NCBI GenBank assembly: GCA_017483805.1
Contig: JAFUUL010000031.1
Location: forward strand, 1 to 41,817
Length of the DNA stretch: 41,817 nucleotides
DNA from: Prevotella sp.
GTDB lineage: Bacteria; Bacteroidota; Bacteroidia; Bacteroidales; Bacteroidaceae
Direction: 5' to 3'
In this document: one piece after another, positions 1 to 41,817 of the stretch
Layout of the letters: each line of letters opens with the position of its first letter
Numbering within the stretch: the stretch's first letter is position 1
Translations under genes and position numbers: made by a program
The notes under the pieces: generated by a model
The model's database searches: none
What the model was told of the DNA's origin: nothing
What the model saw: the letters and a program-made list of their open reading frames with translations, nothing else

Positions 1-43
1 AAGGACGAAAGTGTATCTTTGCCATGTTTTTAAGAACTTGGTC

Positions 44-74
44 CAAAGGTACAAATATTTTTGGACATAGCAAA
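44..74 (-). promoter_or_regulatory. Bacteroidetes-type promoter reading out of the left edge
   Basis: On the minus strand TTTG (71-74) is followed after 19 bases by TACCTTTG (44-51), which fits the -33/-7 consensus TTTG-N19/20-TAnnTTTG of the Bacteroidetes housekeeping sigma factor. The transcript would leave the window at the left, so the gene it serves is not visible. Confidence 0.5.
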
Positions 75-102
75 GCCCTGGCTTGAGAAAGTCGGGGCTT
101 TG
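71..102. other. Hairpin of unknown role
   Basis: CAAAGCCC (71-78) and GGGCTTTG (95-102) form the base of a stem that extends inward by further pairs including wobbles, giving about 14 pairs. No T-tract follows on either strand, so it does not look like a simple terminator. Its left arm overlaps the -33 element of the promoter at 44-74. Confidence 0.4.
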
Positions 103-106
103 TGAT

Positions 107-141
107 AAAAAAAGAGGATGTGCCTATTTTGACACACCCTC
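107..141 (-). terminator. Rho-independent terminator of the efflux operon
   Basis: Read on the minus strand, GAGGGTGTG and CACATCCTC form a 9-pair stem with one A/C mismatch and a 10-base loop, followed by a run of seven T. It lies just past the stop of the outer-membrane efflux gene and should end the long minus-strand transcript. Confidence 0.8.
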
Positions 142-153
142 GTCTAAACTATG

Positions 154-193
154 GGTTTGCTCCGTCCAAACCTGAGGTTTGCTTCGTCCAAAC
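154..193. repeat. Tandem pair of small palindromes
   Basis: Two nearly identical units, GGTTTG-N7-CAAACC (154-172) and GGTTTG-N7-CAAAC (176-193), sit side by side between the efflux gene and its terminator. Each can fold into a short hairpin. On the minus-strand transcript they lie in the 3' untranslated end, where they might affect mRNA decay; that role is a guess. Confidence 0.6.
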
Positions 194-195
194 TA

Positions 196-1515
196 TCAGA
201 AGGCAAGTTCCCTTCCGCGATAGAACTGGATGAGGGCCTGCTGGTAGAGATATTCGTAGCGAGCCTGGGTGAGGTCGCTCTCCGACTTCAGGTAGTTGTT
301 CTTGGCCTCGTTGAACTCGGTGATGGTGGCCTTTCCGTTCTCATATTTGGCCTGCATCAGGCGGAAGGCCGTCTCACTGCTCTCGCGGGCTTGGTCGCTG
401 CTCTGCAGTTTCTGCTGGGCGGCGATGGTGTTGTAGTAGGCCTGCTGTATCTCCTTGTAGAGCGTTTTCTTCGTGTTGTCAAGTGACAACTGCTGGTTCT
501 GACGATCAATCCGAGCCGAGCGGATGTTGTTGCGGGTCTGGAAGCGGTTGAAGATGGGGATATTGAGACTGAAGCCTAGATACTGGCTGAAGTTGTTCTC
601 CAACTGCTTGCCGAAGCCGTCGGCCACGAAGCCCGAAGTCTTATAGTAGTTGGAACCCAGGCCGGCGCTGAACGACAGCGTGGGATAGAGCCCCGACTGG
701 GCAATCTTGATATTGTTGTCGGCAGAGCGCAGGCGCAGTTGCTGGGCCTGTATCTCCGGCTTCACGGCGAGGGCCTCAGCGTAGATGTCGTCGGGGGTTG
801 GGAGGGCTGCGATGTTATCGCAGCCTACAGAACCTTGAGGGCGGACGATGGTGAAGCCGTCGGGGCTGGGCAGTTCCAGGAGTTGGGTCATCGAGAGGAT
901 GGCCAGTTGCAGGTTGTTGTCAGCCTGCGTGGCCGTCAGTTGGCTTTGGGCCATCGTGGCCTTCTGCTGGGCCAGTTCGGCCTCGCTCACCTTGCCCACG
1001 TTGAGCAGCGACTGTAGGCGGGCCACCTGGGCCGAGTCGATGCTAATCTGCCGATGGGCCACGTCGCTCATCTCCATGTCGTAGAGAATCTGCACATAGG
1101 CCTGGGCCACCTGGGTGCGGATGTCGTTCTTCGCTTTCTCCAGGTCCTGCGTGGCCGCCTCCAGGTTCAGTTGGTTCAGCCGGATGTTGTTGGGAATCTG
1201 GAAGCCCGTGAAGAGGGGCACGCTGGTGCCCAGCGAGAACGATGTGCTGCTCGTGTTCGTATTGGTATAGGTGTTCTCTGCCGTCAGGCCTCGGCCGAAG
1301 GAGAAGTTCTGGCCGGCGCTGGCGTTGAGGTCGGGCAGCCGCTGGTTGCGGGCCGTGGAGAGTTGTATCTCGCGCTGCTGGCGCTGGTTCTCATATTGCT
1401 TCACGCTGATGTTGTGCTCCACGGCGTAGTCGCAGCACTGGCGGAGGGTCCAGGGGGTCTGGGCCAGAAGGGGCTGCGATAGTATCGCAGCAAACAGGGC
1501 AAGGGCGATTCTCAT
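196..1515 (-). CDS. TolC family outer-membrane efflux protein
   Basis: A 439-aa protein with an N-terminal signal peptide (about 1-18, ending LLAQ). The two-fold repeated architecture of outer-membrane efflux proteins is visible: long coiled-coil helices rich in Gln, Ala and Asn (for example around 120-210 and 330-420) alternate with beta-strand segments containing FSLGTSVPLFTG and LGFSLNIPIFNR, the typical strand-turn motifs of each half. It would form the trimeric outer-membrane exit duct for the adaptor and MacB-type permeases encoded just upstream. It is the last gene of the operon, 6 bases after the adaptor gene, and is followed by a strong terminator. The substrate cannot be told from sequence. 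Confidence 0.93.
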   Translation of the reverse strand: MRIALALFAAILSQPLLAQTPWTLRQCCDYAVEHNISVKQYENQRQQREIQLSTARNQRLPDLNASAGQNFSFGRGLTAENTYTNTNTSSTSFSLGTSVPLFTGFQIPNNIRLNQLNLEAATQDLEKAKNDIRTQVAQAYVQILYDMEMSDVAHRQISIDSAQVARLQSLLNVGKVSEAELAQQKATMAQSQLTATQADNNLQLAILSMTQLLELPSPDGFTIVRPQGSVGCDNIAALPTPDDIYAEALAVKPEIQAQQLRLRSADNNIKIAQSGLYPTLSFSAGLGSNYYKTSGFVADGFGKQLENNFSQYLGFSLNIPIFNRFQTRNNIRSARIDRQNQQLSLDNTKKTLYKEIQQAYYNTIAAQQKLQSSDQARESSETAFRLMQAKYENGKATITEFNEAKNNYLKSESDLTQARYEYLYQQALIQFYRGRELAF

Positions 1516-1521
1516 GGCGGG

Positions 1522-2631
1522 TTAGTCGTTAGTGTCGGAAATGATCTGGGGGCCGCGCACCTTCTGGTCGGCGGTGAGGCCCTGCTTGATTTCAATGTTC
1601 ACGCCGTCGCTCAGGCCGGTGACCACGGGCTGACGGTCGTACTGCTTCTGACCGCCCTGCTCCTTCACCACATAGACGAAGGTGCTGTCGCCGCTGAACT
1701 CGATGGCACTCTCGGGCACGCAGAGCACCTGCTCGGCCTTGGCCAGCACTATTTCGGCGTTGGCCGAATAGCCGGAACGTATCTTGCCCTCGGCCGTCAC
1801 CGCCACGGCAGCCTTTATCTCAAACTGGTTGGCGCCGTTGCTCTCGGTGGCCTTCGGCGAGATGTATTCCAGCGTGGCGTCGAAGGTCAGATCCTGCAGG
1901 GCACCGATGGTGATGGTCATCGGCGTGCCGATGCTGAGTTGTCCCACCTCGGTCTCGTCGATGTTGCCACGGAAGATGAGGTCCTGCATGTTGGCCACGG
2001 TGGCAATGGTCGTACCGTCGTTGAAGGTATTGCTGTTGATGACCGAGTTGCCCACCTTGACGGGAATGTCGAGGATGATGCCGCTGATGGTCGAGCGGAT
2101 GAGCGTGCTGGAGGCCGAGGCATTCGACTTCGACACGCCGTCGCGCACCACCTGCAGGGCATCTACGGCGGCGGCCTTCTCCTCCTGGGCCTGACGGAGT
2201 TGCTGGCGCGACTTCTCAAACTCCTCGTCGCTCACCAACTGCTGGTCGTGCAGGTTCTGCACGCGAGCATAGTCCTTCTCCACCTGACGCAGGTTGATGT
2301 CGGCCAGGCGCACGCGGCTCTCGGCGCTGGAGAGTTGTCCCATGTCGGGTATCACCTTTACACGGGCAATCACCTCGCCCTGCTGCACACGGTCGCCGGG
2401 TTCCTTCATCAGTTCGGCGATGATGCCGCTGATCTGCGGCTTCACGTTCACCTCGTTGCGGGGCTCTATCTTGCCCGTAATGATGGTGGTCTTCTGGAGG
2501 TCTTTCATCTCGGGCGTGAACTCCGAGTATACAATCTCCTTGGGCTGGCTCTTCTGCCAGAGGAACACGAATGTTCCGATGAAAATCAGCGCAATGACTG
2601 CGGCAATGACTAACTTAATGTACTTCTTCAT
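1522..2631 (-). CDS. Periplasmic adaptor (MacA/HlyD-like) of a tripartite efflux pump
   Basis: A 369-aa membrane-fusion protein. An N-terminal membrane anchor (about 5-25) is followed by a split lipoyl/barrel-sandwich domain (VNVKPQISGIIAELMKEPGD near 60-82, and its return half near 180-200), a helical hairpin rich in Glu, Gln and Arg (about 100-165), and beta-barrel and membrane-proximal domains. The protein should bridge the inner-membrane permeases to the TolC-like channel encoded downstream. It follows two FtsX/MacB-type permease genes, so the family is better described as MacA-like than RND-type. The start at 2631 gives a clean anchor. Confidence 0.92.
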   Translation of the reverse strand: MKKYIKLVIAAVIALIFIGTFVFLWQKSQPKEIVYSEFTPEMKDLQKTTIITGKIEPRNEVNVKPQISGIIAELMKEPGDRVQQGEVIARVKVIPDMGQLSSAESRVRLADINLRQVEKDYARVQNLHDQQLVSDEEFEKSRQQLRQAQEEKAAAVDALQVVRDGVSKSNASASSTLIRSTISGIILDIPVKVGNSVINSNTFNDGTTIATVANMQDLIFRGNIDETEVGQLSIGTPMTITIGALQDLTFDATLEYISPKATESNGANQFEIKAAVAVTAEGKIRSGYSANAEIVLAKAEQVLCVPESAIEFSGDSTFVYVVKEQGGQKQYDRQPVVTGLSDGVNIEIKQGLTADQKVRGPQIISDTND

Positions 2632-2633
2632 AT

Positions 2634-2665
2634 TTTAATTCTTAATTCTTAACTCTTAATTTTTA
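2634..2665. repeat. AT-rich heptamer run (TTAATTC/TTAACTC)
   Basis: Tandem copies of TTAATTC and TTAACTC fill the gap between the adaptor gene and the preceding permease gene. The same degenerate heptamer appears near 9693-9776 and 22833-22864, always outside genes or at a gene edge. Confidence 0.7.
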
Positions 2666-2672
2666 CCTCATC

Positions 2673-3920
2673 TCACTCATCCCTCATCGCGTCTACGGGC
2701 TTGATGCTCATGGCACGGGCGGCGGGGGCCAGACCGGCCAGGACGCCCATGACGGCTATGGCGAAGGCCGCAGAGAGGGCCGTCCAGAAGCCCACCTGGA
2801 AGTGGGCCGCCACGATGCCGTCCTCGGTATTGCCCATCTCCAGCATCTGCAGGATGAGCACGGCAAACAGGATGCCGCTCATGCCTGCCACCATCGTCAG
2901 CACAATGCTCTCGGAGATGATCTGCGAGAGAATCATGCGCGGCGTGGCACCGATGGCCCGACGGATGCCAATCTCTATGGTACGCTCGCGCACGGTGACC
3001 ATCATGATGTTCGACACGCCGATGGCTCCGGCCAGCAGCGTACCCAGGCCGACGAGCCAGATGAGGAAGTTGACCCCACGGAACAGCGAGTCGAGCAACT
3101 GGAACAGCACCTCGGTATTGAAGACCATGATGCCCTGCTCGTCGGTGGCATCCACCAGATGGGCCCGCCCGATGGTCTCGCGGATGCGGGGTGCCAGGGT
3201 GCTCATCACCACGCCGGGCCGTCCCGTCAGGGCAATCATGTCCACCTCGTTGCCGCGGTTGTAGGTCTGCTGCATCAGCGTGATGGGCAGCAGCATGGTG
3301 GTGCCCGCCTCCGAGCCGAACGACATGCCGCCCGACACGTTGTAGTCTACGCCCACTATCTGGTAGTAGATGGAGTCCACACGGATGAACTTGCCGCAGG
3401 GATCGCCGCCGCCGGGGAAAAGATCCTTGTAGGTCTTCTTGCCGATGACGCACACCTTGCGGTGCTCAGCCAGGTCCATGTCGTTCAGGTAGCGACCATA
3501 AAACATCTTGGGATTGTTGATCTTTTGGTAGTCGGGCATCACGCCATTGATGCCCACCGTCGTCTTGCGGTCGCCGTAGTAGGCCGTGCCGCCATTCGAG
3601 AAGAGCATGGGCGACACCACGTCCAGTTCGGGTATGCGGTGCTTCAGACGGTCCACGTCCTTGCGCTCCATCTCCCAGTAGCGCCCCTTGCGGAAGCCCT
3701 TGTAGGCCTTCGATGTAGGTTGTGCCCACACCATGGCCGAGTTGGTGGCAAAGCCCTCGAAGTTCTGGTTCAGCAGTTCCTTCAGTCCCTGTCCGCCGCC
3801 AATGAGTGCAACCAACATAAAAACGCCCCAGAACACGCCGAAGCCCGTCAGCAGCGAACGGCTCTTGTTGCGCGTCAGCGTGTCGATGATTTCTCTGTAT
3901 GTGTCTATATCCAGTCTCAT
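2673..3920 (-). CDS. MacB/FtsX-type ABC transporter permease (second of two)
   Basis: A 415-aa permease with the MacB layout: a first membrane segment near 22-43 (LLTGFGVFWGVFMLVALIGGGQGL), a large periplasmic MacB_PCD-like domain (about 50-270), then three clustered membrane segments near 280-310, 335-360 and 375-400. The conserved stretch TVRERTIEIGIRRAIGATP sits between the second and third segments. It begins 1 base after the stop of the related permease gene, so the two are translated together and probably form a heterodimer served by the ATPase encoded at 5192-5851. It has no ATPase domain of its own, unlike E. coli MacB. Confidence 0.93.
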   Translation of the reverse strand: MRLDIDTYREIIDTLTRNKSRSLLTGFGVFWGVFMLVALIGGGQGLKELLNQNFEGFATNSAMVWAQPTSKAYKGFRKGRYWEMERKDVDRLKHRIPELDVVSPMLFSNGGTAYYGDRKTTVGINGVMPDYQKINNPKMFYGRYLNDMDLAEHRKVCVIGKKTYKDLFPGGGDPCGKFIRVDSIYYQIVGVDYNVSGGMSFGSEAGTTMLLPITLMQQTYNRGNEVDMIALTGRPGVVMSTLAPRIRETIGRAHLVDATDEQGIMVFNTEVLFQLLDSLFRGVNFLIWLVGLGTLLAGAIGVSNIMMVTVRERTIEIGIRRAIGATPRMILSQIISESIVLTMVAGMSGILFAVLILQMLEMGNTEDGIVAAHFQVGFWTALSAAFAIAVMGVLAGLAPAARAMSIKPVDAMRDE

Positions 3921-3921
3921 G

Positions 3922-5208
3922 TCAGTCTGCTCTTAGTGCCTCGATGGGGCGGATTCGTGATGCTTTCAGTGCGGGAATCAGGCCGGCGATGGTGCCGGCG
4001 ATGATCATGACCATCGTGGCCTCGAAACATACATCCAGGCCGACGGTGGGGTCGACGAACATCGTGGCCTTGAAGAGGCCAGCATCCACCTTGGTATGCC
4101 CCAGCGTGGCGTCCATATACTCGTTGGCCGCTATGCCCAGCAGCATGCCGATGTAGCCGAAGATAGTGGTGATGACGATGCTCTCGATGATGATAAGTTT
4201 CAGGATGCTCCACGGCTTGGCGCCGATGGCCTTGCGGATGCCGAACTCATGGGTGCGCTCCTTCACGGTGATGAGCATGATGTTCGACACGCCCACGATG
4301 CCGCTCAGCAGCGTGAAGAGGCCCACTATCCAGAGGGCGGTGCGGATGATGCCGATGCCTGTCTCCATCTGCAGGTTCTGCGTGTAGCGGTTCCACAGCC
4401 AGATGGCACTTTCGTCCTCGGGATGGGCCTGGTGGTTGGCATTGATGCGCTGGCGATACTCCTGCTCGAAGGCCTCGTTGGCCTCTTCGGTGGTCAGTCC
4501 GTGGAAGGTGAACTCAATGCGGCCGGCATCGTCGGTATTGGCGCCGTAGATGCTCTTCACCGTGGTGTAGGGCGAGAAGACGTCGGCGCGCCCGTTCTCC
4601 TGCTCCTTGTAGATGCCCACCACCTTGAAGGCGAAGTTGCCTACCTTCACATACTGTCCGATGAGCCGTCCCGTTTGTTGCGTTATTAACGCAACAGACT
4701 GAACAGACGGAGCAGCCAGCAACTCCTGCGCCTGCTTATTGCTGAGCACCAGCACCTTGCGCTTCTCGCGGATGTCCAGGTCGTTGATATAGCGCCCGTG
4801 GAGCATCTCCACCTTGTCTATCTTCGTGTGGTTGGGGTACACGCCGGCTATCTGGCCGTTGATGTACTGCTGGCCGTTGCTGATGATGCTCACCGTGCGA
4901 TACTGGGCACCCACCTCGTCGATGGTGCCCTTGAAGTCGCTGGCCGTGACGGCGATGTCGCGCCCCTGCAGCCGGATGTCGCGCCCTTCCTTCAGTCCCT
5001 GATAGGGCTTCGAGGTCTCGCCGCCGAAGACCACCATCGAACTGCTCAGGAAGCGGTCGCTCTGCCTCAACTGCGCATTGATGAGTCCGTTGCCGGCCCC
5101 CAGCAGCACGATCAGCATAAAGATGCCCCATGCCACGGCGAAGCCCGTCAGCCCCGTGCGCAGTTTGTTCCGTCGGGCCGTGGCCCATATCTCATTCAAT
5201 AACTCCAT
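3922..5208 (-). CDS. MacB/FtsX-type ABC transporter permease (first of two)
   Basis: A 428-aa paralogue of the next gene. A first membrane segment (about 17-42, TGLTGFAVAWGIFMLIVLLGAG) is followed by a large periplasmic domain and three C-terminal membrane segments, with TVKERTHEFGIRKAIGAKP between the second and third. The start codon lies inside the 3' end of the ATPase gene (17-base overlap), indicating translational coupling. Together the ATPase, two permeases, adaptor and outer-membrane channel form a complete MacAB-TolC-like machine. The family exports peptides, siderophores, macrolides or lipoprotein-like cargo; the substrate here is not evident. Confidence 0.93.
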   Translation of the reverse strand: MELLNEIWATARRNKLRTGLTGFAVAWGIFMLIVLLGAGNGLINAQLRQSDRFLSSSMVVFGGETSKPYQGLKEGRDIRLQGRDIAVTASDFKGTIDEVGAQYRTVSIISNGQQYINGQIAGVYPNHTKIDKVEMLHGRYINDLDIREKRKVLVLSNKQAQELLAAPSVQSVALITQQTGRLIGQYVKVGNFAFKVVGIYKEQENGRADVFSPYTTVKSIYGANTDDAGRIEFTFHGLTTEEANEAFEQEYRQRINANHQAHPEDESAIWLWNRYTQNLQMETGIGIIRTALWIVGLFTLLSGIVGVSNIMLITVKERTHEFGIRKAIGAKPWSILKLIIIESIVITTIFGYIGMLLGIAANEYMDATLGHTKVDAGLFKATMFVDPTVGLDVCFEATMVMIIAGTIAGLIPALKASRIRPIEALRAD

Positions 5209-5851
5209 CCTTGATACGTATGATGCGGTTCGTCTGTTCGGCCACGCCGGGGTCGTGGGTCACGATGACCTGGGTGATATGCTCCGACTGGTTCAGGTCC
5301 TTCAGCAGTTGCATCACCTCCACCGAGGTCTTCGAGTCGAGGGCACCCGTAGGCTCGTCGGCCAGGATGATCTGCGGCTTGGTGATGAGGGCACGGGCAA
5401 TGGCCACGCGCTGCTTCTGTCCGCCGGAGAGTTCGTTGGGATAGTGGGTGGCCCAGTCCAGAAGGCCCAGTCTTTCTAGATACTCAAGGGCGAGGGTGTG
5501 ACGCTTGCGGCGGCTGACGCCCTGATAGAAGAGCGGCAACTCCACGTTCTCCACGGCCGTCTTGAAGTTGATGAGGTTGAACGACTGGAAGATAAAGCCA
5601 ATCATCCGGTTGCGGTATTCGGCGGCCTTGCTCTCTGAGAGGTTCTTGATAAGAACCCCATTCAGTTCGTAAGTGCCCGAGTCATAGTTGTCTAGGATAC
5701 CCAGGATGTTGAGCAGCGTGGACTTGCCCGAGCCCGAGGCACCCATGATGGAGACGAACTCGCCCGCCTCGATATCGAGGTTGATGCCTTTCAGCACGTG
5801 CAGCGGCTGGGCGCCGAAGTAGGTCTTATTGACGTTTTCTAAGTGTATCAT
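5192..5851 (-). CDS. ABC transporter ATP-binding protein (MacB/LolD type)
   Basis: A 219-aa nucleotide-binding subunit. Walker A is GASGSGKST (about 37-45), the Q-loop lies in GFIFQSFNLI, the signature is LSGGQKQRV, Walker B is IILADEPTGALD, and the H-loop is in VIVTHDP. The short single-domain form and these signatures match the MacB/LolD/FtsE group that energises extracytoplasmic FtsX-like permeases. It lies 35 bases after the GntR-type regulator gene and overlaps the first permease gene. Confidence 0.95.
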   Translation of the reverse strand: MIHLENVNKTYFGAQPLHVLKGINLDIEAGEFVSIMGASGSGKSTLLNILGILDNYDSGTYELNGVLIKNLSESKAAEYRNRMIGFIFQSFNLINFKTAVENVELPLFYQGVSRRKRHTLALEYLERLGLLDWATHYPNELSGGQKQRVAIARALITKPQIILADEPTGALDSKTSVEVMQLLKDLNQSEHITQVIVTHDPGVAEQTNRIIRIKDGVIE

Positions 5852-5886
5852 CGCTTGCTGATTTTATCCAATAGACGCAAGAAGCA

Positions 5887-6246
5887 TCAGTTTTGTTGCG
5901 CATCATACGCAACTTTAACATCTTCTAACGTAATGCCCAGCAATTGCATCTGCCGGAACAGTTCTGGCAGTTTCTCTTTCACGAACACTTTCTTGCGCTC
6001 TTTCAGTATCTGCTTCTTCGCACCCTTGGTGACAAAGTAGCCCAATCCCCGCTTATTATAAATAATGTTCGCACGCGCGAGTTCGTCGTAGGCCTTCACC
6101 GCCGTGTTGGTGTTCACCTCAAGCAGCACGGCATATTCGCGCACGGAGGGGATGCGGTCGTCGTCCTTGTACTTGTCGGCCAGTATCTCGTCGCAGAGGC
6201 GGTCGGCCATCTGCACGTATATCGGTTTATCGGAATTGAATATCAT
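5887..6246 (-). CDS. GntR family transcriptional regulator, YtrA-like
   Basis: A 119-aa protein with an N-terminal GntR winged helix (about 5-75: PIYVQMADRLCDEILADKY, then IPSVREYAVLLEVNTNTAVKAYDELARANIIYNKRGLGYFV) and only a short helical tail of about 40 residues. The missing ligand domain is characteristic of the YtrA subfamily, which usually represses the ABC transporter operon that encodes it. It sits inside such an operon, with ATGA overlap to the upstream membrane protein gene. The likely operator is the palindrome at 7915-7938 on the operon's predicted start site. The inducing signal is unknown. Confidence 0.92.
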   Translation of the reverse strand: MIFNSDKPIYVQMADRLCDEILADKYKDDDRIPSVREYAVLLEVNTNTAVKAYDELARANIIYNKRGLGYFVTKGAKKQILKERKKVFVKEKLPELFRQMQLLGITLEDVKVAYDAQQN

Positions 6247-7058
6247 ACGTTAGCGAATTTACGGGTTACAACCTGCCAGCGGCAGAACAGCCAATAGGCC
6301 AGCCAAGAGAAGCCGACAACGGCTAATATTGAAAGGACGATGATGCCTGCCTCAATAGCCAGATACCCCACACCATCATTGTATTTGTAAAGCCCTATCA
6401 TGTTGTAGCACGACGCCAAGAAAATGAGAATCAAGACAGCCAAGGCGCTGGTCACGATGAAGTGATACTTCCTGAAGAACACGCCACCAAGCAAATAGAA
6501 GGCATGGATACCTACAAGAAAGGCATAGACACGCGTCACACTCAGCCAAGAATCTCCTTGCGGGAAGAAGTGGAAGAAATCATCGGTAGCCGCCATCACA
6601 GGATAATCGGTCATCGAAAGATAAGCCATGTGAATCAGGTCGGCCACGAAGAACGGCAGCAATCCTCCCACCAGCGAGAAGACCAGCAGGTAAACCCAGC
6701 GCGACAGGAACTTCTCCAGATTCGAGGCCGGCAACATCAGCCACGCGATGCGCTGCTGCTTCTTCTGCTCATCGCGGTAGAGCGTGCTGGCGGCAATGAG
6801 GAAAAAGATAAACATAGCCACAACACCAAAAGCACCCACCGCCTCACAGAGAGCATGGACACGCATTTCCATCGCTACTTCATAAGTACCATAGTAATCA
6901 ACAAATGCCTGGGAAGAGAATCCCATCACATGTGCAAACCAGAAGAAGAACAGGTAGAGCAACAACATGCAGAGCGCACCCCACATCATGGCCTTGCGGC
7001 CTTCCACGAAATCGAGTTTCAGCACGCGGCCGAAGCGAGTCATATTAAAGTTTTTCAT
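6243..7058 (-). CDS. Multi-span membrane protein, likely ABC-2-type permease partner
   Basis: A 271-aa protein with about six membrane segments (near 23-42, 77-95, 118-138, 170-190, 198-220 and 235-257). No strong catalytic motif is visible. It is joined by ATGA overlaps to an ABC ATPase gene before it and a YtrA-like regulator gene after it, the usual arrangement for a YtrBC-like or ABC-2 transporter. I infer it is the membrane half of that ATPase. The motif YRDEQKKQQRIAWLMLPAS near 100-118 resembles the cytoplasmic loop of ABC-2 permeases, but I do not recognise a named family. Confidence 0.75.
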   Translation of the reverse strand: MKNFNMTRFGRVLKLDFVEGRKAMMWGALCMLLLYLFFFWFAHVMGFSSQAFVDYYGTYEVAMEMRVHALCEAVGAFGVVAMFIFFLIAASTLYRDEQKKQQRIAWLMLPASNLEKFLSRWVYLLVFSLVGGLLPFFVADLIHMAYLSMTDYPVMAATDDFFHFFPQGDSWLSVTRVYAFLVGIHAFYLLGGVFFRKYHFIVTSALAVLILIFLASCYNMIGLYKYNDGVGYLAIEAGIIVLSILAVVGFSWLAYWLFCRWQVVTRKFANV

Positions 7059-7876
7059 TTCACCAGTCCTTTCGTTACAGCGTTAAACAACAGTTCCAGA
7101 TTCACTTGCGTCTCGGGCATATCGGCCGTACGACGCACCATAGCCACATTGCCTTGCAGCGACGGCTCGGCATAGATGACATCTTCCGTCATCTCTTGCG
7201 GCAGACGCATCTCAAAAGCATACCTTTCCATGATGTCAGCCACCGAGGCATTGAGCAGCAGTTCCCGCTCGGTGAGAATCATGATGTGGTCGAGCAGTGC
7301 CTCCACGTCGTGCACCTGGTGGGTAGAGATGATGAGCGTGCGATCCTCGCTCATGTTCTCAGCCACCACCTTGCGGAACTGACTCTTCGAGGGGATGTCC
7401 AGCCCGTTGGTCGGCTCGTCCATCAGCAGATAGCGCGTCTGGGCAGCCAGGGCGATGCTCATATAGACCTTTTTCTTCTGTCCCATCGACAGGGCTTTCA
7501 GATGCAGGTCGGAAGTGAGTTCGAAGTCCTTCAGACAACGCTCCAGCACCTCGCGGCAAAAACGAGGATAGAAGTCCTCCATCAGCCGCACATACTTCTC
7601 CAACGACATCGAAGGCAGGTCGTACTCCTCTGGCACCAGGAAAATCTCCTGTAAGGTTTCAGCCCGTCGTTCGTATGTTGCGATACCATCGCAACAAACC
7701 GCCCCCTTACCAGGCCGCAGCAGCCCCGCTATCAGGTAGAGCAGCGTCGACTTGCCCATGCCGTTCTTGCCCAGCAAGCCATAGATGCGGTTGGCCTCCA
7801 GTTTCAAACTGAAGTTCTCGAACACCTGGCGTTTCTGCCCGGCATACTTAAAACTCATGTTACTTACTTCAATCAT
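7055..7876 (-). CDS. ABC transporter ATP-binding protein (YtrB/CcmA-like)
   Basis: A 273-aa nucleotide-binding protein. Walker A is LGKNGMGKSTLL (about 35-46), the signature is LSMGQKKKV, Walker B is YLLMDEPTNGLD, and the switch His is in IISTHQVHD. A C-terminal extension of about 70 residues follows the core, as in drug or stress-related ABC-2 ATPases. It is the first gene of the eight-gene minus-strand unit and overlaps the membrane protein gene by ATGA. The promoter lies about 60 bases upstream. Its partner is most likely the 271-aa membrane protein rather than the MacB-type permeases, which have their own ATPase. Confidence 0.92.
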   Translation of the reverse strand: MIEVSNMSFKYAGQKRQVFENFSLKLEANRIYGLLGKNGMGKSTLLYLIAGLLRPGKGAVCCDGIATYERRAETLQEIFLVPEEYDLPSMSLEKYVRLMEDFYPRFCREVLERCLKDFELTSDLHLKALSMGQKKKVYMSIALAAQTRYLLMDEPTNGLDIPSKSQFRKVVAENMSEDRTLIISTHQVHDVEALLDHIMILTERELLLNASVADIMERYAFEMRLPQEMTEDVIYAEPSLQGNVAMVRRTADMPETQVNLELLFNAVTKGLVK

Positions 7877-7914
7877 AACCTCTATGTTGTAACTTAAACG
7901 ATAACGCTTGTATT

Positions 7915-7938
7915 AGTGTACCACATTAGTAGTACACT
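7915..7938. promoter_or_regulatory. Palindromic candidate operator for the GntR/YtrA-like repressor
   Basis: AGTGTAC (7915-7921) and GTACACT (7932-7938) form a perfect 7-base inverted repeat separated by 10 bases. It begins 2 bases downstream of the -7 element of the operon promoter, so it covers the expected transcription start. Position, symmetry and the regulator gene within the same operon fit autorepression; binding itself is inferred. Confidence 0.6.
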
Positions 7939-7939
7939 G

Positions 7940-7971
7940 CAAAAGTAGGCATTATTTCTTTACCGACCAAA
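7940..7971 (-). promoter_or_regulatory. Promoter of the ABC/efflux operon
   Basis: On the minus strand TTTG (7968-7971) is followed after exactly 20 bases by TACTTTTG (7940-7947), a full match to the Bacteroidetes -33/-7 consensus. Transcription should start near 7933-7935 and run through eight genes to the terminator at 107-141. Confidence 0.8.
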
Positions 7972-8028
7972 CATTTGGCCGACTTTTTGAGGGCGTTAAC
8001 ACAGATTTAACATTCCCACCTTATTATA

Positions 8029-9699
8029 TTAGGCGAACGTGATGGTGTGGTCGCAATAGTCGACCACGGCGGTGCGATGAGTGACGAAGATGACGGTGCG
8101 CTGCTTCTTGCGAAGAATGTTCTCCAGCACCTTGCGCTCCGTCTCGGCGTCGAGCGCACTGGTGGCCTCGTCGAGCAGCATGATACTGCCCGGACGGAGC
8201 AGGGCACGGGCTATAGAAATGCGCTGGGCCTGCCCCTCGGAGAGTCCCCCACCCTGTTCGGAGAAACGGCTGTCGAGCCCTTCGGGCAGCGTGTCCACAA
8301 AATCGGCACAGGCCAGCCGCAAGGCTTCGCGCACCTCATCGTCGGTGGCCTGAGGGTTACCCAGCAGCAGGTTTTCGCGCAGGGTGCCACTCAGCAGGGT
8401 GTTGCCCTGAGGCACATAGACGAAGTTGCAGCGATGCAAGGCGGAGAGAACATATTGGTCAGTCTGCCCAGAATAGATAACCACCCTCCCCTGCTGCGGA
8501 CGCACCAGGGCCAGTAGCAGACGGATGAGCGTGGTCTTGCCGGCGCCGGTCTCGCCGAGTATGGCGGTGCAGGAGCCGGGAGGGAAGTCATAGTTGACAT
8601 CCACCAGCGTAGGCTGCTGACCGGGAGCGCCATAGTTGAACGTCACGTGCTCGAAGCGGATGCCGCAGGGACGCTGCACGAATTGTGCCTCACCTTGCTC
8701 CTCCTCAGGAATCTCGGCCAGTTCCATCAAGCGTTCAGCAGACGTGAAGACGCTGACAAAGGCCGGCAACAGACGGCTGAGGTCGCGGGCAGGACCTTGT
8801 ATGCGGTTGACCAGTTGCAGGAAGGCCGTCATGCCGCCGAAGGTCAGCGTGCCAGCATGCAGGCGGAAGGCGCCCCAGAGGAAGGCAATGAGATAGCCAA
8901 GCGAAAAACCCACATTCAGGAAGAAGTTGCTGCCCACGGAAAAGACGGTACGCTTGCGTACCCAGTTGCGCAGCGTGGTCTGCGTCGACTCCAGCCGGCC
9001 CAGCATCTGCTGGTCGGCCTCCATCGTCTTCAGCAGCATACGGTGCTGCATGATCTCCGTCAGCAGACTCTGCACCTGTCCGTCGCTCTCCCTGACCCGA
9101 CGCGAATACTTGCGCATATAGGCCACATAGATTCGGCTGACCAGAATAAAGATCGGCAGGATGGCCACGGTGGTGATGGCCAGCCACGTGTCCATCTGCA
9201 GCAGATAGACAAAGGCACCAATGAACATGGCCAGTGTGCTGAGCGTGGAGGGCAGCGTCTCGGTGAGGAAGGTCACAACGGTCTTCACGTCCTCCTCCAG
9301 GCGGTTGATGACGTCGCCGCTATGCATGGCCTCCCTACCGCGCCACTCCGAACGGAGCAGACGGGCCAGGATGCGCTGCTGCATACGGTTCTGCGCCTTG
9401 ATGCCCAGGATATTCCTGATCCAGACACGCGACACGCTCAGCGCAAACTCGCCCAGTATCAGCACGGCCATCAGAGCCACAGCCCAGTAGATGGACCCCT
9501 CGCGAGCCCCTGCTGCGGTATCTATGGCTCGCTGCATGGCCCACACGGAGCCCAGCCCCAGCACCACGCCGAGCAGTCCGATGGCCGCATTGAGCACGGC
9601 CTGCAAGCGATTGCCTCGCAGGACATCCCACAACCATCTGGAAATCTGCCTAATCGTGTAATGGTTGTCTGGCAGTTGGAAAACCTCCCTAATTCTCAA
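8029..9699 (-). CDS. ABC exporter, fused membrane and ATPase domains
   Basis: A 556-aa half-transporter: a six-span type-1 exporter membrane domain (about 30-310) followed by an ATPase domain with Walker A GETGAGKTT (about 372-380), signature LSEGQAQRISIARAL, Walker B IMLLDEATSALD and switch His in VTHRTAV. It should work as a homodimer exporting lipid, peptide or drug; the substrate is unknown. No ATG lies near the start. The frame opens at a TTG (9699) directly against an AT-rich heptamer repeat, with a stop two codons upstream and the next in-frame Met only near residue 55, so the true start is uncertain and could be another non-ATG codon a little downstream. Its convergent end faces the efflux operon promoter. 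Confidence 0.88.
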   Translation of the reverse strand: MRIREVFQLPDNHYTIRQISRWLWDVLRGNRLQAVLNAAIGLLGVVLGLGSVWAMQRAIDTAAGAREGSIYWAVALMAVLILGEFALSVSRVWIRNILGIKAQNRMQQRILARLLRSEWRGREAMHSGDVINRLEEDVKTVVTFLTETLPSTLSTLAMFIGAFVYLLQMDTWLAITTVAILPIFILVSRIYVAYMRKYSRRVRESDGQVQSLLTEIMQHRMLLKTMEADQQMLGRLESTQTTLRNWVRKRTVFSVGSNFFLNVGFSLGYLIAFLWGAFRLHAGTLTFGGMTAFLQLVNRIQGPARDLSRLLPAFVSVFTSAERLMELAEIPEEEQGEAQFVQRPCGIRFEHVTFNYGAPGQQPTLVDVNYDFPPGSCTAILGETGAGKTTLIRLLLALVRPQQGRVVIYSGQTDQYVLSALHRCNFVYVPQGNTLLSGTLRENLLLGNPQATDDEVREALRLACADFVDTLPEGLDSRFSEQGGGLSEGQAQRISIARALLRPGSIMLLDEATSALDAETERKVLENILRKKQRTVIFVTHRTAVVDYCDHTITFA

Positions 9700-9776
9700 C
9701 TCTTAATTCTTAACTCTTAATTCTTAATCGCCGAAGGCGACAACTCTTAATTCTTAACTCTTAATTCTTAACTTAT
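9693..9776. repeat. AT-rich heptamer run interrupted by a CGCC-GGCG hairpin
   Basis: Repeats of TTAATTC and TTAACTC fill the 73-base gap between the NAD kinase stop and the exporter start. A small hairpin, TCGCCGAAGGCGA, divides the run into two similar halves. The left end of the array overlaps the last codons of NAD kinase and the right end reaches the first codons of the exporter. Confidence 0.75.
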
Positions 9777-10714
9777 CTAACATCCGCTCCCCACATCAGT
9801 TTCTCCCTCAGGGTCGAGAAGTAGCGCGTGCCGCTGCGCTTCACCACCTTCACCATATAGGGCGCACGGGTCAGGCGGAGCGTGGTGCCTTCGGGCAACT
9901 TGCCGCTGCGACCGTCGATGGCCACCAGGAAGGTGTGGCTCCTACTGCTCACCGTCAGTTCGATCTGTGCCGAGTCGGGGATGACGATGGGACGCACATT
10001 CAGCGAATGGGGTGCCACGGCCGTCATCACGTTCACGCCCGTTCGGGGCACGATGATGGGGCCGCCGTTCGACATCGAGTAGGCCGTAGAGCCCGTGGGC
10101 GTCGAGATGATCAGACCGTCCGCCTGATAGGTGGTCAGGTATTCGCCGTTGATGCTGGCCCGTACGCTGATCATCGAGGCCGAGTCGCGCTTCAGGATGG
10201 CCACGTCGTTCAGCGCACACTCATAGCCGTCGATCGGCTCGCCGTTGGTCTCCACGTGAATGAGCGACCGGTCTTCCACCGAATAGTCGCCCCGGTAGAG
10301 CGCATCGACCATATTCTCCACATCGTCGGAACTCACATCGGCCAGGAATCCCAGACGCCCCATGTTGATGCCCACGATGGGTATCTCCTTCTCCCGCACC
10401 CTGCTGGCCGTCTTCAGCAGTGTGCCGTCGCCGCCCATCGAGATGGCGAAGTCGGCCTGGAAGTCGCAGCCGCAGAAGGTGGAGAAGCGGAAGTTGTCGG
10501 GAATCTCCGGACTTTGCGGGTTGCCGGGGGTCTCGGGAATGCCCAGGATGCTCTGCACGCCGGGCATCTCCATCAGGAAATGATAGTATTCCTCGTCGAC
10601 GACGATGCGCGCGCCGTGCACCTTCAGACAAGCCAGCACCTGACGGATGGCGGCCGACTTCTCCTGCTGGTAGAGGTTGCCAAAGAGGGCAAATGTGAGG
10701 GTCTTCGATGACAT
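9773..10714 (-). CDS. nadK: NAD kinase
   Basis: A 313-aa protein that phosphorylates NAD to NADP with ATP. The GGDGT motif (about 94-98, MGGDGTLLKTA) binds the nucleotide. The conserved NDVAILKRD and the Gly-rich segment DGLIISTPTGSTAYSMSNGGP belong to the NadK fold. I chose the ATG at 10714 (MSSKTLTFALFG) over a longer TTG-initiated frame because it starts at the first beta strand, where family members begin. A somewhat Pro-rich insertion near 57-75 precedes the GGDGT strand. The gene is divergent from a DJ-1/PfpI gene with overlapping promoters. Confidence 0.95.
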   Translation of the reverse strand: MSSKTLTFALFGNLYQQEKSAAIRQVLACLKVHGARIVVDEEYYHFLMEMPGVQSILGIPETPGNPQSPEIPDNFRFSTFCGCDFQADFAISMGGDGTLLKTASRVREKEIPIVGINMGRLGFLADVSSDDVENMVDALYRGDYSVEDRSLIHVETNGEPIDGYECALNDVAILKRDSASMISVRASINGEYLTTYQADGLIISTPTGSTAYSMSNGGPIIVPRTGVNVMTAVAPHSLNVRPIVIPDSAQIELTVSSRSHTFLVAIDGRSGKLPEGTTLRLTRAPYMVKVVKRSGTRYFSTLREKLMWGADVR

Positions 10715-10751
10715 ATTTCTTCTTTTTCTTTCGCGTTTCACAAAGATTTCG

Positions 10752-10759
10752 TATCTTTG
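10752..10759 (+). promoter_or_regulatory. -7 element for the DJ-1/PfpI-ispD-recG unit
   Basis: TATCTTTG matches the Bacteroidetes -7 consensus and lies 32 bases upstream of the DJ-1/PfpI start. No clear TTTG was found at the -33 distance, so the call rests on the -7 element alone. Confidence 0.5.
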
Positions 10760-10765
10760 TGCCTG

Positions 10766-10799
10766 CAAAAGTACAAATTAAAATTGAGAATATGGCAAA
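10766..10799 (-). promoter_or_regulatory. Divergent promoter for NAD kinase
   Basis: On the minus strand TACTTTTG (10766-10773) fits the -7 consensus, with TTTG at 10796-10799, 22 bases further upstream and inside the first codons of the DJ-1/PfpI gene. The two divergent -7 elements are only 6 bases apart, so the promoters should interfere with each other. Confidence 0.5.
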
Positions 10800-11358
10800 A
10801 GTTTATGTTTTTCTTGCCAACGGCTTCGAAGATATCGAGGCGTTGATACCCGTCGACGTGCTCCGCCGAGGGGGTGTAGAGGTAGTAACCGTGAGTGTGG
10901 TGGACAATTCGCAAATCGTGGAGACGGCCCACCGCGTGCAGGTGGTGGCCGACGCGATGTTTGCCGACTGCGACTTCGCTGATGCCGACCTGCTGATGTT
11001 GCCGGGCGGCATGCCCGGGGCCTCCAATCTGAACAACCACGAGGGTGTACGCCAGGCGTTGCTCCGCCAGAATGCTGCCGGCCGTCGCGTGGCAGCCATC
11101 TGTGCTGCACCGCTCGTGCTGGGCGGACTGGGCATCCTGCGTGGCAAGCGTGCCACCTGCTATCCCGGCTTCGAACAGACGCTGGAGGGTGCCACCTACA
11201 CCGGCGACCTCTGCACCGTCGATGGCAATGTGACCACCGGCGAGGGTCCCGCCGCTGCCTTCCCCTTCGCCTTCGAACTGCTCACCCAGTTGAAGAGTGC
11301 CGACATCGCCCGCCAGGTTGCCACTGGCATGCGCTACGTCCACTTGATGGAACGCTGA
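10792..11358 (+). CDS. DJ-1/PfpI family protein (YajL/ThiJ-like)
   Basis: A 188-aa single-domain protein. The nucleophile-elbow cysteine is in [11 protein letters not shown] (about residue 104), the conserved Glu is in [10 protein letters not shown] (about 13-16), and [10 protein letters not shown] is the usual loop. Family members act as protein or nucleotide deglycases, glyoxalase III or redox chaperones in the cytoplasm; the exact activity is not decided by sequence. The start [12 protein letters not shown] is preferred over a longer upstream frame because it begins at the first strand and follows the -7 element correctly. It is followed by ispD after a single base, so the genes are cotranscribed. 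Confidence 0.92.
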
Positions 11359-11359
11359 T

Positions 11360-12016
11360 ATGAATTACGTCATTATCGTGGCAGGCGGCAAAGGCCTGCG
11401 CATGGGGGGCGACATTCCCAAGCAGTTCCTGCCCATTGGCGGACGGCCGGTGCTGATGCGAACCATTGAGCGGTTCCGCGACTACTCGGCCGACCTGCAG
11501 ATCATCCTGGTGCTGCCGAAGAGTCAGCAGGACTACTGGCGCGACCTGTGCGAGAAGTACAATTTCGCAGTAGCATATCTGCTGGCCGACGGCGGCGAGA
11601 CGCGCTTCCACTCCGTGCAAAACGGCCTGGCGCTCATCCCCGACGATGCCGAGGGCGTGGTGGGCGTCCACGACGGCGTGCGTCCGTTCGTCTCCATCGA
11701 GGTCATCCATGCCTGCTATGAGGCCGCACGAACAGCCAAAGCAGTTATCCCCGTCACCCCTGTCGTTGAGACCCTGCGGCATGTGGAGAAGGGGAATGTC
11801 TATCGCGCCGACTACCGACTGGTGCAGACCCCGCAATGCTTCGACATCCAACTGCTTAAGGCCGCCAACCGCCAGCCTTACAGCGATGCCTTCACCGACG
11901 ACGCCTCGGTGGTGGAAGCCTACGGCCACGCCGTAGCGATGGTCGACGGCAACCGCGAGAACATCAAGATCACAACCCCCTTCGACCTAAAAGTCGCCGA
12001 GACACTTATCGGATGA
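11360..12016 (+). CDS. ispD: 2-C-methyl-D-erythritol 4-phosphate cytidylyltransferase (IspD)
   Basis: A 218-aa enzyme of the MEP isoprenoid pathway that joins MEP and CTP to give CDP-ME. It starts with the nucleotide-binding loop [19 protein letters not shown] (about 5-23), followed by [10 protein letters not shown] and VQTPQCFD, the substrate-binding motifs. The length matches the family. The gene starts one base after the DJ-1/PfpI stop, and its own stop overlaps the recG start as ATGA, so the three genes form an operon. Confidence 0.96.
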
Positions 12017-14217
12017 ACATACTCGAACAGGACATCAAGTACCTGCCGGGCGTGGGGCCCAACCGCAGGAAGATGCTGAGCCAGGAACTCGGCATCGAGA
12101 CCTTTGGCGACCTGCTCGAATACTATCCCTACAAATACGTGGACCGCTCTAAGGTCTACACCATCCGCGAACTGACGGGCGACATGCCCTTCGTGCAGGT
12201 GGTGGGCCGCATCCTGAGTTTCGAGACCTTCGAGATGGGGCCGCGCAAGGAGCGCGTGGTGGCCCACTTCACCGACGGTACCGCCATCATGGACCTGGTG
12301 TGGTTCAATGGTGGCCGGTATGCCAAGCAGCACTATCTGATTGGCAAGGACTATCTGCTCTTCGGTCGCCCGTCGGTCTTCAACAACCGCATTCAGGTGC
12401 AGCATCCCGACCTGGACGATGCCTCGAAGGTAGACACCACCGCCATGGGTATGCAGCCCTACTACAACACCACGGAGAAGATGAAGAAGGCCGGCCTGAC
12501 CTCCCGTTCCGTAGAGCGTCTTACCAAGACGCTCATCACCCAACTGAAGGACCCTCTCCCCGAGACCATCCCTCCCTTCATCACCGCCCCGCTCCACCTG
12601 ATGGGGCGCGACCTGGCCCTGCGCACGCTGCACTATCCCCAAAACACCAAAGACCTGGAGAGGGCCCGTGTCCGCATGAAGTTCGAGGAACTCTTCTTCG
12701 TCCAACTAAATATATTAAGGTACGCGAGCGACCAGCGGCGCAAATATGCCGGCTTCGTCTTCAATCGCATTGGCGACATCTTCAACGACTTCTATGCCCA
12801 CAACCTGCCCTTCTCGCTGACCGGTGCCCAGAAGCGGGTGATGCGCGAGATTCGCCAGGACCTGTGCTCCGGCCGGCAGATGAACCGACTGCTGCAGGGC
12901 GACGTGGGCAGCGGCAAGACGCTGGTGGCCCTCATGACCATGCTCATCGCGCTGGACAACGGCTATCAGGCCTGCATCATGGCCCCCACGGAGATACTGG
13001 CCGAGCAGCACCTGGCCACCATCCAGGAGTTCCTGCGGGGAATGCCCGTCCGCGTAGAACTGCTCACCGGCATCGTCAAAGGCAAGCGCCGCCAGGAGGT
13101 GCTCGACGGCCTGCTCTCCGGCGAGGTGCAGATTCTGGTGGGCACCCACGCCGTCATCGAGGACACCGTGCAGTTCGCCCACCTGGGCCTGGTGGTCATC
13201 GACGAGCAGCACCGCTTCGGCGTGGCCCAGCGGGCCAAACTGTGGGAGAAGACTCTCCCCCAACCCCTCCCTGTAGGGAGGGGAGTAGATACCTCTGTGA
13301 GCACCAATTCCACCCATCGTGACACTAACTACTCCCCTCCCTCACAGGGAGGGGCTGGGAGAGAGTCTTTCCCCCATGTGCTGGTCATGACGGCCACTCC
13401 CATCCCCCGCACGCTGGCCATGACGCTCTACGGCGACCTCGATGTGAGCGTCATCGACGAACTGCCCCCCGGCCGCAAGCCCATCCTGACAAGCCACGTC
13501 TTCGACAACCGCATGACCTCGCTCTACGACGGCATCCGCCGCCAGATCCGCGAGGGCCGGCAGGTCTACATCGTCTTCCCGCTGATAGAGGAGAGCGCCA
13601 AGAGCGACCTGAAGAATCTGGAGCAGGGCTTCGAGGTGTTGCGCGAGGCCTTCCCCGAGTTCCGCCTGAGCAAGGTGCACGGCAAGATGAAGCCCAAGGA
13701 CAAGGAGGCCGAGATGCAGCGCTTCGTCAGCGGCGAGACCCAGATACTGGTGGCCACGACGGTCATCGAGGTGGGTGTCAACGTGCCCAACGCCTCGGTG
13801 ATGGTCATCCTCGATGCCCAGCGCTTCGGCCTCAGCCAACTCCACCAGTTGCGAGGCCGCGTGGGCCGCGGTGCCGACCAAAGTTTCTGCATCCTCGTGA
13901 CCAACTACAAACTCTCAGAGGAGACCCGCAAGCGCATCGACATCATGTGCGAGACCAACGACGGATTCCGCATCGCCGAGGCCGACCTCAAACTGCGCGG
14001 CCCGGGCGACCTGGAGGGCACGCAGCAGAGCGGCATGGCCTTCGACCTGAAGATAGCCGACATTGCCCGCGACGGCCAACTGGTGCAGATGGCCCGCGAC
14101 GAGGCCCAGAAGATCATCGACGAAGACCCGCTGTGCCAGTCGGCCAAGTACCAGATGCTGTGGAACCGACTGCGCGAACTGCGCAAGACAAATGTTAATT
14201 GGGCCGCCATTTCGTAG
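12013..14217 (+). CDS. recG: ATP-dependent DNA helicase RecG, carrying an in-frame palindromic insertion
   Basis: A 734-aa branched-DNA helicase that regresses stalled forks and processes recombination intermediates. The N-terminal wedge domain (about 1-230) is followed by a superfamily 2 helicase core: Walker [16 protein letters not shown] (about 295-310), motif [13 protein letters not shown], motif [16 protein letters not shown], and motif [15 protein letters not shown]. Between motif II and motif III, after LWEK, about 39 extra residues are encoded by a 117-bp inverted-repeat element. Without them the length would be about 695, normal for RecG. The frame is open throughout, so the protein is probably made, with an extra Pro/Gly-rich surface loop. 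Confidence 0.95.
13251..13367. repeat. 117-bp palindromic element inserted in frame in recG
   Basis: The left arm (13251-13288) and right arm (13329-13367) are almost perfect reverse complements of about 38 bases, with only a few differences; each arm also holds its own smaller palindrome (CCCCTCCCT ... AGGGAGGGG). A 40-base centre separates them. The length is divisible by three and the frame used has no stop. This is a mobile-palindrome type of structure comparable to the Rickettsia palindromic elements that insert into coding genes. Confidence 0.88.
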
Positions 14218-14279
14218 CGATAATGTTAAAAGTACACAAATAATCCGCTGCGGGGCATAGATATTCCACAATTATTTAT

Positions 14280-14287
14280 TACCTTTG
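14280..14287 (+). promoter_or_regulatory. -7 element upstream of the M23 peptidase gene
   Basis: TACCTTTG matches the -7 consensus 40 bases before the start codon, in the gap after recG. No TTTG stands at the -33 distance, so it is a partial match. Confidence 0.5.
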
Positions 14288-14327
14288 CAACGAATTTTTG
14301 ACTTACCGAACGAAAATAACATAACCT

Positions 14328-15266
14328 ATGATATTCAAGCAAATAAAGAAACTGTCACTTATCGCACTCGCATCGCTGGCCGTCCTGCCCGTGGCCGGCC
14401 AAGACCTGCTGGCCAACCAAGCCCCCATCGACCGCAAGATGAAGGCCGTCGACTCAGTGATGCTACAACAGTTGATCATGAACGAAGTATGGGAAGCACC
14501 CGCTGCCGACCTCTACGAGGAGTGGAGCAACAGTTACACCCACGTGCCGGCCAACCTGCCCGACTCGTTCCGCATCGACCTGCGCGATTTCTGCATGCCT
14601 ACGCCCAGCCGCGTGATCACCTCCAACTTCGGTGCACGCTGGGGCCGTCAGCACAAGGGCTTGGACATCAAGGTTTACATCGGCGACACCATCCGTGCTG
14701 CCTTCAGCGGCAAGGTGCGCGTGGTGAAGTATGAGGCTCGCGGCTATGGCAAGTATGTGGTCATCCGCCACCCCAACGGACTGGAGACCTACTACGGTCA
14801 CCTGTCGAAGCAACTGGTCAGCGAGAACCAGGAGGTTCGCGCCGGCGATGTCATCGGCCTGGGCGGCAACACTGGTCGTAGCACCGGCTCCCACCTGCAC
14901 TTCGAGACCCGTCTGGCAGGCGTAGCCCTCAACCCCGCCATCATGTTCGACTTCAAGAATCAGGACGTCATCGGCGACGAATGGACCTTCCGCCGCTCCA
15001 CCTACAACCATGAGTCGTCGCAGGCCACCCGTCTGCGCGGCACTGGCGGTGTCTATCGCGGTGGCGACGGTCTCAACTACGCCGAGGTGCCCGGCTCCGG
15101 CAAGGCCCAGGCCAACAACAATGTGCGCTATCATAAGGTGAAGCGCGGCGAGACGCTCTCTGCCATTGCCCGCAAGCACCACACCAGCGTCAGCGCCCTC
15201 TGCAGCCTGAACCGCATCGGCAAGAACGTCAAACTGAAGCCCGGACAGATTCTCAAGTACAAATAA
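14328..15266 (+). CDS. Secreted M23 peptidase with C-terminal LysM domain
   Basis: A 312-aa exported protein. A signal peptide (about 1-24, ending VAGQ) is followed by a helical region and an M23/lysostaphin-type zinc peptidase domain (about 95-205) with the metal ligands in HKGLD (His-x3-Asp) and GSHLHFE (His-x-His). A Ser/Gly-rich linker leads to one LysM peptidoglycan-binding domain (about 266-311, YHKVKRGETLSAIARKHH). With all metal ligands present it is probably an active peptidoglycan endopeptidase or an EnvC/NlpD-like cell-separation factor in the periplasm. It is a single gene between recG and its own terminator. Confidence 0.94.
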   Translation: MIFKQIKKLSLIALASLAVLPVAGQDLLANQAPIDRKMKAVDSVMLQQLIMNEVWEAPAADLYEEWSNSYTHVPANLPDSFRIDLRDFCMPTPSRVITSNFGARWGRQHKGLDIKVYIGDTIRAAFSGKVRVVKYEARGYGKYVVIRHPNGLETYYGHLSKQLVSENQEVRAGDVIGLGGNTGRSTGSHLHFETRLAGVALNPAIMFDFKNQDVIGDEWTFRRSTYNHESSQATRLRGTGGVYRGGDGLNYAEVPGSGKAQANNNVRYHKVKRGETLSAIARKHHTSVSALCSLNRIGKNVKLKPGQILKYK

Positions 15267-15275
15267 ACAAAAAAC

Positions 15276-15306
15276 AAGTCGCTCTCGTTTGAGCGACTTA
15301 TTTTTT
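15276..15306 (+). terminator. Rho-independent terminator after the M23 peptidase gene
   Basis: AAGTCGCTC (15276-15284) pairs perfectly with GAGCGACTT (15291-15299) around a 6-base loop, followed by ATTTTTT. An A-rich flank on the left could let it act weakly in the other direction too, for the minus-strand secreted-protein module. Confidence 0.88.
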
Positions 15307-15348
15307 GCACATAAAAGTCCTTAAGTCCTGTAGTCCGCTGCAAAAGCC

Positions 15349-15492
15349 TCAAAGTTCAAACGATGGGCTGTACGACTCATCCCCATCGTTGTATTCATCC
15401 CCCGGCGTATCCTGCACGCCAGTACCGACCAGCAAGGCCGATTCCAGCCTCAGGTAAACAACGTCTATTTCTGGTTCAATATATGTCTTCAT
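15349..15492 (-). CDS. Micro-protein partner of the 390-aa secreted protein
   Basis: A 47-aa open frame that starts 12 bases after the stop of the secreted 390-aa gene. The protein begins MKTYIEPEIDVVYLRLESAL and continues with LVGTG and an acidic Asp/Gly/Glu/Tyr-rich tail. A second frame at 19541-19678, also just downstream of a tailed secreted protein, encodes the same pattern: MK-x-x-(A)Y-I-x-PE-(I/L)-x-VV-x-L-x-L-x-x-ALL followed by a Gly/Asp/Pro-rich tail. Conservation of sequence, length and position argues that both are real genes. I have the impression that similar short proteins recur in Bacteroidales, but I know no function. The leader-like N-half followed by a variable acidic tail could suggest a processed peptide; this is speculation. 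Confidence 0.7.
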   Translation of the reverse strand: MKTYIEPEIDVVYLRLESALLVGTGVQDTPGDEYNDGDESYSPSFEL

Positions 15493-15504
15493 TGTCCTGT
15501 CTCC

Positions 15505-16677
15505 TCATTTAACCACACGTTTCTTTCCGTTCCTGATCACGATGCCCTTGGCGCGGTCAGCCGTCACCCGCTGGCCCAGCAGGTTATAGGTCTCGCCGTT
15601 GCCCGTCTCGCCAGCCACCGCCTCGATGCCTGTCGCCTCGCCGTCCGTCATACCAAAGCCGGCCAGACGAGCCGCGTCACCAGTCGGCACAGCCAGATAA
15701 GCCTTATTGGCGCCCAGCGCAAAAGCCGCGCCATCAGCCGCCCCCCAGTAGAAGCCCAGCGTCTCATTGTTATGCATCGTCAGGCGATAGTACTTGCATC
15801 CAGCATCAGCATCTGCCATCGCCTCTGCCGTAATGCCGCTGCCCGAAGGCCTCAGCATATTCTCACTGCCTAACACCGAACTGCCGGCCTCACTCGACAG
15901 CGCCACGCTATGAGCCCCCGCTGCAGACGAACAGACCATCACGCCCGTATTAGCAGGCACCACGGCTCCCGTCTCATAGTTTCCCATCGTCAGTTTCCCG
16001 TCGACCACCTTAATCTCCGACACCGTCAGATCCTCCGGCACCACAAACGCGCTCTCATTACTATAAGTCCCATAGTACTTCGTGCCGTCGGTGCAGGCGG
16101 AGGAGAGGGTGATAGCAGAACCTATCTTGCGGTATAAGTTTGCAGGAGGGAGGCCAGAACTAAAAGATTTATCTGTATTAGATTGTATGTAGAAGAAAGT
16201 CTTGCTACCACTTACCACATCTACTAGAAATAAGATTCTATCAGTAGAAGATACATTTATTAACAGAAATGTATTACGCGAATTATCATAATTATATGTC
16301 CATTTCTCACTGTTAGTAACTGTTGTTGACTCCTTCAACTGAGTACTAGTATTCCATCCTAGATACTTCGTTTCATCATAGTTTAGAGTGTATCCAATTG
16401 ATGTTCCTCCCAATGTAAATAATATAGGTGAGGCTGTACTAATAATTATCGTACCTTCATCAACGCTAAAACCTGTAGATTGGGTAGAGAACCTAGTACT
16501 ACTCCAGCCCGAAGCCACATATGTTTTGCCACTATACGTCGCCGCCAGGATATACGTTCCGCCAACAACCAGGTCACTCGGTTGGGTAACCTTCACATAG
16601 GTATCGCCTGAGGCGGCGGAGGCGGTGCCGAGGCCCGTCAGCAGCAGGGATAAGAAAGAAATTAAATGTTTGTACAT
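15505..16677 (-). CDS. Secreted protein with C-terminal GIVIRNGKKRVVK tail
   Basis: A 390-aa protein with a signal peptide (about 1-22, ending ASA). The first two thirds are beta-rich with no catalytic motif I recognise. The C-terminal third (from about residue 190) is a Gly/Ala/Ser-rich module ending in ETYNLLGQRV and GIVIRNGKKRVVK, a short tail related to the type A sorting tails of Bacteroidetes secreted proteins. The 5' half of the gene is visibly AT-rich while the 3' half is GC-rich like core genes, suggesting a mosaic. The upstream leader shares a 17-base box with the 976-aa gene, and a 47-aa gene follows. Confidence 0.82.
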   Translation of the reverse strand: MYKHLISFLSLLLTGLGTASAASGDTYVKVTQPSDLVVGGTYILAATYSGKTYVASGWSSTRFSTQSTGFSVDEGTIIISTASPILFTLGGTSIGYTLNYDETKYLGWNTSTQLKESTTVTNSEKWTYNYDNSRNTFLLINVSSTDRILFLVDVVSGSKTFFYIQSNTDKSFSSGLPPANLYRKIGSAITLSSACTDGTKYYGTYSNESAFVVPEDLTVSEIKVVDGKLTMGNYETGAVVPANTGVMVCSSAAGAHSVALSSEAGSSVLGSENMLRPSGSGITAEAMADADAGCKYYRLTMHNNETLGFYWGAADGAAFALGANKAYLAVPTGDAARLAGFGMTDGEATGIEAVAGETGNGETYNLLGQRVTADRAKGIVIRNGKKRVVK

Positions 16678-16685
16678 GTTTTTTT

Positions 16686-16702
16686 ATTTGTTAATAAAAT
16701 GA
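16686..16702 (-). promoter_or_regulatory. Shared 17-base leader box (copy 1)
   Basis: The minus-strand sequence TCATTTTATTAACAAAT lies 9 bases upstream of the 390-aa gene. An identical copy lies at 22716-22732, 16 bases upstream of the 976-aa gene. It may be an AT-rich ribosome-loading leader, as Bacteroidetes lack strong Shine-Dalgarno use, or a regulatory site. Confidence 0.55.
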
Positions 16703-16740
16703 CTATTCTTTGTTTTAGTCTAATTTTTCTAGACTGCCTG

Positions 16741-16771
16741 CAAAATTACTAAAGATTATTTACTCTGCAAA
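16741..16771 (-). promoter_or_regulatory. Promoter of the 390-aa secreted protein gene
   Basis: On the minus strand TTTG (16768-16771), 19 bases, then TAATTTTG (16741-16748) fit the Bacteroidetes consensus. The leader of about 55 bases contains a small hairpin (GTCTA-N7-TAGAC) and the shared box. Confidence 0.7.
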
Positions 16772-16790
16772 ATATTTAAGCAAAAAAGTT

Positions 16791-16900
16791 GTTCCTCCTA
16801 TCGGAACAAACTGTTTCTATAGTAGAAACAACTTGTTTCCACAGGAGAAACAAACTGTTTCCACTGGCGAAACAAACTGTTTCTATAGGAAAAACAATAA
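16791..16900. repeat. Five-unit 22-bp tandem hairpin array
   Basis: Units begin at 16791, 16813, 16835, 16857 and 16879, exactly 22 bases apart. Each has the form GTTTC-N7-GAAAC followed by AAACT or ACTT, so each can form a small hairpin. In the first unit both arms have changed together (GTTCC ... GGAAC), which keeps the pairing. The seven central bases vary. The array ends just before a palindrome at 16898 and a toxin-like operon. Confidence 0.85.
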
Positions 16901-16917
16901 CTTTTCATGAGAAAAGT
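16898..16917. repeat. Palindrome ACTTTTC-ATGA-GAAAAGT, copy 1 of 3
   Basis: The 20-base word TAACTTTTCATGAGAAAAGT occurs here, at 18408-18427 and at 19345-19364. Its arms ACTTTTC and GAAAAGT are perfect complements. Copies 1 and 2 precede the promoters of the DUF3990 operon and the HEPN-MNT pair, so it may be a common operator. Confidence 0.75.
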
Positions 16918-16939
16918 GCAATGTTTCAAGGAAAATGAT

Positions 16940-16947
16940 TATCTTTG
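16940..16947 (+). promoter_or_regulatory. -7 element of the DUF3990 operon
   Basis: TATCTTTG matches the -7 consensus 26 bases before the first gene. A good TTTG is not present at the -33 distance, which would suit a promoter that depends on an activator or is kept weak. Confidence 0.55.
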
Positions 16948-16973
16948 CAACATATTTCTAAAACTCCACGATT

Positions 16974-17255
16974 ATGAGTACCAAAGTGATGCAGCAGACC
17001 ATAGCAGACTACTTCAAGACACAGCCCGTCGTGAAGTTACCGCAGACTCAATTCATCACACTGGCCATCGGAGCAACCGCACAGAGCATGGGCATTACTG
17101 CCACGGAACTATTTAACCGTTTGAAGCGCCAAGGGCTGGTGCGCCGCCTGCTGATTGATTGCTACGACACGCTACACGCCGAAAGCATCGACGGTGTTGT
17201 ATGGAATGTCCAGGAAGCCCTGAAGAACTGGGAAGCGAAAGGAGGTGCACAATGA
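16974..17255 (+). CDS. DUF3791-like small protein, first gene of a toxin-antitoxin-like operon
   Basis: A 93-aa protein with a helical core. The second half, FITLAIGATAQSMGITATEL followed by LLIDCYDTLHAESIDGVVWNVQEAL, resembles DUF3791 proteins, which have a -D-Y-D-x-LH- motif near the end. Such proteins are commonly found beside DUF3990 genes. The stop overlaps the DUF3990 start as ATGA, so the two are translated together. By analogy with other coupled pairs I infer an antitoxin or accessory role. The family assignment is from memory of the pattern. Confidence 0.7.
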   Translation: MSTKVMQQTIADYFKTQPVVKLPQTQFITLAIGATAQSMGITATELFNRLKRQGLVRRLLIDCYDTLHAESIDGVVWNVQEALKNWEAKGGAQ

Positions 17256-17758
17256 CACTTTATCATGGCTCATACATGAGTGTTACAGCACCGCTTACTG
17301 GCGTTGGCCGTAGCGAACTCGACTTCGGACCAGGTTTCTATGTCACTAACCTCCGCGAACAAGCCGAGCGATGGGCTCGGCGAGTTTGTGTCATACGTGC
17401 TGTTGATACGCCTGTGCTTTCCACCTATTCATTTGATGAAACACTGCTCCCCTCCAACGTGCGTCGCCTTCGCTTGGAGCATTACAATCAGGAATGGCTC
17501 GACTTTATTGTCAGCAGCCGACGTGGCGAGAAGCCTTGGCTGGGGTACGACATCATAGAGGGTGGCGTGGCCAACGACCAGGTGATTGACACTGTCGAAG
17601 ACTACTATACCGGAAGGATCACCGCCGAGCAAGCCATTGGTCAACTCCGTTTTGCTAAGCCAACCCACCAGATGTGCATCAGCAGCCAAGTCATTGTTGA
17701 CCAATGTCTACACTTTCTTACTGATGAACCTGTGGCAGAGAAAGGAGGGAAAGGATGA
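17252..17758 (+). CDS. DUF3990 protein, putative ADP-ribosyltransferase-fold toxin
   Basis: A 168-aa protein. The start is the ATG overlapping the previous stop, giving MTLYHGSYMSV. Visible family features are LYHGS at the very N-terminus, LDFGPGFYVTNLREQAERWA (about 26-45), EEWLDFI-like QEWLDFIVSSRRG, YDIIEGGVANDQV, and THQMCISS near 142. These fit DUF3990, which is grouped with ADP-ribosyltransferase-like folds; the early His, the FY strand and a late polar residue would correspond to the NAD-binding triad. It is flanked by two small coupled genes, a typical toxin position. Activity is inferred, not shown. Confidence 0.8.
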   Translation: MTLYHGSYMSVTAPLTGVGRSELDFGPGFYVTNLREQAERWARRVCVIRAVDTPVLSTYSFDETLLPSNVRRLRLEHYNQEWLDFIVSSRRGEKPWLGYDIIEGGVANDQVIDTVEDYYTGRITAEQAIGQLRFAKPTHQMCISSQVIVDQCLHFLTDEPVAEKGGKG

Positions 17759-17955
17759 GAGACCAAGTTCTATGGCGGAAGACGGGGCGCATAGCAGCCT
17801 TACTGGGAGAGCAACTCAGCATTGACACTGAGCGTGCACTCGATATTCTATATAATTCGAGGACATACAAACTTCTTGTTAATCCAGACAGTGGATTGCA
17901 GTTGCAAAGCGATGCATACATCCTCACCGACTTGCTGCGCGAGTTAGAAGCATAA
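17755..17955 (+). CDS. Small helical protein coupled to DUF3990
   Basis: A 66-aa protein whose start overlaps the DUF3990 stop as ATGA. The pattern is GRIAALLGEQLSIDTERALDILYNSRTYKLLVNPDSGLQLQSDAY followed by a short acidic helix. Short proteins with this S-x-T-Y-x-x-L ... GL-x-x-x-S signature recur next to DUF3990 genes in Bacteroidales and Firmicutes as far as I remember. It is a good candidate for a cognate antitoxin or partner. It has no recognisable DNA-binding motif. Confidence 0.72.
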   Translation: MRDQVLWRKTGRIAALLGEQLSIDTERALDILYNSRTYKLLVNPDSGLQLQSDAYILTDLLRELEA

Positions 17956-17969
17956 CTTCTTTAGGTGCT

Positions 17970-17998
17970 GCGGAAGGACAGTAATGACTGTAATCCGC
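17970..17998 (+). other. Intercistronic hairpin between the 66-aa and DUF2442 genes
   Basis: GCGGA (17970-17974) pairs with TCCGC (17994-17998), and inside it ACAGT pairs with ACTGT around AATG. It lies in the 72-base gap before the DUF2442 gene with no T-tract. It could stabilise the upstream mRNA or uncouple the last gene. Confidence 0.45.
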
Positions 17999-18027
17999 CG
18001 CAAAAACAGAAGCAGGAGGACCATACA

Positions 18028-18270
18028 ATGTGTAAGATGAAAGATGTTAATGTAGGTATCAAGGATATGGACTTCAAGACGTATCGCGGAAAAATGGTCG
18101 TGCGCTTGACAGATGGGCGAACGGTCATCGTACCCGTATCGTTTTTCCCCGACATCAAGCAGATGCCTGTCAAGGAGCGTGAGAAATGGATGGTGCTAGA
18201 CGACCAGTATTTTACGTTCGAGAATATGACGCGCGTTTACTCTGTGCTTGACTTACTGAAGGCTGCGTAA
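18028..18270 (+). CDS. DUF2442-like protein
   Basis: An 80-aa protein of the form V-x-V-G-I-K-D-M-D-F ... VRLTDGRTVIVPVSFFPDIK ... REKWMVLDDQYFTFENMTRVYSVLDLL, matching DUF2442 (dG-R-x-i-x-vPl-x-wfP-x-L and a C-terminal W/D-x-d-i-s-v-x-x-LL). The start at 18028 is supported by an AGGAGGA ribosome-binding site 9 bases upstream; a longer frame from 17965 would ignore it. DUF2442 genes are often paired with DUF4160 or other toxin-antitoxin-like genes; here the partner would be the DUF3990 operon. The molecular role is unknown. Confidence 0.78.
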   Translation: MCKMKDVNVGIKDMDFKTYRGKMVVRLTDGRTVIVPVSFFPDIKQMPVKEREKWMVLDDQYFTFENMTRVYSVLDLLKAA

Positions 18271-18298
18271 AAGGCTCCGCCAAGCCCTTCCGTACCGC

Positions 18299-18344
18299 AA
18301 AACAGAAGATCGCCGACCCTCACGGGCCGGCGACTTCTGTTTTT
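18299..18344 (+). terminator. Strong terminator of the DUF3990-DUF2442 operon
   Basis: AAAACAGAAG (18299-18308) pairs with CTTCTGTTTT (18334-18343), and TCGCCG (18310-18315) with CGGCGA (18328-18333), leaving one bulged base, then CCC-TCAC-GGG at the tip. T residues follow. The left border of the 132-bp direct repeat falls exactly at the bulge, so only this copy has the full stem. Confidence 0.85.
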
Positions 18345-18440
18345 GCGGGCCGGCCTACTCTCACGAGCCGGCGGGCCGAATGTGTCTTTATTAACAATTT
18401 AAAACTATAACTTTTCATGAGAAAAGTTGTCGCGAAGCGA
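18309..18440 (+). repeat. 132-bp direct repeat, left copy
   Basis: This segment is repeated at 19246-19377 at a constant offset of 937 bases without gaps. I count three differences. It contains the right part of the terminator hairpin, a second GC-rich hairpin (GCCGGCC ... GCCGGCGGGCC) and the 20-base ACTTTTC-ATGA-GAAAAGT palindrome (18408-18427). The two copies bracket the HEPN-MNT genes. Confidence 0.92.
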
Positions 18441-18456
18441 GGAAAATGGCAAATCG

Positions 18457-18488
18457 TTTGGCGACATTGATTTTTTTTTGTATTTTTG
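18457..18488 (+). promoter_or_regulatory. Promoter of the HEPN-MNT operon
   Basis: TTTG (18457-18460), 20 bases, then TATTTTTG (18481-18488) fit the Bacteroidetes consensus fully. It lies just outside the left direct repeat, 26 bases before the HEPN start, so the cassette carries its own promoter. Confidence 0.75.
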
Positions 18489-18514
18489 CAACCGAATAAC
18501 GTAATGAAGCGATT

Positions 18515-18952
18515 ATGGCAAAAGAAGACAAAGTTCAGCAATGGCTTGACATCGTCGATCGCGACATTGATGCAGCCGAATGGATGCACAAGGGAGGTCG
18601 ATGGCTCTACGTGGCCTTCGAATGTCATCAGGCCTTGGAGAAGTTAATCAAAGCCTATTGGACGGGAACGCAAGATGACGACCCGCTCTACATCCACGAC
18701 CACTGGCGTCTGCTCAAAGGCTGTGGCTTATCCGACAAACTGACTACGGAGCAGCGCGATTTCATTGAAAGAATGAAGCCTATGTACATCGCCTCACGTT
18801 ACCCACAATACAAGAATCAAGTATCTGCATCGCTCAATGAGAGTGTTAGCACGTATATATTAGATGAAACAAAAAAGTTCAAGCAATGGATACTTCAAGA
18901 ATACTCAGCCGCGACGAAGCCATCGCCATCGTCCGACGATATAAACAAGTAA
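18515..18952 (+). CDS. HEPN domain protein (putative toxin of a HEPN-MNT pair)
   Basis: A 145-aa all-helical protein. The pattern DIDAAEWMHKGGRWLYVAFECHQALEKLIKAYW (about 19-51), PLYIHDHWRLLKGCGL and MYIASRYPQYK fits the HEPN family of PF05168, whose members pair with minimal nucleotidyltransferases. The RX4-6H RNase motif seen in some HEPN toxins is not evident; the ASRYP segment is conserved in this subgroup instead. The last 67 bases overlap the MNT gene. The pair is a recognised toxin-antitoxin or phage-defence arrangement in which the MNT protein modifies the HEPN partner; whether it applies here is inferred. Confidence 0.88.
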   Translation: MAKEDKVQQWLDIVDRDIDAAEWMHKGGRWLYVAFECHQALEKLIKAYWTGTQDDDPLYIHDHWRLLKGCGLSDKLTTEQRDFIERMKPMYIASRYPQYKNQVSASLNESVSTYILDETKKFKQWILQEYSAATKPSPSSDDINK

Positions 18953-19206
18953 TCACGCCCCATTACGGGAAAGAGCCTAAGGTCATGCTGTATGGCTCCT
19001 ATGCCAAGGGATATGCCACACCCCTGAGCGACATCGACGTGGCCGTCATCGTCCCTAAGATAGACGAAGGAATGTGGCTTGACTGGTCACAGCGTCTTGT
19101 ACATGATGGTCATGAGGTAAACGACCTTATTGAGCCTGTTCTTATGGAAGAACACGAAAACAGCATTCTTTACGATGATGTTATGCGAACAGGCGTGGCA
19201 GTTTAG
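18886..19206 (+). CDS. Minimal nucleotidyltransferase (MNT), putative antitoxin
   Basis: A 106-aa protein of the polymerase-beta-like nucleotidyltransferase fold. The signature GSYAKGYATPLSDIDVAVIV (about 37-56) provides the GS helix and the DxD metal ligands, so it looks catalytically intact. A third Asp is plausible in VNDLIEPV. The N-terminal helix SRDEAIAIVRRY is normal for the family, supporting the start at 18886 despite a 67-base overlap with the HEPN gene. In studied HEPN-MNT systems the MNT protein adds AMP to the HEPN toxin and silences it. Confidence 0.9.
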   Translation: MDTSRILSRDEAIAIVRRYKQVITPHYGKEPKVMLYGSYAKGYATPLSDIDVAVIVPKIDEGMWLDWSQRLVHDGHEVNDLIEPVLMEEHENSILYDDVMRTGVAV

Positions 19207-19245
19207 TTTAATGGCAATTATAGTAATTTCTTTCCATCCATGACA

Positions 19246-19377
19246 ATCGCCGACCCTCACGGGCCGGCGACTTCTGTTTTTGCGGGCCGGCCTACTCTCA
19301 CGAGCCGGCAGGCCGAATGTGTCTTTATTAACAATTTAAAACTATAACTTTTCATGAGAAAAGTTGCCGCAAAGCGA
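19246..19377 (+). repeat. 132-bp direct repeat, right copy
   Basis: It matches 18309-18440 with about three substitutions and no gap. It starts 39 bases after the MNT stop. The left arm of the terminator stem found in the other copy is missing here, so the hairpin is shorter. The copy includes the third ACTTTTC-ATGA-GAAAAGT palindrome (19345-19364), here with no gene behind it. Confidence 0.92.
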
Positions 19378-19424
19378 TGTTTCGCTCATCCGTGCATCAT
19401 CCCATGATGGCTTTGCGTTATTAG

Positions 19425-19473
19425 AAAAAGGTGGGCTTTGACCGATGGGGCCTGCGCCCACCTCCTTTTTTTT
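19425..19473. terminator. Bidirectional terminator
   Basis: GGTGGGC (19430-19436) pairs with GCCCACC (19456-19462). On the plus strand it is followed by a T-rich tract (19463-19473), and on the minus strand by TTTTTC. It separates the HEPN-MNT cassette from the minus-strand secreted-protein module. The 334-base region 19207-19540 holds only the right direct repeat and this terminator. Confidence 0.8.
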
Positions 19474-19540
19474 ATCAAAGGGAGTGTTTCCTGACTCTTT
19501 AGTTCATAGTGAAAGACACTGAATTATAACTCTGTAATTC

Positions 19541-19678
19541 CTAGATCTGGTCATCACCATTACCGGGCTCATCGCTCACGGGAGGCTGGTCACCACTATA
19601 GGAAATAACAAGTAGAGCGTCACTCAACTTCAAGTTTACAACCTCCAACTCAGGAGTTATATATGCAACTTTCTTCAT
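19541..19678 (-). CDS. Micro-protein partner of the 976-aa secreted protein
   Basis: A 45-aa open frame downstream of the large secreted protein gene, after a hairpin-containing gap of about 90 bases. The protein begins MKKVAYITPELEVVNLKLSD, continues ALLVISYSG and ends in a Pro/Asp/Gly-rich tail. It clearly parallels the 47-aa protein at 15349-15492 in its N-terminal half (Y-I-x-PE-(L/I)-x-VV-x-L-x-L-x-x-ALLV) and in the character of its tail. Its own terminator (19425-19473) follows. Function unknown. Confidence 0.7.
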   Translation of the reverse strand: MKKVAYITPELEVVNLKLSDALLVISYSGDQPPVSDEPGNGDDQI

Positions 19679-19713
19679 TTTCTTTTCCGTTTTTATTTTA
19701 TCATGTAAGTGAA

Positions 19714-19750
19714 GAGTTCGCCCACGCTCTTCTAAAGTGTGAGCGAACTC
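19714..19750 (-). other. Stable hairpin between the 976-aa gene and its micro-protein gene
   Basis: GAGTTCGC (19714-19721) and GCGAACTC (19743-19750) form an 8-pair perfect stem extended by CAC/GTG pairs. On the minus-strand transcript it lies between the two genes and no T-run follows, so it may be a processing or mRNA-stability hairpin that sets the ratio of the two products. Confidence 0.6.
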
Positions 19751-19769
19751 TCTAATGTTAAAAGGCTAT

Positions 19770-22700
19770 TTACTTAACAACAATCTTCTTGCCGTTGTTG
19801 ATGTAGATACCCTTCTCAGTGGGAGCACCCTGCAGTTTAACGCCATTCAGAGTGTACCAGCCAGTATTAGAGGTTGTGATGCGTTCAGCGACAACTACGT
19901 CGATAGCAGTTGTGCTGCCATCAGGCTCCTCAATAAGGATCTGACGTGCACCTTCACCAGCAGCCACGAGGATAGCGCGTTCGCCCTTAATAGGAGATGC
20001 ACTAGCAGCGGGCTTCCAACCGGGCTTACCATCCACCAAACCAAAGTAGTACTCACCATCGTTGATTGCAGTGGGCTTGTACGTACCAATCAGTTTATTG
20101 CCAGCACCATCAGTGACATAAGGATTACCATCCTCACCAATCTTTACGTAGCCATCAGTCTCGTTATTGGCTGTGTTATAGACAATCGGCTTCTCAGATG
20201 TGGGAGTCCAAGAGAACTGGTTCAAGTTGGTCTTCGCGCCGTCGACCTTGAACATGAACGGAGTGTTGGCCTTGATAGTACCCATGAAGAGGTTGAAGTG
20301 GATGTTGCCGTCACTTGCAGTCTGATCCAATACGTCTACAACGGCATAGCCAAGTTGCTTGGAGAGGTCAGACACGGTAATCTCGAACGGGAGAACCATC
20401 ACGTTCCAAGAGTCTGCTGTCAGAGTACGAGATGCGAATGTTACGGCCTTGGTAGAACCATTGGCAGCAGCAAGTTCGGTAGTCATATCTACATCAGCAT
20501 CGAGTTTGATGGTTCCTGCATCGAGAATGGTCAACTTACCTACTGCGGCAGTGATATCAGAGTAGTTAGCAGCAAGTGTAGCATTCTTTACCTTAATCTT
20601 AATCAGATTGTCGCCAGAATCACTACTGGTCTTTGAGGCGTCAACCTTTGTGGCATCCTCAGAATCTGCCACACTGTTGTCCAAGTACAATTCATAGATG
20701 GCATCCTTATTATCAGTGCTTACGATTCCGGTAATAGTGAAGTTGGTCTTGGTAATATTGTTGCCAGCAACAACAACCTGCTCTGGAATTGTCACATTAG
20801 CAATAGCAATGGTCTTTGCAGTAATCTTATAAGTAGCAGTACCATCTGCATCAACATCATAACCTTCGGGAGCATCACCAGTAAACGAGAAGTTCACAGT
20901 ATAGTTGCCCACATTGGCACTATGAGTAGGATTGACAAGAGTAGCCGTGATATTCAGGTCAACCTTATCTGCATTCTTAATCCATCCATCCACATCGAAG
21001 TCGGCTGATGTCAGATTCACGCTGGGCTCCTGACCGTCATATACCTTAGTCAACTTACTCAAGGACGATGTCTTCAGAGATACATACAATGTAGCGTTAT
21101 TGTACTTAATCTTAGCAGGAGCAACCCAAGAATCGGCATTATACGTATAGTTATCAAGCACAGCAAGAACTGCATTGTCTTCACTCTTAGTCAGAGTGAT
21201 GTCATAAGTACCATCCTGATTCTTTGTGCTGCCGACTGTAAAATCAGTGAAGATAGCCTTGATGGCATCATTATCACCAGTAACGCTATTTGCGATGCTG
21301 AAGCGTCCCTTAAGATAATCCAGTGTAGGATTCGTACCATAATCCTTCTGGATATAATTCGTATTACCATCGGTATTGGTTTCATAGGTATAGGTAATAG
21401 CCAGATCAGCCTTCTTCGCAATATGTAAATTACTTGAAGACTTTACAACGAGGTTGTAGTTACTGTTGACAGTAATCTTGGTCTTATCAATCGACAAGGC
21501 ATAGTTACCTTGGTTTTTGCTGAAGGTCACTCCTTCAGCAGCCGAGAGGATATTGGTAAGGGCTTCGCTTCCAGATGTTCCCCAGTCGAAAGTAGGAGTA
21601 ACAGATGCCTCATCGTCCTTCTGCCAACCAGTGAAGGTAAACACAACATTGTCATCATTAAAATACTTATCGGTATCATCGTAGTCAATGCCACCCAAGC
21701 CGGATACACCATCATAGGTCTTCGTAACAGTAGCCTCAACGAACAGGTTTCGAGCAGTGATGTCATAAGTCTTTGTTGACTCTGTGAACGAATAGTTGCT
21801 ACCCTCAGCAGGTTCAGTGATCTTCAGATAATAAGTTGCCTTATCCTTCACTTCAGATGCTGCAGCATCACGGTTGGAATTTGTGTAATAAGCAACGACG
21901 CAATTATTGACTGTACGCGTAGCACCAGCATCCGTGAAACTTACACTGACACCAGAAAGTTTCTGTTCATCACCATTGTAAATCTTGCTAGCGATGCCAG
22001 ATACTGTCAGTCCCGATGCAATATTCTTCTTCGTAATAGTACCAACGACCTTTGCAGCCTCTGCATTGGCAGGGTTGTAGTCATTGTGGTCGTTATTACC
22101 CTTGATCATCCAGTACACATTGACAGAACCTGCATTCTCTGCAGTAGGAATAGCGGTGGTATATCCTACACCTGTAGCATTGTATGTTGTGCTATAGTAG
22201 AATGTACCATAATCATTACTCCAAGAACCAGCAGTAATAGCGGCTCTTGCAGCGGCACCAGTCTTAGTTGCATCATACTCCTGACTCTTCGTCTGAGGAG
22301 CAGTGAAATCGCTAGCGGTAATGTCTGCCGGAGTAATGGTGAAACTACCTGAGATGTTGGTAGGAGCAATAGGATCCTCTTCGCTGCTGGAAGACACAAC
22401 CTTATACCAACCATAGTAAGTACCGGCATCTTTCACCTTAAGTTTGGCATCACCATACTCATACCAGGTGTTTTCTGCATTAGCCTGTGGGACTGCATTA
22501 CCCTTCACTACAGCATAATAAACCGTAACGGTGCCGAGAGAACTTGTGGCTGTAACTTGAGATGCAAACACGTCATGAGTGCCGTTATCCCATTCGACGG
22601 AGCCTGCAGTAAGTGAACCAGTCCCAGGATTCACTGTAATTGCCCATCCTGCCAACGGCAAGAGGGACAGCAACATCAAAATAAGAAAATTTCTTTTCAT
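19770..22700 (-). CDS. Large secreted protein with MBG-like repeats and C-terminal tail
   Basis: A 976-aa exported protein. A signal peptide (about 1-20, ending AGWA) is followed by several beta-rich repeats of about 80-100 residues resembling MBG domains; each holds a (K)xY(D/N)G core (KIYNGDEQKLSGVSVSF, VTKTYDGVSGLGG, LTKVYDGQEPSV) and ends in a YKIT(A/P)K or YDITARN strand. A C-terminal module with GERAILVAAGEGARQILI precedes TGWYTLNGVKL and the tail GIYINNGKKIVVK, like that of the 390-aa protein. It is probably cell-surface or secreted and may be an adhesin or display scaffold. Codon use is more AT-rich than in the core genes. Confidence 0.85.
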   Translation of the reverse strand: MKRNFLILMLLSLLPLAGWAITVNPGTGSLTAGSVEWDNGTHDVFASQVTATSSLGTVTVYYAVVKGNAVPQANAENTWYEYGDAKLKVKDAGTYYGWYKVVSSSSEEDPIAPTNISGSFTITPADITASDFTAPQTKSQEYDATKTGAAARAAITAGSWSNDYGTFYYSTTYNATGVGYTTAIPTAENAGSVNVYWMIKGNNDHNDYNPANAEAAKVVGTITKKNIASGLTVSGIASKIYNGDEQKLSGVSVSFTDAGATRTVNNCVVAYYTNSNRDAAASEVKDKATYYLKITEPAEGSNYSFTESTKTYDITARNLFVEATVTKTYDGVSGLGGIDYDDTDKYFNDDNVVFTFTGWQKDDEASVTPTFDWGTSGSEALTNILSAAEGVTFSKNQGNYALSIDKTKITVNSNYNLVVKSSSNLHIAKKADLAITYTYETNTDGNTNYIQKDYGTNPTLDYLKGRFSIANSVTGDNDAIKAIFTDFTVGSTKNQDGTYDITLTKSEDNAVLAVLDNYTYNADSWVAPAKIKYNNATLYVSLKTSSLSKLTKVYDGQEPSVNLTSADFDVDGWIKNADKVDLNITATLVNPTHSANVGNYTVNFSFTGDAPEGYDVDADGTATYKITAKTIAIANVTIPEQVVVAGNNITKTNFTITGIVSTDNKDAIYELYLDNSVADSEDATKVDASKTSSDSGDNLIKIKVKNATLAANYSDITAAVGKLTILDAGTIKLDADVDMTTELAAANGSTKAVTFASRTLTADSWNVMVLPFEITVSDLSKQLGYAVVDVLDQTASDGNIHFNLFMGTIKANTPFMFKVDGAKTNLNQFSWTPTSEKPIVYNTANNETDGYVKIGEDGNPYVTDGAGNKLIGTYKPTAINDGEYYFGLVDGKPGWKPAASASPIKGERAILVAAGEGARQILIEEPDGSTTAIDVVVAERITTSNTGWYTLNGVKLQGAPTEKGIYINNGKKIVVK

Positions 22701-22715
22701 ACGTAAATGTTTTTA

Positions 22716-22732
22716 ATTTGTTAATAAAATGA
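22716..22732 (-). promoter_or_regulatory. Shared 17-base leader box (copy 2)
   Basis: An exact copy of TCATTTTATTAACAAAT also found before the 390-aa secreted gene, here 16 bases upstream of the 976-aa gene. No TAnnTTTG element was found close upstream on this strand, so transcription may come from the promoter at 23350-23380. Confidence 0.55.
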
Positions 22733-22809
22733 TTAATTGATAAAAATGATATCTTTGTCTTTTCTTGTTTCCCAACAATTGCTTTGAGATGAGCACACAG
22801 CGGTGCCAG

Positions 22810-22864
22810 CCGACACTCCCCAGTCGGTCGTCAATTAAGAGTTAAGAGTTAAGAATTAAGAGAA
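22810..22864. repeat. Hairpin plus AT-rich heptamer run
   Basis: CCGAC (22810-22814) and GTCGG (22823-22827) form a hairpin, followed by tandem TTAAGAG/TTAAGAA heptamers (about 22833-22864), the same family as at 2634 and 9693 but in the opposite orientation. It lies between the structured region and the 976-aa gene. Confidence 0.6.
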
Positions 22865-22919
22865 TTAGACTTCCCTTTGCTTCTGCTCTACTTCGCTCTT
22901 CACTTAAAAATATGGAAAC

Positions 22920-23344
22920 AAAAAAAGACGTGGGAGTATGTATCTCTCCGCGCCCATCCCTATCTTCAGGCCTTCGCATTGCCCCCATCTAAGGATAAGC
23001 AACATGAAAGCCTGCCCACGTCAGGTGATATACATATACAACACTACCACCTGACACACTCCCCCCGCTTTGGGCTATATACGCAAAGATGGTACGCCAC
23101 CTCGCGGAGGGTACACCTTATTATATATATAAGGGGAAATCAGGCGTAGGATGATATAAAATCAACCCAAACGTAGACGTCTCAGTTGCATTACCGCTGT
23201 AGATGGTTTCAAAGTTGCGAAGTTTGAAGATACAGACAGGTAACGTGTTGAAAACGTCCTTTCGAGACTGACCGTACAACTGGCCTGAGGTCTCGTTCCA
23301 CAAAATTAATTTTGTCACCCACCCACGCAAGGGCAGGCTATTTC
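22920..23344 (-). ncRNA. Candidate structured RNA or regulatory leader, about 420 nt
   Basis: On the minus strand a full promoter (23350-23380) precedes this gene-free region. The RNA would start near 23343. GGGCAGGC (23331-23338) is complementary to GCCTGCCC (23010-23017), closing a domain of about 330 nt. Inside are a 16-base perfect palindrome ACAAAATTAATTTTGT (23300-23315), CGAGAC/GTCTCG (23263-23295), a TTCAAA-stem near 23205-23228, CCTTAT/ATAAGG near 23117-23135, and GTCAGGTGATA/TACCACCTGAC (23020-23055). CCCACGTC (23015-23022) can instead pair with GACGTGGG (22927-22934), which is followed by seven T (minus strand), a terminator. The two pairings exclude each other. I recognise no known RNA family. 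Confidence 0.5.
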
Positions 23345-23349
23345 GGGTG

Positions 23350-23380
23350 CAAAGATAAACATAATTTTTGAACTACCAAA
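23350..23380 (-). promoter_or_regulatory. Strong promoter reading into the structured region
   Basis: TTTG (23377-23380), 19 bases, then TATCTTTG (23350-23357) on the minus strand is a full consensus match. The first protein-coding gene downstream is the 976-aa gene, more than 600 bases away, so the transcript is either a separate RNA or a very long leader. Confidence 0.75.
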
Positions 23381-23457
23381 GATTTTTAGCAAAAAATTAT
23401 ATTTTTCTCCCCGTTTTCCTGTCAGTTTAACACGACAGGGCCGAAATCACACGAACA

Positions 23458-23489
23458 ATGGCGGCCATCCGCAAGGGGACAGCCGCCAT
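23458..23489 (-). terminator. Hairpin after the sugar isomerase gene, possible terminator
   Basis: ATGGCGGC (23458-23465) pairs with GCCGCCAT (23482-23489), and outer CACAC/GTGTG pairs can extend it. It follows the isomerase stop by about 30 bases. There is no proper T-tract, so it is a possible terminator or 3' stabiliser only. Confidence 0.4.
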
Positions 23490-23517
23490 CTGAAAGTGTG
23501 TGATGCCTGCTCGCTGA

Positions 23518-25014
23518 TTAGCAGAAGGGATTCTCCGTTGGGTAGTAGTCGCCCTTGGGGAAGTTGTAGTCGATCTCCTCCACGGGGATGCCCATGTACT
23601 TGAGTACCTCCCACAGATACTTGCCGGCGTGGTCGAACATGACGGCGCAATGATGGGGATAGTGCTTCTCGATGAGCACGTGGCGGTAGAAGCGGCTCAT
23701 GTTCTTGATGCCGAAGATACCGATGGAGCCGAACGAACGGGTGGCCACGGGGATGACCTCACCCTGGGCGATGTAGGCACGCAGTTTGGTGTCGGCCGTC
23801 GACTGCAGACGGTAGATAGTAGCCTTGCCGGGCTTGATGTCGCCCTCCAAGGTGCCGTTGGTCACCTCACGAGGCAGGCTGCGAGCCATGATGCGCTGGA
23901 AGCACATGTTGCAGTTGCAGACCTTGCTGGAGGCGGTGTTGCCGCAGTGGAAGCCCATGAAGATCTCCTTGTCGGTGTACTCGTCGCAAAGGAACTTCTT
24001 GCCCTTGATGCTCTCCTCGTACATATCCTGAGGCACGGTGTTGTTGATGTCGAGCAGCGTGGTGGCATCCTGAGTGATGCAGGTGCCGATGAACTCAGAG
24101 AGTGTGCCGTAGATGTCGACCTCGCAACTGACGGGGATGCCGCGGCCGGTGAGGCGGCTGTTGACATAGCAGGGCACGAAGCCGAACATGGTCTGGAAGG
24201 CGGGCCAGCACTTCGTGGTCAGCGACACATACTGGCGGCAGCCCTTGTGAGCCTCCACCCAGTCGAGCAGCGTGAGTTCGTACTGAGCCAGTTTGGGCAG
24301 CACGCTGGGAATCTTGTTGCCGGTACCCAGTTCCTGAGCCATATCCTTGGCCACCTCTTCGATACGCGGGTCGCCCTGGTGCTTCTGGAATGACTCGAGC
24401 AGGTCGAGTTCGGAGTTCTCCTCAATCTCCACGTCGAGGTCATAGAGAGCGCGGATGGGGGCATTGCAGGCCAGGAAGTTGTTGGGACGGGGACCGAAGG
24501 AGATGATCTTCAGGTTCTGCAGGCCTACGATGGCGCGGGCGATGGGCAGGAACTCGTGGATGAGTTCAGCGCAGTGAGCAGCGTCGCCCACGGGCTCCTC
24601 GGGGATGTAGGCGCGGGTCTTGCGCAGCGAGAGGGCGTGGCTGGCGTTCAGCATACCGCAGTAGGCATCGCCACGACCGTCGATCAGGTCGTTCTGGGTC
24701 TCCTCAGCAGCAGCGCAGAACATGGCGGGGCCGTTGAAGTACTTGGCCAGCATGGTCTCGGAGATCTCAGGACCGAAGTTGCCCAGATAGACCACGAGGG
24801 CGTTGCAGCCAGCCTTGTTGACATCCTCCAGGGCCTGCTGCATGTGGATCTCGCTCTCCACGATGCAGATGGGACACTCGTAGATGTCGGCAGCATCGAA
24901 CTTCTCAGTGTAAGCCTTCACGAGGGCCTTGCGACGGTTGACAGCCAGAGACTCGGGGAAACAGTCGCGGCTGACGGCAACGATGCCGATTTTGATTTCA
25001 GGTACGTTTTTCAT
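23518..25014 (-). CDS. L-fucose/L-arabinose isomerase family protein
   Basis: A 498-aa cytoplasmic protein of the fucose/arabinose isomerase fold. The N-terminal Rossmann-like part (IKIGIVAVSRDCFPESLA, then NALVVYLGNFGPE) and the C-terminal part (TGRGIPVSCEVDIYGTLSEF with a likely metal-binding Glu, FHCGNTAS, and RLQSTADTKLRAYIAQGE) match proteins annotated as L-fucose/L-arabinose isomerase family. Members interconvert aldoses and ketoses with Mn2+, but this branch is broad and the substrate is unproven. It stands alone, without kinase or aldolase genes, between the ribosomal terminator and the structured RNA region. The DNA is GC-rich with highly biased codons, like an expressed core gene. 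Confidence 0.88.
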   Translation of the reverse strand: MKNVPEIKIGIVAVSRDCFPESLAVNRRKALVKAYTEKFDAADIYECPICIVESEIHMQQALEDVNKAGCNALVVYLGNFGPEISETMLAKYFNGPAMFCAAAEETQNDLIDGRGDAYCGMLNASHALSLRKTRAYIPEEPVGDAAHCAELIHEFLPIARAIVGLQNLKIISFGPRPNNFLACNAPIRALYDLDVEIEENSELDLLESFQKHQGDPRIEEVAKDMAQELGTGNKIPSVLPKLAQYELTLLDWVEAHKGCRQYVSLTTKCWPAFQTMFGFVPCYVNSRLTGRGIPVSCEVDIYGTLSEFIGTCITQDATTLLDINNTVPQDMYEESIKGKKFLCDEYTDKEIFMGFHCGNTASSKVCNCNMCFQRIMARSLPREVTNGTLEGDIKPGKATIYRLQSTADTKLRAYIAQGEVIPVATRSFGSIGIFGIKNMSRFYRHVLIEKHYPHHCAVMFDHAGKYLWEVLKYMGIPVEEIDYNFPKGDYYPTENPFC

Positions 25015-25062
25015 AAATTATTTGTTTATTAATAGTAATGTATAGTGCTACGAAACTGGCGA

Positions 25063-25070
25063 CAAAGATA
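25063..25070 (-). promoter_or_regulatory. -7 element of the isomerase gene
   Basis: TATCTTTG on the minus strand lies 48 bases upstream of the isomerase start. No clear TTTG is found at the right distance, so this is a partial promoter match. Confidence 0.5.
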
Positions 25071-25121
25071 CACATTATTTGCGAAACGACCGCATGAAAG
25101 GACATAAAAAAGTATAAAAAC

Positions 25122-25162
25122 AAAAAACTGCGAGACATAGCCAAAACAGCATTGCCTCGCAG
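25122..25162 (-). terminator. Terminator after rpsJ
   Basis: On the minus strand CTGCGAG (25156-25162) pairs with CTCGCAG (25128-25134), with a loop of 21 bases that can pair further, followed by TTTTTTG and more T. It closes the str block directly behind rpsJ, so rpsJ is not read through into further ribosomal protein genes. Confidence 0.78.
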
Positions 25163-25190
25163 CCTTTATTTTCGAGTGAATGGATGGGTA

Positions 25191-25496
25191 CTATACCTTG
25201 ATCTCCACTTCCACGCCGCTGGGGAGTTCGAGTTTCATCAGGGCGTCGACGGTCTTGGCGGTCGACGAGTAGATGTCGATCAGACGCTTGTAGTCTGACA
25301 ACTGGAACTGCTCACGAGCCTTCTTGTTGACGAAGGTCGAACGGTTGACGGTGTAGATACGCTTGTGGGTGGGAAGGGGGATGGGACCGCTGATGACAGC
25401 GCCCGTAGCCTTCACGGCCTTCACAATCTTCTCGGCTGACTTGTCCACGAGTTTGTGGTCGTAGGACTTCAGTTTGATACGAATTTTCTGACTCAT
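25191..25496 (-). CDS. rpsJ: 30S ribosomal protein S10
   Basis: A 101-aa protein matching S10 along its whole length ([20 protein letters not shown], then [28 protein letters not shown]). It is part of the small subunit head and also the NusE antitermination factor. It is the last gene of the str block, 126 bases after fusA, and is followed by a terminator. In many bacteria rpsJ opens the S10 operon (rplC and onward); here it is cut off from it. Confidence 0.98.
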
Positions 25497-25580
25497 AATA
25501 AAATCAATTCTAAATTATAAATTATAAATTTTAATTATCCGCCGCTAAAGAGTCATTTACTCAGCGGCAGTTGCCATATG

Positions 25581-25617
25581 AAGTGAAGAGCGGAAGCAAA
25601 TTCTTCACTCTTCACTT
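25581..25617 (-). other. Intercistronic hairpin between fusA and rpsJ
   Basis: AAGTGAAGAG (25581-25590) and CTCTTCACTT (25608-25617) are perfect 10-base complements around a 17-base loop. It sits in the fusA-rpsJ gap, in a region of TTCACT-type repeats. It has no T-tract and probably affects mRNA processing or the relative level of S10. Confidence 0.55.
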
Positions 25618-25622
25618 TTCAC

Positions 25623-27749
25623 TTATACGAGGTCTGCACGTCCCTTCACTTCCTCGAGCACAGCCTTGGCAATGGCGCTGCTCAGAGGAGCGTGGTGATC
25701 GTACTCCATGCTGCTGGTGGCACGACCAGAGGTGATGGTACGCAGGGCGGTCACATAGCCGAACATCTCGCTGAGGGGCACCTGGGCCTTCACAACGCGA
25801 GCACCGCTACGGGCCTCTTCCATACCTTCCACCTGACCACGACGCTTGTTCAGGTCACCGATCACGTCACCCATGTTCTCCTCGGGCGTCACCACCTCGA
25901 GTTTCATGATGGGCTCCATCAGCACGGGCTTAGCCTTGGCGCAAGCCTCCTTGTATGCCATCTGGGCTGCAATCTCGAACGAGAGTTGGTCAGAGTCGAC
26001 GGGGTGGAAGCCACCATCGACGACAGTCACCTTCAGCGAATCGAGAGGATAGCCACCCAGGATACCATTCTTCATGGCAGCCTCGAAGCCCTTCTGGATG
26101 CTGGGGATGAACTCCTTAGGAATGTTACCACCCTTCACCTCGTTGACGAACTGCAGGCCGGGGTTGTTCTTCAGGTCATAGTCAGGATCAACCGGGCCGA
26201 CCTTGACGAGCATCTTAGCGTACTTACCACGACCACCCGACTGCTTCTTGTAGGTCTCGTCGATCTCAACCTCCTTGGTGATGGCCTCCTTGTAGTTCAC
26301 CTGGGGCTTGCCCTGGTTGCACTCCACCTTGAACTCACGCTTCAGGCGGTCGATGATGATGTCGAGGTGCAACTCACCCATACCAGAGATGATGGTCTGA
26401 CCACTCTGCTCGTCGGTACGGACGGTGAAGGTGGGATCCTCCTCGGCCAACTTAGCCAGACCGTTGTCCAGTTTGGCGATGTCAGCCTGGCTCTTCGGCT
26501 CGACGGCGATAGAGATCACGGTGTCGGGGAAGGTCATAGACTCCAGCACGATGGGCTTCTCCTCGTCGCAGAGGGTATCGCCGGTGCGGATATCCTTGAA
26601 ACCTACGCCAGCGCCGATATCACCGGCGTCGATAGAGTCCATGGGGATCTCCTTGTTGGAGTTCATCTGGAACAGACGGCTGATGCGCTCCTTCTTGCCC
26701 GAACGGGGGTTGAAGACATAAGAGCCGGCCTTCACGCTACCAGAGTAGACGCGGAAGAACACCAGACGGCCCATGTAGGGATCAGTGGCAATCTTGAATG
26801 CCAAGGCTGCGGTGGGCTCGTCCTCGCTGGGCTTGCGGTCTTCCTCTTCCTCAGTGCTGGGGTTGGTGCCCTTGATCACCTCCACGTCGACGGGAGCGGG
26901 CAGGAAAGCGCAAACATAGTCGAGCAGGGGCTGTACGCCCTTGTTCTTGTACGACGAACCGAGCAGCATGGGCGTGCAGGCCATCGAGATGGTACCCTTG
27001 CGGATGGCGGCGATGATCTCCTCCTCGGTGATTGACGAGGGGTCGTCGAAGTACTTCTCCATGAGGGCCTCGTCATACTCGGCAGCGGCCTCGAGCAACT
27101 TGTTGCGCCACTCGTCGCACTCTGCCTGCAGGTCGGCGGGGATGTCCTCGATGTCGTACTCAGCGCCCATGGTCTCGTCGTGCCACAGGATGGCCTTCAT
27201 CTTGATCAGGTCGACCAGACCCTTGAAGTTCTCCTCAGCACCGATAGGCACATGGATCACAACGGGGTTGGCACCCAGGATGTCCTTCATCTGCTGAACA
27301 GTCTCGAAGAAGTCGGCACCCGAACGGTCCATCTTGTTCACGTAGCCGATGCGGGGCACGTTGTACTTGTCGGCCTGACGCCACACAGTCTCAGACTGGG
27401 GCTGAACGCCGTCGGCAGCCGAATAGGTGGCCACGGCTCCGTCCAGAACGCGCAGTGAGCGCTCCACCTCGGCGGTGAAGTCCACGTGTCCCGGAGTATC
27501 AATCAGGTTAATCTTATACTTATTCTTGTTCCACTCCCAATAGCAGGTCGTTGCTGCAGAGGTAATGGTGATACCGCGCTCCTGCTCCTGTGCCATCCAG
27601 TCCATGGTGGCTGCACCGTCGTGCACCTCGCCAATCTTGTGGGTCTTACCCGTGTAGAACAGGATGCGCTCAGAAGTGGTCGTCTTACCGGCATCGATGT
27701 GAGCCATAATGCCGATGTTGCGCGTCAAATGTAAATCTTGCTTTGCCAT
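25623..27749 (-). CDS. fusA: Elongation factor G
   Basis: A 708-aa translational GTPase that drives translocation on the ribosome. G1 is AHIDAGKTT (16-24), the switch I region contains [28 protein letters not shown]3 is DTPGH, and G4 is NKMD. All five domains are present and the length is normal. It lies between rpsG and rpsJ in the str block, 43 bases after rpsG. An acidic insertion ([17 protein letters not shown], near 300) separates domains I and II, as in Bacteroidetes homologues. Confidence 0.98.
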
Positions 27750-27792
27750 CTTTCGTTTTTACCCTTTTTACTTTTTTACCTTTTTACCTTTT
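27750..27792. repeat. T-rich heptamer/octamer run before fusA
   Basis: Repeats of the form TTTTTACC and TTTTTTACC fill the rpsG-fusA gap. A near-identical run lies between rpoB and rpoC (39364-39402). On the mRNA this reads GGTAAAAAGG, an A-rich leader just before the start codon that may promote ribosome loading. Confidence 0.6.
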
Positions 27793-28269
27793 TTAGAAGC
27801 GGAAGTGAGCAAATGCACGGTTAGCCTCAGCCATGCGGTGCATGTCCTCCTTACGCTTGAAGGCACCACCCTGGTTGTTGAAGGCGTCCATAATCTCAGC
27901 AGCCAGTTTGTCGGCCATCGACTTACCACTGCGCTTGCGGGCAAACGAGATCATGTTCTTCATAGAGATGCTCTCCTTGCGGTCGGCACGAATCTCGGTG
28001 GGCACCTGGAACGTAGCACCGCCGATACGACGGCTCTTCACCTCCACCTGGGGGGTGATGTTGTCCAGAGCCTGCTTCCAGATCTCCAGCGGAGCCTTCT
28101 CGGCGTCCTTCATCTTGTCCTTTACAATCTCCAGCGAGTTGTAGAAAATCTCATACGACTTCGACTTCTTGCCGTCGAACATCAGATGGTTAACAAACTT
28201 CGACACTTTCTGGTCGTTGAACACGGGATCCGGCAGGATCACACGCTTCTTTGGTTTTGCTTTTCTCAT
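27793..28269 (-). CDS. rpsG: 30S ribosomal protein S7
   Basis: A 158-aa protein matching S7 over its full length ([20 protein letters not shown], then [12 protein letters not shown] and [25 protein letters not shown]). It initiates assembly of the 30S head on 16S rRNA and is the translational autoregulator of the str operon in E. coli. The 152-base gap to rpsL is longer than usual for this operon and may hold a regulatory structure. Confidence 0.98.
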
Positions 28270-28421
28270 TTTGTTTTTGAATGATTTTGTCTGCTTGGGG
28301 TTGTTCTTTGTCTGTTCTTCAACGCCGCGCTCTCGGGCATTTACTCAACCTTTTTAAGATTCTCCAGCAAAACGGTTTTTCTTTTTTCTTCTTGAAGAAT
28401 CTGGCCTTCACCGGTCAGTTT
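28270..28421 (-). promoter_or_regulatory. rpsL-rpsG intercistronic leader, candidate S7 control site
   Basis: This 152-base gap separates two genes that are always cotranscribed. It holds a CTTCTT/AAGAAG hairpin near the rpsL end and an A-rich run, but no clear promoter. In E. coli S7 binds the equivalent gap to repress translation. The role here is by analogy only. Confidence 0.3.
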
Positions 28422-28802
<381 letters not shown>

Positions 28803-28898
28803 AATTAATTTTGTTTTTTGTTTTTATTTATATATTAATATTGTGTATATTCGACATTGCATAGTACGCCCCCATTCTCACAAGGGCATTTCGGGCTG

Positions 28899-28906
28899 CA
28901 AAGGTA
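28899..28906 (-). promoter_or_regulatory. -7 element of the str operon
   Basis: TACCTTTG on the minus strand lies about 100 bases before rpsL. No TTTG stands at the -33 distance. The leader between it and rpsL is AT-rich. The same gap towards the LRR gene holds a gene remnant (29015-29175). Confidence 0.5.
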
Positions 28907-29014
28907 CAACTTTTATATGGAATAACCTAATTTTTAGTTCGCACAAAACCAAAAACCAAGCAACAATTAACAAAATATAACCATTTTACCAATCGTTAAC
29001 CTCGATTTCATGAA

Positions 29015-29175
29015 CTAATCATCCACTTTATACCAGTCAAAACCGTCTTTCACGTACTTGCCGCCATATTCTTGATTTCCCTGGAGAGTGCCTCAGACAA
29101 TTGTTTGGCAAAACTATTGTCTCCCTGAGCCGCACTACAGCAGTGATTTGCAGTGAAATTATATAGTTTGTATTC
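29015..29175 (-). pseudogene. Remnant resembling the C-terminus of an Rhs-type or polymorphic toxin protein
   Basis: Directly after the LRR gene stop, and in the same frame, the minus strand reads EYKLYNFTANHCCSAAQG, then DNSFAKQLSEALSREIKN without an initiator, then closes. After a frame change near 29060 it reads EYGGKYVKDGFDWYKVDD and a stop. The pattern C-x-x-A-x-G-D-x-S-F-A-x-x-L-S-x-x-L is familiar from C-terminal parts of large Rhs or similar proteins. I infer a decayed, frameshifted tail; the family call is tentative. Confidence 0.45.
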
Positions 29176-29937
29176 TTAAATCCCAGAAATCTGATGGAAA
29201 TGATTCCAAGGAGAAGCGGTTTTATATTTATCAATGATCTTCTCAGGCACATACAAGGTGACATGGTTCTCAATATCCGTCCCATCAAATGCTTTGGGAT
29301 GAATCATTGGTGCATCCTCGGCTAAGCAACAGAACTCCGTCAGATTCTTCAAGCCGCTGAATGCGTGGGCAGATATTTCTTTGGTACCGCATCCCAGGGT
29401 AACACTCTTCAGACCTTCGCATCCCAAGAAAGCCTCATAGCCAATTCGGCTGACGGCATCAGGCGTTTCGAGTGAAGTAAGAAACTGCCATCCATGGAAT
29501 TGCCACTTCTTGATTTGCGTGATGCCTTCAGGAACCTTCAACTCCTCCACCGGATGACCTTTGACGAACAAGGCACTTGCCACATAGGGCAAATTATGAG
29601 TCGGGTCTTCTATAGGCCCATCCTCGTCATATATCTCGAAATCGATGTCAGTGTTCATCCACGATTCAAGGGTGTCTATATATAACTGAACCTGACATCC
29701 GTCAAAGGCCTCCCTGCCAATCCGCACAATGCTTGACGGAACGAAAACTGCCGTCAACGCATCACAGCCGGCAAATGCTTCATCATCTATTTCTATGACC
29801 GCAAATGATTTTCCCTGATATGTCACACTATCAGGAATAACGACCATACCAGCGTATGGATGCTCTTCAACCATCGCCGTTCCGGCCTCCGGCTCCAGAT
29901 AGTAATGGATACCATCAATGACTACATCAATACACAT
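29176..29937 (-). CDS. BspA-like leucine-rich repeat protein without signal peptide
   Basis: A 253-aa protein with several LRR_5 (BspA/TpLRR) repeats: AVIEIDDEAFAGCDALTAVFVPSSIVRIGREAFDGC near 47-83, and later EAFLGCEGLKSVTLG and HAFSGLKNLTEFCC. It ends with the usual LYVPEKIIDKYKTASPWNHF cap. It lacks a signal peptide and may be cytoplasmic or truncated at the 5' end. It starts 11 bases after the stop of the LRR lipoprotein gene and is probably cotranscribed. Members are surface adhesins or unknown; here only the repeat type is certain. The DNA is AT-richer than the flanking ribosomal genes. Confidence 0.82.
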   Translation of the reverse strand: MCIDVVIDGIHYYLEPEAGTAMVEEHPYAGMVVIPDSVTYQGKSFAVIEIDDEAFAGCDALTAVFVPSSIVRIGREAFDGCQVQLYIDTLESWMNTDIDFEIYDEDGPIEDPTHNLPYVASALFVKGHPVEELKVPEGITQIKKWQFHGWQFLTSLETPDAVSRIGYEAFLGCEGLKSVTLGCGTKEISAHAFSGLKNLTEFCCLAEDAPMIHPKAFDGTDIENHVTLYVPEKIIDKYKTASPWNHFHQISGI

Positions 29938-29948
29938 AGAAGAACAAC

Positions 29949-31037
29949 TTATTCCATTTCAACAATATTTTTAAAACCTGTCCACCCTTTTGCTTTTTGA
30001 TAGAGTTGCTTTGTATCTTTCGGAACGTATAGTGTTGCACCATAACAGCCAGAGAATGCATCAAAACCTATTGTATCCATTTCGAAAGGTCTTTGTATGA
30101 ATGAGTGAATTTCTTTTAGGCCTTCACAGCCAGCAAATGCATTCAATCCGATACTATTTACAGAGTTTGGGATGGAAATAGATACCATTCTACTAAGACC
30201 GACAAACGCCCCATCATCAATAGCAGTTACGGTTTCTGGTATTTGCGTGTTCAGTCCTCCCACAATCAATGTGTTCGTTTTTGTTTCTATGATTGCATTA
30301 CAATCGTTACGTGAGTCATAGATGGGATTTCCGTTTTCTACGGAAATGGAGGCCAGATTACTGCACTGGGCAAAAGGCATCAGACCGATGCTTGTCACCG
30401 ACTTGGGAATGGTGATTGAGGAAAGACTACTGCAATACGAAAACGCATAGTCTCCGATGGTCTTCACCGACTCTGGAATGGTGATAGAGACAAGATTTCG
30501 ACTGCCCGAAAAGGCTTCTTCTCCTATCGTTGTCACAGTATTGGGAATATGCGTGGACTGACATCCAACAACCAATTTGTTTGTTTTTGTTTCAATGACA
30601 GCATTACAGTTGTTGCGAGAATCATAGACTTTGTTCCCACTTTCCACTGAGATGGATGCCAAGGAACCGCAACCCTCAAAAGCGTTTTCCTCAATTTCCA
30701 ATACGGAAGAAGGTATGGTTATGGAGGTAAGTGCTGTGAGTTCATCTGTGTAAGCGAAGCCAGTTATACTTGTAACAGAATATCTCTCTTCACCATATAC
30801 TATGGTTGATGGAATATCAACGGAGGTCACATGTTTGTCATTGCACTCCAAGACTGTCACTTCATTATCTGAAATAAGTGAGTAAATAAGAGTACTGTCG
30901 GTAAAATACTCGAAGCCTATAGTATCTCGTAACTTCACCACCCGCTTTTCCCTTTCGCTACAACTTATTGTACAGACCACAAAGGCACCAATCATCATGG
31001 TTGCCAGGAAAATGATAAGAATAGTTTTTGTCTTCAT
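29949..31037 (-). CDS. BspA-like leucine-rich repeat lipoprotein
   Basis: A 362-aa protein with an N-terminal membrane segment ending in VVCTISC (about 20-26), a plausible lipobox, followed by LRR_5 repeats (SITIPSSVLEIEENAFEGC, SITIPESVKTIGDYAFSYC, SITIPKSVTSIG and so on) and the cap LYVPKDTKQLYQKAKGWTGF. A block of about 54 residues (LASISVESGNKVYDSRNNC and on, near 130) is repeated about 110 residues later (LASISVENGNPIYDSRNDC), showing internal duplication. It is likely a cell-surface protein. The start follows the only good signal sequence. Confidence 0.87.
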   Translation of the reverse strand: MKTKTILIIFLATMMIGAFVVCTISCSEREKRVVKLRDTIGFEYFTDSTLIYSLISDNEVTVLECNDKHVTSVDIPSTIVYGEERYSVTSITGFAYTDELTALTSITIPSSVLEIEENAFEGCGSLASISVESGNKVYDSRNNCNAVIETKTNKLVVGCQSTHIPNTVTTIGEEAFSGSRNLVSITIPESVKTIGDYAFSYCSSLSSITIPKSVTSIGLMPFAQCSNLASISVENGNPIYDSRNDCNAIIETKTNTLIVGGLNTQIPETVTAIDDGAFVGLSRMVSISIPNSVNSIGLNAFAGCEGLKEIHSFIQRPFEMDTIGFDAFSGCYGATLYVPKDTKQLYQKAKGWTGFKNIVEME

Positions 31038-31076
31038 ATTAAAACCATTTAAGTGATTGATTCTGTGATTTTTCCA

Positions 31077-31916
31077 TTAGTCTATCAGTACTTCTCTAAG
31101 GAATTTATTCTCTGGTTGAATCTGTTTCCACTTTTCAAATATCAACTCGACGGTATGCAGGTTGATGTCTGTGTCAGAATCGCCAAGATACTCATTATCG
31201 ACCTGCTCAATCAAATGGAAATAATACAGATGCAGCACATCGGGCTCTTGGTTATATCCTTTATATTCCCACATAGCACCAGCCAAGTCACTGGCACTCT
31301 CTGGTATGGAATCCGCCAGCAGTTGCGCCCTTTCCTCCACAGACATGTCCTTCTGCTCCAACAGAGATGCGACATGTGTAGTAAAAGCCATCATGCCTTT
31401 CGACTCGAAGAATTTCTCTAAATCTGTCCGATTGTTCTCAATTGTCTTTTCTACTTGGATAACCGCCTTGCCGATTTGGTAGTTCTTCCACAGGTTGAAG
31501 CCTGCATATGCAAAAAGCAGATTCCACAATACAAAGACGATTCCGACCGATGCAAGCATCTTGCCTTTTATCTGGTTGTACTCTGCGGCCTTCTTATCTT
31601 CAAATGCCGTGATGCTAATGTCTACTATCGGGTACCAATAGACAAGATAGAAACCTCCAGAAAGGAGAGCGTTGGCTAAATGCGAATGAGGACCTATCAG
31701 CGTGTTAGCATAATAAATGATTGCCATCGCAGAAAAATCTGCCAGCATTTTACCTCCGACAAGACAGATTAGCGCAAAAATGACAAACGTCCAGAACTTT
31801 TTAGTAGCATAAACTGCCTCTGTCAATTTTTTACAAATGAACTTGACAAAAAATCCCCACAACCATATCACTATACAAGCGGCTGCAGCAACGAGAAACA
31901 TGTAGAAGTAATTCAT
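31077..31916 (-). CDS. Membrane protein of unknown function, four spans and a soluble C-terminal part
   Basis: A 279-aa protein from the ATG at 31916; a GTG at 31958 would add 14 residues but overlaps a gene remnant. Membrane segments lie near 3-27, 37-58, 80-102 and 116-138. The remaining 140 residues are soluble, helical and charged (KAVIQVEKTIENNRTDLEKFFES and on). I do not recognise a family. It is upstream of the LRR lipoprotein gene by 39 bases and shares its AT-rich composition, so they may be acquired and transcribed together. Confidence 0.75.
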   Translation of the reverse strand: MNYFYMFLVAAAACIVIWLWGFFVKFICKKLTEAVYATKKFWTFVIFALICLVGGKMLADFSAMAIIYYANTLIGPHSHLANALLSGGFYLVYWYPIVDISITAFEDKKAAEYNQIKGKMLASVGIVFVLWNLLFAYAGFNLWKNYQIGKAVIQVEKTIENNRTDLEKFFESKGMMAFTTHVASLLEQKDMSVEERAQLLADSIPESASDLAGAMWEYKGYNQEPDVLHLYYFHLIEQVDNEYLGDSDTDINLHTVELIFEKWKQIQPENKFLREVLID

Positions 31917-31954
31917 ATCGTAAATTTGAATTATTATGTTTAGGTTTTCATTTA

Positions 31955-32101
31955 TCACGAAATCTCCTCTATCCTCAGACAGGTGTAGCCCTTAATCTGC
32001 ACGACGAGGGGGGAACTCTTGTCTACAAAGTACTTGCCCTCCCGCCTCAATTGCTTGAAGTTGGAGATACCGTAGGGTATACGTTTGAAGTCTGTTGTCA
32101 T
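31955..32101 (-). pseudogene. Remnant of an AAA-ATPase-like/DUF1703 gene, internally deleted
   Basis: A 48-codon open frame: MTTDFKRIPYGISNFKQLRR and then EGKYFVDK match the start of the AAA-ATPase_like family, which opens with (R/K)IPYGISNF and YFVDKT. The next residues SSPLVVQIKGYTCLRIEEIS resemble the end of such proteins. So the first 28 and last about 20 codons are joined, and the ATPase and nuclease parts (about 450 residues in the family) are missing. It may still be translated but is probably a deletion remnant. Confidence 0.6.
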
Positions 32102-32172
32102 TACCTCTGCCATAGGGATATTGGTGATATAGATTTCACAAACATTAACTTTACACCATCATATAGTAACCC

Positions 32173-32206
32173 AAAACAAGGTGCACTTACTGCACTTACT
32201 GCACTT
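32173..32206. repeat. Inverted repeat enclosing the deaminase gene, left copy
   Basis: A 34-base unit made of AAAACAAGG plus a 9-base tandem (TGCACTTAC) matches the reverse complement of 32857-32890 in 32 of 34 positions. It overlaps the stop codon of the deaminase gene, which is encoded inside the repeat. Confidence 0.85.
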
Positions 32207-32684
32207 AATACTCGGTCTTGTCGGTCTTCTCTGACCAGAGACGAAAGGACTGCAGGGCCTCGTCGCGCAGCAGGGGGACGATGGGCACGGTGCGCTCGTC
32301 GAGCGGCTTGTCCATCTCGTCGTAGATGAAATCGTCGGCGAAGTCGATGGCACGGGCATCCTTGCGGGTGTTGCCATAATAGATGCGGTCGATGTGGGCC
32401 CAGTAGATGGCACCGAGACACATGGGACAGGGCTCGCACGAGGTGTAGATGGTGCAGCCCGAAAGGTCGAAGGTGCCCAGTTTGCGGCAGGCCTTACGGA
32501 TGGTGTTCACCTCTGCGTGGGCCGTCGGGTCGAGGTCGATGGTCACACTGTTGGAACTGCCGGCGATGATCTCGCCGTCCTTCACGACGACGGCACCAAA
32601 GGGGCCGCCACCATTCCTCACGCTCTCGCTGGCCAGTCGGATGGCCTCGCGCATGAACTCACGGTCTTGTTCTGTAATTTTCAT
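32205..32684 (-). CDS. Guanine deaminase-like tRNA-specific/cytidine deaminase superfamily protein
   Basis: A 159-aa zinc-dependent deaminase. The catalytic motifs HAEVNTIRKAC (His-Ala-Glu) and SCEPCPMCLGAIYWA (Pro-Cys-x-x-Cys) are intact. The combination with RNGGGPFGAVVVKDGEII and the C-terminal FIYDEMDKPLDERTVPI resembles B. subtilis GuaD, so guanine to xanthine is the likely reaction. The start at 32684 (MKITEQDREFM) is chosen because the longer frame upstream is low-complexity repeat. The gene and its upstream repeat lie between 34-bp inverted repeats, and its stop codon is formed by one of them. Confidence 0.88.
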   Translation of the reverse strand: MKITEQDREFMREAIRLASESVRNGGGPFGAVVVKDGEIIAGSSNSVTIDLDPTAHAEVNTIRKACRKLGTFDLSGCTIYTSCEPCPMCLGAIYWAHIDRIYYGNTRKDARAIDFADDFIYDEMDKPLDERTVPIVPLLRDEALQSFRLWSEKTDKTEY

Positions 32685-32705
32685 AATTCTGATACTTTTC
32701 TTTTG

Positions 32706-32713
32706 CAAAAATA
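32706..32713 (-). promoter_or_regulatory. -7 element of the deaminase gene
   Basis: TATTTTTG on the minus strand lies 21 bases upstream of the start. No TTTG is seen at the -33 distance. The five-unit 21-bp array starts about 40 bases further upstream. Confidence 0.45.
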
Positions 32714-32754
32714 CATTTTTTTTCTGAAACCGCGCAGATTTGAGCCGAAAAATG

Positions 32755-32847
32755 ATAACTTTCGGCGTATTTTTGATAACTCCCAGAGATATTTTTCTAT
32801 CTATGGGAGATATTTTCATAACTCACAGAGATATTTTCATAACTCGG
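32755..32847. repeat. 21-bp tandem array upstream of the deaminase gene
   Basis: Units begin at 32755, 32776, 32797, 32818 and 32839 (the last partial), with consensus ATAACTCnCAGAGATATTTTC. Units 2 and 4 match almost perfectly; units 1 and 3 are more degenerate. TCCCA and TGGGA in neighbouring units can pair. The period of 21 bases is two DNA helical turns. Confidence 0.75.
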
Positions 32848-32856
32848 TACCCTATC

Positions 32857-32890
32857 AAGTGCAGTTAGTGCAGTTAGTGCACCTTGTTTT
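32857..32890. repeat. Inverted repeat enclosing the deaminase gene, right copy
   Basis: Reverse complement of 32173-32206 with two differences. It carries three steps of the 9-base unit GCAGTTAGT and ends in ACCTTGTTTT. Confidence 0.85.
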
Positions 32891-32944
32891 TGCTAACTTA
32901 TCAATGGGCCGGGTGCGTATTGTGTGAAGATTCCTTAATAAATA

Positions 32945-32976
32945 TTTGGCCTTTTCCTTGTTTCTTCGTATCTTTG
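32945..32976 (+). promoter_or_regulatory. Promoter of the alpha/beta hydrolase gene
   Basis: TTTG (32945-32948), 20 bases, then TATCTTTG (32969-32976) is a complete Bacteroidetes promoter, 22 bases before the start codon. Confidence 0.82.
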
Positions 32977-32998
32977 CGGCGACTAAAACAATAACACG

Positions 32999-34156
32999 AT
33001 GAAACGAAACCTCATGAGAACCCTGATGATGGCCGTATGCTGTATGCTGACCATCGGTGCGCTGGGACAGAAACGAGAAAAGTATGAGTTTATGCGCAAT
33101 CTGCCGGTCTATGCCGACTCGCTGATCAAAGACCTGACCTTCCCACTGGCCTGGGGCAACAGCCCCATCACCGACTTCGACGCGTGGCGACAGGCTGCCC
33201 GTCAGAAGGTGCTGGACTGTATGCTCACTCCCCCACCCGCTCCTGCCGACGGCTACGAGATGAAGGTGCTCTGCGAGGAACAGCGCGACGGCTACCGCGC
33301 ACAGAAGATTGAGATACGCCTGTCGCGCTACTACACGGTGCCGGCCTACGTGCTCATCCCCGACGGCAAGGGGCCCTTCCCTGCCATCAATGCCCTGCAC
33401 GACCACGGCGGCCACCTCTTCATCGGCAAGGAGAAGATGATCCGTCCGCTGGCCTGCGAAGACTCGACGGTCATCAAGGATGCCGACGAGTGGCTGTCGC
33501 TCTACGGCGGACAGTTCGTGGGTGACTATCTGGCGCAGCACGGCTACGTGGTCTTCTCGGCCGATGCCCCGATGTGGGGTGAGCGCGGGCAGAAGGAAGG
33601 GGCACGCCGCGACCGCTACGACATGATTGCGGGCAACATGATGATGTATGGCATCGACCTCTCGGCCTATATGACCTATGATGATATCGCCGGCACAGAG
33701 TTTCTGGCCTCGATGCCCGAGGTGGACGCCACGCGCATCGGCTGCATGGGCTGCTCGATGGGCGCCTACCGTGCCTGGATGCTCTCGGCCATGAGCGACC
33801 GTATCAAGGCGGGTGCCGCCATCTGCTGGATGGTGACGACCGACGAGCAGATGTCGTTCAAGTACAGCCGCACGGAGAATGGCGGCTTTGCCAACTGCTT
33901 CCCGGGCCTGCGCCGCTGGCTGGACTATCCCCACGTGGCCTCGATGGCCTGTCCGAAGGCGATGCTCTTCATCAACGGGTCACAAGACAAACTCTTCCCC
34001 GTGCCCGGCGTAGAAAAGGCCTTCAAGACCATGCACGACACGTGGAAGAGTCAGAATGCGGACGACAAACTGGAGACAGAGATCTGGGACATGCCCCACA
34101 GTTGTCCGGTGAAAGCGCAGGAGCGTATGCTCCAGTTCTTCAAGAAAAATCTTTAG
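32999..34156 (+). CDS. Secreted alpha/beta hydrolase, dienelactone hydrolase/acetyl esterase-like
   Basis: A 385-aa protein with a signal peptide (about 1-23, ending ALGQ). The alpha/beta-hydrolase nucleophile is in GCMGCSMGAYRAWM (Gly-x-Ser-x-Gly), the acid is probably the Asp in INGSQDKLFPVPG, and the His is in WDMPHSCPV near the end, so a Ser-Asp-His triad is complete. LHDHGGHL near the oxyanion region and the layout resemble large secreted dienelactone hydrolase or acetyl-xylan esterase-like proteins of Bacteroidetes. The substrate is likely an ester-decorated polysaccharide, but that is an inference. The stop overlaps the convergent DUF3467 stop. Confidence 0.88.
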   Translation: MKRNLMRTLMMAVCCMLTIGALGQKREKYEFMRNLPVYADSLIKDLTFPLAWGNSPITDFDAWRQAARQKVLDCMLTPPPAPADGYEMKVLCEEQRDGYRAQKIEIRLSRYYTVPAYVLIPDGKGPFPAINALHDHGGHLFIGKEKMIRPLACEDSTVIKDADEWLSLYGGQFVGDYLAQHGYVVFSADAPMWGERGQKEGARRDRYDMIAGNMMMYGIDLSAYMTYDDIAGTEFLASMPEVDATRIGCMGCSMGAYRAWMLSAMSDRIKAGAAICWMVTTDEQMSFKYSRTENGGFANCFPGLRRWLDYPHVASMACPKAMLFINGSQDKLFPVPGVEKAFKTMHDTWKSQNADDKLETEIWDMPHSCPVKAQERMLQFFKKNL

Positions 34157-34476
34157 GCTTCGCCCTTGCCCGTTCCGAAGGGAGCGATGGTGCGGGGGCC
34201 CTGCTGCTGTTCGGGCATCTTAATCTGGCCGAACTGCCGCTCGTAGCGCATGATGTTCTCCTGCAAGGCACCCAGCAGACGCTTGGCATGCTCGGGAGCC
34301 AGGATGACGCGACTGCGCACCTGGGCCTTCGGCAGACCGGGGAGCATGCGGGCGAAGTCAACGATAAACTCCGAAGAGGAATGGGTGATGATGGCAAAGT
34401 TGGCATACTCGCCCTGAGCCTTGTCAGGAGCCAGTTCTATCTGCAGCCCTTGCTGCTTCTGTTCGTTCTCGTTCAT
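34153..34476 (-). CDS. DUF3467 protein
   Basis: A 107-aa protein (ELAPDKAQGEYANFAIITHSSSEFIVDFARMLPGLPKAQVRSRVILAPEHAKRLLGALQENIMRYE, shown in parts) of the DUF3467 family. In Bacteroidales the gene commonly lies next to rpoC; function unknown. The residues IAPEHAK-like ILAPEHAK are typical. It follows the Fur-family gene by 23 bases on the same strand and is probably cotranscribed. Its stop overlaps the convergent hydrolase stop by 2 bases. Confidence 0.9.
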   Translation of the reverse strand: MNENEQKQQGLQIELAPDKAQGEYANFAIITHSSSEFIVDFARMLPGLPKAQVRSRVILAPEHAKRLLGALQENIMRYERQFGQIKMPEQQQGPRTIAPFGTGKGEA

Positions 34477-34499
34477 TGTTGTGATATATTTTTATAGGT

Positions 34500-34931
34500 T
34501 TATATTGAGTCTTTCCGGCAATGGGCGCAGATGCCCTTGACGATGTAGTTGACGGAGATCATGCGGAAGCCCCCGGGAATGTCGACCAGAGGAACGGGCG
34601 TCTGCTCCAGACAGTAGGTGCGATGGCACTGTTCGCAGTAGAAATGGACGTGCAGGTCGTCATCCTCGTGGTCGCTGTGGCTATGGCAGAGTTCATAGCG
34701 CACGCCGCCTCCGCCGTCGTCGATGACATGGACCAGATGGTGCTCGCGGAAGAGGGTCAGCGCACGGAAGACGCCCGATTTGTCGATAGACAGGATCTGG
34801 TACTCCAGTTCGGTGAGCGTCAGGGGGCGCCCGGCCTGAGCCAGAGCCTTCGCCACGACGATGCGATTGGCCGTGGGCTTGATGCCGTGGTGCACCAATA
34901 GTGCTGTACATTCCTGCTGATTCATAACCAT
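34500..34931 (-). CDS. Fur family transcriptional regulator
   Basis: A 143-aa metalloregulator. The winged helix occupies about 5-75 (KPTANRIVVAKALAQAGRPLTLTELEYQILSIDKSGVFRALTLFREHHLV). The dimerisation part holds a metal-rich segment CHSHSDHEDDDLHVHFYCEQC followed by CAHC near the end, giving two CxxC pairs and many His/Asp ligands. Fur, Zur and PerR cannot be told apart safely; the CxxC pairs show a structural zinc site and the His/Asp cluster looks like a Zur- or PerR-type sensor. A Met two codons later could also start it. It is transcribed from its own promoter inside the rpoBC terminator. Confidence 0.9.
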   Translation of the reverse strand: MVMNQQECTALLVHHGIKPTANRIVVAKALAQAGRPLTLTELEYQILSIDKSGVFRALTLFREHHLVHVIDDGGGGVRYELCHSHSDHEDDDLHVHFYCEQCHRTYCLEQTPVPLVDIPGGFRMISVNYIVKGICAHCRKDSI

Positions 34932-34947
34932 TCCTCGTTCGGTGCTG

Positions 34948-34978
34948 CAAAAGTAAGCAAAAAATGCGAGAGCGCAAA
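34948..34978 (-). promoter_or_regulatory. Promoter of the Fur-family gene, overlapping the rpoC terminator
   Basis: TTTG (34975-34978), 19 bases, then TACTTTTG (34948-34955) on the minus strand. The -33 element lies within the 3' arm of the terminator stem, and the T-tract lies between the two elements. Confidence 0.75.
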
Positions 34979-35008
34979 ACTTTCGGGCTGAAAGTTTCGC
35001 GCTCCCGC
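34959..35008 (-). terminator. Very strong terminator of the rpoBC operon
   Basis: On the minus strand GCGGGAGCGCGAAACTTTC (35008-34990) pairs with GAAAGTTTTGCGCTCTCGC (34984-34966) in a 19-pair stem with few mismatches/wobbles and a 5-base loop, followed by ATTTTTT. It starts about 20 bases after rpoC. Confidence 0.92.
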
Positions 35009-35027
35009 GAATATAGAAAGGATTGCG

Positions 35028-39359
<4,332 letters not shown>

Positions 39360-39363
39360 ATTT

Positions 39364-39402
39364 CAATTTTACCTTTTTACTTTTTTACCTTTTTACTTTT
39401 TA
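39364..39402. repeat. T-rich repeat between rpoB and rpoC
   Basis: Repeats of TTTTTACC/TTTTTTACC/TTTTTACT fill the rpoB-rpoC gap, matching the run before fusA. On the mRNA it is an A-rich leader with GGTAAAAA steps close to the rpoC start. Confidence 0.6.
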
Positions 39403-41817
39403 GTCGAGTGTGACGCTCAGGCCAAGGCCGCGCAGTTCGTGCAGCAGCACGTTGAGCGACTCGGGGATGCCCGGCGTAGGCATGGGCTCGCCCTTGACAA
39501 TGGCCTCGTAGGCCTTCGAACGGCCCACGGTATCGTCGGACTTGATGGTCAGAATCTCCTGAAGCACGTGGCTGGCGCCGAAAGCCTCCAGTGCCCAGAC
39601 CTCCATCTCACCAAAGCGCTGTCCACCGAACTGGGCCTTACCGCCGAGAGGCTGCTGGGTGATGAGACTGTACGGGCCGATAGAGCGGGCGTGCATCTTG
39701 TCCTCGACCATGTGACCGAGTTTGAGGAAGTAGGTGATACCCACGGTAGCAGGCTGGTCGAACTTCTCGCCGGTCTCACCGTCGTAGAGGTGGGTCGAGC
39801 AGAGACGGGGCAGGCCGGCCTTGTCGGTCCAGGCTGCGAGGTCTTCCAGTTTGGCACCGTCGAAGATAGGCGTAGCGAACTTCACGCCGAGACGCTTGCC
39901 GGCAGCACCGAGGATAGCCTCGAAGATCTGGCCGAGGTTCATACGTGAGGGCACACCCAGCGGGTTGAGCACCAAGTCGACAGGACGACCGTCCTCGAGG
40001 AACGGCATATCCTCCTGGCGCACCACCTTCGACACGATACCCTTGTTACCGTGACGACCGGCGAGTTTGTCACCCACGCCAATCTTACGCTTCTTGGCCA
40101 CATAGACCTTGGCCATCTGCAGAATGCCTGAGGGCAGTTCGTCGCCAATGGTGATGGCAAACTTCTTGCGCTTCATCTCAGCATCAAGCAGTTTGTACTT
40201 CTTCATATAGTTGATGATCAGGCGAGCGATGAGTTCGTTCTTGTGGTCATCATTGGTCCACTTGTTGGTCTGCACGTCGCCGTACTCAAGGTTCTTCAGG
40301 TTGGTCATCGTGAACTTGGCACCCTTCGAGATGATCTCGGCTCCGGTGTAGTCCTTCACGCCCTGCGAGGTCTTACCCTTGGTCAGTTCGAGCAACTTGT
40401 CGACCAGGATGTCCTTCAGGTCGCCGACCTTGGCCTCGTACTCCTCGTCGATCTTGGCCAGGATCTGCTTGTCCTGCAACTTGGTCTGACGGGTCTTGAT
40501 GGCACGGGCAAAGAGTTTCTTGTCGATGATGACACCCGTCAGCGACGGATTGGCCTTCAGCGAAGAGTCCTTCACGTCGCCGGCCTTGTCACCGAAGATG
40601 GCACGCAGCAACTTCTCCTCAGGCGAGGGATCGCTCTCACCCTTCGGCGATATCTTACCGATCAGGATGTCGCCCGGCTCGACACGGGCACCCACACGGA
40701 TGACGCCGTTCTCGTCGAGGTCCTTGGTGGCTTCCTCTGAGACGTTGGGGATATCGGCGGTGAACTCCTCCACGCCACGCTTGGTCTCGCGGACGTCGAG
40801 CGAATACTCATCGACATGGACGCTGGTGAGGATATCCTCGCGGACGATGCGCTCGTTGAGCACGATGGCATCCTCGTAGTTGTAACCCTTCCAAGGCATA
40901 TAGGCCACCAGCAGGTTGCGGCCCAGGGCCAACTCACCGTTCTCGGTGGCATAGCCCTCGGTCAGGATGTCGCCCTTCTTCACACGCTGGCCCTTGTCGC
41001 AGATAGGACGCAGGTCGATGGTCATGTTCTGGTTGGTACGACGGAACTTGGGAATGCGGTATTCCTTCAGGGCAGGCTCGAACGACACGAACTCCTCGTC
41101 CTCAGTACGATCGTAGAGGATGCGGATGGTGGTGGCGTCGACATACTCGATGACACCGTCGCCCTCGGCGGTAATCATGGTGCGAGAGTCCTCGCACACC
41201 TGCTTCTCGATGCCGGTACCCACGATAGGTGCCTCGTTGTGCAACAGGGGCACAGCCTGGCGCATCATGTTCGATCCCATCAGTGCACGGTGAGCATCGT
41301 CGTGCTCCAGGAAGGGGATGAGCGATGCAGCGATAGAGGCAATCTGCTGGGGCGAGACGTCCATCAGGTTCACGTCCGTAGGCGGCACGACGGGGAAGTC
41401 GGCATCCTGACGGCACTTCACCACGCTGCGGATGAACGTGCCATCGTCGTTCAGCGGTGCATTGCCCTGACCGATGATGTAGTTCTCTTCCTCCTCAGCG
41501 GTGAGGTAGACAATCTCGTCGTTGTTCAGGTTGGCAACGCCATTCTCGACCTTACGGTAGGGGGTCTGGATGAAGCCGAGCTCATTAATCTTCGCATAGA
41601 CGCAAAGTGACGAAATCAGACCGATGTTCGGGCCTTCAGGGCTCTCGATAGGACAGAGGCGGCCGTAATGTGTATAGTGTACGTCGCGAACCTCGAAACC
41701 GGCACGCTCACGCGACAGACCGCCAGGACCCAGAGCAGAGAGACGACGCTTGTGGGTCACCTCGGCCAACGGGTTGGTCTGGTCCATGAACTGCGACAGG
41801 GGGTTAGTGCCGAAGAA
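39400..41817 (-). CDS. rpoB: RNA polymerase beta subunit, 5' end outside the window
   Basis: The last 805 codons are present; the frame is open to the window edge and the start lies beyond it. The first visible residues, [20 protein letters not shown], are rifampicin cluster I. Residues equivalent to E. coli Asp516, His526, Arg529 and Ser531 are all wild type. Further motifs include [11 protein letters not shown] and [12 protein letters not shown], with the Lys and His that line the active site. The C-terminal part ends in the beta-beta' clamp segment [18 protein letters not shown]. Confidence 0.99.

Follow-up and report, generated by a model that had tools for sequence, protein, structure and literature searches.

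The window analyzed here is a 41,817-nucleotide stretch from Prevotella sp., which makes up contig C171 of a 3.63-Mb draft genome (92% complete, 7% contamination). On its plus strand, recG runs from position 12013 to 14217 as one uninterrupted frame of 734 codons, and the product is identified as RecG by NCBIfam profile NF008165 (866.7 bits against a cutoff of 711). The profile match is split into two stretches, the better of which begins at residue 451. An inverted-repeat element of 117 nt (positions 13251 to 13367, plus strand) lies in frame within the gene, in agreement with the coordinates and open frame in the first-pass annotation. The element lies before the sequence TATPIPRT; the sequences flanking the insert, of which this is the second, we take to be helicase motifs II and III, and the earlier placement of the site between these motifs was right.

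The element consists of two units in inverted order. The left unit (13250 to 13294) comprises AGACTCTCCCCCAAC, a palindromic core at 13265 to 13282 and GAGTAGATAC, and the right unit (13326 to 13368) comprises TAACTACTC, a palindromic core at 13335 to 13353 and GCTGGGAGAGAGTCT; the inner limits of both units are approximate. Between them lies a middle segment (13295 to 13325) that is mostly unpaired in the predicted fold and of which genome G142 carries a diverged version. The arms, first described as about 38 bases long, extend over 40 nt (13244 to 13283 and 13335 to 13374) and are 80% complementary without gaps, and an inner arm pair (13275 to 13291 and 13326 to 13342) reaches 94%. Each arm also contains the nested palindrome CCCCTCCCT/AGGGAGGGG, as originally noted. 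The predicted RNA fold has a free energy of −75 kcal/mol compared with −40.6 (standard deviation [SD], 3.9) for shuffled sequences (z = −8.8; none of 200 shuffles as good), and the DNA fold gives a z of −8.9. When the window was searched for the core CCCTCCCTNNNAGGGAGGG with up to two mismatches, one occurrence was found against 0.03 expected; the left core, which carries a 2-nt loop, is missed by this search.

In the protein encoded here, the loop from LW to PH(V/I) is 42 residues long, compared with 6 to 19 residues (mostly 6) in 42 of 45 other loops from the genus. These 45 comprise 29 same-genus relatives, the best 29 from a search of 59 genomes besides our own, and 16 loops from 18 further genomes that were chosen for carrying the element or its candidate mover. 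All of the first 29 lack the insert, and the three long loops (G142, G072, and G097) came from the 18 chosen genomes. G142, whose RecG is the closest found at 97% identity, shares the insert, with palindrome and frame both preserved; in G072 the element is a relative in which the left unit is duplicated, and G097 carries an unrelated palindrome at the same spot. The Thermotoga RecG (1gm5) has 4 residues at this place, compared with 41 in our protein. The 39 residues are thus not conserved in RecG across the order, and the 42 short relatives rule out a native loop, so the first-pass annotation's reading of the element as inserted, in a loop whose variable length shows that it accepts extra residues, is borne out by presence and absence among relatives. 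Its statement that 39 codons were added without a stop or frame change stands for stop and frame, but the net gain is 23 to 36 residues rather than a clean 39, so some residues of the native loop have been replaced or changed.

Our recG and that of G142 differ at 13 of 117 sites within the element and at 118 of 2,085 in the rest of the gene. Changed codons are more often nonsynonymous in the element (6 of 13) than elsewhere in recG (18 of 106), which makes the insert look like a tolerated loop. Judged from these sequences, the element is under less constraint than the remainder of recG, and the RecG loop is a repeated landing place for inserts.

As the first-pass annotation had proposed, we searched the genome for other copies of the arms, and the element proved to be multicopy. 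A BLAST search with the element returned 98 rows over both strands, a lower bound on the number of places (40 of 54 first-look candidates scored), and the core palindrome was found at 45 places compared with none for a reversed control. Parsing yielded 66 cores in 40 sites, 4 of which were dropped as likely representing the same locus on duplicate contigs, leaving 36 distinct sites. The contig pairs concerned (C9/C66, C32/C138, C121/C152, and C150/C169) are perhaps strain variants or contamination. Left (L) and right (R) units are mirror images of each other, and single units also occur. Within 230 nt, the unit order was L-R in 91 cases, R-L in 3, and unclassified in 7 (a raw count that includes overlapping loci), whereas at 230 to 1,200 nt the order was mixed (9 and 10).

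Across 150 genomes of the genus, the exact core was present in 41 (our own included) at 1 to 91 copies, although this pattern can miss variants such as the recG element of G072. A longer exact pattern, searched in 198 genomes of the order, occurred in our genome only and was absent from the 197 others, all of which lie outside the genus. In a named-genome collection, a stricter pattern matched at least 104 stretches. Among the 80 stretches listed, the titles were Prevotella, Prevotellaceae, Bacteroidaceae, Bacteroidales, or Xylanibacter, with many ruminant samples, and the exact unit is present in Xylanibacter brevis ATCC 19188 and Prevotella sp. tc2-28. The middles do not appear to share a common cargo, as a BLAST comparison of 73 middles produced 24 rows, and half or more of these join copies at seemingly the same gene. 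Tandem copies of the unit's outer end were seen at three loci (L055, L002, and L010; NRLSPNRLSPNRLSP, GGESVGGESV, and ESVESVESV), and these sequences suggest slippage at the element ends.

We then counted how many copies lie inside genes, another check proposed at the outset. We defined a spanning frame as one that crosses the whole site and stays open, stop to stop, for 200 codons or more. Such a frame was found at 29 of the 36 sites in our genome, compared with 47% under random placement and 83% for length-matched native DNA (P = 4 × 10−5). With the stop-to-stop definition, some of the 29 frames begin inside the element (RNase HII and an MFS gene), and two, at C15:9995 and C183:12509, lack a Pfam match and could be shadow frames. 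Among public loci, with sites within 700 nt of a contig end left out, 56 of 101 lay in a long spanning frame, compared with 40% at random and 79% for native DNA (P = 0.0015), so a good part of the public sites fall outside genes or out of frame. A Pfam family was assigned to 26 of 30 spanning frames scanned, which cover 31 of the 36 sites; on contigs C59 and C62 the second-longest frame was used since it read as the real gene. Among the host genes are those encoding DnaG, GltB (two pairs), a MiaB-type protein, KdtA, DsbD, CbiD, RsmF, a PglZ response regulator, an M3 peptidase, GH67, and GH115. The 5′ unit is in its one stop-free frame in 47 of 56 internal pairs, a count that we leave out of the evidence, the internal pairs having been selected for an open frame.

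Alignment of the host protein with relatives G050, G018, or G034 was possible at 18 of the 21 sites tried, and many relatives have a short native loop. G050 carries the same units at CbiD, GH115, and one of the gltB pairs, and other loops, such as those of DnaG and DsbD in G050, hold other repeats or other elements. In gltB (L061), the L and R units of both pairs flank conserved segments encoded by the host gene, with core-to-core distances of 156 and 225 nt, and the movement of a single L-middle-R piece does not explain this arrangement. In G034 and G050, other elements occupy these gltB loops. The recG of G097 (L279) and the gltB of G034 (L099) hold, in the same loops, a further palindromic family that is unrelated to the first (coding for PPSSPEG or EAPSGAVGGAS). 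Low-complexity stretches (e.g., SPLSSLHSPLSPLHSSL and SGEKRGERREES) occupy the same protein loops at three G034 loci (L131, L132, and L138).

Pairs of units also occur around start codons. We scored a pair as a start-codon pair when an ATG between L and R opened a frame of at least 100 codons beyond R and no frame spanned the pair. After 7 of 95 pairs near contig ends were dropped, 24 of the 88 usable pairs had this arrangement, compared with 229 of 3,733 (6.1%) placements of the same geometry at random; the resulting P value (4 × 10−10) is too good because the 24 pairs amount to about 17 genes by our own grouping. Some calls are on the wrong strand, at least that on C196 of our genome, where the real gene shows the same arrangement. 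The genes, named from sequence and only in part by family search, include those for RNase HII, IlvN, a GyrB/ParE-like protein, a dihydrolipoamide dehydrogenase-like protein, SufB, SufD, and a sugar kinase-like protein. The arrangement recurs at the genes for RNase HII (our genome, L145, and L193), IlvN (our genome, L163, and G050), SufB (two cases), SufD (three), and the sugar kinase-like protein (four), and the left unit at SufB has kept its palindrome while its sequence differs. The gene preceding ilvN in G050 terminates at a TAG supplied by the TAGACTC end of the element.

In 9 of the 24 start pairs, no ATG, GTG, or TTG occurs within 20 codons past the right core, so the right unit must be translated if the downstream sequence is; in the remaining pairs, a later start is possible. 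Element-free relatives have an ordinary start at RNase HII (G050, G018, and G034), IlvN (G018), the GyrB/ParE-like protein (G034 and G050), and the dehydrogenase (G018 and G050). The predicted folds of five start pairs range from −54 to −91 kcal/mol. At two loci (L265 and L267), leaders free of the element carry short ATG-containing tandem repeats just before the start (e.g., GTTCAATGGTCAATGTTCAATG).

Regarding mobility, we saw no excess of target duplication: of 84 pairs, 2 had direct repeats of at least 4 nt, with 1.7 expected by chance. The outer arms match slightly better within than between pairs (26 of 2,000 permutations were as good for our genome and 1 of 2,000 for the public loci), and the inner arms show no within-pair excess. 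A 423-residue protein, L062, contains DHVH and YVKDNP, which we read as Y1-type motifs. L062-like proteins were found in 36 of 41 core-bearing genomes compared with 44 of 109 others, and the Fisher P value of 10−7 overstates the link because L062 was chosen after being noticed in high-copy genomes and the genomes are related; the E value of 0.001 also admits remote kin. Five core-bearing genomes had no L062-like match. Pfam Y1_Tnp members at large were not significantly associated with the core at a threshold of at least one copy (28 of 41 versus 60 of 109). No element copies were found beside the two Y1 genes of our genome, its homologue on C81, or the genes of G142 and G062. Unrelated hairpins of 11 to 13 bp lie near the G142 Y1 gene and the C81 homologue; the one in G142 (L248:3388-3420) has a 12-bp stem about 90 nt upstream of the L062-like gene and could be a REP-like site of that Y1 gene itself. 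The co-occurrence makes the L062-type protein a candidate mover of the element.

The best-known examples of palindromes that code for protein come from Rickettsia and Wolbachia. The Rickettsia palindromic elements (RPEs) are reported as multicopy palindromes of 100 to 150 bp, inserted in frame in unrelated conserved genes, and among Rickettsia japonica orthologues, members of different RPE groups have been found close together, a pattern the authors attribute to hotspots or divergence (PMC10969869, PMC3767692, PMC2229807). For Gmk, the RPE insert is reported to be kept in the active product (PMC2229807). The recG element, with its 117 bp and z of −8.8, falls within this range of palindromes, and its family likewise occurs in frame in unrelated conserved genes (29 of 36 sites; 26 of 30 frames with Pfam families). 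Being multicopy and mostly within open frames, the family thus does resemble RPEs in these features, as first suggested. It differs from them in its Prevotella-type hosts, in being built of two units that can occur apart and that each form a hairpin, and in its frequent placement around start codons.

The Prevotella units also resemble certain REPs in forming inverted dimers (91 L-R versus 3 R-L within 230 nt). The GTAG tag of REPs sits at the 5′ foot of the hairpin, whereas in the Prevotella units GTAG, where present, is on the 3′ side (13 of 46 own units and 64 of 190 units), and the copies are not mainly intergenic (29 of 36 own and 56 of 101 public sites in a long spanning frame). Among intragenic REPs of the GTAG/CGTC type, inverted dimers of small hairpins are described, some coding for 20 to 30 protein residues, several lying in replication and repair genes, and some with ends that can supply a TAG stop (PMC3733652). 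The candidate Y1 gene in our case is not flanked by copies at the five genes examined and is linked to them by co-occurrence only. We set aside an assignment to the GTAG class of REPs on account of the tag position, the mostly open-frame sites in our genome, and the absence of copies beside these Y1 genes. Subclass 2.6 of the TnpA-Y1 proteins, from Bacteroidetes, comprises Y1/HUH proteins with dispersed atypical hairpins that flank the gene (PMC6006769), unlike the element described here, which does not flank a Y1 gene. PINSR of Prevotella intermedia and Prevotella nigrescens is likewise a highly amplified short Prevotella repeat, but it is 188 bp long, intergenic, free of terminal inverted repeats, and judged non-protein-coding by its authors (PMC4755523), and is a different thing. 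Inverted repeats inside protein genes have also been described in Nematomorpha, there in mitochondria (PMC6649704). In the titles and abstract openings of the open-licence literature, we found no report of protein-coding palindromes in Prevotella. On these features, the best reading is that the family works like RPEs and intragenic REP dimers, and we file it as neither.

Several other accounts of the element must be weighed. A classical DDE-type MITE, with terminal inverted repeats mobilized by the transposase of a full-length IS, would have inverted arms and might show the better outer-arm match within pairs, yet with target duplication at chance level in 84 pairs, we set it aside as quite unlikely. 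A native origin of the 39 residues, or an assembly error, is barely credible: the draft genome does have 7% contamination, but 42 of 45 relatives lack the residues and G142 has the same insert in frame. An account in which RecG stays normal, because the insert is excised at the mRNA level (RNase III could act on the duplex) or because the ribosome skips it, is also very improbable. Long RNA duplexes of such a kind are cut by RNase III, and a hairpin of −75 kcal/mol is very stable; however, sites fall in open spanning frames beyond random expectation, an excess that would be needless if the insert were untranslated, and the gltB stretch between units codes for conserved protein.

The start-codon pairs raise the alternative that the elements have been co-opted as RNA or translation signals, with long mRNA hairpins governing transcript stability or, in pairs around a start codon, holding the ATG exposed in a loop. 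Their frequency, their repetition at the same gene in different genomes, and the left unit at SufB, still palindromic despite its diverged sequence, would fit such a role, but the recG copy lies deep in the gene with codons less constrained than the rest, and the start pairs reduce to fewer genes, with some on the wrong strand; we regard this account as doubtful. A portable translation-start module seems to us unlikely. In this reading, the ATG of many core genes in Prevotella-type bacteria would lie in an open loop between the palindromes, the right unit would serve as an N-terminal tag, and control or insulation of initiation would be the reason that different species have kept the arrangement at the same genes.

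The recG element is a palindromic member of a repeat family, absent at this site from most relatives, in frame, and free of target duplication, and it leaves recG open. The element and its family are probably a nonautonomous, multicopy mobile twin palindrome whose surviving copies sit in frame and would be translated into loops that the host proteins tolerate. On this explanation, the nonautonomous element would consist of a pair of palindromic units, each about 45 bp long and inverted relative to one another, and a Y1/HUH single-strand transposase of the L062 type would act on the hairpins in trans. Entry into the variable recG loop would have taken place in the common ancestor of our species and G142. 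Gene-breaking insertions would be lost, leaving survivors in open frames, in loops, linkers, and start regions. The recG insert would then remain in the mRNA, and its translation would give RecG an additional flexible loop, which the protein tolerates.

Mobile DNA thus appears to add extra loops to everyday bacterial proteins. With dozens of coding palindromes per Prevotella-type genome, present also in named isolates, and with filled and short alleles of the same gene available in close relatives, the family offers a system for testing the effects of inserts on proteins and mRNAs. It also shows where core enzymes have loops that naturally take up insertions. Beyond what a single window could show, the family reveals that mobile hairpins are linked to start codons in a way that was not anticipated.
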